The notes beneath the pieces are model-generated. The model was not told the origin of the DNA. It saw nothing but the letters and a program-made list of their open reading frames with translations, and made no database searches. Made by a program: the position numbers and the translations under genes. Below are positions 1 through 46,018 of a stretch of DNA of 46,018 nucleotides, one piece after another. The stretch is from an uncultured Geobacter sp. (GTDB taxonomy: Bacteria > Desulfobacterota > Desulfuromonadia > Geobacterales > DSM-12255), in assembly GCA_937860145.1 (NCBI GenBank), contig CALMBF010000028.1, forward strand, positions 1-46,018, in the 5' to 3' direction. How positions within the stretch are numbered: position 1 is the first letter of the stretch; each line of letters begins with the position of its first letter.

Positions 1-731
1 CCCAGTCCACACCGCTGGTCAACGGCCAAAACTACTCCTGGTATGCGCGGGCGAAGAACGCGGGGGGCAATGGCCCATTGAGCACTTACAAGAGCTTCGC
101 GGTAGCGATTCTACCGGCAGCCCCCGCGTTGGTGTCGCCGTCGGGCACCATCAGCACCACCACGCCGACCTATACCTTCACCGCGGTGGCAGGTGCAACG
201 GGATACAGTGTCCGGTTGTGGTCCAACTCAGCCAATGCCAGCACCGACACGATATGGTTCACGCCGGCGGAAGCGGGGTGTCCCGACAACACCGGGACCT
301 GCAGCATTCCCCAGTCCACACCGCTGGTCAACGGCCAAAACTACTCCTGGTATGCGCGGGCGAAAAACGCGGGGGGCAATGGCCCATTGAGCACTTACAA
401 GAGCTTCGCGGTTGCGATTCTACCGGCAGCCCCCACGTTGGTGTCGCCGTCGGGCACCATCAGCACCACCACGCCGGCCTACACCTTCAATGCAGTAACA
501 GGTGCAACGGGCTATAGCGTGCGCTTGTGGTCCAACTCGGCCAATGCCAGCACCGACACGATATGGTTCACGCCGGCTGAAGCTGGGTGTCCCGACAACA
601 CCGGGACCTGCAGCATTCCTCAGGCAACGCCGCTGGTCAACGGCCAAAACTACTCCTGGTATGCGCGGGCGAAGAACGCGGGAGGCAATGGCCCATTGAG
701 CGCTTACAAGTCGTTCAGCGTCTATCCATAA
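1..731 (+). CDS. Secreted repeat protein, 3' end only (fibronectin III/Ig-like repeats)
   Basis: The reading frame is already open at the window edge, with its first full codon at position 3, so this is the C-terminal part of a larger protein. It consists of a partial unit followed by two almost identical units of 103 residues (309 bp each, starting at 111 and 420). Each unit begins with a PAAPxLVSPSGTI strand, contains GYSVRLWSNS and NYSWYARAKNAGG, and has one conserved cysteine pair around CPDNTGTC. Alternating hydrophobic and aromatic strands suggest a fibronectin-III or Ig-like surface module. The family is not recognised further. The protein ends directly after the last repeat with no anchor or sorting domain. 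It precedes a polysaccharide cluster, so a cell-surface location is plausible, but no signal peptide is visible in this window. Confidence 0.8.
   Translation, partial: QSTPLVNGQNYSWYARAKNAGGNGPLSTYKSFAVAILPAAPALVSPSGTISTTTPTYTFTAVAGATGYSVRLWSNSANASTDTIWFTPAEAGCPDNTGTCSIPQSTPLVNGQNYSWYARAKNAGGNGPLSTYKSFAVAILPAAPTLVSPSGTISTTTPAYTFNAVTGATGYSVRLWSNSANASTDTIWFTPAEAGCPDNTGTCSIPQATPLVNGQNYSWYARAKNAGGNGPLSAYKSFSVYP
111..728 (+). repeat. Two tandem 309-bp coding repeats plus a partial upstream copy
   Basis: Units run 111-419 and 420-728, and the end of another copy occupies 1-110. The copies differ by scattered substitutions only and keep the exact 103-codon period. Near-identity at the DNA level, including third positions, points to recent duplication or ongoing homogenisation. 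Copy number in the complete gene cannot be seen here. Confidence 0.9.
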
Positions 732-757
732 CTTTACTTTAAAATTCAACTGGCTTA

Positions 758-793
758 TCTTGTGGGATAACTGAATTCAGTTATCCCACAAGA
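758..793. terminator. 36-bp perfect palindrome after the repeat protein
   Basis: The 36 bp are perfectly self-complementary and centred on GAATTC, with no unpaired loop. The palindrome lies 27 bp after the upstream stop and 45 bp before the flippase start. It has no T-run on the plus side, so it may be a bidirectional or factor-assisted terminator, or a protein-binding or recombination site. The terminator label is tentative. Confidence 0.5.
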
Positions 794-837
794 GTTTCTC
801 GTCCAATATTTTTGCATGAGATTTCAGATCGTTACGC

Positions 838-2334
838 ATGTCCTTGCTTGATAGAACCATAGTAGCTGCAGCCTGGAATTATCTGGGTACGGGTGCACGT
901 ATAATCGGACAGCTGGTGGCACAGATAGTTCTAGCCCGTTTGATTGGTCCGCACCCCTTCGGAATCGTCGCACTCGCAATACTGCCGATTCTGTTCAGCT
1001 GCCTGATTGTTGATCTCGGTCTTGGGTCGGCACTGGTACAGCAACACAGTCTCACTCAAGACGAAGTCGGAGCTGCCTGGTCGCGGACGACCCTTATGGG
1101 GCTCATTGTAACAGCGGTGCTTTGCCTGGCGGCACATCCACTGTCGATGTTGCTGGGCACTTCCCAGATTGAACCAGTCATTCGATGGCTTTCTCCGGTT
1201 ACCCTGCTGTATGGACTGTCCGTCGTCCCAGTTGCCGCGCTGCGTCGTCAGCTCGACATGAAGAGGATACAGTTTTCCCAGTTGGGAGCATACCTTACCG
1301 GGTATGTGGGTGTTGGCGTTTTTACAGCATGGCTGGGCGCGGGGGTATGGGCACTGGTTGCTGCTTGGCTCACCTTTTATGCAATGGCATTTGTCCTGGC
1401 TCTGTATTTTTCGAGGCTAAAGCTCCGTTTCGGCTCACCGTTTCGCGGGACTGGGCAGTTGCATAATTTCGGCAAAAAAATCATGTACACGAACCTGTTA
1501 AACTGGGTCGTGGAAAATTTCGACAATCTAGCCGTTGGTAGATTTTTTGGCGCTCAATCGTTGGGGCTGTACGCCGTCTCGTACAATCTTACCCGGGCAC
1601 CGGCAAATCACATCGTGACCAGCCTGCAGGCGGCCCTATTTCCTGCAAGCGCCCGCATGCAGGACAATGCAGCAAACCTGCAACGCGGCTATCTTGCAGT
1701 CGTCTCGGCCATCTCGCTTCTGGCCATTCCAGTGTTTCTCTCCATGGCAGCCGTGTCACAAACGCTTGTTCTTGCATTGTTCGGGGACCAGTGGGAGGGG
1801 GCTTCGGGTATTGTCGCGCCCCTCGCCATAGCCATGATTTTTCATGTCATCATGGCTGTTTCCGGGCCGATACTGGCAGGGCAAGGACGCCCGGAAATCG
1901 AATTGCGTGTGCAGCTGTGGACCGGCCTGCTTTTCTTTGGTCTTCTCATCGCAGCGTCAACATCATCATTAACTGTGATTGCATGGAGTGTACTGGGAAT
2001 TTACGTCATTCGCATGGTTTGGTTGACAACCGCGCTTCTGAAATGCCTTATGATCACAGGCACGAGCTTTATGAGGGTTTTGTACGGCCCGGTGACGCTT
2101 GGCGTTGTTGTGGCTGGTGCAATCTGGGGGTTTGACAATCCATCAATGGAACCAAGTCATTCTTTTCGGCTGGCAGGAGACATTTTGCTGTCGGTCTCTG
2201 TCATGTCAATCCTGCTCCTCTGGAAGCCGACATATTTTCTTTCCGACGAGTTGCGAGAGGTTGCCTGTCGAGTGATCGACACTCATCCTTCTATTAAAGG
2301 CATTGGTCTATTGCGCCGGCTTGTCGTTTCTTGA
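838..2334 (+). CDS. Wzx-type polysaccharide flippase (MOP/PST family)
   Basis: This 498-residue protein is hydrophobic throughout and looks like 12-14 membrane helices. It begins with the typical MATE/PST N-terminus (SLLDRTIVAAAWNYLGTG, then LARLIGPHPFGIVAL). An ARxxGPxxFGIVALA-like stretch and a DLGLGSALVQ loop are characteristic of lipopolysaccharide or exopolysaccharide transporters of the oligosaccharide flippase superfamily. Such proteins move undecaprenyl-linked repeat units across the inner membrane. The gene opens a run of glycosyltransferase and acetyltransferase genes and a polymerase-like gene, which fits a Wzx/Wzy-dependent pathway. The ATG at 838 gives a complete first helix, although its ribosome binding site is weak. 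Substrate cannot be deduced. Confidence 0.88.
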   Translation: MSLLDRTIVAAAWNYLGTGARIIGQLVAQIVLARLIGPHPFGIVALAILPILFSCLIVDLGLGSALVQQHSLTQDEVGAAWSRTTLMGLIVTAVLCLAAHPLSMLLGTSQIEPVIRWLSPVTLLYGLSVVPVAALRRQLDMKRIQFSQLGAYLTGYVGVGVFTAWLGAGVWALVAAWLTFYAMAFVLALYFSRLKLRFGSPFRGTGQLHNFGKKIMYTNLLNWVVENFDNLAVGRFFGAQSLGLYAVSYNLTRAPANHIVTSLQAALFPASARMQDNAANLQRGYLAVVSAISLLAIPVFLSMAAVSQTLVLALFGDQWEGASGIVAPLAIAMIFHVIMAVSGPILAGQGRPEIELRVQLWTGLLFFGLLIAASTSSLTVIAWSVLGIYVIRMVWLTTALLKCLMITGTSFMRVLYGPVTLGVVVAGAIWGFDNPSMEPSHSFRLAGDILLSVSVMSILLLWKPTYFLSDELREVACRVIDTHPSIKGIGLLRRLVVS

Positions 2335-2367
2335 GCGGACACGTAACTACTGCGTAAGCTGGTTTCC

Positions 2368-3660
2368 ATGAGAGTGCTGTGGCTGACACATATTCTTTTG
2401 CCCGAATTCGCCGAACACCTCGGGTTCGCGCCTAATCCGAGCGGCGGATGGGTACAGGCTCTGGCCGGCGCCTTCTCTCGCTGTGAGGGGGTTGAACTTG
2501 CCGTGGCAGTCAACCTGCCACGCGTTGATCCCCAGAAGGTAACCCTCGGGGGAATTCGGTATTATTCGGTACCAACAGGCCGCGTTCCTGCTCGCTGTAA
2601 CGCATTGCCCAAGCAGTTGGTCCGCCATTATCAAAGTGTCATAGATGATTTCAAGCCGGATATCGTCCATATCCATGGCACGGAAAATTTCCATGGGTTA
2701 TTAAGCGGTGACAGTCTTATCAAGGTCCCGACGGTCATATCAATCCAAGGAATTTTGGATATATGTTGCCAAGAGTACTACGGCAACCTGACATGGAAAG
2801 ACATATGGACCAAACGAACTTTGCGAGATTGGGTTCGGATTGATGGCCTTTTTGAGCAAAAATTGAAGATGGAACGTCGTGCTGTAATCGAACGAAAAGT
2901 ATTCGCATCAAACAAGTACTTCATTGGACGCACAACATGGGACAAGACACAAACTGAGCGGCTAAACCCGGAGGCCACGTATTACCATTGTGATGAATTG
3001 ATACGCCCGGCTTTTTATGCCAAAGAATGGCAGTCGGAAAGAATCAATCGCCATACGATCTTTTCATCTTCAGCGTCTTATCCACTCAAAGGCTTTCATG
3101 TCCTTGTACGGGCAGCGGCAATTCTGAAAAATGAATTTCCAGACATCCTGATCAGAGTACCACTGGCGTCGTTTTACCCGCACCTGTCTGGCATTGGCAA
3201 ACTCAGGAAGAATTGTCGCTCGACCGGTTATGCAAGGTATCTAACCGATCTGATCCTGTCAGAAAGAATGGAGAATCACGTCGAGCCGCTGGGTAAACTC
3301 GGTGAGAGTGAGATGGCTGGCGAATTCGAGACGGCTCATGTTTTCGTGCTGCCATCTTTTATGGAAAACAGCCCAAACTCGCTTGGCGAGGCAATGATTG
3401 TCGGCACTCCTTCAGTTGTATCCGGTGTTGGCGGAGTGTTTTCGATGGTCGAAGATGAGGAGACTGCCTTGGTCTTTTCCGCTGGAAATGAAATAGCACT
3501 GGCCAAACAGATACGACGTCTGTTTTTAGATGACGATCTTGCCGTTCGGCTCTCTGGCGAAGCTAGAAAAGTGGCGGCAAAACGGCATGCGAAAAACGAC
3601 ATCCTGTCCCGAATGATGACAATCTACGAAGACGTGATCCGGAAAGAACGGCCTTTATGA
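2368..3660 (+). CDS. Glycosyltransferase family 4 (GT-B fold)
   Basis: The 430-residue protein starts with MRVLWLTHILLPE and an early glycine-rich GGWVQAL loop, as in GT4 enzymes that transfer a sugar from a nucleotide-sugar donor onto a lipid-linked acceptor. The C-terminal half carries the donor-site E-x7-E motif (Glu333 in MENSPNSLGE and Glu341), followed by GTPSVVSGVGG. Two Rossmann-like halves are separated near residue 220. No signal peptide or membrane helix is seen, so it should act at the cytoplasmic face. Its last four bases (ATGA) overlap the start of the acetyltransferase, implying translational coupling. Base composition begins to become AT-richer from here. Sugar and linkage are unknown. 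Confidence 0.87.
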   Translation: MRVLWLTHILLPEFAEHLGFAPNPSGGWVQALAGAFSRCEGVELAVAVNLPRVDPQKVTLGGIRYYSVPTGRVPARCNALPKQLVRHYQSVIDDFKPDIVHIHGTENFHGLLSGDSLIKVPTVISIQGILDICCQEYYGNLTWKDIWTKRTLRDWVRIDGLFEQKLKMERRAVIERKVFASNKYFIGRTTWDKTQTERLNPEATYYHCDELIRPAFYAKEWQSERINRHTIFSSSASYPLKGFHVLVRAAAILKNEFPDILIRVPLASFYPHLSGIGKLRKNCRSTGYARYLTDLILSERMENHVEPLGKLGESEMAGEFETAHVFVLPSFMENSPNSLGEAMIVGTPSVVSGVGGVFSMVEDEETALVFSAGNEIALAKQIRRLFLDDDLAVRLSGEARKVAAKRHAKNDILSRMMTIYEDVIRKERPL

Positions 3661-4250
3661 TCAGACGTGTTTACTATAAGTTGCTGCAAATCTGGTGGAG
3701 CATTTCTGTTCCTTTCCGTTTACGTGCCTTGGGAGTGCGTCTCGGCAACGGTGTTCAGTTTTTGGGGATGCCCATAGTGAGTATGTCGCGCGGTTCTACG
3801 ATACAAATCGGTGATCGTGTTGTTCTCTGCTCAGATAGCAGGTTTACGGCGTTGGGAGTCAATCATCCGGTAGTGTTGAGGACCTTGAGACAAGGCGCCG
3901 AGATAGTCATTGGTGACGATACCGGAATCAGTGGAGGTACTATTTGTGCTGCGGAGAGAGTAACCATCGGTAAGGAGTGTATGTTTGGTGCAAACGTTAC
4001 CATAGCGGATACTGATTTTCATGCACTCAAGCCTGAGGGCCGCAGGTTTAATAATAATATTCAGGATATTGGCGCATCGCCAGTTACAATCGGTCAGAAC
4101 GTATTTATTGGCACTGGTGCAGCAGTATTAAAAGGGGTGAAGATAGGTAATAACAGCGTAATCGGAGCATTTGCTATTGTGACAAGAGATGTATCATCCG
4201 GGACAATTGCAGGTGGTAATCCAGCAAAGTTTATAAAAAACTTACAATAA
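3657..4250 (+). CDS. Left-handed beta-helix acyl/acetyltransferase
   Basis: This 197-residue protein has an amphipathic N-terminus and then repeated hexapeptides of the [LIV]-G-x4 type from about residue 40 to the end (IQIGDRVVL, IVIGDDTGI, VTIGKECMF, VTIGQNVFI, VKIGNNSVI). It ends in the GGNPAKFIK signature of WcaF/WbbJ/maltose-O-acetyltransferase-like enzymes. The family transfers acetyl from acetyl-CoA to sugar hydroxyls. The likely catalytic histidine lies in ADTDFHAL. It overlaps the preceding glycosyltransferase by ATGA. In this cluster it most likely decorates the repeat unit; serine acetyltransferase activity is unlikely given the neighbours. Confidence 0.87.
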   Translation: MIRRVYYKLLQIWWSISVPFRLRALGVRLGNGVQFLGMPIVSMSRGSTIQIGDRVVLCSDSRFTALGVNHPVVLRTLRQGAEIVIGDDTGISGGTICAAERVTIGKECMFGANVTIADTDFHALKPEGRRFNNNIQDIGASPVTIGQNVFIGTGAAVLKGVKIGNNSVIGAFAIVTRDVSSGTIAGGNPAKFIKNLQ

Positions 4251-4276
4251 ATTGACTCAAAATATGACTATGATTT

Positions 4277-5497
4277 ATGAATAACAATAAGTTTTATTTT
4301 TTTCTTACGTTTTGGGTAATTGCCATTTCCGGCAATCCTGCAATTAATGTACTCGGTAAAGAATTTGTACTAATCTTATCAGTAACATTATTTATCATCA
4401 TATGGGCCGTTAGACCTAATAAATTGACCTCTGAAGACAAAGTGATTGTTGGTACTTTTGTGCTGTTAGTTGCACTCCATGCCATTATATTCGGAACACT
4501 TGTTGTCTCAGCATCTTTGGGTTTTTTGATTAAACTTGTCATCGCTTTATTATCTATTAGGTTGATACCGGAATTTTCAAGACGCTATGTTTCTGTAATA
4601 TATCTTCTTTCAATTATCAGCCTTGTTTTTTTCATCCCTCTTTCATTCGGGGTGAACATGCAAGAGCTGATGGCAGAAATGCGACTTCCTGTTAATGATC
4701 ATTTTCATATTGGGATATATAACTTACGAGAAGAATTTGACGGATCCATCCGGAACATGGGAATGTTTTGGGAACCTGGAGCTTTTGCCGGCTATCTCAT
4801 TCTGGCACTTTTTTTTCTGATCCGTGACAGGAATTACCATACAGTACTATCAACGAAAGGGTTGGTAATTATTGTAACATTGCTATCGACGCAATCTACT
4901 ACCGGGTATGTTGCATTTATGGTGCTCGTGATCTTATATTCTTTCGAAGCAAACTGGATGAGAAGCAGGTTTGGAAAGTGGATACTTATACCGTTATTCC
5001 CAATTGTATTTATTAGCTTTTCTCTTGTAATTTTTAGTCAAGCCTCCTTTCTTAGTGAAAAAATAACGAACCAGATCAAATCCGCAAGTTATCGTGAAGA
5101 TGCCAGCCGAATCAATCGATTCGGAAATTTTTTATACGACGTAGAATGGATTGCTGAAAGGCCGATAATAGGCTGGAGTGCAAATCCGGAAACACGTGCA
5201 TCTAGCAATCCTGAAGTGCTCGATCTGGTAGCCGGACAAGGAAATGGCTTGACCGGTTTCACGGTCAGATTCGGGCTGATCGGCTTGATTCTGTTCCTTG
5301 GCCTATTCGCTAATAATACTCGACGCATAGCTGGTGCACGCATTGCAGCCTTTGGTGGTGGAGTTGTGTGCATCCTTCTAACGGGAGAACAATTTCTGAA
5401 TTTCCCCATATTTCTGACACTCATGTTTCTACCCCACGGGATTGAGACCTTGTCGAGATCACATTCGACAAGCCAGATTATCACCGTTAGCCCATGA
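4277..5497 (+). CDS. Wzy-like O-antigen/EPS polymerase (polytopic membrane protein)
   Basis: The 406-residue protein has about ten hydrophobic segments and a larger periplasmic loop around residues 130-160 that contains NMGMFWEPGAFAGYLIL. A short motif of this kind (FxEPGxxG) is often seen in Wzy/O-antigen-ligase-type proteins. A second hydrophilic stretch near residues 255-325 contains SRINRFGNFLYDVEWI. Wzy proteins join lipid-linked repeat units in the periplasm and diverge strongly, so the call rests on topology, this motif and location beside Wzx and glycosyltransferases. The gene is the most AT-rich of the window, as polymerase genes often are. An O-antigen ligase is the main alternative. 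Confidence 0.75.
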   Translation: MNNNKFYFFLTFWVIAISGNPAINVLGKEFVLILSVTLFIIIWAVRPNKLTSEDKVIVGTFVLLVALHAIIFGTLVVSASLGFLIKLVIALLSIRLIPEFSRRYVSVIYLLSIISLVFFIPLSFGVNMQELMAEMRLPVNDHFHIGIYNLREEFDGSIRNMGMFWEPGAFAGYLILALFFLIRDRNYHTVLSTKGLVIIVTLLSTQSTTGYVAFMVLVILYSFEANWMRSRFGKWILIPLFPIVFISFSLVIFSQASFLSEKITNQIKSASYREDASRINRFGNFLYDVEWIAERPIIGWSANPETRASSNPEVLDLVAGQGNGLTGFTVRFGLIGLILFLGLFANNTRRIAGARIAAFGGGVVCILLTGEQFLNFPIFLTLMFLPHGIETLSRSHSTSQIITVSP

Positions 5498-5515
5498 AGC
5501 AGACTGGATCTTAAT

Positions 5516-6361
5516 TTGAAAATCGCAACGCTGCTTACCTGCCATAACAGAAAGAAACAGACCCTTGCCTGTCTTGAGGCACTATACCAAAATCGACTGC
5601 CAAGAGAATCCACGCTCGATGTTTTCTTGGTCGATGATGGCAGTACGGATGGCACAGAGCAAGCTGTGCGTGATCTCTATCCCCAGGTCAACGTCATAAC
5701 AGGAGATGGCAAATTATACTGGAATGGTGGCATGCGTGTTGCCTTTGCCGCAGCTCTTGAAAAAGGGTTCGATTATTACTTGTGGCTAAATGACGACACA
5801 CTCCTCAAACCTGAAGCCATTCATGAAATGCTTGAGACTGCCCCCAAAGACATGGGGATAATTGTCGGTTCCTGCCAAGATCCGGTTACAGGGACTTGGA
5901 CCTATGGTGGAAGGTCAACACCGCACGGCGGAAAATCACTTACCGGGACCCCTGTTATCCCAAGTAACGCGCCACAGAGATGTCAGCAGATGAACGGAAA
6001 TGTTGTTCTGGTTCCTCACACCGTTGTTGAAAGAATCGGCATTCTTTCAGAAAAATATACTCATGCGATCGGCGATTTCGATTATGGATTCAGAGCGCTG
6101 GATGCGGGCATTTCCTTGATCATCCCCCCACATTATCAGGCAACCTGCTCTGCAAATCCGCTATCCGAGTGGTGTAATCCTGCTACTCCGTTGCGTAAGC
6201 GCCTTGCGTTGTTCATCGACCCCAAGGGCATCAACTTCCCCGAATTCATGGTGTTCTGCTATAGGCACTTCGGAATAAAGTGCATTTTGACCGGCAGCAA
6301 AGTCTTAATCAGGTTGTTCCTCCCCAGACTATGGCTAAAGAAAGCCGGGAACCGAGCATGA
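5516..6361 (+). CDS. Glycosyltransferase family 2 (GT-A fold)
   Basis: This 281-residue enzyme starts MKIATLLTCHNRKKQTL, the classical GT2 N-terminus, followed by LVDDGSTDGT (residues 39-47) for nucleotide binding. LWLNDDTLL (Asp93-Asp94) is the metal-coordinating DxD-type site. It resembles rhamnosyl/galactosyl transferases of O-antigen loci, which add a sugar from a nucleotide donor to the lipid-linked chain. The start is TTG at 5516, because no in-frame ATG gives the complete N-terminal strand. The end overlaps the next glycosyltransferase by ATGA at 6358-6361. Specificity cannot be inferred. Confidence 0.88.
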   Translation: MKIATLLTCHNRKKQTLACLEALYQNRLPRESTLDVFLVDDGSTDGTEQAVRDLYPQVNVITGDGKLYWNGGMRVAFAAALEKGFDYYLWLNDDTLLKPEAIHEMLETAPKDMGIIVGSCQDPVTGTWTYGGRSTPHGGKSLTGTPVIPSNAPQRCQQMNGNVVLVPHTVVERIGILSEKYTHAIGDFDYGFRALDAGISLIIPPHYQATCSANPLSEWCNPATPLRKRLALFIDPKGINFPEFMVFCYRHFGIKCILTGSKVLIRLFLPRLWLKKAGNRA

Positions 6362-7254
6362 AAGCGCCGATTGCGGTCATAATATTCAACCGGCCTGATC
6401 ATGCAGCTAAATTACGTGACTGTCTGCGTAGCGAAGAGTTTCGTGAACTATTTGTCATCTCGGATGGACCACGTCCAGATAAACCTGGTGAACGCGAGCG
6501 GGTAGACGCGTGTCGGGAGATCTTCAGAGATTGGCCTGGTACCGTACATTATAATTTTGCTGAAACAAACATGGGCTGCAAAGCCCGAGTCTCTTCAGGC
6601 CTCGACTGGGTTTTTGCACATGCCGACCGTGTAATTATACTTGAGGATGACCTCCTCCCTCTGCCTAGATTCTTTACTTATTGTGATGAGATGTTGGAGG
6701 CATATTCGGATTGTAAAGAGATTATGTCTGTCTGCGGTACCAAAGTATATCCTGGCGATTGTCTAGACATGGATATTTACTTTTCAATGTATGCCAACTC
6801 TTGGGGGTGGGCAACATGGAATAGAGCGTGGGCTTCATATAATGACAAATTTGAGTTATCGTTCACTCCTTTTATTGCCAAACTGCAAAAACGGCTTGGA
6901 TCATACCGCGCTGCTATATATTGGTATATACGTATTCGGCAAGTAATAAACGGCACAAAAAGCTCTTGGTTTTATTGCTGGAACATCAACTGCGTTCTTA
7001 AAGAGGGCTTACACATATATCCCGGATCAAATTTGATTGTAAATCATGGTTTTGGTGATCAATCAACGCACACTGCGAAGCAAGAGACTTATATGCCCAT
7101 AACATATGGAGACCCCTTGCCATTAAAAATTAAACTTCCTAAAAAAATTGAAATTTATAGAGTTGCAGACGAATGGATAGAAGACAATATTTACAGTAAG
7201 TCATTGCCGGTACGTATCATGTGGTTTTTGAAAAAGTTGCATATGTCAAAATAA
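6358..7254 (+). CDS. Glycosyltransferase, GT-A type
   Basis: The frame is open upstream to 6280, but the ATG at 6358 is preferred. It overlaps the previous stop as ATGA and begins at MKAPIAVIIFNRPDH, the expected first beta strand. The resulting 299-residue protein has a nucleotide-binding start, an ISDGPRPDKPGE loop and IILEDDLLP with an EDD triad (residues 96-98) as probable metal site. It also has the aromatic NSWGWATWNRAW stretch typical of sugar-transferase-like proteins in EPS clusters. It probably acts in the cytoplasm on the lipid-linked repeat unit. The second half is AT-rich (about 6.9-7.25 kb). Donor and acceptor are unknown. Confidence 0.82.
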   Translation: MKAPIAVIIFNRPDHAAKLRDCLRSEEFRELFVISDGPRPDKPGERERVDACREIFRDWPGTVHYNFAETNMGCKARVSSGLDWVFAHADRVIILEDDLLPLPRFFTYCDEMLEAYSDCKEIMSVCGTKVYPGDCLDMDIYFSMYANSWGWATWNRAWASYNDKFELSFTPFIAKLQKRLGSYRAAIYWYIRIRQVINGTKSSWFYCWNINCVLKEGLHIYPGSNLIVNHGFGDQSTHTAKQETYMPITYGDPLPLKIKLPKKIEIYRVADEWIEDNIYSKSLPVRIMWFLKKLHMSK

Positions 7255-7290
7255 ATTGCATGGCAAGTTAACTCTATCGAGGAACCATAC

Positions 7291-7824
7291 ATGCTAAAGA
7301 AAATCTGGCAACTCATTTATCGATTATATGCAGTCAGAAAAAATGTCATAACCGGGGAGAATTTACATCTCGGAATTGGCACAATTCTGTGGGCTCCCAA
7401 TAGATTAATTATAGGCAATAACGTCTATATCGGGAAATATTGTGCGGTTGAGTGTGACGGCTCCATTGGCGATAACGTGATGCTTGCTAACCATGTTGGG
7501 CTGATTGGTCGCTACGACCACGATTATACCTGCGTAGGCAAACCTATAAGACTTGCACCGTGGATTGGCTCGCCCGATTATAATGGGCCGGGTAAGGGTT
7601 TGCAGGTAATCATTGAGGATGATGTATGGATTGGTTTTGGTGCTGTAGTGTTAACTGGTGTAAAGATTGGCAAAGGCGCTATTATCGCTGCAGGCTCTGT
7701 TGTAACAAAAGATATCGAACCATATTCGATTGTTGGTGGCAACCCTGCGAAGAAGATTACCGAGCGATTCATCAATAAAGACGATCTGGCACGACATGAG
7801 GCCATTCTCTACGGAATGCGTTAG
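7291..7824 (+). CDS. Left-handed beta-helix acetyltransferase (WbbJ/WcaF-like)
   Basis: This 177-residue protein is built of hexapeptide repeats ([39 protein letters not shown]). It finishes with [12 protein letters not shown], the common C-terminal signature of O-acetyltransferases. A GRYDHDYT loop offers the usual catalytic histidine. A GAGGAA-type ribosome binding site precedes the ATG at 7291 (gaggaaccatac). It is the second acetyltransferase of the cluster, suggesting the polymer is acetylated at two positions or on two sugars. It shares only the fold with the 3657-4250 enzyme, so they are not simple duplicates. Confidence 0.87.
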
Positions 7825-7873
7825 CCTCAAAGGAAAGTTCCTCGTTGGCATCAATGAGAAAAATTAAACCGTC

Positions 7874-9904
7874 ATGAAACCACTGTTACCATGGATCACC
7901 ATCCTCTTGTCATGGTGCGCCGCATATGCCCCCTGTCCCCTCTGCGCTGCAGTCGCCCCACCCCAGAAGCAGTTTATCGTCGCAACTACCGGCAACGACC
8001 ATAACCCCGGCACGCTCAACAAGCCCTTTGCCACCTTGGAACGTGCCCGCGATGCAATCCGCGAACTGAAACTGAGGGGTGGACTCCCCACCGGCGGGGT
8101 GACGGTATCGATCCGTGGCGGCACCTATGCCCTTGCAAAAACATTCGAGCTGTCCGAGCAGGATGCCGGCACCCAAACCGCTCCGATAGTATACCGTCCT
8201 TACAGGAATGAGGATGTGCATCTCGCGGGGGGAAAGGAAATATCCGGCTTTACCCCCGTCACCGATTCCGCCATCATCAACCGCCTCGATAAATCCGCCC
8301 GCGACCACGTGCTGCAGGTTGACCTCCTGACCCACGGCATCACTGACTTCGGGGGGCTGAACCCGCGCGGGATCGGAAAGCAGAGTATTCCCTCGGCATT
8401 GGAGCTGTTTTTCAACGACAAGCCCATGACCCTTTCCCGCTGGCCGAACACCGGCTGGACAAAGATAGCCGCCACCCCCGCCGGCCCCAAGGGGGGGCGG
8501 TTCACCTACAAGGGGAACCGGCCAAGCCGCTGGGCGCAGGCCGAAGACATCTGGCTGCACGGCTACTGGACCTGGGACTGGGCCGATTCCTACGTCAACG
8601 TGCAAGCCATCGATACCCGCAACAGGGAAATCGTTACCAAAGAACCCCATGGCGCCTACGGCTACAAGCCCGAGGGGCGCTATTACGCTTTCAATATCCT
8701 GGAGGAACTGGATGAGCCGGGGGAATGGTATCTGGACCGGAAAAGCGGCATCCTCTATTTCTGGCCCCCCGCTCCCATTACCCGGGGGAAGGCAATTGTC
8801 TCCAGGCTCCCCACTGTCATCGCCCTGCGCGCTACCTCCCACGTCACCATCCAGGGGATAACCGTCGAATGCTGCCGCGGCACGGCCATAACCGTTGCTG
8901 GCGGGACGGATAACCGCATCGCCGGCTGCACCATCCGCAATGCCGGTACCGATGCGGTCAAGATCGCCGGGGGAGCCCGCAACGGTGTGGTCGGATGCGA
9001 CATTTACCAGTGTGGCGAATGCGGCATCCGACTCGGCGGAGGGGACCGAAAGAAGCTGCTACCGGCAGGGAATTACGTGGTTAACACTCGCATCCACGAC
9101 ATCAGCCAGTGGGTGCGGACCTACGTGCCTGGTATCGCCATCGACGGGGTGGGGAACCGGATCGCAAACAATCTGATCTACAACGCACCCCACTCCGCAA
9201 TCCTGCTCCATGGCAACGACCACCTGATCGAATACAACGAGATCCACCATGCCTGCCTGGAAACCGCCGATTCCGGTGCCTTCTACATGGGACGGGATTA
9301 TGCGGAGCGCGGCAATGTGGTGCGCTTCAACTATTTCCATCACCTGAACATGGGGGATGTGCAGGCGATCTACCTGGATGACTTCACCAGTGGCACAACG
9401 GTCTACGGGAATGTCATTCATAAAGCGGGTAGGGGTGTGTTCATCAGCGGCGGAAGGGATAACATCATCCGGAACAACATCTTTGTCGATTGCGATAAGT
9501 ATGCAATCCATCTGGACGCCCGGGGCTTGGCCGGGTCGAAGAAGTATTTCGACGGCACCGATACCACCCTTACCGACAGGCTTAAGGCAGTCAATTACAA
9601 GGAGCCCCCTTATCGCACCCGCTACCCCGGTCTGACGACCCTCTACGACGGCAATCCGGCACAGCCGGAGGGGAACGTGTTTGCCAATAATATCGTCTAC
9701 CGGTGCAAATTGCTCGAACTCACCAACGGCCTCACTACCCGGGATGTTACGCTGGAAGGGAACCTGGTGGAGGGAGACCCGATCTTTGTGGATTATGGCC
9801 GGAACGACTTCCAGTTGAAGCCTACCTCGCCTGCGTTTAAGTTAGGGTTTAAGCGCATCCCCATGGAGAAAATCGGCCTCTTTAAGAATGAGTTTCGCAA
9901 GTAA
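7874..9904 (+). CDS. Secreted right-handed parallel beta-helix protein
   Basis: The 676-residue protein has an N-terminal export signal (MKPLLPWITILLSWCAAYA, cleavage probably near residue 25). Next comes a DUF1565-like opening (FIVATTGNDHNPGTLNKPFATLERARDAI) found in polysaccharide-active beta-helix proteins. From about residue 310 repeated coils of the G-x-x-I-x-x-N type appear (IRNAGTDAV, NRIANNLIY, NVVRFNYFH, TTVYGNVIH, NIIRNNIFV). This matches PbH1/NosD-like solenoids, a fold used by pectate-lyase-like and epimerase enzymes. Export plus position inside the EPS locus suggests it trims or epimerises the polymer in the periplasm. Composition is GC-rich again, unlike the preceding genes. Lyase, hydrolase and structural roles cannot be separated. 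Confidence 0.82.
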   Translation: MKPLLPWITILLSWCAAYAPCPLCAAVAPPQKQFIVATTGNDHNPGTLNKPFATLERARDAIRELKLRGGLPTGGVTVSIRGGTYALAKTFELSEQDAGTQTAPIVYRPYRNEDVHLAGGKEISGFTPVTDSAIINRLDKSARDHVLQVDLLTHGITDFGGLNPRGIGKQSIPSALELFFNDKPMTLSRWPNTGWTKIAATPAGPKGGRFTYKGNRPSRWAQAEDIWLHGYWTWDWADSYVNVQAIDTRNREIVTKEPHGAYGYKPEGRYYAFNILEELDEPGEWYLDRKSGILYFWPPAPITRGKAIVSRLPTVIALRATSHVTIQGITVECCRGTAITVAGGTDNRIAGCTIRNAGTDAVKIAGGARNGVVGCDIYQCGECGIRLGGGDRKKLLPAGNYVVNTRIHDISQWVRTYVPGIAIDGVGNRIANNLIYNAPHSAILLHGNDHLIEYNEIHHACLETADSGAFYMGRDYAERGNVVRFNYFHHLNMGDVQAIYLDDFTSGTTVYGNVIHKAGRGVFISGGRDNIIRNNIFVDCDKYAIHLDARGLAGSKKYFDGTDTTLTDRLKAVNYKEPPYRTRYPGLTTLYDGNPAQPEGNVFANNIVYRCKLLELTNGLTTRDVTLEGNLVEGDPIFVDYGRNDFQLKPTSPAFKLGFKRIPMEKIGLFKNEFRK

Positions 9905-9928
9905 ATCACTGATAACTGATAAAGACCA

Positions 9929-10699
9929 ATGATCAGACACCGCATCATCAGCATTGACGTCACTACCGGCCCCTATCCGGTGTTCATCGACGAAATCATC
10001 CACCTCGCCCGTGAGCGCCACTCCTCCTACGTCTGCGTTGCCAACGTTCACATGTGCGTTGAAGCATCTCTTGACCGTGACTTCGCGCAAATTGTCAATA
10101 ACGCCGACGTAATCACCCCCGACGGCATGCCGCTGGTCAAGGCGCTGAAACTCCTCTACGGCATTGACCAGGAACGGGTTGCCGGCATGGACCTGTTTCC
10201 CGACCTGCTTGCCGCCGCCGAACGGGAGGGGTTGTCCGTCTTCCTCTACGGTTCGACGGCTGAAATCCTGCACGTCATCTCCCGCCGCATTGCCGGTGAA
10301 TTCCCCCGGCTGCGCATCGTCGGCACCCATGCGCCGCCGTTCCGGCACCTCACCGCCGACGAGGAGCACGCAGACGCAGACCGGATCAATGACTCCGGAG
10401 CGCACCTGGTCATGGTCGCCCTCGGCTGCCCCAAGCAGGAGCAGTGGATAGCGCGGATGCGGGGGAAGATCAATGCAGTCATGCTCGGGGTCGGCGGCGC
10501 CTTTCCCGTCTATGCCGGCATGCAGAAACGCGCCCCGGCCTGGATGCAAAAATTGTCACTGGAATGGCTCTATCGCCTCTACCAGGAGCCGCGACGACTC
10601 TGGAGACGATACCTTGTCACCAACACCCTCTTTCTCGTCCTGCTGGCAAAGGCACTGCTCCGCACGGGAAAGCGTACCCCCGTTACGTTACGGAAGTAA
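9929..10699 (+). CDS. WecG/TagA/CpsF family glycosyltransferase
   Basis: The 256-residue protein shows the GT26 landmarks: VANVHMCVEA and ADVITPDGMPLV (residues 60-70), FLYGSTAEI (105-113), GCPKQEQWI (166-174) and GVGGAFPVYAG followed by KRAPAWMQ and LEWLYRLYQEP. The family includes N-acetylmannosaminyl and related transferases that add the second sugar to an undecaprenyl-pyrophosphate-linked sugar at the membrane. The next gene encodes the enzyme that makes such a lipid-linked first sugar, so the two probably act in sequence. There is no obvious strong ribosome binding site. The C-terminus holds one hydrophobic patch near residues 230-245. Confidence 0.92.
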   Translation: MIRHRIISIDVTTGPYPVFIDEIIHLARERHSSYVCVANVHMCVEASLDRDFAQIVNNADVITPDGMPLVKALKLLYGIDQERVAGMDLFPDLLAAAEREGLSVFLYGSTAEILHVISRRIAGEFPRLRIVGTHAPPFRHLTADEEHADADRINDSGAHLVMVALGCPKQEQWIARMRGKINAVMLGVGGAFPVYAGMQKRAPAWMQKLSLEWLYRLYQEPRRLWRRYLVTNTLFLVLLAKALLRTGKRTPVTLRK

Positions 10700-10722
10700 C
10701 CGAGGATTCTCCGACATCACAT

Positions 10723-10737
10723 TGGCACGGATAATGC
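10723..10737 (+). promoter_or_regulatory. Sigma-54 (-24/-12) promoter for the initiating sugar transferase
   Basis: TTGGCACGGATAATGCT (10722-10738) matches the sigma-54 consensus TTGGCACG-N4-TTGCW at all but one position, with GG and GC at the obligatory spacing. Expected transcription start is near 10749, about 140 bases before the ATG at 10891. A short hairpin CCCCAC-ggt-GTGGGG (10862-10876) lies just upstream of the ribosome binding site and could influence translation. Confidence 0.7.
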
Positions 10738-10890
10738 TGCTATTTATTATAGGCTGTCACGCAACCACTCTTGCGGTTTCAGAATGAAATCTGCTACAGT
10801 TCATTTTCCGCTTCCCCGGACTGCCACCATGTAACCATGCGTCATGAAACTATGTCATGAGCCCCACGGTGTGGGGAGAGGGGATTCTTC

Positions 10891-12303
10891 ATGCTCAAAG
10901 AGCAGGCTCGCCTGATAACCAAACTCAACATCCTCATGGATGTCTCCACGATCTGCACCGCCTTCTGGCTCTCCTACCAGATCAGGGGACAGTACGGCGG
11001 ACTGCTCGGCATGCAGCACTACTCCTGGGTACTGCTGGTCGTCATCCCTCTCTGGATGTATCTGCTCAAGCATTTCGGCCTGTACTACTCCCAGAGAACG
11101 AGCAGCTTCAGGGACCTGCTGGTCAAACTTGCCAAGGTTCATCTCTCAGGCGGGATCATCGTTTCATCCGCAATCTACCTCGCAGAGCCGCACGGCTACA
11201 GTCGCGGGTTCTTCGGCCTGTTCATAACCCTTCTCTTCTTCATGCTCGGCACGGAACAGCTGGTGGCCAGGTCAGCGCTCAGGCAGATCCGCCAGCAAGG
11301 GTACAACTTCCGCAATATTCTGGTGGTCGGAACCCAGCGCTCGGCGGAAAAACTCATCGACCTCATCGAACTCCACAAAAGCTGGGGGCTGCGCATTGCC
11401 GGCATCATTCAACCGGAAGAGGGTGAACTGAAGCGGGAGGTACGGGGGCAGAGGGTCATCGGCACCCTCGACTCCCTGGTGCAGGTCTGCAAGAAAAATC
11501 CAATCGACGAGGTCATCTTCTGCTCCAGCCACGAAGAGTGCACCTTCGACATTGCCCACTACATGGGGGTTCTTGATGAACTGGGGATTACGGTCCGGAC
11601 GGTTCTCGCCGTATCATTCAACCTGACCGACAGGACGGAATTCAGTGTGTTCCACGATCAGATCCCCCTCCTGACGTTGAAGCCGACTGCCCTGACCAAT
11701 GAACAGCTCTTCGTCAAGCGGTGCATCGACATCGCCGGCAGCATCGTCGGCCTGGCTCTTGCGCTGCTTCTTGCACCGTTCATCGCCCTGGCGATCAAAC
11801 TTGAATCCCCCGGCCCCCTCTTCTTCGGCCAGACGCGGGTGGGTCTGCACGGCAGGACATTTACCTGCTGGAAGTTCCGCACCATGTTTGTGGATGCCGA
11901 AGAGCGGAAGAAGGAACTGATGCACCTGAACGAGATGGGGGGGGCGATCTTCAAGATCGCAAACGACCCGCGCATCACCCGGGTCGGCAGGTTCCTGCGC
12001 AAGACGAGCCTTGACGAACTGCCCCAGTTCTGGAATGTGTTCAAGGGAGAGATGAGCCTTGTCGGCACCCGTCCGCCGACCCCCGACGAGGTGGAGCATT
12101 ACGAGAACTGGCAGAGGAAACGGATCTGCATGAAGCCCGGCATCACCGGGCTCTGGCAGGTGAGCGGGCGCAACAGCATCAAGGACTTCGACGAAATTGT
12201 CCGCCTCGATCTCCGCTACATGGAGGAGGGAAACCTCTGGCTGGATATCAAGCTGCTGTTCAAGACCGTAAAAGTGGTGTTTCTCCGCGAGGGAGCCAGC
12301 TAA
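10891..12303 (+). CDS. Polyprenyl-phosphate glycosyl-1-phosphate transferase (EPS initiation)
   Basis: The 470-residue protein has four to five N-terminal membrane helices (about residues 10-120), a central CoA-binding-like Rossmann domain (ILVVGTQRSAEKLI, about 145-245) and a last helix at about 275-300. The C-terminal bacterial sugar transferase domain carries KRCIDIAGS, CWKFRTM, TSLDELPQFWNV, SLVGTRPP and GITGLWQVSGRN. These are the signatures of enzymes that start exopolysaccharide assembly by moving sugar-1-phosphate from a nucleotide sugar to undecaprenyl phosphate in the inner membrane. It has its own sigma-54-type promoter and a GAGAGGGGA ribosome binding site, so initiation could be switched separately from the rest of the cluster. 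The transferred sugar (glucose or galactose) is undetermined. Confidence 0.93.
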   Translation: MLKEQARLITKLNILMDVSTICTAFWLSYQIRGQYGGLLGMQHYSWVLLVVIPLWMYLLKHFGLYYSQRTSSFRDLLVKLAKVHLSGGIIVSSAIYLAEPHGYSRGFFGLFITLLFFMLGTEQLVARSALRQIRQQGYNFRNILVVGTQRSAEKLIDLIELHKSWGLRIAGIIQPEEGELKREVRGQRVIGTLDSLVQVCKKNPIDEVIFCSSHEECTFDIAHYMGVLDELGITVRTVLAVSFNLTDRTEFSVFHDQIPLLTLKPTALTNEQLFVKRCIDIAGSIVGLALALLLAPFIALAIKLESPGPLFFGQTRVGLHGRTFTCWKFRTMFVDAEERKKELMHLNEMGGAIFKIANDPRITRVGRFLRKTSLDELPQFWNVFKGEMSLVGTRPPTPDEVEHYENWQRKRICMKPGITGLWQVSGRNSIKDFDEIVRLDLRYMEEGNLWLDIKLLFKTVKVVFLREGAS

Positions 12304-12335
12304 GGGGTCGGGTTACCACTGGCGGCGGCAGTGCT

Positions 12336-14444
12336 TCATCTGTTGCCGGCGCCGTAAGTCCGGTAGGCGTCCCGCATCCTGAGAAGGTTCTCCCGTACGT
12401 ACCCCTCCGTCAGCCTGTCCCTGTTGTAGAATACCCGGCCGATATTGTACGGGGTCACCGGCTTGATGCCGGTGCTCGTGCCGATATAGTTCCAGCTCCC
12501 CTTCTTGGCGATCTCGCTCTCCTGGCTGTAACTCCACTCCTCCGAGCCCCGTATCTGCACCGGGGATTGCGACATGTCCCGCCGCGGGGTAAGCGGCAGG
12601 CTGACCTGGAGCCCGACGGCCTGGTGATTCTGGTGATCTTCGGCAGACGAGTTCTTGTAGTAGACGGTCAGGGCCGTATCGCCAAAGAACCTCTTCAGCT
12701 CCAGCATGACGCCGGTATCCTGTGACCAGAACTTGCCCGCCGTTGCTTCCAGGTATGTCTCCAACGGCGCATGGTAGTAGCGATACCCCCCCAGGTAGGA
12801 CTCCCTCCTCCGGTCGTCGTCATCTACGGTAAACAGCTGCATCACCCTGAACCGGTGCCGCCCTTCATCAAGAAGCCAGACGGCCTCGTTGGCCGTGCCA
12901 TAGGCGTCGTGGGTCACCATCCCCCCTCCGAAAAGCGCCATGATGCCGGGAGCCGGCTTGATCGCCTGAAAGAGCATGAGCCGTTCCATCCTGCTTTCGT
13001 GGCGGTCGCTCCTGAATCGGTTGCCATCGTCGAAATTGTCGCTCCAGAGCAGCGGGATGTCCCAGAGGGCGTTGACGACGGCCCCTTTCCAGAGATTCAG
13101 GTAGAGCTCTGGGTCGAGGGAGAGGAGGTAGTCGAAGGGAGCGACCTCCGTCCCGAGATATGTCTTGAGCCCAGGATACAGGACGAGGGACGACCGGAGC
13201 AGGGAGGAGTCTCCCCTCTCCTCCAGATAGGTTGCGCCGGCATCGTCGCCGATCGTTTCGCTGACCGTGAGCACCGCCTGCAGCTCTCCCAGCGACGCCG
13301 CATCACGATAGAAATCCCTCAGGGGTGCGGCCGGCGCGGAGAGTTGCAGCATCCGGATATTCTTCTTCTTGCTGATCAGCCTGAGCTCCCTGATGCTGTC
13401 CGGGAGCTCTGCCACGGCCATGCCGGCAACGACACCAAAGGCATCGAGCTCGTTCTGGTTGAAGCGGCTGTTTTCAAACTCGACGATCAGGAGAGAGCCT
13501 CCCATGGTACCGATCCTGAGGTTCTGAAAGCCCTGGTCGACAAGTTTCCGCTGCAGGGAGAGGAGCCCTGCGGTGACACCGGGTGACCGTTCACCCTCCT
13601 TCTCCTGTGGCGGTGGGGGTACGGGGGATGTCGCCTGTGCAGGGGGGTGCGAGGGCGAGGTCTCCCGCGGCAGGGCCTCGTCCCTGACCGGTGGGGGGAG
13701 CTCGATGGGGGTCGTGCTGTGATGCGTGTAGCCAAGGGGGAACTGCAGCCCCGCGCCGATTTCGAAACTGCCGGGATGGTAGTCAACCGATGTTTTCACC
13801 GTGACGTGGAGGTTCACCGGGTAGCCGAACAGGTGCGGCGTCACGATACGGGCGCCAAGATTGGTCTCCCTCGTGTCGTAATCGCCGACGAGGTAGAACC
13901 AGTCGCACGCCTTGAACTCGGCCCCGCCGAATAGCCCCTCCATCCGCTGCGGTCCTGTGCCGTAGCCGAGACTCAGGCGCAGACGCCAGAAATCCTTGCT
14001 TGCCACGCCGTAGTAGGTCCTGAGCAGGTTGGCACCCTTGCCGCCGCTGATATCCTGCACCCCCACGGCAAACTGGGGGAGGAGGCTATCCCTCGGAATG
14101 AACGGGATCTGCAGCTTGCCGTTGAACGAGAGGTCTCTCCCCGCACCGGGCGCATCGAAAAACCTGCCGCCGATTTCTACGTGATCGTACAGCCCCAGGG
14201 AGAGGAGGTAATTGTCCTGGTGGGGCGTCCTGGCACGCCACTTGTTCTCTTCCTGGTTGGAATACAGGGCATACCCTTTACCCTCCTCCGTGACATAGGC
14301 ATTGGGCGTGTTGAGCAGGCCGGTAAAGCCCTGGAGGGAGATGGCGTTGTGAAAATCTGCGGCAGCGGCCCACGAGATGGTCAGGAGCGGGAGGAGGAGT
14401 GCGGCCAGAAAGGAGTGCTTCACGGATTTTGCGCAGGAAAACAT
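12336..14444 (-). CDS. YjbH-family outer-membrane/exopolysaccharide protein
   Basis: The frame extends further upstream, but the ATG at 14444 gives a proper signal peptide (MFSCAKSVKHSFLAALLLPL, cleavage after WAAA) and has a GAGG ribosome binding site. The 702-residue product starts with SLQGFTGLLNTPNAYV, the hallmark of YjbH (DUF940) beta-barrel proteins. These accompany polysaccharide export in Gram-negative bacteria. Alternating strands with barrel-like aromatic ends continue throughout, with a proline-rich linker around residues 255-295. It lies convergently behind the EPS initiation gene, so a function with the same polymer is plausible. Only 16 bases separate the start from a terminator hairpin. 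Confidence 0.85.
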   Translation of the reverse strand: MFSCAKSVKHSFLAALLLPLLTISWAAAADFHNAISLQGFTGLLNTPNAYVTEEGKGYALYSNQEENKWRARTPHQDNYLLSLGLYDHVEIGGRFFDAPGAGRDLSFNGKLQIPFIPRDSLLPQFAVGVQDISGGKGANLLRTYYGVASKDFWRLRLSLGYGTGPQRMEGLFGGAEFKACDWFYLVGDYDTRETNLGARIVTPHLFGYPVNLHVTVKTSVDYHPGSFEIGAGLQFPLGYTHHSTTPIELPPPVRDEALPRETSPSHPPAQATSPVPPPPQEKEGERSPGVTAGLLSLQRKLVDQGFQNLRIGTMGGSLLIVEFENSRFNQNELDAFGVVAGMAVAELPDSIRELRLISKKKNIRMLQLSAPAAPLRDFYRDAASLGELQAVLTVSETIGDDAGATYLEERGDSSLLRSSLVLYPGLKTYLGTEVAPFDYLLSLDPELYLNLWKGAVVNALWDIPLLWSDNFDDGNRFRSDRHESRMERLMLFQAIKPAPGIMALFGGGMVTHDAYGTANEAVWLLDEGRHRFRVMQLFTVDDDDRRRESYLGGYRYYHAPLETYLEATAGKFWSQDTGVMLELKRFFGDTALTVYYKNSSAEDHQNHQAVGLQVSLPLTPRRDMSQSPVQIRGSEEWSYSQESEIAKKGSWNYIGTSTGIKPVTPYNIGRVFYNRDRLTEGYVRENLLRMRDAYRTYGAGNR

Positions 14445-14460
14445 CGGTGCCTCGTCATAG

Positions 14461-14492
14461 AAAAAGGGGGGCATCTGGGAAAGATGCCCCCC
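14461..14492 (-). terminator. Rho-independent terminator between the lipoprotein and YjbH genes
   Basis: An 11-bp perfect stem (GGGGGGCATCT paired with AGATGCCCCCC) encloses a five-base loop. On the minus strand five T residues follow (14465-14461). It lies after the lipoprotein stop and immediately before the ribosome binding site of the YjbH-like gene, leaving no room for a promoter in between. Confidence 0.85.
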
Positions 14493-14526
14493 GCTCATGT
14501 TGTATGCCGTATCAGAAAGAGAGGGA

Positions 14527-15927
14527 TCAGATCCCGCCGCCGCCACTGCTCCCGGTCGTGCCGGTAACCGATGTGAGGAAGCTCCAGGTGACATCGTTGA
14601 TCATTCCCACGCCAGCGGCGCTCTTGACCCCCCTCTTGATGGTGACCGTCACGGTTGTGCCGCTGGGCAGGCCGGCTGCCGGCATCGTACTGAAGGTCCT
14701 GGTGGCTCCGTTATAGGTGATCGCGCCGAGACCGATGGTCGTCGTACCGGCCTTGACGACCCAGTTGACAGGGTTGACTGCCGAACCGGCATCGCCGACA
14801 GCGGCAAGCATATCCGCGGTGAAGGTGACGCTGAGCACCGGCCTGGTCCCGCCGGCCACGGTGACGCCGTTATCCGGGAGAGAGGCCGTCACCGAGGGAG
14901 CGGCAACCATCGCGACAGGCGGAGGGTTATAGACAGGGGGCGTGGCGGCTGTCACGAGTCCAGGGTCGGCGGCAATCGTCGCAGTGGCGCTGGTGGTGGC
15001 GGCAACGATGGCAGTGGCAACCGTCGGGGTAACGAGGGCCGCCTCACCTCCGCTCACGGCCGAGGTCGACGCGGGTTTTGTCAGGTTGGCCGAGCCGACG
15101 AGTGCGATGGAGGTCGTGATGATCGAGTCGAAGACGGCCTGCTCAGCTGCAGCTGCAGCAGCCGGGGTGATGGCAATGTTGGCATTTCCCGGCGCAGCGG
15201 CGATGTTTGCCAGAGCGGAGGAGACGGCCATGGATGTTGTCGAGGCAATCGTGTTCGGGGTACCGAGCCGTAATGCCGTCATATCAGGCTTGGCGATTTC
15301 CGCGGCAATGCTCGCAGCAACCTCAGCCTGGATGGCGGCAAGCTGGGCAGGAGATATCTTGTCGGAAGCGTCCGTGCCGATTGCCGTGGACACAGCCTGT
15401 ACGGCGGTTTCCACAGCCTTGACCAGCAGGATGGCAGCCGGGCTGCAGATGCTGGAGAGATCCGTGTCGAACCTGGCGCCGGCAGGCAGGATCGCCTCGA
15501 TTTTCGCCTGAACCGTACCGGTCGTGTCGAGTGCCACCAGGGTGGTAAGAGGGGTGACGTTTGCCGAACCGGCCGGGGCAATCATGCGGATTGCCGGCTG
15601 ATTTGTCAGAATATCGATCCCCCCGGCAGAGACAAGCACATGGGAGTACGCCGGCTTGGTCGGCAGCTGGAAGCTGCCGTTGACATCGGTGACGGCAAAG
15701 AGCTCAGAGGCATCCTGCACCATCCTGTTACCGCCCGCCAGATTGTCCGCAAAAACCGTCGCCCCTTTGACGGGTCCCTGGACAGCCTTCCCCGCCGGGC
15801 CCGCCAGACTCGATGCCGGCGTGGTCGCGGTCGAGCCGCCTCCGCCGCCTCCGCCGCCGCAGGCGCTCAGCGCCGTAACAACAACCATGCAGGCAGCCAT
15901 CTTCCCCAGTGTCCTGAGTTGCTTCAT
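14527..15927 (-). CDS. Lipoprotein with C-terminal Ig-like domain
   Basis: I choose the ATG at 15927 over one six bases upstream because GGGGGATGAGG is then well placed as ribosome binding site. The 466-residue product has a lipoprotein signal with lipobox LSAC (MKQLRTLGKMAACMVV..., Cys23) followed by a run of glycines. The first 120 mature residues resemble a carboxypeptidase-regulatory-like fold (VKGATVFADNL, TDVNGSFQL). The middle is alanine-rich and helical. The C-terminal 110 residues form a bacterial Ig-like (SbsA/Big_5) domain with RPVLSVTFTADM and WSFLTSV. It is probably anchored in the outer membrane. Pairing with the YjbH-like gene downstream suggests an envelope or EPS-related role, but the exact function is unknown. 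Confidence 0.8.
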   Translation of the reverse strand: MKQLRTLGKMAACMVVVTALSACGGGGGGGGSTATTPASSLAGPAGKAVQGPVKGATVFADNLAGGNRMVQDASELFAVTDVNGSFQLPTKPAYSHVLVSAGGIDILTNQPAIRMIAPAGSANVTPLTTLVALDTTGTVQAKIEAILPAGARFDTDLSSICSPAAILLVKAVETAVQAVSTAIGTDASDKISPAQLAAIQAEVAASIAAEIAKPDMTALRLGTPNTIASTTSMAVSSALANIAAAPGNANIAITPAAAAAAEQAVFDSIITTSIALVGSANLTKPASTSAVSGGEAALVTPTVATAIVAATTSATATIAADPGLVTAATPPVYNPPPVAMVAAPSVTASLPDNGVTVAGGTRPVLSVTFTADMLAAVGDAGSAVNPVNWVVKAGTTTIGLGAITYNGATRTFSTMPAAGLPSGTTVTVTIKRGVKSAAGVGMINDVTWSFLTSVTGTTGSSGGGGI

Positions 15928-15974
15928 CCTCATCCCCCATAACAAAATCAATATCAAGCTTTCCAAAGAGTTAC

Positions 15975-16004
15975 CTTATCACACAGACAGGGTTCGGTTG
16001 TCAA
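15975..16004 (-). promoter_or_regulatory. Sigma-70-type promoter for the lipoprotein gene
   Basis: On the minus strand TTGACA (16004-15999) is followed after 18 bp by GATAAG (15980-15975), about 48 bp upstream of the lipoprotein ATG. The -35 is perfect and the -10 matches at four of six positions. Confidence 0.5.
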
Positions 16005-16027
16005 TCCGATACGATGCCGCTGCCGTG

Positions 16028-17143
16028 CTACTTCTTACTGTTCAGCATCTGCTTCCAGCGCAGCACGAACCCTTTCCTTATCCCCTGCTCGTTATAGCGG
16101 GTAATCTCCGGCGCGGGCATCATGACCTTCAGCCCCCTGCCGGTCGGGAGCTTCTGCGGCTGGCGGGTGATCTCCCCGCCGGCAGCATCTCCCCGCACGG
16201 GGAAGAGGTTCTCCTCCCGGGCGAGGATCCCCTGTCCCCGGGGGGTGAGGATGTAGTCGATCCAGAGCCGCGCCGCGGCAGGGTGGGGAGCGCCCTTGGT
16301 CATCAGGATGGTCTGCGGCGTCGCCAGGGTATAGTCGCTGGGGTAGAGAACCCCCACGCCGGGGTCGGCGCCGGCCTTGCGGAATGCCTCGTTTGCGGGG
16401 ACATTGTACCCGAAAAGCGCCTCCCCGGCCGCGACTTTGTCCAGCAGTGCCCCGTACTCCGGATAGGTCTGCAGGCCGGCGGCTCCGAACGCTTTCACCA
16501 TGTTCCAGAACGAGAACCCGCTGGTCTGGTCATGGGCCAGAAAGATAAAGGCCCGGCCGTTTTTCTCCGGGTCAGCGGTGGCGATTTTCCCCTTGAAACG
16601 CTCCTCACCCAGGGATTTCAAAAGCGCCTTGTGGCTGGCCGGCACGTCCTTCTCCGCCAGGAGCTTGCGGTTGTAGACCATGGCAACCGGCTCATAGGCA
16701 GTGACATAGGCCTGGTCGCCAAAGTTTGCCCAGGAGAAGATGGCACCGCTTTCCGGCGAGTGGTAGCGCGCCGCGTAGCCGTCCTTCACCAGCGCCGCCT
16801 GCAGCTCTGTCTCGCTGCTCCAGAGGAGGTCGGCAGCCTCGCGCCTCTTCGCCTGGTCATACATGTAGGCATTGAAGACCTCGGCCCCGGCCATGTCCAC
16901 CAGGTAGACCTTGATGCCGGGATAGAGGGTGTTGAAGTCCTGCACCAGCTGGTCCGCCGTCCGCCTGCTGATGGCGGCGTAAATGACCAGTGCCCCCTCC
17001 TTCCGCGCCCCGTCCAGGTGCGGAGAGGGCGCCGCGACAACCTCCGGAGCGCCGGCAGCAGCGGCTCCCACCCCCGGGGACAGAACCAGCAGCACCAGCA
17101 CAACCAGCCGGCATATCCCGTTCAGCAGAAAAACTTTCTTCAT
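16028..17143 (-). CDS. Periplasmic substrate-binding protein of the Fbp/PgtC type
   Basis: The frame is open further upstream, but the ATG at 17143 has a GGAGAGG ribosome binding site and begins a signal peptide (MKKVFLLNGICRLVVLVLLV). The 371-residue protein is a family-1 extracellular solute-binding protein: KEGALVIYAAISRRTADQLV, YPGIKVYLVD, ADLLWSSE, and a C-terminal LWIDYILTPRGQGILA typical of ferric-ion and phosphoglycerate regulatory binding proteins. It is the last gene of a response regulator-kinase-binding protein unit with no permease or ATPase nearby. The same trio occurs as PgtA-PgtB-PgtC in enterobacteria, where PgtC helps sensing, so a receptor role for the kinase is my inference. 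A stand-alone transporter component is the alternative. Confidence 0.8.
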   Translation of the reverse strand: MKKVFLLNGICRLVVLVLLVLSPGVGAAAAGAPEVVAAPSPHLDGARKEGALVIYAAISRRTADQLVQDFNTLYPGIKVYLVDMAGAEVFNAYMYDQAKRREAADLLWSSETELQAALVKDGYAARYHSPESGAIFSWANFGDQAYVTAYEPVAMVYNRKLLAEKDVPASHKALLKSLGEERFKGKIATADPEKNGRAFIFLAHDQTSGFSFWNMVKAFGAAGLQTYPEYGALLDKVAAGEALFGYNVPANEAFRKAGADPGVGVLYPSDYTLATPQTILMTKGAPHPAAARLWIDYILTPRGQGILAREENLFPVRGDAAGGEITRQPQKLPTGRGLKVMMPAPEITRYNEQGIRKGFVLRWKQMLNSKK

Positions 17144-17240
17144 AACCTCTCCTCCCCGTGGCAAAGAGCGCACGGCCGCGGGAGCCGCAGCCGCGATGGC
17201 GACCTTCTGCTCCCGGCTCATCACTTGCAATAGCCGTTCC

Positions 17241-19232
17241 CTATCCCCCGGCCCGTTCGGCGTCGTCACCCTCGCGGGAGCCCGGCTGACGCAGGGGCAG
17301 CAGGACGACGAACTTCGCCCCGGCCCCGGCGCTGCTCTCCACGCGGATCTCCCCGCCATGGTCCTGAACGATACCGTAGGAGACCGCCAGCCCCAGGCCC
17401 GTGCCCCGCTCCTTCGTGGTAAAGAACGGGGTGAACAGCTTCTCCATCTGCTCGGGGGTGATACCGCACCCCTGGTCCTGGATGATCACGCCGACCTGCC
17501 CATCCTCGCTGCCCTGTTCGACGTCAAGGAGCAGCTCCCCCCCCTCCGGCATCGCCTGCAGGCCATTGAGTATCAGGTTGGTGAAGACCTGGCGGAGCTG
17601 GTCCGCGTCCCCCTCCATCGTCACGTCGCGCCCCCAGTAGCAGCGGGACAGCTGATAGCGCTCCAGGGGGACCTGGTGCCCCAGCTGGTCGATGATCTCG
17701 TCCAGCAACTCCCCGAGGGAAAACTCGCTGATCCGTTTCAGCCCGCTGCGGGAAAAGGTCCGCAGGTTGCCGACGATCCTGCCGATGCGCACCGTCTCGT
17801 CGACGATGGCATCCACCTCCTCCCGTTCCTCGCTCTCCGGGGGGATGGCAGACTGCAGCAGCTCGGCATTGCCGCGGATGATCGCCAGGGGGTTGTTGAT
17901 CTCGTGGGCCACCCCGGCCGCCAGGAGCCCCAGTCCCGCAAGCCGTTCCGACTTGGCCAGCTTCTTCTGGGCGGCAAGGAGCTGGCCGCTCTTCTCCTCC
18001 AGCTCCAAGGTCCGCTGGGCAACCTTCTCCTCCAGGGTCTCCTTCAGGCTGGTGACCTCGAACGCCATCTGGTTGAACTCGTCCGCCAGGAGCCCGATCT
18101 CGTCGTTCCCCGCACTCCTGATCGGCTCGACCCGCTCGCCGGCCGCCATCCGCCGGGCGGCCTCGGCAAGGGCCCGTACCGGCATGGCCAGGCGGCGGCT
18201 GATCCAACCGGAGATGACGATACCGATACAGGCCACCAGGAGCAGGACCCCGGCGAAAATCAGGTTGAGACTCCTGCGCATCTCCAGGAGGGGACGCTCC
18301 GGCATCCCGACGTAGAGGGCGCCGACGATCGTGCCGCCAGGATCGCGCAGCGGTTCGTAGGCCGAGATGAACCAGTCGCTGAGCACGAAGGCCCGGTCGC
18401 TCCACCGTTCACCCTGCTCCAGCACCACCCTGGCCACCTCCCGGGACATGAGGGTGCCGAATGCCCGGTTGCCGTCGGCATCGCGCACGTTGGTGGCGAT
18501 GCGCACGTCGCCGAGGAAGACCGTGGCCGCGCCCCCCCCTTCCCGGTCGAAGACCGTGCTGGTGACCGTATCGACCACCCGGCTGTCGCCGTTGAGCATC
18601 ATCCCCGCCTGGAGCACCCCCACGACCGTGCCGTCGGCACCCCGCACCGGTGCCGCTGCAACCAGCAGGAGCCCCCGCTTCTCGCTCCCTCCGGTCACGG
18701 TCCGTCCCCGGGGAGTGGGCCTGATCTCCACCACGGCCCGTCCCGGCAGGGCGGGGTTCTCCAGGGCCAGACGCTCGGCGGGGTACACCTGGGTGGCGCC
18801 GGCCGGCTCCCCCCCCAGCGCCCGGGCCACCACCGGGTCACGGGAGAGGTCGTCACCCCGGGCTCCGGGGTTGGTCACCCGGTAGCGCACCACCCCCCTG
18901 GCGTCGATCACATTGAGAAAGCCCAGCCCCTCGTCCCTGCAGAGGTGCTGGAGCAGGGGCTCCACCGGGGCAAACCGCCCCGAGTCGAGGGACGCCGCCA
19001 TCTCCGGTCCCAGACCGGCCACCTTGACGATGCTCCCCAGGTGGTTCACCTCGTCGTTATACACCCGCCGGGCCGAGTTGAGATCGCTGAGCACCTTGAG
19101 CTGGGCCTGGCGAAAGACCCGGTCCGTGATCAGGAGCGAGCCGATCAGCCAGCAGAGGAGGATGGCAACGGTCAGGGGGAGGAGGGTGGCGAAGAGAAGC
19201 TTGCGCCGGATGGGCGAGCGGACGCGTTCCAT
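17241..19232 (-). CDS. Membrane sensor histidine kinase (Cache-HAMP-HisKA-HATPase)
   Basis: The 663-residue kinase has a first helix at about 11-36 and a large extracytoplasmic sensor at 37-320 of double-Cache type, with repeated GTVVGVLQAG/GTIVGALYVG-like strands. A second helix lies at about 321-345, then a HAMP linker, a coiled coil (about 390-430) and the phosphoacceptor His443 in VAHEINNPLAI. The ATP domain has the N box NLILNGLQAM, DQGCG (586-590) and GTGLGLA (610-616). It should autophosphorylate and signal to the sigma-54 regulator encoded 68 bp upstream. The substrate-binding protein follows 97 bp downstream. The Cache domain could bind a small organic acid directly, or it could read the binding protein. 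Confidence 0.93.
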   Translation of the reverse strand: MERVRSPIRRKLLFATLLPLTVAILLCWLIGSLLITDRVFRQAQLKVLSDLNSARRVYNDEVNHLGSIVKVAGLGPEMAASLDSGRFAPVEPLLQHLCRDEGLGFLNVIDARGVVRYRVTNPGARGDDLSRDPVVARALGGEPAGATQVYPAERLALENPALPGRAVVEIRPTPRGRTVTGGSEKRGLLLVAAAPVRGADGTVVGVLQAGMMLNGDSRVVDTVTSTVFDREGGGAATVFLGDVRIATNVRDADGNRAFGTLMSREVARVVLEQGERWSDRAFVLSDWFISAYEPLRDPGGTIVGALYVGMPERPLLEMRRSLNLIFAGVLLLVACIGIVISGWISRRLAMPVRALAEAARRMAAGERVEPIRSAGNDEIGLLADEFNQMAFEVTSLKETLEEKVAQRTLELEEKSGQLLAAQKKLAKSERLAGLGLLAAGVAHEINNPLAIIRGNAELLQSAIPPESEEREEVDAIVDETVRIGRIVGNLRTFSRSGLKRISEFSLGELLDEIIDQLGHQVPLERYQLSRCYWGRDVTMEGDADQLRQVFTNLILNGLQAMPEGGELLLDVEQGSEDGQVGVIIQDQGCGITPEQMEKLFTPFFTTKERGTGLGLAVSYGIVQDHGGEIRVESSAGAGAKFVVLLPLRQPGSREGDDAERAGG

Positions 19233-19300
19233 GGCCTATGAATCCCGTTCCGCCGCAGAGGCACCATGGGGTGCCCCTCCACAATCTCTCCCGGGGTCCA

Positions 19301-20662
19301 TCACGCCTGCCCCTCCCCGTCCATGAGTCCGAAATCCGCGATGCGCCGGTCCAGGGTCCGCCGGGAGATGCCGAGGATCTCGGCGGTGCGGCTCTTGTTG
19401 TAGCCGGTCTCCCTCAGGACCGCCTCGATGTGCTGCCGCTCGATCTCCTCAAGGGGGACCAGGCTCGGCCGGCGGGGGGCAGCGGCGCGGGGAGAGGGAG
19501 ACGGTGCCCCCCCCAGGGGGATGACCGCCGGAGTGATGGCGCTACCCGCGGTCAGGATGACGGCCCGCTCCATGACGTTCTCCAGCTCACGCACGTTCCC
19601 CGGCCAGGTGTACCCCTGCAGCACGTCCATCGCCTCGGTCTCGATGGAGCGGATATCCTTCCCCATCCGGGCGGCAAAGCGCCGGAGGAAGTGGTGGGCC
19701 AGGGGGCCGATGTCCTCGGTGCGATCCCTCAGGGGGGGGAGGTTGACGGTGATGACGTTCAGGCGGTAGTAGAGGTCCTCGCGGAAACGCCCCTCGGCGA
19801 CCTCCCGCTGCAGGTCCTTGTTGGTGGCGGCTATGAAGCGGACATCCACCTTCTTCGGTCGGGTGGAGCCGACGGGGATGAAGTCCCGCTCCTGGATGAC
19901 CCGCAGGAGCTTGGCCTGCACCGCCGGGCTGACGTCCCCGATCTCGTCCAGGAAGAGGGTCCCGCCGTCCGCCTCCTCCAGCATCCCCTTCTGGTTCGTC
20001 ACCGCGCCGGTGAACGCCCCCCGGAGGTGGCCGAAGAGCTGGCTCTCCAGGAGGGTGTCGGTGAGGGCGGCGCAGTTGAGGGAGACGAAGGGGCGGTCCC
20101 GGCGGTGGCTGTTGTTGTGGAGGGCGGCGGCGATCAGCTCCTTGCCGGTCCCCGACTCCCCCAGGACGAGGATGTTGGCGTCGCTGGGAGCCACCTTGAG
20201 GGCCAGGTCGTAGACCTCCCGGAAGCGGGGGCTGGCAAAGACGATCTGCCCTCCTCCGGAGAGCTCCTCCCGCAGGCGGCGGTTCTCCTCGGCCAGGCGC
20301 TTCATCTGCAGCACGTTCTCCACCATGCTGAGGAGTTTCTCGTTGGGGAACGGCTTGGTCAGGTAGTCGTAGGCCCCCAGTTTGATCGCCGCCACCGCGT
20401 CGTCCACCGTGGCGAAGGCGGTCATGATGATCACCGGCAGCTCGGGCCTCGTCCGGCTCACCGCCTTCATGATCTGCAGACCGTCCAGTTCGGGCATGCG
20501 CAGGTCCTGCAGCAGCAGGTCGATCTCCCCTCCCCCCGGCTCCTCCAGGCGCACCAGAAGATCCACCCCCCGGCTGAAGGTCTCCACCCGGTGCCCCTTC
20601 AGCACCTTCTTCAGGTACTTGAGGATCCCCTCCTCGTCGTCGCAGATGGCGATATGTGCCAT
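19301..20662 (-). CDS. NtrC-family sigma-54 response regulator
   Basis: The 453-residue protein has a receiver domain with phosphoacceptor Asp53 (LLQDLRMP) and Lys103 (LTKPF). The AAA+ domain has Walker A GESGTGKE (168-175), the sigma-54 contact loop GAFTGA (215-220), a Walker B LFLDEIGD and arginine-finger regions. It ends in a Fis-type helix-turn-helix (NKSRTAEILGISRRTLDRRI). It activates sigma-54 promoters after phosphorylation, presumably by the adjacent kinase. The gene is divergent from the formate dehydrogenase operon, which has a sigma-54 promoter, so that operon is the obvious candidate target. It could equally control distant genes. The ribosome binding site AGAGGTG precedes the ATG at 20662. 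Confidence 0.94.
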   Translation of the reverse strand: MAHIAICDDEEGILKYLKKVLKGHRVETFSRGVDLLVRLEEPGGGEIDLLLQDLRMPELDGLQIMKAVSRTRPELPVIIMTAFATVDDAVAAIKLGAYDYLTKPFPNEKLLSMVENVLQMKRLAEENRRLREELSGGGQIVFASPRFREVYDLALKVAPSDANILVLGESGTGKELIAAALHNNSHRRDRPFVSLNCAALTDTLLESQLFGHLRGAFTGAVTNQKGMLEEADGGTLFLDEIGDVSPAVQAKLLRVIQERDFIPVGSTRPKKVDVRFIAATNKDLQREVAEGRFREDLYYRLNVITVNLPPLRDRTEDIGPLAHHFLRRFAARMGKDIRSIETEAMDVLQGYTWPGNVRELENVMERAVILTAGSAITPAVIPLGGAPSPSPRAAAPRRPSLVPLEEIERQHIEAVLRETGYNKSRTAEILGISRRTLDRRIADFGLMDGEGQA

Positions 20663-20702
20663 GGTTCACCTCTTTTTCGCGTCATCTCATCCTTCCAACG
20701 TT

Positions 20703-20794
20703 CCCTTCTCCCCTTGGAGAAGGTGGCCGAAGGCCGGATGAGGGGTACGCCGGGCGTTTCCCCTCACCCTGGTCCTCTCCCCAAGGAAGAGGGG
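20703..20794. repeat. REP/MITE-like palindromic element, copy 1
   Basis: Two hairpins (CCTTCTCC...GGAGAAGG and CCTCTCCCC...GGAAGAGG) flank GGCCGAAGGCCGGATGAGGGG and CCCCTCACCCTGG motifs. The reverse complement aligns along its length with the element at 44812-44919, so both belong to one dispersed family. Confidence 0.8.
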
Positions 20795-20835
20795 ATGACA
20801 ACATCAAGACAGTTTTACACAGTATTGGTCAAATC

Positions 20836-20848
20836 TGCACAGTTTGCA
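20836..20848. promoter_or_regulatory. Candidate enhancer site for the formate dehydrogenase promoter
   Basis: TGCACAGTTTGCA has palindromic ends TGCA-N5-TGCA and lies about 135 bp upstream of the predicted transcription start, a usual distance for sigma-54 activator sites. The related GACAGTTTTRCACA repeats nearby may be part of the same pattern. Binding by the adjacent regulator is inferred. Confidence 0.35.
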
Positions 20849-20950
20849 AGGGGCAAAATGCGTACCGTTCCCGCCCCGGTGAACGCCTGTCCCTCCTGAA
20901 ACCCCGCCACGCAACGCCCCGAACCCGCGCTGATTATTCCGTAAACGCCT

Positions 20951-20965
20951 TGGCACAGGGTTTGC
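20951..20965 (+). promoter_or_regulatory. Sigma-54 promoter of the formate dehydrogenase operon
   Basis: TGGCAC-agggt-TTGC is an exact match to the -24/-12 core, preceded by T. Transcription would start near 20977, giving a 160-base leader before the ATG at 21138. It lies next to the gene for a sigma-54 response regulator on the opposite strand. Confidence 0.8.
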
Positions 20966-21016
20966 CGTATACAGCGTGGATTTCATTAATCGAGACAGTT
21001 TTGCACAAGAACCATT

Positions 21017-21096
21017 TTCGCGCGGAGACGCGGAGGCGCAGAGTCGTTCACCAACAGTTTGCGTGCTTTTCTCAGCGTCCCTCCGTCTCGGCACGA
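21017..21096. repeat. Imperfect palindromic element in the formate dehydrogenase leader
   Basis: GCGCGGAGACGCGGAGGCGCAG faces an imperfect reverse complement (TTTCTCAGCGTCCCTCCGTCTCGG) about 30 bp downstream. The 'gagacgcggaggcgcagag' style is that of a dispersed intergenic repeat in many bacterial genomes. As part of the transcribed leader it could fold as a hairpin. Only one copy is seen here. Confidence 0.45.
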
Positions 21097-21137
21097 GACC
21101 GGATTTATACTGTAACAACACGAAAGGAGAAGTTTTC

Positions 21138-24100
21138 ATGGGAATGTCGCGAAGACAGTTCCTGCAGGGGGGGGCGCTGGCGGCAGCCGGCGTTGCTCTG
21201 AGCGGGAAGCCGGGCGAAGCCAGTGTCGATTCGCCCGAGATGCGCACCAAGGGGGCGAAGAGTTCCACCACCATCTGCCCCTACTGCGCCGTGGGGTGCG
21301 GGCTGATCGTCCACACCAAGAACGGCAGGATCGTCAACATCGAGGGTGACCCGGACCACCCGATCAACCAGGGGTCCCTCTGCTCCAAGGGGAGTTCCCT
21401 CTTCCAGGTGGCGGTCAACGACCGCCGACTGCAGAAGGTGATGTACCGGGCCCCCGGCTCTGACCGGTTCGAGGAGAAGTCCTGGGACTGGGCCCTGGAC
21501 CGGATCGCCCAGAAGATGAAGGAGACCCGGGACCGGACCTTCAAGGCCACCGAGGTCAACAAGAAGGACAAGAAGGAATACGTGGTGAACCGCACCGACG
21601 GCATGGCCTTTTTCGGCGGAGCCGGCCTGGACAACGAGGAGTGCTACCTCTGGTCCAAGTTCTCCCGCGCCATGGGGGTCGGTCAACTGGAACACCAGGC
21701 CCGATTATGACACTCCGCCACAGTCGCCGGTCTGGCGGCTTCGTTCGGTCGTGGTGCCATGACCAATCATTGGATCGACCTGAAGAACAGTGACGCTATC
21801 TTCATCATCGGCTGCAACCCGGCCGAGAATCACCCCATATCCTTCAAGTGGATCGAGCAGGCCGTGGACAACGGCGCAAACCTGATCGTCGCCGACCCGC
21901 GCTACACGAGGAGCGCCTCCAAGGCCGACATCTACGCCCAGCTCCGCCCGGGGACCGACATCGCCTTCCTCGGCGGCCTGATCAACTACGCCCTGCAGAA
22001 CAACCTGATCCACGCCGAGTACGTGCGGGAGTACACCAACGCCGCCTTTATCGTGAACGAGAAGTACGATTTTCAGGACGGCCTGTTCTGCTCCTTCGAC
22101 GACCAGGAGAAGAGCTACGACCTGAAGTCCTGGGCCTACGCCGTGGACGGCGCCGGCAACCCGCGCCGGGACATGAGCCTGAAAGACCCGCGCTGCGTCT
22201 ACCAGCTGCTGAAGAAGCACTACAGCCGCTACAACGTGGACACGGTCTGCAACATCACCGGCACCCCCAAGGAGGCCTACCTGAAGGTGGCCAAGGCGTT
22301 CTGCGCCACCGGCCGCCCCGACAAGGCCGGCACCATCCTCTACGCCATGGGGATCACCCAGTCGACCCACGGCACCCAGAACGTCCGGGCCGTGGCCATG
22401 CTCCAGATGCTCCTCGGGAACATCGGCATCGCCGGCGGCGGGGTCAACGCCCTCCGCGGCGAGTCCAACGTCCAGGGCTCCTCGGACTACGGGCTCCTGT
22501 TCCATCTCCTCCCCGGCTACCTCAAGTCGCCGGAATTCGACAACGTGGACCTGAAGGCCTACAACGAGAAGTGGACCCCAAAGACCAAGGACCCGAAGAG
22601 CGCCAACTGGTGGGGGAACACCCCCAAGTACGTCACCAGCCTGCTCAAGGCCTGGTACGGCGACCATGCAACGAAAGAGAACGACTTCTGCTACTCCTAT
22701 CTTCCCAAGCGGATGGGGAGCTACGCCTACGGCAAGATCATGGAGAAGATGGGCAAGGGGGAGCTGGAAGGGCTGGTCTGCATGGGGATGAACCCAGCCA
22801 TGGGGGGCCCCGACTCGGGCAAGGCCCGGGAGGCCCTGGGCAAGCTGAAGTGGCTGGTCACCGTCGACCTCTGGGAGACCGAGACCTCCATTTTCTGGAA
22901 GCGCCCCGGGGTGAACCCGAAGGATATCCAGACCGAAGTCTTCATGCTCCCGGCCGCATCGAGCGTGGAGAAGGAGGGGTCGATCTCCAACTCCGGCCGC
23001 TGGGCCCAGTGGCGTTACAAGGCGGTCGAGCCGGTGGGACAGTCCATGAGTGACCTCTGGATCATCGACCAGTTCTACAAGCGGATCAAGGCGCTCTACG
23101 TGAAGGACAAGGGTGCCTTCCCCGAGCCGATCACCCGCCTCTCCTGGAACTACGGCGAGGGGCACGAGCCGGAGGTCCACCTGGTGGCCCAGGAGATCAA
23201 CGGCCACTTCACCAGGGACATGACCATCGTCGACAAGGACAAGACCCTGGAGTTCAAGAAGGGTGACCCGGTCCCCATGTTCAAGTACCTCCAGGACGAC
23301 GGCTCCACCACCAGCGGCTGCTGGATCTACACCGGCTCCTACACGAAAGAGGGGAACCAGATGGCCCGCCGCGACCAGTCCGACCCGACCGGCCTCGGCC
23401 TCTTCCCCAAGTGGGCCTGGTGCTGGCCGGTCAACCGCCGGATCATCTACAACCGCGCCTCGGTCAACCCGGCCGGCGAGCCGTTCAATCCCAAGCGTCC
23501 GGTCATCGCCTGGGACGGCCTGGAGAAGAAGTGGAAAGGGGATGTCCCCGACGGCCCGTGGCCGCCGATGAAGGACGACAAGGAGGGGAAATACCCGTTC
23601 ATCATGCTGGCCGAGGGGCACGCCCGCCTCTACGCCCTGGACATGAAGGACGGCCCGTTCCCCGAACACTACGAGCCGATGGAGAGCCCGACGAGAAACC
23701 TCCTCTCCAAAGTGCAGAACAACCCGGCCGTTGCCGTCCCCAAGAACGTCTCCAGCGACCTGGCCAAGTTCCCGTTCATCGGCACCACTTACCGGATGAC
23801 CGAGCACTGGCAGGCCGGCGCCATGACGAGGAGCCTCCCCTGGCTGGCCGAACTGGTCCCCGACATGTTCGTCGAGATCAGCGAGTCCCTGGCCAAACAG
23901 AAAGGGCTGAAGAAGGGGGACAAGGTCCGGGTCGTCACGGAGCGGGGCTCCATCGAGGCGGTGACCCTGGTCACCTCCCGGCTCAAGCCGTTCAACGTGG
24001 GTGGCACAATGGTCGAACAGGTCGGCATGCCGTGGCACTTCGGCTACGCCGGGCTGGCCACCGGGGACAGCGCCAACATGCTGACCCCGACGGTAGGGTG

Positions 24101-24170
24101 CGCCAACACCAGTATCCCCGAGTTCAAGGCGTTTCTCTGCAACATCGAGAAAGGGGGTAACAAGGGATGA
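21138..24170 (+). CDS. fdnG: Formate dehydrogenase catalytic subunit, selenocysteine-containing
   Basis: The gene reads through an in-frame UGA at 21708-21710 (residue 191) and gives 1010 residues, close to E. coli FdnG. Sequence around the UGA (QARL-U-HSATVAGLAASFGRGAMTNHW) matches the selenocysteine site of molybdenum formate dehydrogenases. The ATG at 21138 follows AAAGGAGA and starts a twin-arginine signal (SRRQFLQGGALAAAG), so the enzyme is exported folded. Cys47, Cys50, Cys54 and Cys82 bind a 4Fe-4S cluster. The molybdopterin domains follow, ending with a dinucleotide-binding barrel. It oxidises formate and passes electrons to the iron-sulfur subunit encoded next (ATGA-overlapping start at 24167). 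A pipeline ignoring selenocysteine would split it into two genes. Confidence 0.95.
21708..21737 (+). other. UGA selenocysteine codon with bSECIS hairpin
   Basis: After the UGA (21708-21710) there are exactly 18 bases before an apical GGTCT loop (21729-21733) closed by CGCC/GGCG (21725-21728 with 21734-21737). The E. coli fdhF element has the same GGUCU loop at the same 18-base distance. An alternative longer pairing, CCGCCA with TGGCGG, is also possible. Both support SelB-dependent decoding. Confidence 0.88.
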
Positions 24171-25015
24171 GCACCACTTCCATCGACTTCAATAAAACCA
24201 GGACGTTCCTTATCGACACCACCAAGTGTACCGGCTGCCGCGGCTGCCAGGTCGCCTGCAAGCAGTGGAACCAGCTGAAGGCGGAGAACACCCACTTCTT
24301 CTCCGGCGAGGGGTACCAGAACCCGCCGGCCATGTCCGAGTACACCTTCACCCGGATCAAGTTCAAGGACTACCAGAAGAACGGCCAGAACGAGTTCGCC
24401 TTCTACAAAGAGATGTGCATGCACTGCAACGACCCGGCCTGCGCCTCGGTCTGCCCGGTGGGCGCCTTCAGGAAGACGGCGGAAGGGCCGGTCATCTACG
24501 ACGACAAGCGCTGCATCGGCTGTCGCTTCTGCATGATGGCCTGCCCCTTCGGCGTCCCCAAGTACGAGTGGAGCAAGGCATTTCCGCTCGTCAAGAAGTG
24601 CACCGGCTGCTACAGCCGGGTGAAGAACGGCAAGGAGCCCGCCTGCGCCACCGCCTGCCCCACGGCCATCAGCTACGGCCCCCGGGCCGAGATGGTCAAG
24701 GAGGCGGAAAAGCGCCTCAAGGCCAAGCCGGAGCGGTACTTCCCGGCCATCTACGGCAAGGAGGAGGCCGGCGGCACCAGCGTCCTCTACCTCACTCACC
24801 AGCCGTTGGACGAGCTGGGGTTCAAGCCGATCACCAAGCGCCCCCTCCCCTCCTACACCTGGCAGGCGCTCCGCTTCGTCCCGGGGATCTTCCTCGGCGT
24901 CGGCGGCACCCTCTCCCTGGTCTCCTGGTTCCAGCACCGCAAGGACCGGATCAGGAAGGAAGAGGAAGAACGTGCAGCCGCCAAGGCTGACTCCACCAAG
25001 GGGGTGAACGAATGA
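24167..25015 (+). CDS. fdnH: Formate dehydrogenase iron-sulfur subunit
   Basis: The 282-residue protein has four ferredoxin-type cysteine groups: CTGCRGCQVAC (residues 21-31), CMHCNDPACASVCPVG, CIGCRFCMMACPFG, and CTGCY with CATACP. It should hold four 4Fe-4S clusters and wire electrons from the catalytic subunit to the membrane. A single helix at about 234-254 (ALRFVPGIFLGVGGTLSLV) anchors it, followed by a charged tail rich in Lys/Glu. It has no signal peptide of its own, so export would be by hitch-hiking with the twin-arginine catalytic subunit. The start overlaps the fdnG stop and its stop overlaps the next start, implying coupled translation. Confidence 0.93.
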   Translation: MSTTSIDFNKTRTFLIDTTKCTGCRGCQVACKQWNQLKAENTHFFSGEGYQNPPAMSEYTFTRIKFKDYQKNGQNEFAFYKEMCMHCNDPACASVCPVGAFRKTAEGPVIYDDKRCIGCRFCMMACPFGVPKYEWSKAFPLVKKCTGCYSRVKNGKEPACATACPTAISYGPRAEMVKEAEKRLKAKPERYFPAIYGKEEAGGTSVLYLTHQPLDELGFKPITKRPLPSYTWQALRFVPGIFLGVGGTLSLVSWFQHRKDRIRKEEEERAAAKADSTKGVNE

Positions 25016-26232
25016 CCGCAGCAGCACGAATCGTCATGAATGAAATCAAGGGGTACCACAACTTCATCAAGCTGATGATGGTCCTGGTGGGTATCGGTGC
25101 CCTGGCTTCCCTGGTCCGCTTCATCTTCGGCCTCGGGGTGACCACCAACCTGAACGACACCTACCCCTGGGGACTCTGGATCTCCTTCGACGTGGTCACC
25201 GCCGTGCCGCTGGCTGCCGGCGCCTTCACCATCGGCATCGTGGCCCACGTCTTCCACATCAGGAAACTGGAGCCTCTGGTCCGGCCGGCCATCGTCACCG
25301 GCTTCCTCGGCTACTCCCTGGTCTGCGTCGGCCTGCTCCTCGACCTGGGGCAGCCCCAGCGGGGGATCAATGTCCTGCGCTACTGGAACCTCCACTCACC
25401 CATGTTCGAGGTCTCCATGTGCGTCATGGCCTACACCACCGTCCTGACCCTGGAGTTCCTCCACCCGGTGGCGGAGCGGTTCGGCTGGCACCTCCCCTTG
25501 CGGCTCCTGAGGACCCTGGAGCTCCCCTTCGCCATCCTGGCGGCGATGATCTCCACCCTGCACCAGTCCACCCTGGGGACCTTCTTCCTCATCGCCGTGG
25601 ACAAGCTCCACTCCCTCTGGTACAACCCGCTGCTGCCGCTGCAGTTCTGGCTCTCCGCCATCTTCACCGGCCTCTCCATCGTCATCTTCGAGGCCAGCCT
25701 GGTGCACAAGTACATGGGGCAGCCCGACGAGTCGGAGCTCCTCGCCACCCTGACCAAGATCATCCCCTGGATCATGGGTGTCTACCTCTGCATCAAGCTC
25801 TACGCCCTGGCGTTCCTCACCCACGGCCCCCTGTTCGACCGGCCGGTGCTGCTGGCCCTGTTCCTGGCGGAGATCGGCGCCGGGGTCATCCTCCCCATGG
25901 GGATGTTCTTCACCCGGAAGATCAAGACCGACAAGAAGATGCAGCTGCGGGCCGCCAGCCTGGTCATCTTCGGCCTGGTGCTGAACCGCTTCAACGTCTC
26001 CATGTTCGGCATGGAGCAGCCGGGGCAGCTCATCTACGCCCCGTCGATCATCGAGTCCCTGGTGACCATCGGCATCATCGCCGCCCACGTCCTCTTCTTC
26101 GTGCTCATCGCCAAGTACTTCCCGATCTTCGAGCACCACCCCGAGGCCACGGATTACACCATCCCCGACCACTTCCACCGCATCGAGGGGCATGAATCGA
26201 AGGCAGGCCATGAGCTGAGGGCTGAGGGCTGA
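25012..26232 (+). CDS. NrfD/HybB-type membrane quinone subunit of formate dehydrogenase
   Basis: This 406-residue protein has about nine to ten membrane helices and belongs to the NrfD/PsrC/HybB polytopic family, seen in YPWGLWISFDVVTAVPLAAGAF and the later LHQSTLGTFF. Such subunits exchange electrons with the quinone pool and carry no heme. It therefore replaces the smaller cytochrome b subunit FdnI of E. coli. It overlaps the iron-sulfur subunit by ATGA. Its last codons and the TGA stop lie inside a tandem heptamer repeat, so the extreme C-terminus (ELRAEG) may be an accident of the repeat. Confidence 0.9.
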   Translation: MTAAARIVMNEIKGYHNFIKLMMVLVGIGALASLVRFIFGLGVTTNLNDTYPWGLWISFDVVTAVPLAAGAFTIGIVAHVFHIRKLEPLVRPAIVTGFLGYSLVCVGLLLDLGQPQRGINVLRYWNLHSPMFEVSMCVMAYTTVLTLEFLHPVAERFGWHLPLRLLRTLELPFAILAAMISTLHQSTLGTFFLIAVDKLHSLWYNPLLPLQFWLSAIFTGLSIVIFEASLVHKYMGQPDESELLATLTKIIPWIMGVYLCIKLYALAFLTHGPLFDRPVLLALFLAEIGAGVILPMGMFFTRKIKTDKKMQLRAASLVIFGLVLNRFNVSMFGMEQPGQLIYAPSIIESLVTIGIIAAHVLFFVLIAKYFPIFEHHPEATDYTIPDHFHRIEGHESKAGHELRAEG

Positions 26233-26248
26233 GGGCTGAGGGCTGAGG
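26214..26248 (+). repeat. Five tandem GCTGAGG heptamers across the operon's third stop codon
   Basis: Five exact 7-bp units run from 26214 to 26248, covering the final codons and TGA of the NrfD-type gene. Degenerate continuation (GGGCTCAGGGCTGGGG) follows. Slippage of one unit would shift the frame and change the C-terminus. Confidence 0.9.
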
Positions 26249-26253
26249 GTCAT

Positions 26254-26317
26254 GGGTCGGGGCTCAGGGCTGGGGGTTAAGGGCTTAGAATCTTAATTTT
26301 ATTTGAGCCCCGAACCC
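26254..26317. repeat. Inverted repeat between formate dehydrogenase and mobA
   Basis: GGGTCGGGGCTCA (26254-26266) pairs with TGAGCCCCGAACCC (26304-26317) with one bulged base. The 37-bp AT-richer interior makes a long-loop hairpin. It may serve as an attenuating structure or be part of the low-complexity repeat to its left. Confidence 0.55.
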
Positions 26318-26337
26318 TGGGCCTGGTGTCAATAAGG

Positions 26338-27009
26338 ATGGAAAACGTGATCGGTTCTGACATGAAACATACAGCAAAACTGACCGGCATCACCGGCGTC
26401 ATCCTGGCAGGGGGGCGCTCCAGCCGGATGGGGAGCAACAAGGCGCTCCTCCCCTACCGGGGGGGACTGTTCATCGAGGCGATCCACCGCCAGCTCACGG
26501 CCCTCTTCCCCGAGGTGCTTCTGGTCACCAACACCCCGGAGCAGTACGACTTCCTCCCCTGCCGGAAGGTGGGGGACCTCCATCCGGACATGGGGGCCCT
26601 GGCCGGCCTGCAGAGCGGCCTGTATCACAGCACGACGGAGCACATCTTCGCCGTGGCCTGCGACATGCCCTACCTTGACAAGCGGCTCATCAGGTACCTG
26701 GCAAGCCGGCGTCACGATGGAGACCTGGTCATCCCCGAGGGGGAAATCGGCCCGGAACCGCTCCACGCCCTCTACGGCAAGGGGTGCCTCCCCGCCATGG
26801 ATGCGTCCCTGGCGGCAAACCGGCGGCGCATCGTCTCCTTCTTCGAACGGGTCGCGGTGGTCACCGTCCGCCGGGAGGTGGTCCGTGCCTTCGACCCGGA
26901 CTTCCGCTCCTTCAGCAACATCAACACCCCGATCGACTACTACCACCTGCGGGGTGAGGAGCAGGAAACCGACACCGAAATCCTGCCCCAGCGGCAGCTT
27001 TCCCGCTGA
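26338..27009 (+). CDS. mobA: Molybdenum cofactor guanylyltransferase
   Basis: The nucleotidyltransferase signature GVILAGGRSSRMGSNKALL, an acidic metal site (AVACDMPYLD) and a typical length mark this as MobA. MobA attaches GMP from GTP to molybdopterin to form the dinucleotide cofactor used by formate dehydrogenases. Location right behind the operon supports that reading. Starts at 26326 (GTG), 26338 (ATG) and 26362 (ATG) are all possible. The last leaves ten residues before the motif, as in many homologues, and none has a clear ribosome binding site, so the true N-terminus is uncertain. A terminator follows at 27033. Confidence 0.9.
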   Translation: MENVIGSDMKHTAKLTGITGVILAGGRSSRMGSNKALLPYRGGLFIEAIHRQLTALFPEVLLVTNTPEQYDFLPCRKVGDLHPDMGALAGLQSGLYHSTTEHIFAVACDMPYLDKRLIRYLASRRHDGDLVIPEGEIGPEPLHALYGKGCLPAMDASLAANRRRIVSFFERVAVVTVRREVVRAFDPDFRSFSNINTPIDYYHLRGEEQETDTEILPQRQLSR

Positions 27010-27032
27010 CCCTTCCTCCATGCGACACGCAG

Positions 27033-27064
27033 ACGGCCGGCACCCCCTCCCGGGTGCCGGCCGT
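27033..27064 (+). terminator. Terminator hairpin after mobA
   Basis: A 13-bp perfect stem (ACGGCCGGCACCC with its complement) closes a six-base loop (27046-27051), followed by the modestly T-rich TACTATTTA. The stem-loop core is nearly the same as that of the hairpin at 30793-30832. Confidence 0.75.
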
Positions 27065-27075
27065 TACTATTTAGC

Positions 27076-27181
27076 GTGTAAAGAATCTTTACACTGTAAA
27101 ATTTCTTTACACCTCCCGTAACCCGCCGTTAATAGCCAGTTCCCGGCATTGCCAATCCTGATGTGTAAAGTTTCTTTACAC
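27076..27181. promoter_or_regulatory. Three palindromic operator/enhancer sites of the GTGTAAAG-N3-CTTTACAC type
   Basis: Sites are GTGTAAAGAATCTTTACAC (27076-27094), CTGTAAAATTTCTTTACAC (27094-27112) and GTGTAAAGTTTCTTTACAC (27163-27181). The first and third are perfect palindromes with 8-bp arms; the middle one has weaker arms. They lie about 130-220 bp upstream of the predicted start of a sigma-54-type promoter, the usual place for activator sites. The cognate protein is unknown. Confidence 0.7.
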
Positions 27182-27279
27182 GCCGCCCCTCAATATTCCC
27201 CAGACGCCAGACACAAGCCACGATGCTAACCCTCTGATTCAACGCGTGATTCATGGTTGAATATCCCTTACGTCAATTT

Positions 27280-27294
27280 TGGCACCATCTGTGC
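27280..27294 (+). promoter_or_regulatory. Sigma-54-type promoter ahead of the dockerin-like gene
   Basis: TGGCAC-catct-GTGC keeps GG and GC at the exact -24/-12 spacing, with one deviation from TTGC. The predicted start near 27306 gives a leader of about 318 bases. Confidence 0.6.
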
Positions 27295-27480
27295 GTGAGG
27301 AGGTGACAGCAACAGTTCATGAACAAACGATTAATCAACTCATTTCTATGAATCGTATCGGCCTGCATAGTATCTCAGCGGCCCTTTCTACGCATGTTTG
27401 CACACAGCACGACACTTAATTAAAGTTGACTTACTGCACCATTTAGGCTAATGTGTGCCCGCACATAATGACACAGACTC

Positions 27481-27609
27481 ATGAAAATTAAAGATCTGAC
27501 GGTAACGGGGCGGAAGGGCCTGATTCCGTGTCGAAAGATGCTTCCCCTTTCTTTAATGATCATCGCCGGTAACACGGCATTTATTGGCACCCCCACAACC
27601 AGACCATGA
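27481..27609 (+). CDS. Possible small leader peptide (42 residues)
   Basis: An ATG frame in the leader encodes a basic N-terminus (MKIKDLTVTGRKG) followed by a hydrophobic stretch (MLPLSLMIIAGNTAF). Its TGA overlaps an ATG at 27606, in frame with the next gene, as ATGA. It looks like a signal peptide or single-span peptide. There is no clear ribosome binding site, and length alone is weak evidence, so it may be chance. Confidence 0.25.
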   Translation: MKIKDLTVTGRKGLIPCRKMLPLSLMIIAGNTAFIGTPTTRP

Positions 27610-27623
27610 AGGAGATTTATGAC

Positions 27624-30149
27624 ATGAAATGCTCTTTGCCGGTCCTGCTCGTTCTCGCCATCCTCCCTCTGACCTTTATTCCCCCGCTTGCCCGGGCTGC
27701 CACCATCCAGCTACCGCAGACAGGACAGACGACCTGCATCGATGCCGCAGGTGCCGTCATAGCCTGTCAAGGAACCGGGCAGGACGGCGACATCCGGGCA
27801 GGAATTCCCCTGCCCAGCCCACGATTTGTGGACAATGCCGACGGAACGGTCACCGATAACCTCACCGGCCTGGTCTGGCTGAAGGATGCCAACTGCTTTG
27901 GCACGAAACTGTGGAAAGATGCCCTCACCGCAGCCAATACGCTGAAAGGTGACGGCACCCAGTGCAGCCTCAACGACGGATCCGTTGCCGGCGACTGGCG
28001 ACTGCCTAACTTCAACGAACTGAAAAGTCTCCTGGACCGGGGACAATACCCGATGATCGCCCCCGGATCTCCATTCACGGGCATTGCTGCCTCGTACTGG
28101 TCGTCCAGCAGTGCAATCGATACCTGGTTCGGAATATATAATTCCTCTGCATGGGTAGCAACCAGTTATTACGGCTACACACTCGCAGACGCCTATCAAA
28201 ATTTCAACAATGTGTGGCCTGTACGTGACGGACAAGCCGGTGTGGTGCAATTGCCGAAAACCGGACAAACAACGTGCCTTGATGGCACCTCAACAATTGC
28301 TTGTGCCGGCACCGGGCAGGACGGCGACACGTTGCGAGGAGTCGACCTGCCTACGGTAAGGTTTACGAACAACGGCAACGGCACGGTTACCGACAACCTG
28401 ACCGGGCTGATCTGGCTTCAGAATGCCAACTGCAAGGCCGACCCGTATGGATTCTGGAGCCAGGCAAAAGAGGGTACCTTGAGCTGGACAGACGCCATGG
28501 CATGGAGCAACGGCCTTAAATCCGGTGACTGCGGCCTGGCCGACGGCAGCCTTGCCGGGGACTGGCGCCTGCCCAACATCACAGAGTTGCAGAGTTTGGT
28601 AGACATCACTGCCAAGTCGGCTCCTCCCCTTCCGTCAGAGGCGTTCTCGAAATTCACCAATATCTGGAGAGATGTTTTCACTTCGCCCTATTATTGGTCA
28701 AGTACCAATGATGTGAAGAGCGGTGCTTTTATGATGGGCATTTACAACGGATCTATCAACAACAGTCAGATTCGTTCTGATTTCCTCTATCATGCCTGGC
28801 CGGTACGAGGCGGCCTGCTTGGGGGTGCCACGATGACGGTTTTCCCCGGAGCGAGAGATTTCGGCATCCTGGCACCGGGAGAGAGCGCCAGCCAGGTTGT
28901 TACCATCAGCAATACGGGATCGACGACTCGCCTGCAGGTAGGCGCCATAACCCTTTCGGGGACGGATGCCGGAGAGTTTGTCCTGAATGTCGGTAACGGC
29001 ACGAACGGCACCTGCGGCAGCACGATGCCTATCATCGCTCCCGGTGCATATTGCACCGTCACGGTCAGCTTCAGCCCCGCCACCACCGGCACAAAAAGCG
29101 CAGCGCTGAGCATCTCCACCGCTCAACTCTCCACTGTAGCGCTAAGCGGCACATCCCTGGTCAACGGGGTTTGCGGCACGGCCAACGGCGGGTTGTTCAA
29201 CACCGCCCCCTCAACAAATCTCTGTGTTTCAGGTACAACGTCGGCCATGAACGGCACCGGACCATGGACATGGGACTGCACCGGCGGGGGGGGCGGCACA
29301 AGCGCAAGCTGCTCGGCAAACATCTCGACCAATACCGTCACATTCAGTCCCGGAGCCCACGGTTCCCTAACCGGGGTTGCCAGCCAGGTGGTCAAGTACG
29401 GTGACACCGCAACCACTGTCACCGCAATCCCTGACCCAGATTCCGTCTTCGTCAACTGGACGGAAGGAGCAACGGTTGTGGGATCAAGCGCATCGCTTAC
29501 TGCCGTCAATATAATCGCAGCTCACAATTATACGGCCAACTTCGCTTTACTTAATGGCACCTGCGGCACGAGCAACGGCACTACGTTACCCGTTGCCCCG
29601 ACGAGTAACCTCTGTGCAGGCGGCACGGCGACCCCCCTGAGCGGTACCGGCCCCTGGAACTGGCAGTGCGTCAGCGCCTACGGGGGAACGACGGCAAACT
29701 GCTCCGCCAACATCCGCACCTACACCGTCACCCCGACGGCAGGGACATCCACTACCATCTCCCCGGCCACCCCCCTGACGGTCAACCATGGCGGCAAGGC
29801 AACATTCACCATCACCGCCCCTGCAGGATACGGCATTACGGGTACGGGCTGCGGCGGCACCCTGAACGGGACGACCTACACCACCGGTACGGTCACGGCT
29901 GACTGCACCGTCAGCGTCAACGCGGTCCGTCGCACTGCCGACTCAACCGGTGCCGGCCAGCCCACGATCCAGGATGCCCTGAGGACGCTCCTTGCGTACA
30001 ACGGCAAGGTACAGCTGAGTTCGGCGGAAAAGATCCTCTACGATGTCGCCCCTCTGGGGAGCAACGGGCTTCCCGTCGGCAACGGTATCGTGGATTATGC
30101 CGACATCATCATGATCATGCGCAGGATCGTCGGCATCGGCAGCTGGTGA
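27624..30149 (+). CDS. Secreted multidomain protein: two DUF1566 domains, anchor-D domain, dockerin-like end
   Basis: I prefer the ATG at 27624, nine bases after GGAG, over one at 27606. The 841-residue product has a signal peptide (MKCSLPVLLVLAILPLTF...LARA). Two DUF1566 (Lcl-type) domains follow at about residues 60-195 and 235-395, marked by GTVTDNLTGLVWL, DWRLPN.NEL and YWSS. Then come a choice-of-anchor-D/ASPM-like domain (about 405-505) and cysteine-containing modules with GTGPWxWxC. A C-terminal segment (about 775-841) of two helices around VGNGIVDYADIIMIMRRIVG resembles one arm of dockerin calcium loops. It is probably exported to the cell surface. It is followed 53 bp later by a small lipoprotein that may bind it. 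Molecular role unknown. Confidence 0.82.
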   Translation: MKCSLPVLLVLAILPLTFIPPLARAATIQLPQTGQTTCIDAAGAVIACQGTGQDGDIRAGIPLPSPRFVDNADGTVTDNLTGLVWLKDANCFGTKLWKDALTAANTLKGDGTQCSLNDGSVAGDWRLPNFNELKSLLDRGQYPMIAPGSPFTGIAASYWSSSSAIDTWFGIYNSSAWVATSYYGYTLADAYQNFNNVWPVRDGQAGVVQLPKTGQTTCLDGTSTIACAGTGQDGDTLRGVDLPTVRFTNNGNGTVTDNLTGLIWLQNANCKADPYGFWSQAKEGTLSWTDAMAWSNGLKSGDCGLADGSLAGDWRLPNITELQSLVDITAKSAPPLPSEAFSKFTNIWRDVFTSPYYWSSTNDVKSGAFMMGIYNGSINNSQIRSDFLYHAWPVRGGLLGGATMTVFPGARDFGILAPGESASQVVTISNTGSTTRLQVGAITLSGTDAGEFVLNVGNGTNGTCGSTMPIIAPGAYCTVTVSFSPATTGTKSAALSISTAQLSTVALSGTSLVNGVCGTANGGLFNTAPSTNLCVSGTTSAMNGTGPWTWDCTGGGGGTSASCSANISTNTVTFSPGAHGSLTGVASQVVKYGDTATTVTAIPDPDSVFVNWTEGATVVGSSASLTAVNIIAAHNYTANFALLNGTCGTSNGTTLPVAPTSNLCAGGTATPLSGTGPWNWQCVSAYGGTTANCSANIRTYTVTPTAGTSTTISPATPLTVNHGGKATFTITAPAGYGITGTGCGGTLNGTTYTTGTVTADCTVSVNAVRRTADSTGAGQPTIQDALRTLLAYNGKVQLSSAEKILYDVAPLGSNGLPVGNGIVDYADIIMIMRRIVGIGSW

Positions 30150-30202
30150 TCGGCAGGGATTCAGTGAAGATTGACACGACGTCTACCCTCTGGAGGTTAT
30201 GC

Positions 30203-30736
30203 ATGCTTAAACAGATCCTGTTCAGGTCACCACTAATAGTGGCACTCTTTCTCCTTGCCGCCTGCGGCGGCGGAGGCGGGGGGAGTAGCAGCACTCCCGT
30301 GGCAGCCCCCGCCCCCACCTACTCCAAGGCCATCGTGAAAGTGGCCCTCGTCGGCACGCTACCCGCCGGCAGCGCCATCAGCGGGACAAGTTTCGCTCTG
30401 TTCCTGAAACCCGAATTGACCCCGGAGGTGGCTGGCGGATCGGTTGTTGCCGGAGTCGTCACCCCCTCCGGCACCTTTGCAAGCGGCACCCAGCTCACGG
30501 ACTGGACCCCTCCGAACGCAACGACGCCGACGGGGAAGATGATGATAGACCTGGCGGACACGACCCCTGCGGGCGTGACACTGGTGGGGGAAGTGGCGAC
30601 CATAACCCTGCAGCTCGTCAACAAAACGGCCCCCTCCGCAGGGAGCTATGTTCTGGCCCCCTACGGGGTGGCTGACCTGTCGGGGAATCCCATACCGACA
30701 TTGCAGGCCACCATCGCCGAGGTCATCCTCCAGTAA
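30203..30736 (+). CDS. Small lipoprotein, possibly cohesin-like
   Basis: The frame opens earlier, but the ATG at 30203 has a TGGAGG ribosome binding site and starts a lipoprotein signal (MLKQILFRSPLIVALFLLAA, Cys21) followed by a glycine run. The remaining 150 residues are all-beta: VKVALVGTLPAGSAISGTSF, then GKMMIDLADTTP and VATITLQLV. This strand pattern resembles cohesin-type domains seen next to dockerin-like proteins. The upstream gene ends in a dockerin-like module, so the pair could form an anchored complex. That function is inferred, and the similarity needs profile comparison. Length is 177 residues. Confidence 0.7.
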   Translation: MLKQILFRSPLIVALFLLAACGGGGGGSSSTPVAAPAPTYSKAIVKVALVGTLPAGSAISGTSFALFLKPELTPEVAGGSVVAGVVTPSGTFASGTQLTDWTPPNATTPTGKMMIDLADTTPAGVTLVGEVATITLQLVNKTAPSAGSYVLAPYGVADLSGNPIPTLQATIAEVILQ

Positions 30737-31140
30737 TCCGGGGGCCCCGTCACCAATAGCCACTCTTCCGCCGACGGTTTCCGTCCGCGAAACAAGAAGG
30801 CCGACACCCCCTCCCGGGTGCCGGCCTTCTTGTCTGCCGTATGTGCCGCCGTCATGCCGGGGAGCGGCCGGTATGGGCCCCGGCAGAAAACGCCATGACC
30901 TGCGTGACCGCCAACTGGCCAGGGTCGGGAGTCCGCATATCCCGGTCCGCCTGCAGAATAGTCAAGCAACCTCTTCGCCTGCGGCGCGGAAGTCCCCAGC
31001 CCCGCTCCGTTTTGGCGCGGGGGGGCCGGCGCGACCAAAACAAGGGTGCACTCCCTTGACCTTCAGGAAAAGTCTGTTTGACTTGGAGGTGAACGCAATT
31101 TCAGCCGTGATGCAAACGGCATACTGACGGGAGGGGATCA
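30737..31140. other. Intergenic region with several stem-loops before bacterioferritin
   Basis: This 404-bp gap has no credible gene. After a terminator-like hairpin (30793-30832) it holds TGCCGGGG/CCCCGGCA (30855-30885) and GTTTTGG...CCAAAAC (31009-31041) with a GC-rich interior. TTGACC and TTGACT boxes near 31055 and 31078 have no good -10. No riboswitch or Fur-type box was recognised. Confidence 0.5.
30793..30832 (+). terminator. Terminator hairpin after the lipoprotein
   Basis: A 17-bp stem with one mismatch (CAAGAAGGCCGACACCC against GGGTGCCGGCCTTCTTG) and a six-base loop lies 56 bp after the stop. The downstream run is only partly T-rich (CTTCTTGTCT). Confidence 0.75.
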
Positions 31141-31608
31141 ATGAAAGGAAACGAGAAAGTCATCGAGCATTTGAATATGCGGCTCGCCGAGGAGCTGACA
31201 GCGATCAACCAGTACTTCGTCCACGCGGAGATGTGTGAAAACTGGGGGTACGAGCGGTTGCACGCCATGATCAGGAAACGCTCCATAGACGAGATGAAGC
31301 ATGCGGAAAAGCTGATTGCCCGCATCCTCTACTTCGAAGGGAAGCCGATCGTCAGCAAGCTGAACAAGGTCCATATCGGCGCGGCGGTGGAGAAGATGCA
31401 CTTTTTCGACCACGAGGCAGAGGTGGAGGCGATCAAGGGGTACAACGAGAGTATCCGGGTCTGCGTGGAAGCAGGTGACAATGGCACCCGCGAACTGCTG
31501 GAATCGATCCTCCGGGAGGAGGAGGAGCACGTCGACCTGATCGAGGCCCAGCTGGACCAGATCAAGCAGATGGGCCCCCAGAATTACCTGGTGGAGCAGA
31601 TAGACTGA
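31141..31608 (+). CDS. bfr: Bacterioferritin
   Basis: The 155-residue four-helix protein keeps all residues of the E. coli Bfr ferroxidase centre (Glu18, Glu51, His54, Glu94, Glu127, His130) and the heme ligand Met52 in SIDEMKHAEK. It should assemble into a 24-subunit shell that oxidises ferrous iron and stores it as mineral, with heme between subunits aiding release. The ribosome binding site GGGAGGGG precedes the ATG. It stands alone, followed by a strong terminator. No bacterioferritin-associated ferredoxin lies beside it. No Fur-type operator could be recognised upstream. Confidence 0.96.
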   Translation: MKGNEKVIEHLNMRLAEELTAINQYFVHAEMCENWGYERLHAMIRKRSIDEMKHAEKLIARILYFEGKPIVSKLNKVHIGAAVEKMHFFDHEAEVEAIKGYNESIRVCVEAGDNGTRELLESILREEEEHVDLIEAQLDQIKQMGPQNYLVEQID

Positions 31609-31624
31609 CCCCCGGGTCGTCACC

Positions 31625-31657
31625 CCCGTCTCCCCCCCGCCGGGAGACGGGTTTTTT
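31625..31657 (+). terminator. Rho-independent terminator of bfr
   Basis: CCCGTCTCCC pairs perfectly with GGGAGACGGG (31625-31634 with 31642-31651), followed by six T residues (31652-31657). The last T is part of the stop codon of the convergent TolC-type gene, so the two units share this boundary. Confidence 0.93.
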
Positions 31658-32949
31658 CACTCCTTCTCCTCCCCTGCCACCCCCATGGCCCAGGCCAGGT
31701 TGACCCTGGCGGCCAGGTAGTCCCGGGATGCCCGGGCCAGGCTGCTGCGGGCCTGGAGCAGGTTCAGCTGGGCATCCTCCACCTCCAGCCTGATCTTCAC
31801 CCCGTACTCGTACCCCTTTTCCGCCATCTGCAGCAGCCGCTCCGCCTGGCGCACCGTGCCGGAGAGGGCGGCAAGGATCTCCCCCGCCTCCCGCAGGTTG
31901 CTGAGAGCGGTGCGCACCTCAAGGGAGATGGAATCCGCCAGTTTCCTCTCCTCGATCATCCTGGTGGAGAGGTCGCTCTCGGCCTGCTGGACCCGGCCGT
32001 CGGTCCGGAACCCGTCGAAAAAGGGGAAGGTGAGGTAGACCCCGACGTTCCAGTTGGGGCCGGAAGCGTTGAACACACTGCTCTCCAGGGTCCCGTAGCC
32101 GGCCCCCCCCTTGAGGTCGAGCCGGGGTTTGTCGTCCGCCCGTGCAATGGTCACGAGCTCGCTGTACATGCCGATGCGGTGCCGCTGCTCGGCCAGTTCG
32201 GGGCGGTTGGCCACGGCCTTCTGCAGGCTCTCCGGGAATCCGGGGACCGGGCCGGGAACAACCGACAGGCTCCCCTCCACATCGAGCCCCTCGTCCTCTC
32301 CGGCGAGGAGGAAGCGGAGCCGCTCCCGGGCGATGCGCAGCTGGTTGCCGGTCCGGATCTCCTCCGGCCTGGCGTTCTCCACCGCCACGTCGGCGGCGAG
32401 CACATCGTAATCGGTGGCGACCCCGGCGCTGAAGCGCTTGTGGGCCTCGTCGGCATGGCGCTTCTTCTGCTCCAGGTTCTCCGTTGCCAGGCGGCCCAGC
32501 TCCCGCTGCAGCAGCACGTCGTAGAAGGCGATCGACACGTCCCGCCATGCCGCCTGCCGTGCCAGGCGAAGCTCCTCGTCGGCGGTTTTCACCCCGGACT
32601 CGGCGGCGCGGATGGCGGCGCCGATCTTCCCCCAGGTGTAGAGGGGCTGGGAGAGGGAGACCCCCGCGGAGCCGCTGTACATGACCGTCTTACCCCCCAT
32701 GACACCCGGCTGGCCGTCGTCCCGGGAGGCCTTGTACCCCCCCGTCAGCGCAAACTGGGGGAGTGCCGCGGCCCGCTCCTCCAGGTAGCGCCCCTGGACA
32801 TACCGGGCATACTGCCGGGCCTTGTCGATATCCCGGTTCTTCTCCAGGGCGATGCCCAGGGCCTGGTCGAGGGTGAGCCTGCCGGTTGCGGCCCCGGACG
32901 TGGACACCAGCGAGAGGAACAGCAGGGTCAGGGCAATAGGTTTCACCAT
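31657..32949 (-). CDS. TolC-family outer-membrane efflux channel
   Basis: The 430-residue protein has a signal peptide (MVKPIALTLLFLSLVSTSGA) and two tandem copies of the outer-membrane efflux domain, rich in long helices (LTLDQALGIALEKNRDI at the start). Typical strand and hinge features such as YTWGKIGAA and TFPFFDGFRTDG are present. TolC proteins form trimers that carry substrates across the outer membrane and dock on RND-adaptor complexes. It is the last gene of the minus-strand unit, starting immediately after the PabB-PabC stop with an AAGGAG ribosome binding site. The adaptor and pump are encoded upstream in the same unit. Confidence 0.93.
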   Translation of the reverse strand: MVKPIALTLLFLSLVSTSGAATGRLTLDQALGIALEKNRDIDKARQYARYVQGRYLEERAAALPQFALTGGYKASRDDGQPGVMGGKTVMYSGSAGVSLSQPLYTWGKIGAAIRAAESGVKTADEELRLARQAAWRDVSIAFYDVLLQRELGRLATENLEQKKRHADEAHKRFSAGVATDYDVLAADVAVENARPEEIRTGNQLRIARERLRFLLAGEDEGLDVEGSLSVVPGPVPGFPESLQKAVANRPELAEQRHRIGMYSELVTIARADDKPRLDLKGGAGYGTLESSVFNASGPNWNVGVYLTFPFFDGFRTDGRVQQAESDLSTRMIEERKLADSISLEVRTALSNLREAGEILAALSGTVRQAERLLQMAEKGYEYGVKIRLEVEDAQLNLLQARSSLARASRDYLAARVNLAWAMGVAGEEKE

Positions 32950-34710
32950 TCACAACTCCTTCAGCACTGCCCGGCGCCAGCCGCGCAGCGAATTGATCAG
33001 CCAGATCTCCTCGGCCCGGGCCAGGTCGGCCGGATGGATGGCCGCCTCCCGGATGTCGCCCCGCTCCAGCAGTTCGCCCCGCAGCACCCCCGGGAGGAGG
33101 CCGCTCTCCAGGCGCGGGGTGACCAGGGAGCCGTCCAGGCGCAGCACCAGGTTGTGGTAGCTCCCCTCGGTCAGTTCGTTGCGGCTGTTGACGAAGAGCA
33201 CCTCGTCGCAGTCGCTCCGCCCCAGTCGCGCCCTGTCCAGCGGCTCCCGCCGGCTGGTCTTGTGGTAGCGGAAGGGGTCCTGGGGGTCGATGGTCAGACC
33301 GGCCAGCCCCAGCCGCAGGGGTTCGCCGTCAATAACCAGGGGCGAGGCGGTCAGCCCGAACCCGCCCCTGGCATCGAGGGTCAGGCGCAGGCGCAGGGGG
33401 GTGCCCGTGTCCGCTGCGGTGGCCAGCAGGGCCAGGGCCCGTTCCCGGTCAAAGGGGTAACGGAAATAGGCCGCCGACGAGGCCATCCGGTCGAGGTGCC
33501 TCTCCAGCCGGGGGATGGCGCCGTCCTCCCCTCTCATGGTCTCGATCAGCTCGAACGGCGCGGGGTCGGCATGGAGAAAGGCGGATTTCCCCACGCATTC
33601 CCGGTATTCGTCCGCAGCGATGGAGTCCCACGTGACGCCGCTCCCGACCCCCAGGATGAGCCGGGAGGTGGTCCGGTCCAGCAGGAGCGTGCGGATGGCC
33701 ACGGAAAAGGTCGCCTCCCCTCCCGGGGCGACGCAGCCGATGGCACCGCAGTAGACCCCCCGGGGGGACCTCTCCAGGCCGGCGATGATCTCCATGCTCC
33801 GCCGCTTGGGGGCGCCGGTCACCGAGCCGCAGGGGAAGAGGGCGCGGAATATCTCCGGGAGCGATGTCCCCCGCCGGAGGCGGGCAGTGACCGTAGAGGT
33901 CATCTGGTGCACCGTGGGGTAGCTCTCCACGGCGAAGATCTTCTCCGCCCGCACCGTCCCGGTCTCGGCAATGATTCCCAGGTCGTTGCGCAGCAGGTCG
34001 ACGATCATCAGGTTCTCCGCCCGCTCCTTGGGACTTGACGCCAACCGGGCGGCCAGCTCCCGGTCCTCGGCCCCCCAGCGCCCCCGGGGGGCGGTCCCCT
34101 TCATGGGACGGGTCGTCACGACCCCGTCGCGGCAGGCGAAGAAAAGCTCCGGCGAAGCGGACATGACCACGAAACGGCCGGTGTCCAGGTAGGCCCCGAA
34201 GGGGGCCTGCTGCCCCTCCCTGATCCGCCGGTAAAGGGCACGGGGATCTCCCGTGAAGGTGCCGGACAGGGGGAAGGTATGGTTGACCTGGTAACTCTCC
34301 CCGGCAGCGATGCGGGAGCGGATCTCCTCCAGGTCGGCGGCATGCTCTGCAGGGGAGAGGAGGGGCTCCAGCACCGGCGGCACGCTGGCGTGCGCCGCGG
34401 GTGCGGGTTCCTCGCCGGCCGGGCAGCGCTCCCGGTAGAGGGCGAACCAGGCGACGGGGAGTCCCCCCTCCGCCGGCCGGACCGAGAGGACGGGGTCGAG
34501 ACCGGGGGCAGCCTCGTAGGCGACGTAGCCGGCGGCAAAGAGCCCCTCTGCCGTTGCCCGCTCCACCCGTTCGAGGAGCGCCGGCACCTCGGCGGCAGTG
34601 GACGCCGCCAGGGTCTCCACGTACCCCCCGAAGCGCCAGGAGGCGGGGAAGTCTCCCCCCCCGCAGGAGTCCATGAGCACCACGGGCTCTCTCGCCACCG
34701 GGAAGGACAT
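32950..34710 (-). CDS. pabBC: Aminodeoxychorismate synthase component I fused to aminodeoxychorismate lyase
   Basis: ATG at 34710 is chosen because it overlaps the upstream stop as ATGA; a GTG at 34722 is the alternative. The 586-residue fusion has a PabB domain (about 1-385) with PMKGTAPRG. Lys204 distinguishes aminodeoxychorismate from anthranilate synthases, and LLRNDLG and GSVTGAPK follow. A PabC-like PLP domain (about 385-586) has Lys484 in YHKTSRRE and NELTEGSYHN. Together they convert chorismate plus ammonia to p-aminobenzoate and pyruvate for folate. A PabA glutaminase is not in this window. Its position inside an efflux operon is unusual, so a product beyond folate is possible but unproven. 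Confidence 0.93.
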   Translation of the reverse strand: MSFPVAREPVVLMDSCGGGDFPASWRFGGYVETLAASTAAEVPALLERVERATAEGLFAAGYVAYEAAPGLDPVLSVRPAEGGLPVAWFALYRERCPAGEEPAPAAHASVPPVLEPLLSPAEHAADLEEIRSRIAAGESYQVNHTFPLSGTFTGDPRALYRRIREGQQAPFGAYLDTGRFVVMSASPELFFACRDGVVTTRPMKGTAPRGRWGAEDRELAARLASSPKERAENLMIVDLLRNDLGIIAETGTVRAEKIFAVESYPTVHQMTSTVTARLRRGTSLPEIFRALFPCGSVTGAPKRRSMEIIAGLERSPRGVYCGAIGCVAPGGEATFSVAIRTLLLDRTTSRLILGVGSGVTWDSIAADEYRECVGKSAFLHADPAPFELIETMRGEDGAIPRLERHLDRMASSAAYFRYPFDRERALALLATAADTGTPLRLRLTLDARGGFGLTASPLVIDGEPLRLGLAGLTIDPQDPFRYHKTSRREPLDRARLGRSDCDEVLFVNSRNELTEGSYHNLVLRLDGSLVTPRLESGLLPGVLRGELLERGDIREAAIHPADLARAEEIWLINSLRGWRRAVLKEL

Positions 34711-35759
34711 CAGCGGAAACACCCCCGGAGGGCCGGGTCGCTGGCGATGATCCGCTCCACCTCGGGGGCACAGTCGCGGGACGAGAGGATCGTGTAGAAA
34801 TCACTCTTCAGTGTCGGAGCGAGGCGGACCGCCTCCAGCCACTCCCCGGTCTCCATCGGGTCGCGGCGGACCGCATCCCAGAACCCGCTCCGTCTGAACA
34901 GCTCGCCGATGGCATCGCTCTGCCCCTCCTGGAGGATGCTGACGATGTACGTGGCCACCCCCACCTGCAGGCCGTGGAGGCGGGGACGGGCCGAGAGCCG
35001 GTCCAGGGCGTGGGAGATGAGGTGCTCGCTGCCGCTGGCCGGCCGGGACGAGCCGCAGACCTCCATGGCGATGCCGTTGAGCATCAGGGCGGTGGCCAGC
35101 AGCCGGGCACCCTCCCCGTCCCGCAGCGGCCGGGAGATGAACTGGTGGACGGTGGCATCGGAAAGGAGGGCGGCAAAGTCGTTCACCGCCTCCCCCCGGG
35201 CATGGAAGGCCAGCTTCCAGTCCCGCACCGCCGTCAGCTTGGCCGCCAGGTCCCCCACCCCCGAATACCAGAGGATCCCAGGGGCGGCCAGGCAGACGTC
35301 CAGGTCGATCACGACCCCGTAGGGCATGGCCGCCGGGAGGGACCGCTTGCGGCCCTCGATGGCCAGGCTGGCCCCCGGGCTGCAGAAGCCGTCATTGGAG
35401 AGGGAGGTCGGGAGCGCCAGGTAGGGGAGCCGGGCGAGGAAGGCCACGTACTTGGCCACATCCAGGGCCCGTCCGCCCCCGATACCGACCACGGCGTCGA
35501 TCCCCGGGGGGAGGGCAACGAACAGGCGCTGGGCCTCCTCGAAGGAGGCGGCGGCAGAGACACCGGTGAAGGGGATCGTGATGCCGCTTTCGGCCAGGCT
35601 TACCCTGACGGGATCGAGGATCTCCGCGGGCAGGTCGCTGCTGGTGACCAGCGCCACCCGGCTATGGCCGTTACGCAGACAGTAGCTGCCCAGCCGCCCG
35701 AAGGCCCCCCTCTTGATCCGTACCAGCGACGGTATGGCGATCATCGTCCCGTTCAGCAT
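34710..35759 (-). CDS. Glycerol-1-phosphate dehydrogenase-like enzyme (Fe-ADH_2/EgsA-AraM type)
   Basis: The ATG at 35759 follows GGGGGTGG and overlaps the upstream stop. The 349-residue protein has the NAD(P) loop GIGGGRALDVAK (92-103) and LALPTSLSNDGFCSPGAS (115-131), characteristic of sn-glycerol-1-phosphate dehydrogenases. Probable metal ligands are Asp170 (SGVGDLAAK), His246/His250 (GSEHLISHALD) and His262 (LHGLQVG). The family reduces dihydroxyacetone phosphate to glycerol-1-phosphate in archaea and, as AraM, in Bacillus. Dehydroquinate-synthase-like cyclases share the fold, so the substrate is open. The next gene upstream encodes a HAD phosphatase, which could remove a phosphate from its product. 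Confidence 0.83.
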   Translation of the reverse strand: MLNGTMIAIPSLVRIKRGAFGRLGSYCLRNGHSRVALVTSSDLPAEILDPVRVSLAESGITIPFTGVSAAASFEEAQRLFVALPPGIDAVVGIGGGRALDVAKYVAFLARLPYLALPTSLSNDGFCSPGASLAIEGRKRSLPAAMPYGVVIDLDVCLAAPGILWYSGVGDLAAKLTAVRDWKLAFHARGEAVNDFAALLSDATVHQFISRPLRDGEGARLLATALMLNGIAMEVCGSSRPASGSEHLISHALDRLSARPRLHGLQVGVATYIVSILQEGQSDAIGELFRRSGFWDAVRRDPMETGEWLEAVRLAPTLKSDFYTILSSRDCAPEVERIIASDPALRGCFR

Positions 35760-36409
35760 GGTCCACCCCCCAGGAGCAGGGCAGGAGCGATCTCCCGCCA
35801 CCTGGTGAACGGGGTGAACGGCTCCCCCAGTCGCGTCAGCTTCCCGGCCAGCCACCCCCGGGCGAAGCGCCGACCGGGGGGGAGGAGCAGCAGCGGCTCC
35901 AGGTCGGGCCTGCCGTCGCCGGCGTAGGCCACGTCCGCACCCCGGGCGAGGAGGTCGCGGACGATGGCCCCCTTGTCGATGCCGGTGCCGGGCGAAAAGT
36001 AGGGGGAGGCCACGGGGAGGGTCATCACCACCCCCCTCTCAGGGGAGAAGGAGCCGGGGTTGGCGTGGACCAAGAAACTCAGGCCGTGCTCCTCCAGGAG
36101 GCGCTGGATGTAGCAGCCGCAGCCAGCCGAGGCGACCGTGACCCCCCATCCTCCCCGCTGCAGCTCCCCCACAGCCTCGACGATCCCGGGCTCGAAGCCC
36201 ATCTCGGCCAGCATGGCCCCGTATTCGGCGTCATCCACCCGGAGCCCGGCGAAGATGGCGGCCAGGGCGGCGAAATGGGTGATCTCCCCCCTCTCGTAGC
36301 GCCGCCAGTGCTCCAGCGCCCCGGCCGGCAGACGGGAGAGGGCCACCAGGAAGAAGTCCCGGGACGTCATGGTCCCGTCGAAATCGGTCACCAGCATTCT
36401 CTCCTTCAT
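35753..36409 (-). CDS. HAD-superfamily phosphatase (MtnX/SerB-like)
   Basis: The ATG at 36409 overlaps the RND pump stop as ATGA and has GGAGG five bases upstream; a GTG at 36421 is less likely. The 218-residue protein carries HAD motif I TDFDGTMT (Asp9 and Asp11), motif II ASAGCG, a lysine in DKGAIV and motif IV AGDGRPDLEPL. These are the residues for phosphate-ester hydrolysis via an aspartyl-phosphate. A C1 cap with predicted helices lies between motifs I and II. It is followed by the G1P-dehydrogenase-like gene in an overlapping frame. The substrate is unknown; phosphoserine, a MtnX-like substrate or a sugar phosphate would fit. Confidence 0.85.
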   Translation of the reverse strand: MKERMLVTDFDGTMTSRDFFLVALSRLPAGALEHWRRYERGEITHFAALAAIFAGLRVDDAEYGAMLAEMGFEPGIVEAVGELQRGGWGVTVASAGCGCYIQRLLEEHGLSFLVHANPGSFSPERGVVMTLPVASPYFSPGTGIDKGAIVRDLLARGADVAYAGDGRPDLEPLLLLPPGRRFARGWLAGKLTRLGEPFTPFTRWREIAPALLLGGGPC

Positions 36410-39400
36410 TCGCGCCTCCACTTCCGCTTCAGCCAGCTCCCCAGGTCGTCCATGTAGGTGTACATCACCGGCACCACCAGAAGGGTCAGGAGGGTGGAGG
36501 TGAGGAGGCCGCCGACCACCGCCCGGGCCATGGGGGCACGCATCTCGGCGCCGGAACCGATGGCGAAGAAGAGGGGGAGCATGCCGAAGATCATCGCCAG
36601 GGTCGTCATGATGATCGGCCGCAGCCGCGTCCTGCCGGCCAGGATGACCGCTTCCCGGCGGGGGAGGCCGTCCCGGTTCCGGAGCACCTTGGCATAGTCC
36701 ACCAGGAGGATGGCGTTCTTGGTCACCAGCCCCATGAGCATGATCAGGCCGATGAGGGACATGATGTTGACCGTGTCGCCGGTGATCCTGAGCATCCCCG
36801 CCATGCCGACGATGGAGAGGGGGAGGGAGAGCATGATGGCGAAGGGCTCGAAGAACGACTCGAACTGGGCCGCCAGGATCAGGAAGACGAAGATGACCGC
36901 CAGCAGGAGCGACTCCCCCATGTAGCCGAAGGACTCGGCCATGTCCTCCGCCTCGCCGGAGAGGTTGACGGAGTACCCCGGCGGCATGTCGATCCGTTTC
37001 GCCGCCGCCTCCACGTGCTTGACCGCCGTGCCGATGGGGAGGTTGTCCAGGTTTGCCGACACGGTCACCTGCCGGGCCAGGTCACGGCGGTTGATCTCCG
37101 TCGGCGAGGTGGCGACCCCCAGGGAGACCAGGCTGGAGAGGGGGATCAGCCTGCTCCCCCCGTCACCCTTCGGCACCGACACCTTCAGGTCCCCCACCTG
37201 GGACGGATTCTGCCGCAGCCCCTGGGGGAGGCGGACCCGCACGTCCACGGCGTCCCCGTCCTCGTCCTCGAAGGTGGAGATCGCCTCCCCCCCCACCAGC
37301 CGGCTCAGGGACGAGACCACGTCGGAGGTCGTCACCCCGGCGGAGAGGGCCTTTTCCCGGTCCACCTTCAGGCGGTACTCGGGGATGTCGTGCTCCAGGG
37401 TGACCGCCAGGTCGACGATGCCGGGTACCTTGTAAAGCTCTTCCTTCAGCTTCTGGCCCAGCACCTTCAGGGTCGCCAGGTCGTCACCCTTGAGGTTCAC
37501 GTTGAGGGGCTTCTGGGCACCGCCGATCTGCCCCACCTCCTCGATGGAGATGGTGATGCCGGCCACCCGCCCCAGCCGCTCCCGCACCTCCCGCTGCAGC
37601 TGGAACTGACCCCGCTTCCTCTCGCTCCGCTCCTTCAGCTTCAGGTAGACCAGGCCGTCCCGCACGGTCCCGTTGTCCCCGGCGCCGATGGTGGCGTAGG
37701 TATGGTCGATCTCCGGGATCCCCTTCAGCTCCGCCAGGACCGCGTTCAGCCGGTTCTCGGTCTCCTCCAGGGAGGCGTCGGGGGCCGTCTTGAACGAGAC
37801 CTGGAACTCCCCCTTGTCGTAGAGGGCCATGAAGGAGGACTCCAGGGTGGCGAACATGGCGAGACCGGCGACGAAGGCGCCGAACGCCGCCAGCATGACG
37901 GTCTTGCGGTGGTCCAGTGCCCAGCCGATCGCCCCCCGGTACCGGTCCGCGGAGGTGTCGAACCAGCTGTTGAACCGCTCCAGCCAGCGGGCCAGCCCCT
38001 TGCGCCGCCCCTGCAGGTGGATGGAGGGGTCGTGCCAGCGGGAGGAGAGCATCGGGTCGAGGGTGAAGGAGACGAAGAGGGAGACCAGCACGGCAAAGGC
38101 GACGCTGATGCCGAACTGGAAGAAGAACCGGCCGACGATCCCCCGCATGAAGGCCACCGGCACGAAGACGGCGACGATGGACATGGTGGTGGCGAAGACC
38201 GCCAGGCCGATCTCGCTGGTGCCGAAGCGGGAAGCCTCCACGTGGTCCTTCCCCATCTCCAGGTGGCGGACGATGTTCTCCCGCACGACGATGGCGTCGT
38301 CGATGAGCATGCCAATGGCCAGGGAGAGGGCCATGAGGGTCATGACGTTCAGGGTCATCCCCATGGCGTACATGATGATGTAGGCCGAGACCACGGAGAT
38401 AGGGAGTGTCACCCCGGTGATGACCGTGGAGCGCCAGGAGTTGATGAAGCAGAAGACGATGAGGACCGTGAGGATGCCGCCGATGACCAAGGTATCCTCC
38501 ACGTCGGCGAGGGATTCCCGGGTCATGATGGTGCCGTCCCGCACCATCTCCAGCTCGACCCCCGGGGGGAGCTCCTTCCGCACCTTGGCCATGGCCCTGG
38601 TGATGTTGTTCACCAGCTCGACCTCGTTGCCGCCGGACTGCTTGTACATGTCCAGACCGATGGCGGGCCGGCCGTTGACCAGGGCGAGCTTGCGTTTCTC
38701 CTCCACCACATCGGAGACCTGGGCGACCTCACCCAGGGTGATGGGGCGTCCCCCCTTGCGGGCGACGGTCATCTGCCGGTACTGGTCGGCCTGCTGGGGC
38801 TTGCCGTCGATCCGGAGGGGGTATTCGGCGGTCCCCCTGGTGATCCGCCCCAGGGGGGTGTTGGTGTTCTCCGAGCGGATGCCAGCGACCACGTCGTTCA
38901 CCCCGAGCCCCAGGCTGTCCAGCCGGGTCGGGTCCAGGTCGACGCGGATCTCCCGCTTCTGGCCGCCGACCATCTCCACCTTGCCGACGCCGGCCACGCT
39001 CTCGAACCGCTTCTTGATCTTCTTCTCCACCAGGGTCGTCAGCTCCCGGGGGGAGAGGAGGTCGGAGCGGACCGCCAGGGAGGCCACCGGCGCGGCGTTG
39101 AAGTCCAGTTTCTGGATGATCGGCTCCTCGATCCCCTCCGGAAGGCTGCCACGGATGGAACCGATCTTGGCCCGCACCTCCTGGGCGCAATCGTTCACCT
39201 TCTGTTCCAGCTGGAACTGCACCATGACCGTGGAGACCCCCTCCCGGGAGGTGGAGAAGACATGCTTCACCCCGGCGATCTGGTTGACGGTCTCCTCGAT
39301 CCGCTTGGAAAGCTCCCGCTCCACCGTCTCCGGGGACGCCCCGGGAAAGGTGGTGATGACCGAGATCATGGGGAACTCCACATTGGGGAACATCTCCACG

Positions 39401-39498
39401 CCGAGGCGCTTGAAGGAGAAGATCCCCAGGGTGACCAGGGTGAGCATCATCACCGCGGCGAAAATCGGGCGCTTGATGGAGAGGTCGGAAAGAATCAT
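36406..39498 (-). CDS. RND efflux pump inner-membrane transporter (HAE1/AcrB type)
   Basis: The frame is longer upstream, but the ATG at 39498 begins MILSDLSIKRPIFAAVMML, the standard RND start. The 1030-residue protein has the duplicated RND layout with twelve membrane helices and two large periplasmic loops. The proton-relay aspartates are in GMLIDDAIVVRENIVRH, and PNVEFPMISVITTFPGASPE is the first porter-domain signature. It should export hydrophobic or amphiphilic compounds by proton antiport together with the adaptor and TolC proteins of the same unit. A drug/organic exporter is more likely than heavy-metal, as the CusA-type methionine motifs are absent. Confidence 0.94.
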   Translation of the reverse strand: MILSDLSIKRPIFAAVMMLTLVTLGIFSFKRLGVEMFPNVEFPMISVITTFPGASPETVERELSKRIEETVNQIAGVKHVFSTSREGVSTVMVQFQLEQKVNDCAQEVRAKIGSIRGSLPEGIEEPIIQKLDFNAAPVASLAVRSDLLSPRELTTLVEKKIKKRFESVAGVGKVEMVGGQKREIRVDLDPTRLDSLGLGVNDVVAGIRSENTNTPLGRITRGTAEYPLRIDGKPQQADQYRQMTVARKGGRPITLGEVAQVSDVVEEKRKLALVNGRPAIGLDMYKQSGGNEVELVNNITRAMAKVRKELPPGVELEMVRDGTIMTRESLADVEDTLVIGGILTVLIVFCFINSWRSTVITGVTLPISVVSAYIIMYAMGMTLNVMTLMALSLAIGMLIDDAIVVRENIVRHLEMGKDHVEASRFGTSEIGLAVFATTMSIVAVFVPVAFMRGIVGRFFFQFGISVAFAVLVSLFVSFTLDPMLSSRWHDPSIHLQGRRKGLARWLERFNSWFDTSADRYRGAIGWALDHRKTVMLAAFGAFVAGLAMFATLESSFMALYDKGEFQVSFKTAPDASLEETENRLNAVLAELKGIPEIDHTYATIGAGDNGTVRDGLVYLKLKERSERKRGQFQLQREVRERLGRVAGITISIEEVGQIGGAQKPLNVNLKGDDLATLKVLGQKLKEELYKVPGIVDLAVTLEHDIPEYRLKVDREKALSAGVTTSDVVSSLSRLVGGEAISTFEDEDGDAVDVRVRLPQGLRQNPSQVGDLKVSVPKGDGGSRLIPLSSLVSLGVATSPTEINRRDLARQVTVSANLDNLPIGTAVKHVEAAAKRIDMPPGYSVNLSGEAEDMAESFGYMGESLLLAVIFVFLILAAQFESFFEPFAIMLSLPLSIVGMAGMLRITGDTVNIMSLIGLIMLMGLVTKNAILLVDYAKVLRNRDGLPRREAVILAGRTRLRPIIMTTLAMIFGMLPLFFAIGSGAEMRAPMARAVVGGLLTSTLLTLLVVPVMYTYMDDLGSWLKRKWRRE

Positions 39499-39515
39499 CG
39501 GCTCGTGTCCTTCTG

Positions 39516-39872
39516 TCAGGCCAGCCTGGCGGTGATGAGCGTCTTCAGGTCGGCGACGGAGCTGCAGGCATTGATCTCGCCGGCCGTGATCCACGGCTCC
39601 AGGGTATCCCCCTCCTTGAGGAAGACCGCCGGCAGGGGGGTGGCACGGTCAGGGTAGCGGGCGCTGAACTCGTCCCGGTGGAGGAATTCGAAACCGTACC
39701 CCAGCCCCTCCAGGAACTCCTTCCATTCGGCCCGCATGGCGAAGTTTCCGTAGGTGATCGCGCAGAGGTTGCACTCGTAGGTCTCAGGGGCGAAGATCTT
39801 GTGGGCGATGTCCGTCAGGGTGTTGAACAGGCCGCTGTCGGCGTTGTAGACGAACAGGATGGTCGTGGTCAT
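39516..39872 (-). CDS. Conserved small protein of unknown function in the RND operon
   Basis: This 118-residue soluble protein begins MTTTILFVYNADSGLFNTL and includes ECNLCAITYGNFAM and AEWKEFLEGLGY. Two cysteines lie in a C-x2-C pattern (CNLC). Its predicted alternation of strands and helices could be a thioredoxin-like or flavodoxin-like fold, but I do not recognise a family. The ATG overlaps the adaptor stop as ATGA, and it ends 17 bp before the pump start, so it is translated with the efflux genes. No signal peptide or membrane segment. The location argues for a real gene tied to the pump. Confidence 0.8.
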   Translation of the reverse strand: MTTTILFVYNADSGLFNTLTDIAHKIFAPETYECNLCAITYGNFAMRAEWKEFLEGLGYGFEFLHRDEFSARYPDRATPLPAVFLKEGDTLEPWITAGEINACSSVADLKTLITARLA

Positions 39873-41044
39873 CTGCCGGTCTCCTTTCCTTGGGGCGCCG
39901 CTGCCGGCGCTCCCCCTTTGGCAACGGTTACCCGGTCACCGTCCCTGAGGTTGAAGCCGCCCCGGGTGACGTACTCCTCCCCCGGCGTGAGCCCACCGGT
40001 GATCTCCAGCAGCTCACCGGTGGCGGCCCCCACCCGGACGGACCTCTTGTGCACCGTGCCACCAGTCACCACGAAGAGGGTGCCGGTGCCGGAGGCGACA
40101 TCGATCCCGGCCACGGCGGCGCGGGGGACCTGCAGGACGCTGCTCCGGGTCCCGGTCACGATCCTCCCCTTGGCAAACAGCCCCCCCTTGAGGACCTCCC
40201 CGGGGTTGTTCACCTCGGCGATCACTTTCAGGGAGCGGTCCGCAGCGGAGAGCTCCGGGTTGATGAACATCACCCGGCCGGAAAAGGTCTTCCCCGGGAA
40301 GGAGTCGACGCTGAACTCCAGCACCTGCCCGACCTTCACCCTGGCCGAGTCGACGGAGGGGACCGTGACCGTCAGGTTCAGGAGGCGGTTGTCGACGATG
40401 CGGAAGATCGGCTTCCCCGCCGCCGCATCGCTGGCGAGGTCCCCCACGTTGACGTCACGCATCCCCACCACCCCGTCCATGGGGGAGGTAACCACCCCTT
40501 TCGCCTGGCGCGCCCGGGCCTGGCGGAGGTCCTCCTCCGCAACCCTGATCTGGGCCCGGGAGGCATCGAGCCGGGCCCGGGCGGCCTCGGTCTCGGTACG
40601 GGCATCGTCCAGGGCCTGCTGGGTGGCCAGCCCCGACTCCTTGAGCTTCTGCACCCGGGCCTGTTCCCGCTCACTCCGGTTGAGGGCCACCTGGGCCTGG
40701 ATCTGGCCGGCTTTTGCCGACTCCACCGCCGCCTCCCCCCGCTTGACCAGCGCCTCGACCTCGGCGATATCGATGACCGCCAGCGGCGTCCCCTTGCGGA
40801 CCCGTACCCACTCGGTGACATGGACCTTTTTGACCAGGCCGGGAATCTGGGTCTTCACGTCGGCCCAGAACTTGGGCTCCAGGCTGCCGGTCACCTCCAC
40901 CGCCTCCACCAGGTCCATCGGCGCGGCCATGGCCGTTTCCACGGCAACCGGCGGCTTGACCGCCTGGGCCGACCTCTCCCTGCCGCTGCAGGCGACCAGG
41001 AGGGAGCATGCCGCCAGAACCCCTATCTGCTTGAACATTCCCAT
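39869..41044 (-). CDS. RND efflux adaptor (membrane fusion) lipoprotein
   Basis: The ATG at 41044 has GGAG eight bases upstream; the frame continues upstream without a better start. The 391-residue product has a lipobox (LLVAC, Cys19), so it is anchored in the inner membrane. It has a lipoyl/hairpin region with long helices (about 95-200, ESAKAGQIQAQVALNRSERE) and the beta-barrel strands ending in GGFNLRDGDRVTV. It bridges the RND pump and TolC channel across the periplasm. It is the second gene of the unit, 16 bp after the TetR gene, and its stop overlaps the 118-residue gene. Confidence 0.93.
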   Translation of the reverse strand: MGMFKQIGVLAACSLLVACSGRERSAQAVKPPVAVETAMAAPMDLVEAVEVTGSLEPKFWADVKTQIPGLVKKVHVTEWVRVRKGTPLAVIDIAEVEALVKRGEAAVESAKAGQIQAQVALNRSEREQARVQKLKESGLATQQALDDARTETEAARARLDASRAQIRVAEEDLRQARARQAKGVVTSPMDGVVGMRDVNVGDLASDAAAGKPIFRIVDNRLLNLTVTVPSVDSARVKVGQVLEFSVDSFPGKTFSGRVMFINPELSAADRSLKVIAEVNNPGEVLKGGLFAKGRIVTGTRSSVLQVPRAAVAGIDVASGTGTLFVVTGGTVHKRSVRVGAATGELLEITGGLTPGEEYVTRGGFNLRDGDRVTVAKGGAPAAAPQGKETGR

Positions 41045-41060
41045 GGTACGGACTCCTTCT

Positions 41061-41696
41061 TCACCGGGACGGTCCCGCCACCGGGGCGACACCGTCGAGA
41101 ATCATGTTGATGACCCCTGTCAGACCGTCACGGTCCACCCGGGGCGGGGTCCGGCAGACCTGCTCCTCCAGGATCGTATGATAACTCCCCACAAGGGCCC
41201 AGACGAGGGGACGGCGCTCTCCGGGGCGGATCTCCCCCCGCGCCATCCCCTCGGCAATGAGCAGATCGACCTTTTCCAGGGTGAGGTCGAAAAAGCGGTG
41301 GAAATCGATGAACGGCGCACCCTGGGGGGGACCGTAGTAGATGGAGAAGGCAAACCGGACCACGGGGAGGTTCTCCCGGGCAGCGGTAAACATGCCGGCA
41401 AAGAAGTGCACCAGCCGCTCCCGCACGGTCCCGTCCGCCATCTCCAGCTCCTCCACCCGCTGGTCGAACAGCCTGGAGATGCCGTTCATGATCTCCAGGT
41501 AGAGCCCCTCCTTGCTCCCGAAATAGTAGTAGAGCACCGGCTTGGTCACCCCGGCCGCCTCCACGATCTCCCGCACCGTCGTGGCCGCGTACCCCCTGGC
41601 CGTAAACAACCGCAGCGCCTCCCCGAGGAGACGCTCGCGCACGACGGGGTTCTCCCGGTTTTCCGTCACGACATCGTTGTTCATCACGCCCCGCAT
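41061..41696 (-). CDS. TetR-family transcriptional regulator
   Basis: The 211-residue protein has an N-terminal helix-turn-helix (about 20-65: LLGEALRLFTARGYAATTV and VTKPVLYYYFGSKEGLY), typical of TetR repressors. The C-terminal ligand domain is longer and divergent. A start at 41684 is also possible. It is the first gene of the efflux unit and is divergent from def. A palindrome between them (41707-41722) sits on the likely -10 of its own promoter, so it is probably autoregulated and derepressed by a pump substrate. Confidence 0.92.
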   Translation of the reverse strand: MRGVMNNDVVTENRENPVVRERLLGEALRLFTARGYAATTVREIVEAAGVTKPVLYYYFGSKEGLYLEIMNGISRLFDQRVEELEMADGTVRERLVHFFAGMFTAARENLPVVRFAFSIYYGPPQGAPFIDFHRFFDLTLEKVDLLIAEGMARGEIRPGERRPLVWALVGSYHTILEEQVCRTPPRVDRDGLTGVINMILDGVAPVAGPSR

Positions 41697-41706
41697 GTCT
41701 TGTATT

Positions 41707-41722
41707 TACCTACCGGTAAGTA
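41707..41722. promoter_or_regulatory. Likely TetR operator
   Basis: TACCTACCGGTAAGTA is a 16-bp palindrome with one mismatch. It lies between the TetR gene and def, 11 bp upstream of the former's start. On the minus strand a perfect TTGACA (41745-41740) places it at the -10 region of the TetR-efflux promoter. Confidence 0.65.
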
Positions 41723-41769
41723 CAAAATCTTCCCTTTCCTGTCAAGAGATATCCCCGTTCAGGAAGAAA

Positions 41770-41798
41770 TTGCAATTTAACCGGCGACTTTATATACT
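41770..41798 (+). promoter_or_regulatory. Sigma-70-type promoter for def
   Basis: TTGCAA (41770-41775) and TATACT (41793-41798) are separated by exactly 17 bp and lie about 32 bp upstream of the def ATG. It is separate from the TetR operator. Confidence 0.7.
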
Positions 41799-41829
41799 TG
41801 GGAAATTAGCCATACGATCAAGGAGCCTC

Positions 41830-42345
41830 ATGGTACGCACAATACTCTCCTATCCCGACCCGGAACTGAAGAAAAAGTCCCAGCCGGTGACGGTCATTAA
41901 TGATAAAATCCGGGAACTTGTCCGTGACATGGCCGACACCATGTACGACGCCCCCGGCGTTGGCCTGGCCGCGCCGCAGATCGGCGTCCACCAGCGGGTC
42001 ATCGTCATCGACGTGGCCGGCAAGGACGAACCGCCCAACCTGATCGTAGCCATCAACCCGGTCATCATCCATGCCGAGGGGGAGTCCTACGAAGAAGAGG
42101 GGTGCCTGTCCGTCCCCACGTACGCCGCCAACGTGCGCCGTCACGCCCGGGTCGTGGTCAAGGGGCTCAACCTGGAGGGTGAGGAGGTCAACTGGAAGGC
42201 CGACGACCTGCTGGCGATCGCGTTCCAGCACGAGATCGACCACCTGGACGGCATCCTCTTCATCGACCATATCTCCCAGCTGAAGCGGGAGATCTTCCGC
42301 CGCAAATACCGCCGCAACTCCCTGGAGCAGGAGGGGAACGAGTGA
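41830..42345 (+). CDS. def: Peptide deformylase
   Basis: The frame is open upstream, but the ATG at 41830 follows AAGGAG and starts MVRTILSYPDPELKK as in the family. The 171-residue enzyme has all three motifs: GVGLAAPQ (43-50), EEGCLSVP (89-96, metal ligand Cys92) and HEIDH (134-138). It removes the formyl group from nascent peptides. fmt follows with a GTGA overlap, the classical def-fmt pair. Confidence 0.97.
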   Translation: MVRTILSYPDPELKKKSQPVTVINDKIRELVRDMADTMYDAPGVGLAAPQIGVHQRVIVIDVAGKDEPPNLIVAINPVIIHAEGESYEEEGCLSVPTYAANVRRHARVVVKGLNLEGEEVNWKADDLLAIAFQHEIDHLDGILFIDHISQLKREIFRRKYRRNSLEQEGNE

Positions 42346-43301
42346 CCTCCCCCCTGAGAATCGTCTTCATGGGAACGCCGGAATTCGCCGTCCCCACCCT
42401 GCAGATGCTGATCGAGCGCGGCGAGAACGTCGTTGCCGTGGTCACCCAGCCGGACCGCCCCAAGGGGCGCGGCCAGCAGACCCAGCCGCCGCCGGTGAAG
42501 GAGCTGGCCCTGAAGCACGCCATCCCGGTCATCCAGCCCCTCAAGGTCAGGGCACCGGAGGTCATCGAGGAGATCCGGGGCTACGCTCCCGACCTGATCG
42601 TGGTGATCGCCTTCGGCCAGATCCTCCCCAAGGCGCTCCTGGAGATACCCCGCCACGGCTGCATCAACGTCCACGCCTCCCTCCTCCCCCGCTACCGGGG
42701 TGCGGCACCGATCAACTGGTGCATCATCAATGGCGAGAGCGAGACCGGCATCACCACCATGATGATGGACGTGGGGCTGGACACCGGCGACATGCTGGTG
42801 AAGATGGCCACCCCCATCGGCGGGGACGAGGATGCCAGCTCCCTCCACGACCGGCTCTCCCTCCTGGGAGCCGAGACCATGGCCGCCACCCTGGATCGCC
42901 TGGCGCGGGGGGAACTCGTCCCGGAACAGCAGGATGACGGCGCCAGCTGCTACGCCCCCATGCTGAAGAAGGAGTTGGGGGAGATCGACTGGCAGAGGGA
43001 GCCGCTAGCCATCAGGAACCTGATCCGGGGGGTCACCCCGTGGCCCGGGGCCTACACCTGGCTCGACGGCAAGATGCTCAAGATATTCAAGGCTCGGACG
43101 GCAGCGGGGAGCGGAGCGCCCGGAACGGTGCTCCAGGCGGGGAAAAACGGCCTGGAGATCGCCTGCAGCGGCGGCAGCCTGGTCATCGAGGAGCTGCAGC
43201 TGGAAGGGAAGAAGCGGATGCCTGCCGCCGATTTCCTCGCCGGCTACAAGATCGCCCCCGGCACCCTGCTGGTGCCACATGGACAGCCCCGTGCCGAATA
43301 A
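42342..43301 (+). CDS. fmt: Methionyl-tRNA formyltransferase
   Basis: The gene starts with GTG overlapping the def stop. The 319-residue enzyme has the N-terminal IVFMGTPEFAVP, the formyl-transferase motif NVHASLLPRYRGAAPI (from residue 109) and DVGLDTGDML. The C-terminal domain (from about 205) binds tRNA. It formylates Met-tRNAfMet using 10-formyltetrahydrofolate. Confidence 0.97.
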   Translation: MTSPLRIVFMGTPEFAVPTLQMLIERGENVVAVVTQPDRPKGRGQQTQPPPVKELALKHAIPVIQPLKVRAPEVIEEIRGYAPDLIVVIAFGQILPKALLEIPRHGCINVHASLLPRYRGAAPINWCIINGESETGITTMMMDVGLDTGDMLVKMATPIGGDEDASSLHDRLSLLGAETMAATLDRLARGELVPEQQDDGASCYAPMLKKELGEIDWQREPLAIRNLIRGVTPWPGAYTWLDGKMLKIFKARTAAGSGAPGTVLQAGKNGLEIACSGGSLVIEELQLEGKKRMPAADFLAGYKIAPGTLLVPHGQPRAE

Positions 43302-44055
43302 GACAACCGCCGTGCCGCGCAAGCGCCTCTTCGTCGCCCTCATGGGGGTCACCTGCCTCCTCATCGTCGGCATCATCTACCTCGGCTGGTGGATCCCGAC
43401 CAAGGGGCTGACGAACATCCACCCCGACCTCCCGAGCTACGTCGGCTTCGTCTTTGCCGTGCTCTCCGGGCTGGCGATCCTGGGGACCTTCCTCCTCATC
43501 CTCACCACCGCCCTGGGGAAGGACATCTTCCTTACCCGCTTCATGCGGCTGGTGGTGATCAAGTTCCTCCTCCCGGCCATCGAGCTCCTGGGGCGCTGCC
43601 TGGGGATACCCAAGGACACCATCCGCCAGTCCTTCGTGGCCATGAACAACAGCCTGGTGGCCTCCCAGAAACTGGCGGTGCTCCCCGACCGGATCCTGAT
43701 CCTCCTCCCCCACTGCCTGCAGCTGTTCGACTGCGACATCAAGGTCACCGGCGGCATAAACAAGTGCGTCCGCTGCGGCCGCTGCGACATCAAGGGGCTG
43801 GCGGAACTGGCGGAGCGCTACCACATCGACATCTCCGTCGCAACCGGCGGCACCCTGGCCCGCAAGGTCATTGTCGAGAAGCGCCCCAAGCTGGTCATTG
43901 CCGTTGCCTGCGAGCGCGACCTGACCTCGGGGATCAAGGACTGCTACCCCCTGCCGGTGATCGGCGTCCTCAACGACCGCCCCAACGGCCCCTGCATCAA
44001 CACCGTCGTCGATACCGCCAAGATCGAGCAGGCCCTCCTCTCGGTACTCCCCTGA
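43279..44055 (+). CDS. DUF116 domain-containing membrane protein
   Basis: The 258-residue protein has two N-terminal membrane helices (about 18-40 and 50-75). They are followed by the DUF116 domain with NKCVRCGRCDIKGLAEL, VACERDL and NGPCINTVV, so four conserved cysteines could bind metal or a cluster. A GTG at 43312 would avoid the 23-bp overlap with fmt and still keep the first helix. The function of DUF116 is not known. Linkage to fmt suggests a housekeeping or envelope role. Confidence 0.87.
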   Translation: MDSPVPNKTTAVPRKRLFVALMGVTCLLIVGIIYLGWWIPTKGLTNIHPDLPSYVGFVFAVLSGLAILGTFLLILTTALGKDIFLTRFMRLVVIKFLLPAIELLGRCLGIPKDTIRQSFVAMNNSLVASQKLAVLPDRILILLPHCLQLFDCDIKVTGGINKCVRCGRCDIKGLAELAERYHIDISVATGGTLARKVIVEKRPKLVIAVACERDLTSGIKDCYPLPVIGVLNDRPNGPCINTVVDTAKIEQALLSVLP

Positions 44056-44063
44056 ACCCTCCC

Positions 44064-44810
44064 ATGGACCCCCTCGCCCTCCTCTACCGTGACGAGAGTA
44101 TCGCCGTGTTCAACAAGCCCTCCGGCCTCCTCGTCCACCGGAGCTGGATCGACCGCCTCGAGACCCGCTTTGCCCTGCAGATGGCCAGGGATATCCTCGG
44201 GCAACGGGTCTACCCCGTGCACCGGCTGGACAAGCCGACCTCCGGGGTCCTCCTCTTCGCCCTCTCTCCCGGGGCTGCCGCCACCCTGACCGCTTCGTTC
44301 ACCACCGGTGACGTACGGAAGAGATACCTGGCCGTGACCCGGGGGATCGTCCCGGAATCCGGCACCATCGACTACCCCTTGCTGGAGGAGCAGGACCGCC
44401 GCGACCCTTACCGCCAGGAGGGGAAGGAACCCCAGGAGGCGGTGACGACCTTCCGCCGCCGGGGGGAGGTGGAGCTCCCCTTTGCCGTGGGCCGCTACCC
44501 CACCGCCCGCTACTCCCTCGTGGAGGCACAGCCCCTCACCGGCCGGCGCCACCAGCTCCGCCGCCATTTCAAGCACATCTTCCACCCCCTCGTGGGGGAC
44601 GTAAACTACGGGGAGGGGCGCCACAACCGCTTCTTCCGCGAGGAGCTGGCCGCACCCCGGCTGCTGCTCCACGCGGCGGAGCTGACCTTTCCCCATCCGG
44701 CCGGCGGCTCCGAGATGACGGTCACCGCCCCCCTGGACAGCTGCTTCACCCGCCTCCTCCGCCGCCTCGGCTGGGAAGAGGCCGTGCCGGCGGGGTGGCT
44801 TGCGATTTAA
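44064..44810 (+). CDS. truC: tRNA pseudouridine synthase C
   Basis: The 248-residue enzyme starts at ATG 44064, 8 bp after the DUF116 stop; the frame continues upstream but not as coding sequence. It shows the RluA-family catalytic Asp56 in HRLDKPTSGVLL. It also has the TruC-specific NKPSGLLVHRSW, GRYPTARYSLVEAQP and GRRHQLRRHFKH. TruC modifies uridine 65 of certain tRNAs. The close match to the E. coli protein pattern makes the assignment firmer than a general RluA-family call. Confidence 0.9.
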   Translation: MDPLALLYRDESIAVFNKPSGLLVHRSWIDRLETRFALQMARDILGQRVYPVHRLDKPTSGVLLFALSPGAAATLTASFTTGDVRKRYLAVTRGIVPESGTIDYPLLEEQDRRDPYRQEGKEPQEAVTTFRRRGEVELPFAVGRYPTARYSLVEAQPLTGRRHQLRRHFKHIFHPLVGDVNYGEGRHNRFFREELAAPRLLLHAAELTFPHPAGGSEMTVTAPLDSCFTRLLRRLGWEEAVPAGWLAI

Positions 44811-44811
44811 T

Positions 44812-44919
44812 CCCCTCTCCCTGAGGGAGAGGGTTAGGGTGAGGGGAAAATAGTCGCTATTTCTCCTCCTGCTGCCCCTCATCCGTCCTTCGGCCACCTT
44901 CTCCCACCAGGAGAAGGGA
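44812..44919. repeat. REP/MITE-like palindromic element, copy 2
   Basis: CCCTCTCCC-tga-GGGAGAGGG (44813-44833) and CCTTCTCC-cacca-GGAGAAGG (44897-44917) flank GGTGAGGGG and CCCCTCATCCGTCCTTCGGCC motifs. It is the reverse-complement relative of 20703-20794. The first hairpin lies immediately after truC and may also terminate transcription. Confidence 0.85.
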
Positions 44920-44962
44920 TCGAACGAAAGTCTATCGTATTGAGTTGACGTGGAGTTAGTTT

Positions 44963-45988
<1,026 letters not shown>

Positions 45989-46018
45989 CCCCGTCCATGG
46001 CCCCCCTCATCCCCCTGC

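Follow-up and report, generated by a model that had tools for sequence, protein, structure and literature searches.

The window, by which we mean the whole 46,018-nt stretch of DNA that was analysed, contains three matches to the palindrome GTGTAAAGNNNCTTTACAC when up to 3 mismatches are allowed. When the window was shuffled 100 times, the mean was 0.02 matches and 3 matches were reached in 0/100 shuffles. The features considered here are the following.

17241-19232, minus strand: histidine kinase of a two-component pair
19301-20662, minus strand: NtrC-type activator of this pair, which is upstream of a formate dehydrogenase operon
27076..27094, no strand assigned: upstream palindrome 1, perfect (0 mismatches), GTGTAAAGAATCTTTACAC
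27094..27112, no strand assigned: upstream palindrome 2, the distal member of a 69-bp pair, 2 mismatches, CTGTAAAATTTCTTTACAC
27113..27162, no strand assigned: spacer of fixed length carrying TCCCGTAA, the left arm of an internal inverted repeat in the genus consensus
27163..27181, no strand assigned: upstream palindrome 3, the proximal member of the 69-bp pair, 0 mismatches, GTGTAAAGTTTCTTTACAC
27280..27294, plus strand: sigma-54-type core promoter TGGCACCATCTGTGC (GG-N10-GC), located 99 bp past the palindrome 3 core
27624..30149, plus strand: predicted target gene, encoding an N-terminus that is signal-peptide-like by inspection, two Lcl_C stretches, and choice-of-anchor-D and InlB-B-type repeats
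30146..30736, plus strand: second gene, overlapping the target gene, for a short protein that is lipoprotein-like by inspection

Palindromes 1 and 2 have one base in common and centres 18 bp apart, and palindromes 2 and 3 are separated by 69 bp from start to start. In the promoter-like element TGGCACCATCTGTGC the GG is at 27281-27282 and the GC at 27293-27294, and the three palindrome centres are 196, 178, and 109 bp upstream of the first G. We predict that transcription starts near 27306, which would place the palindromes about 220 to 134 bp upstream of the start. The initial annotation of this DNA had described three palindromes about 130–220 bp before the predicted start of a sigma-54-type promoter, and the palindromes and the promoter element are as it described them. 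The longest open reading frame of the target gene begins at 27606, but 27624, after AAGGAG, is the better start. An Rfam scan of the whole window gave no matches at gathering thresholds, so the leader of roughly 318 nt contains no known riboswitch. The product of the second gene had no Pfam matches at E 0.01. Gene starts and operons were taken from a simple open reading frame caller of our own, used without annotation, and secretion signals were judged by eye. Elsewhere in the window (20976-24170), the alpha subunit of formate dehydrogenase is encoded by two in-frame open reading frames split by a TGA at 21708-21710, a position at which relatives carry selenocysteine.

The palindrome is not confined to the window. 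The genome to which the window belongs (3,956,791 bases in 207 contigs) has 33 forward matches at ≤3 mismatches compared to 10 for a reversed control, and 26 of the 33 are grouped in 12 arrays. The share of matches within arrays was 18/18 at ≤1 mismatch, 6/7 at 2 mismatches, and 2/8 at 3 mismatches. Beyond what the initial annotation had reported, the spacing of palindromes 2 and 3 recurs across the genome. A search for two cores with a 52-base gap between them (69 bp start to start), allowing ≤3 mismatches summed over both cores, found 11 pairs, ten with 0 mismatches and one with 1, and none with the reversed control. A twelfth pair, on contig 116 (C116), is 67 bp apart.

We scanned both directions round each array for core elements with ≤3 mismatches to TGGCACG-N4-TTGC. 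Eleven of the 12 arrays have a GG-N10-GC element 173–197 bp past the start of the distal site. Several arrays have extra matches elsewhere or on the other strand, and at the C76 array there are matches at a similar distance on both strands. At the C116 array the contig ends 67 bp away, in the direction in which transcription would be expected if this array is oriented like its counterparts. A gene for RpoN is present in the genome (PF04552, 213.1 bits with a cut-off of 22.8). The sister genome G141 gave similar results, with a −24/−12-like element past the proximal palindrome in 8/8 arrays examined. Across the 19 arrays from both genomes, the best element 86–110 bp past the proximal core scored at least 11.0 in 19/19. 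As a comparison, a proportion of 0.0094 of random 25-position windows from the same loci reached a score of 11, and a matched null is slightly above this because the search took the best of 36 positions. In one of the 19 arrays (L165) the core element ends in GA rather than GC. These data support the idea, already raised by the initial annotation, that the palindromes are enhancer sites of a sigma-54 activator and mark a regulon that had not been described, since the palindrome is enriched before genes, is paired at an exact geometry, and is followed by a −24/−12-like element at a nearly fixed place in 11/12 arrays. Judged from these sequences, sigma-54 dependence is well supported for the window's genus only.

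Column profiles of the 19 arrays showed that the conserved parts are the palindromes, a degenerate half-site, an internal inverted repeat, and the core element. The degenerate half-site, GGGTGCAAG-TTTTTTACA, is 18 bp upstream of the distal palindrome; most other arrays of the genus have it at the position where the window has palindrome 1. The inverted repeat, TCCCGT-A...TTT-CGGG, is in the consensus of the 19 arrays between the paired sites and had not been noticed in the initial annotation. It is perhaps a widely split extra pair of half-sites, and by inspection its right arm is poorly kept in the window's array. Outside of these short motifs little of the sequence is conserved, which speaks against the arrays being copies of a mobile or dispersed repeat. 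A constant layout at 12 places is what such a repeat would give. However, the sequence between and around the sites is unconserved save for the short motifs, the arrays precede unrelated genes, and in other genomes both motif and spacing change, yet linkage to the gene cluster described below recurs. We consider a dispersed repeat to be very improbable.

The genes downstream of the arrays are diverse, and many of them look like they encode secreted proteins. In the window's genome they encode BNR-repeat proteins (C21 and C160), the Lcl_C/choice-of-anchor-D protein of the window (C28), a ParB-like protein followed by an N6-methylase/HSDR_N protein (C33), a TIR-SLOG protein with, by inspection, a second TIR-like protein (C70), a short protein without an assigned family followed by an amidase (C79), an HD-domain response regulator (C120), a subtilase (C184), and an SpvB/TcdB-middle/RHS protein (C201). 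The gene at the C76 array encodes an AraC-type regulator that also matches a receiver domain weakly, and its longest open reading frame reads back through the array. At the C13 array the third downstream gene alone was scanned and gave no matches. By inspection, homologues of the HD-domain gene, and of the gene that precedes the amidase, follow arrays in G141 as well. Giant proteins with a transglutaminase core are encoded behind arrays in two other genera (L146 and L182), and in genus g13 (L174, L176, and L181) a patatin gene, with the domain tested in L174 only, and what by inspection is an XRE gene are found behind arrays. We also considered recent acquisition of the targets and do not claim it, the median GC3 of target genes being 0.72 versus 0.80 (Mann–Whitney p 0.12).

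The C116 array provides a candidate for the regulator. It is located 3′ of a radical-SAM/SPASM gene for a geopeptide maturase (TIGR04280, 623.9 bits with a cut-off of 400). The neighbours of this maturase gene encode a TonB-type receptor, a PF04392 binding protein, and a histidine kinase, and on the opposite strand of the cluster there is a gene for a 486-aa NtrC-type response regulator. This protein matches PF00072, PF00158 (Sigma54_activat), and PF02954 (Fis-type HTH), all above cut-offs, and has a GAYTGA loop, Walker A GETGVGKE, and Walker B LFLDEIGD. Between the maturase and receptor genes is a 31-codon open reading frame (L017, 1593-1688, minus strand) that has the LEILEEG...CC layout of a geopeptide precursor and by eye a good ribosome-binding site. 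It is absent among the TIGR04229 hits of the genome, the best of which (contig 78) has 23.5 bits with a cut-off of 30; this model is passed by 2/3 precursors from related clusters in other genomes. The TonB receptor resembles receptors for vitamin B12 and siderophores and the binding protein is similar to the tryptophan-binding TrpX family, in each case below model cut-offs. The C116 activator and the window's palindromes are on separate contigs of one genome. The C116 NtrC-type activator is very probably the regulator of the palindromes.

A tblastn search with the C116 activator found orthologues that are 54–60% identical in L155, L170, L174, L176, and L181, which are array loci from other genera (with one stretch in L181 being 43% identical), and the next best match by score was the window's own activator (19301-20662) at 34%. 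This search covered the loci then fetched, which were mostly array loci, and a lack of orthologues elsewhere is not implied. The result bears on the idea that the sites belong to the window's own two-component pair upstream of the formate dehydrogenase operon. Local regulation is common, and the activator of this pair is of the NtrC type and is encoded about 6.4 kb from the palindromes. However, its identity to the C116 activator, which has orthologues adjoining arrays, is only 34%, and its helix, SRRTLDRR, is unlike the helices paired with TGTAAA sites. Of the array loci in the window's genome, only L017 and the window locus gave a full-length activator match in this search. We think it quite improbable that the sites belong to the local pair, and the window's kinase and activator are probably unrelated to the palindromes.

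To describe linkage across the order, we used 20 loci picked by their maturase and 13 (L244-L256) picked by their activator, the array loci having been selected for having sites. Matches to TIGR04280 occur in 103/277 genomes of the class, all within the window's order, where they are in 103/141 genomes. Genes for maturase, receptor, binding protein, kinase, and activator are found together within 16 kb in 12/20 maturase loci, and a precursor recognized by our pattern is in 17/20. The precursor pattern was found in 0/13 activator loci, among which are those encoding the nearest relatives of the C116 activator, and the precursors of L244-L256 may be divergent or encoded elsewhere. Tandem near-palindromes 60–77 bp apart occur in 10/20 maturase loci (L216, L219, L220, L223, L224, L225, L227, L228, L230, and L231) and were not found in the other 10. 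They lie 3′ of the maturase gene at 0.02–0.4 kb in five loci and at 0.8–1.9 kb in four, and in L216 the array is 3′ of the binding-protein gene. Sites are beside the cluster or the activator in 7/13 activator loci, and tandem palindromes were not found in 6/13. The search of the maturase loci was controlled with shuffles and that of the activator loci was done without a shuffle of its own; sites in L225 of the maturase set and L249 of the activator set were visible before selection. A GC-rich palindrome pair in L229, about 6.6 kb from the maturase gene, resembles terminators and was left out of the count. In genus g13, a single locus (L147) has four copies of the geopeptide precursor and at least two maturases.

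The sites differ between genera. The types observed are TGTAAA-N5-TTTACA, GTGTTAA-N5-TTAACAC, TGTAACA-N3-TGTTACA, TGTAAAG-N3-CTTTCCA, TGGTAAT-N3-ATTACCA, and TGTAAAC-N3-GTTTACA. GTGTAAA-N5-TTTACAC is present in 17/141 genomes of the order, reaching 17 copies, and has 0 matches in the other 124; its control is present in 3/141 genomes with one match each. This motif is found in 13/26 genomes for which an activator match of ≥54% identity was listed, compared to 4/115 other genomes (Fisher 2e-8). Half of the genomes with such a listed activator are thus without the exact motif. Four of these 13 motif-less genomes (G210, G211, G236, and G237) carry variants of the site next to the cluster or the activator, and their activators are 68–73% identical to the C116 activator. 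TIGR04280 is matched in 16/17 motif genomes (p 0.027), the exception being the fragmented genome G246, but we dropped this co-occurrence as main evidence because the family is too common in the order.

Pairs of TGTAAA-N5-TTTACA were also observed in more distant bacteria. In two Gallionella MAGs (L026 and L031) they are spaced by 54 bp and lie close to XRE and HipA-like genes; by inspection this appears to be an unrelated toxin–antitoxin operator, and we rejected these sites as members of the same regulon. Among the matches listed for Rhodobacterales (L033, L044, L048, and L064) there are pairs 57–59 bp apart, which probably belong to another regulator.

In most of their own genomes, three of the divergent palindromes that we first found beside clusters mark sets of sites spread genome-wide. 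TGGTAAT-N3-ATTACCA, from the cluster of G180, has 32 matches in G180 at ≤1 mismatch with a control of 0, and 29/32 are in 14 arrays with 64–66 bp spacing; five other genomes have 0–2 each. GTGTTAA-N5-TTAACAC has 24 matches in G249, 19 in G250, 24 in G252, and 34 in G253 with a control of 0, and 0–1 in each of six other genomes. Among the matches listed for G249, G250, and G252, many of these sites are single or 28–29 bp apart, so the pairs of 65–77 bp seen at clusters are not the rule there and the geometry varies. TGTAACA-N3-TGTTACA has 13 matches in G146, 4 in G147, and 9 in G211, often paired 56–67 bp apart, and 0–1 in the other six genomes, with a control of 2 in G144 and 0 elsewhere. In G257 the only genome-wide match to TGTAACA-N3-TGTTACA is that of the cluster array.

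The window's genome has a second geopeptide cluster on contig 78 (L232 and L242), encoding two receptors of the TonB type and two binding proteins. The activator of this cluster is 47% identical to the C116 activator and has GAHAFAG in place of GAFTGA. A prediction that TGTAACA sites would serve this second activator failed, because at ≤2 mismatches the window's genome has 5 matches versus 3 in the control and no pairs, and no tandem palindromes were found near the contig 78 activator. With a degenerate sigma-54 contact loop, no tandem palindromes found nearby, and a failed prediction, we dropped this system as a further supporting case.

We compared operators with the recognition helices of the activators in the 20 systems where both were available. 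Not used were L181, where the activator is interrupted, L248, where it is in pieces, and L213-L215, which are without a motif. In 4/4 systems with G at position four of the half-site, RPTL, RQTL, or RQTV is followed by K or R, compared to 0/16 of the remaining systems (Fisher 2e-4); the association represents perhaps three independent events. The G is in all half-sites of L253 and in half of those of L216, L245, and L247. In L244 it is in 1/4 half-sites and the helix residue is Q. CRQTV is paired with T at the fifth position (TGTTAA and TGGTAA), and TGTAACA half-sites are paired with N, I, or L, then RK. In the 19 systems that remain after leaving out L223, in which the activator runs off the locus, half-site distance correlated with HTH distance (r 0.534) and less so with distance over the remainder of the activator (0.285). 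The partial Mantel value was 0.518 with a p of 5e-5, which is the floor for 20,000 permutations; the systems are not independent of each other, and the partial test removes only the distance of the rest of the activator. The recognition helix of the activator covaries with the operator.

Promoters outside of the window's genus are less uniform. Of 33 arrays there, 19 carry TGGYRY-N5-nTG on one side at a distance of up to 220 bp, and in 14 neither side has it; a random 220-bp stretch matches at a frequency of 0.0475 per strand. The base after this element is C in 1/19 and A, G, or T in the others, so that the core promoter is atypical in 18/33 arrays. All 12 arrays in genus g13 (L146-L149 and L174-L181) have TGGYAY-N5-nTG, followed by A (8) or G (4) and never C. 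In G180 (L253 and L262-L275) a core element was found in 1/14 arrays, no more than chance. The GA(F/Y)TGA loop is kept in 17/19 complete activators, with GAYTHA in L155 and GSFTGA in L227 as exceptions. Outside the genus there are either unusual sigma-54 promoters or a different mechanism. An element that is atypical or not found beyond the genus is one reason to ask if the palindromes bind a repressor or a sigma-70 regulator, with the −24/−12 match being incidental. It is also the case that simple AT-rich palindromes serve many regulators and that, by inspection, the pattern is also matched at the Gallionella loci where XRE and HipA-like genes are found. We nonetheless consider this improbable, as the element is at 86–110 bp in 19/19 arrays of the window's genus and the regulator linked to the arrays has the GA(F/Y)TGA loop in 17/19 complete activators.

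Together, these observations suggest a model in which the three palindromes are the upstream activating array of a sigma-54 promoter driving the gene at 27624. The 486-aa C116 activator would bind the palindromes, with a predicted site of GTGTAAAG-N3-CTTTACAC. We infer that the activator, once phosphorylated, would form a dimer on every palindrome, come together on the pair with its fixed 69-bp geometry, and contact sigma-54 polymerase through a loop of about 100 bp, leading to opening of the promoter. At least 11 promoters of the genome share the array layout. As a whole explanation of the sites, an array and sigma-54 promoter driven by a C116-type activator seems to us likely, with good confidence.

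What the receptor, binding protein, and kinase respond to is a separate question. From gene linkage, these proteins could be sensing the matured geopeptide, either by itself or together with a ligand. This idea is possible but somewhat doubtful, and we do not rate it higher because the precursor pattern is lacking in 13/13 activator loci. There is about an even chance that the activator is correctly identified and the signal is something other than the geopeptide, such as a vitamin, a metal chelate, or envelope stress, with the peptide being co-regulated or separate. The resemblance of the receptor to vitamin B12 and siderophore receptors and of the binding protein to the TrpX family, all below cut-offs, is consistent with this, as is the count of 0/13 precursors in loci chosen by activator. 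By contrast, the co-occurrence of maturase, receptor, binding protein, kinase, and activator in 12/20 maturase loci and the precursor pattern in 17/20 argue for the peptide.

If the geopeptide is the signal, a broader and more tentative reading, which we regard as rather unlikely at present, is that the Geobacterales have a family of insulated peptide circuits. In each, an exported CC peptide modified by the radical-SAM enzyme might re-enter the cell and activate a private sigma-54-type regulon, and each geopeptide cluster might have its own TonB receptor, binding protein, and activator. The half-sites TGTAAA, TGTTAA, TGGTAAT, TGTAACA, and TGGAAA could then have co-diverged with the helix, insulating the systems from each other, and the targets could have social or conflict functions (large secreted surface proteins, proteases, an amidase, RHS-type, TIR-SLOG, and restriction genes). 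Peptide signalling of this kind would be communication through the outer membrane in relatives of Geobacter, where the circuit may be testable. From these findings geopeptides gain a predicted regulator, operator, regulon, and sensing pathway. The activators and operators also form a natural series within one family with an apparent specificity code, in which one helix residue tracks one base, and this should be useful for studying how sigma-54 activators change specificity.

The predicted system is like the NtrC, AtoC, and ZraR regulons in having an activator with response regulator, AAA+, and Fis-type HTH domains. It is also like regulons of the NtrC family in having palindromic sites 100–200 bp upstream of GG-N10-GC promoters. 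It differs from them in the three-site array with 18 + 69 bp geometry, the 69 bp being common to 11 promoters, in the linked radical-SAM peptide cluster, and in an operator that varies between genera. Motif groups described for sigma-54 activators of Desulfovibrio vulgaris include TGT/ACA half-sites 9, 11, or 12 bp apart (PMC4641369), and the gap of 11 in our sites (TGT-N11-ACA) is within one of the groups described there. The half-site spacing group is therefore known already, as are geopeptide and maturase as named NCBIfam families (TIGR04229 for the precursor and TIGR04280, which the C116 maturase passes, for the maturase). These models cover peptide and maturase only, with receptor, binding protein, kinase, activator, and regulon outside them. 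In the literature searched we found no paper on geopeptides, and none on the receptor, binding protein, kinase, activator, and regulon of this study. The sites of NifA are TGT-N10-ACA and the TyrR boxes are TGTAAA-N6-TTTACA. These are like our sites in being TGT...ACA palindromes for AAA+ activators, but the half-site gaps differ, as the sites here are TGT-N11-ACA and TGTAAA-N5-TTTACA. Peptide-based quorum sensing is found in the agr-like or Rgg-like pheromone systems of Gram-positive bacteria. The proposed logic is similar in combining a secreted peptide that carries modifications with a sensor kinase and a regulon that has secreted proteins among its products, but the route proposed here would cross the outer membrane via a TonB receptor and a periplasmic binding protein and end in sigma-54. 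Compared to these systems, what appears new is the combination of a two-component sigma-54 regulon with a radical-SAM peptide system and with operators specific to each lineage.
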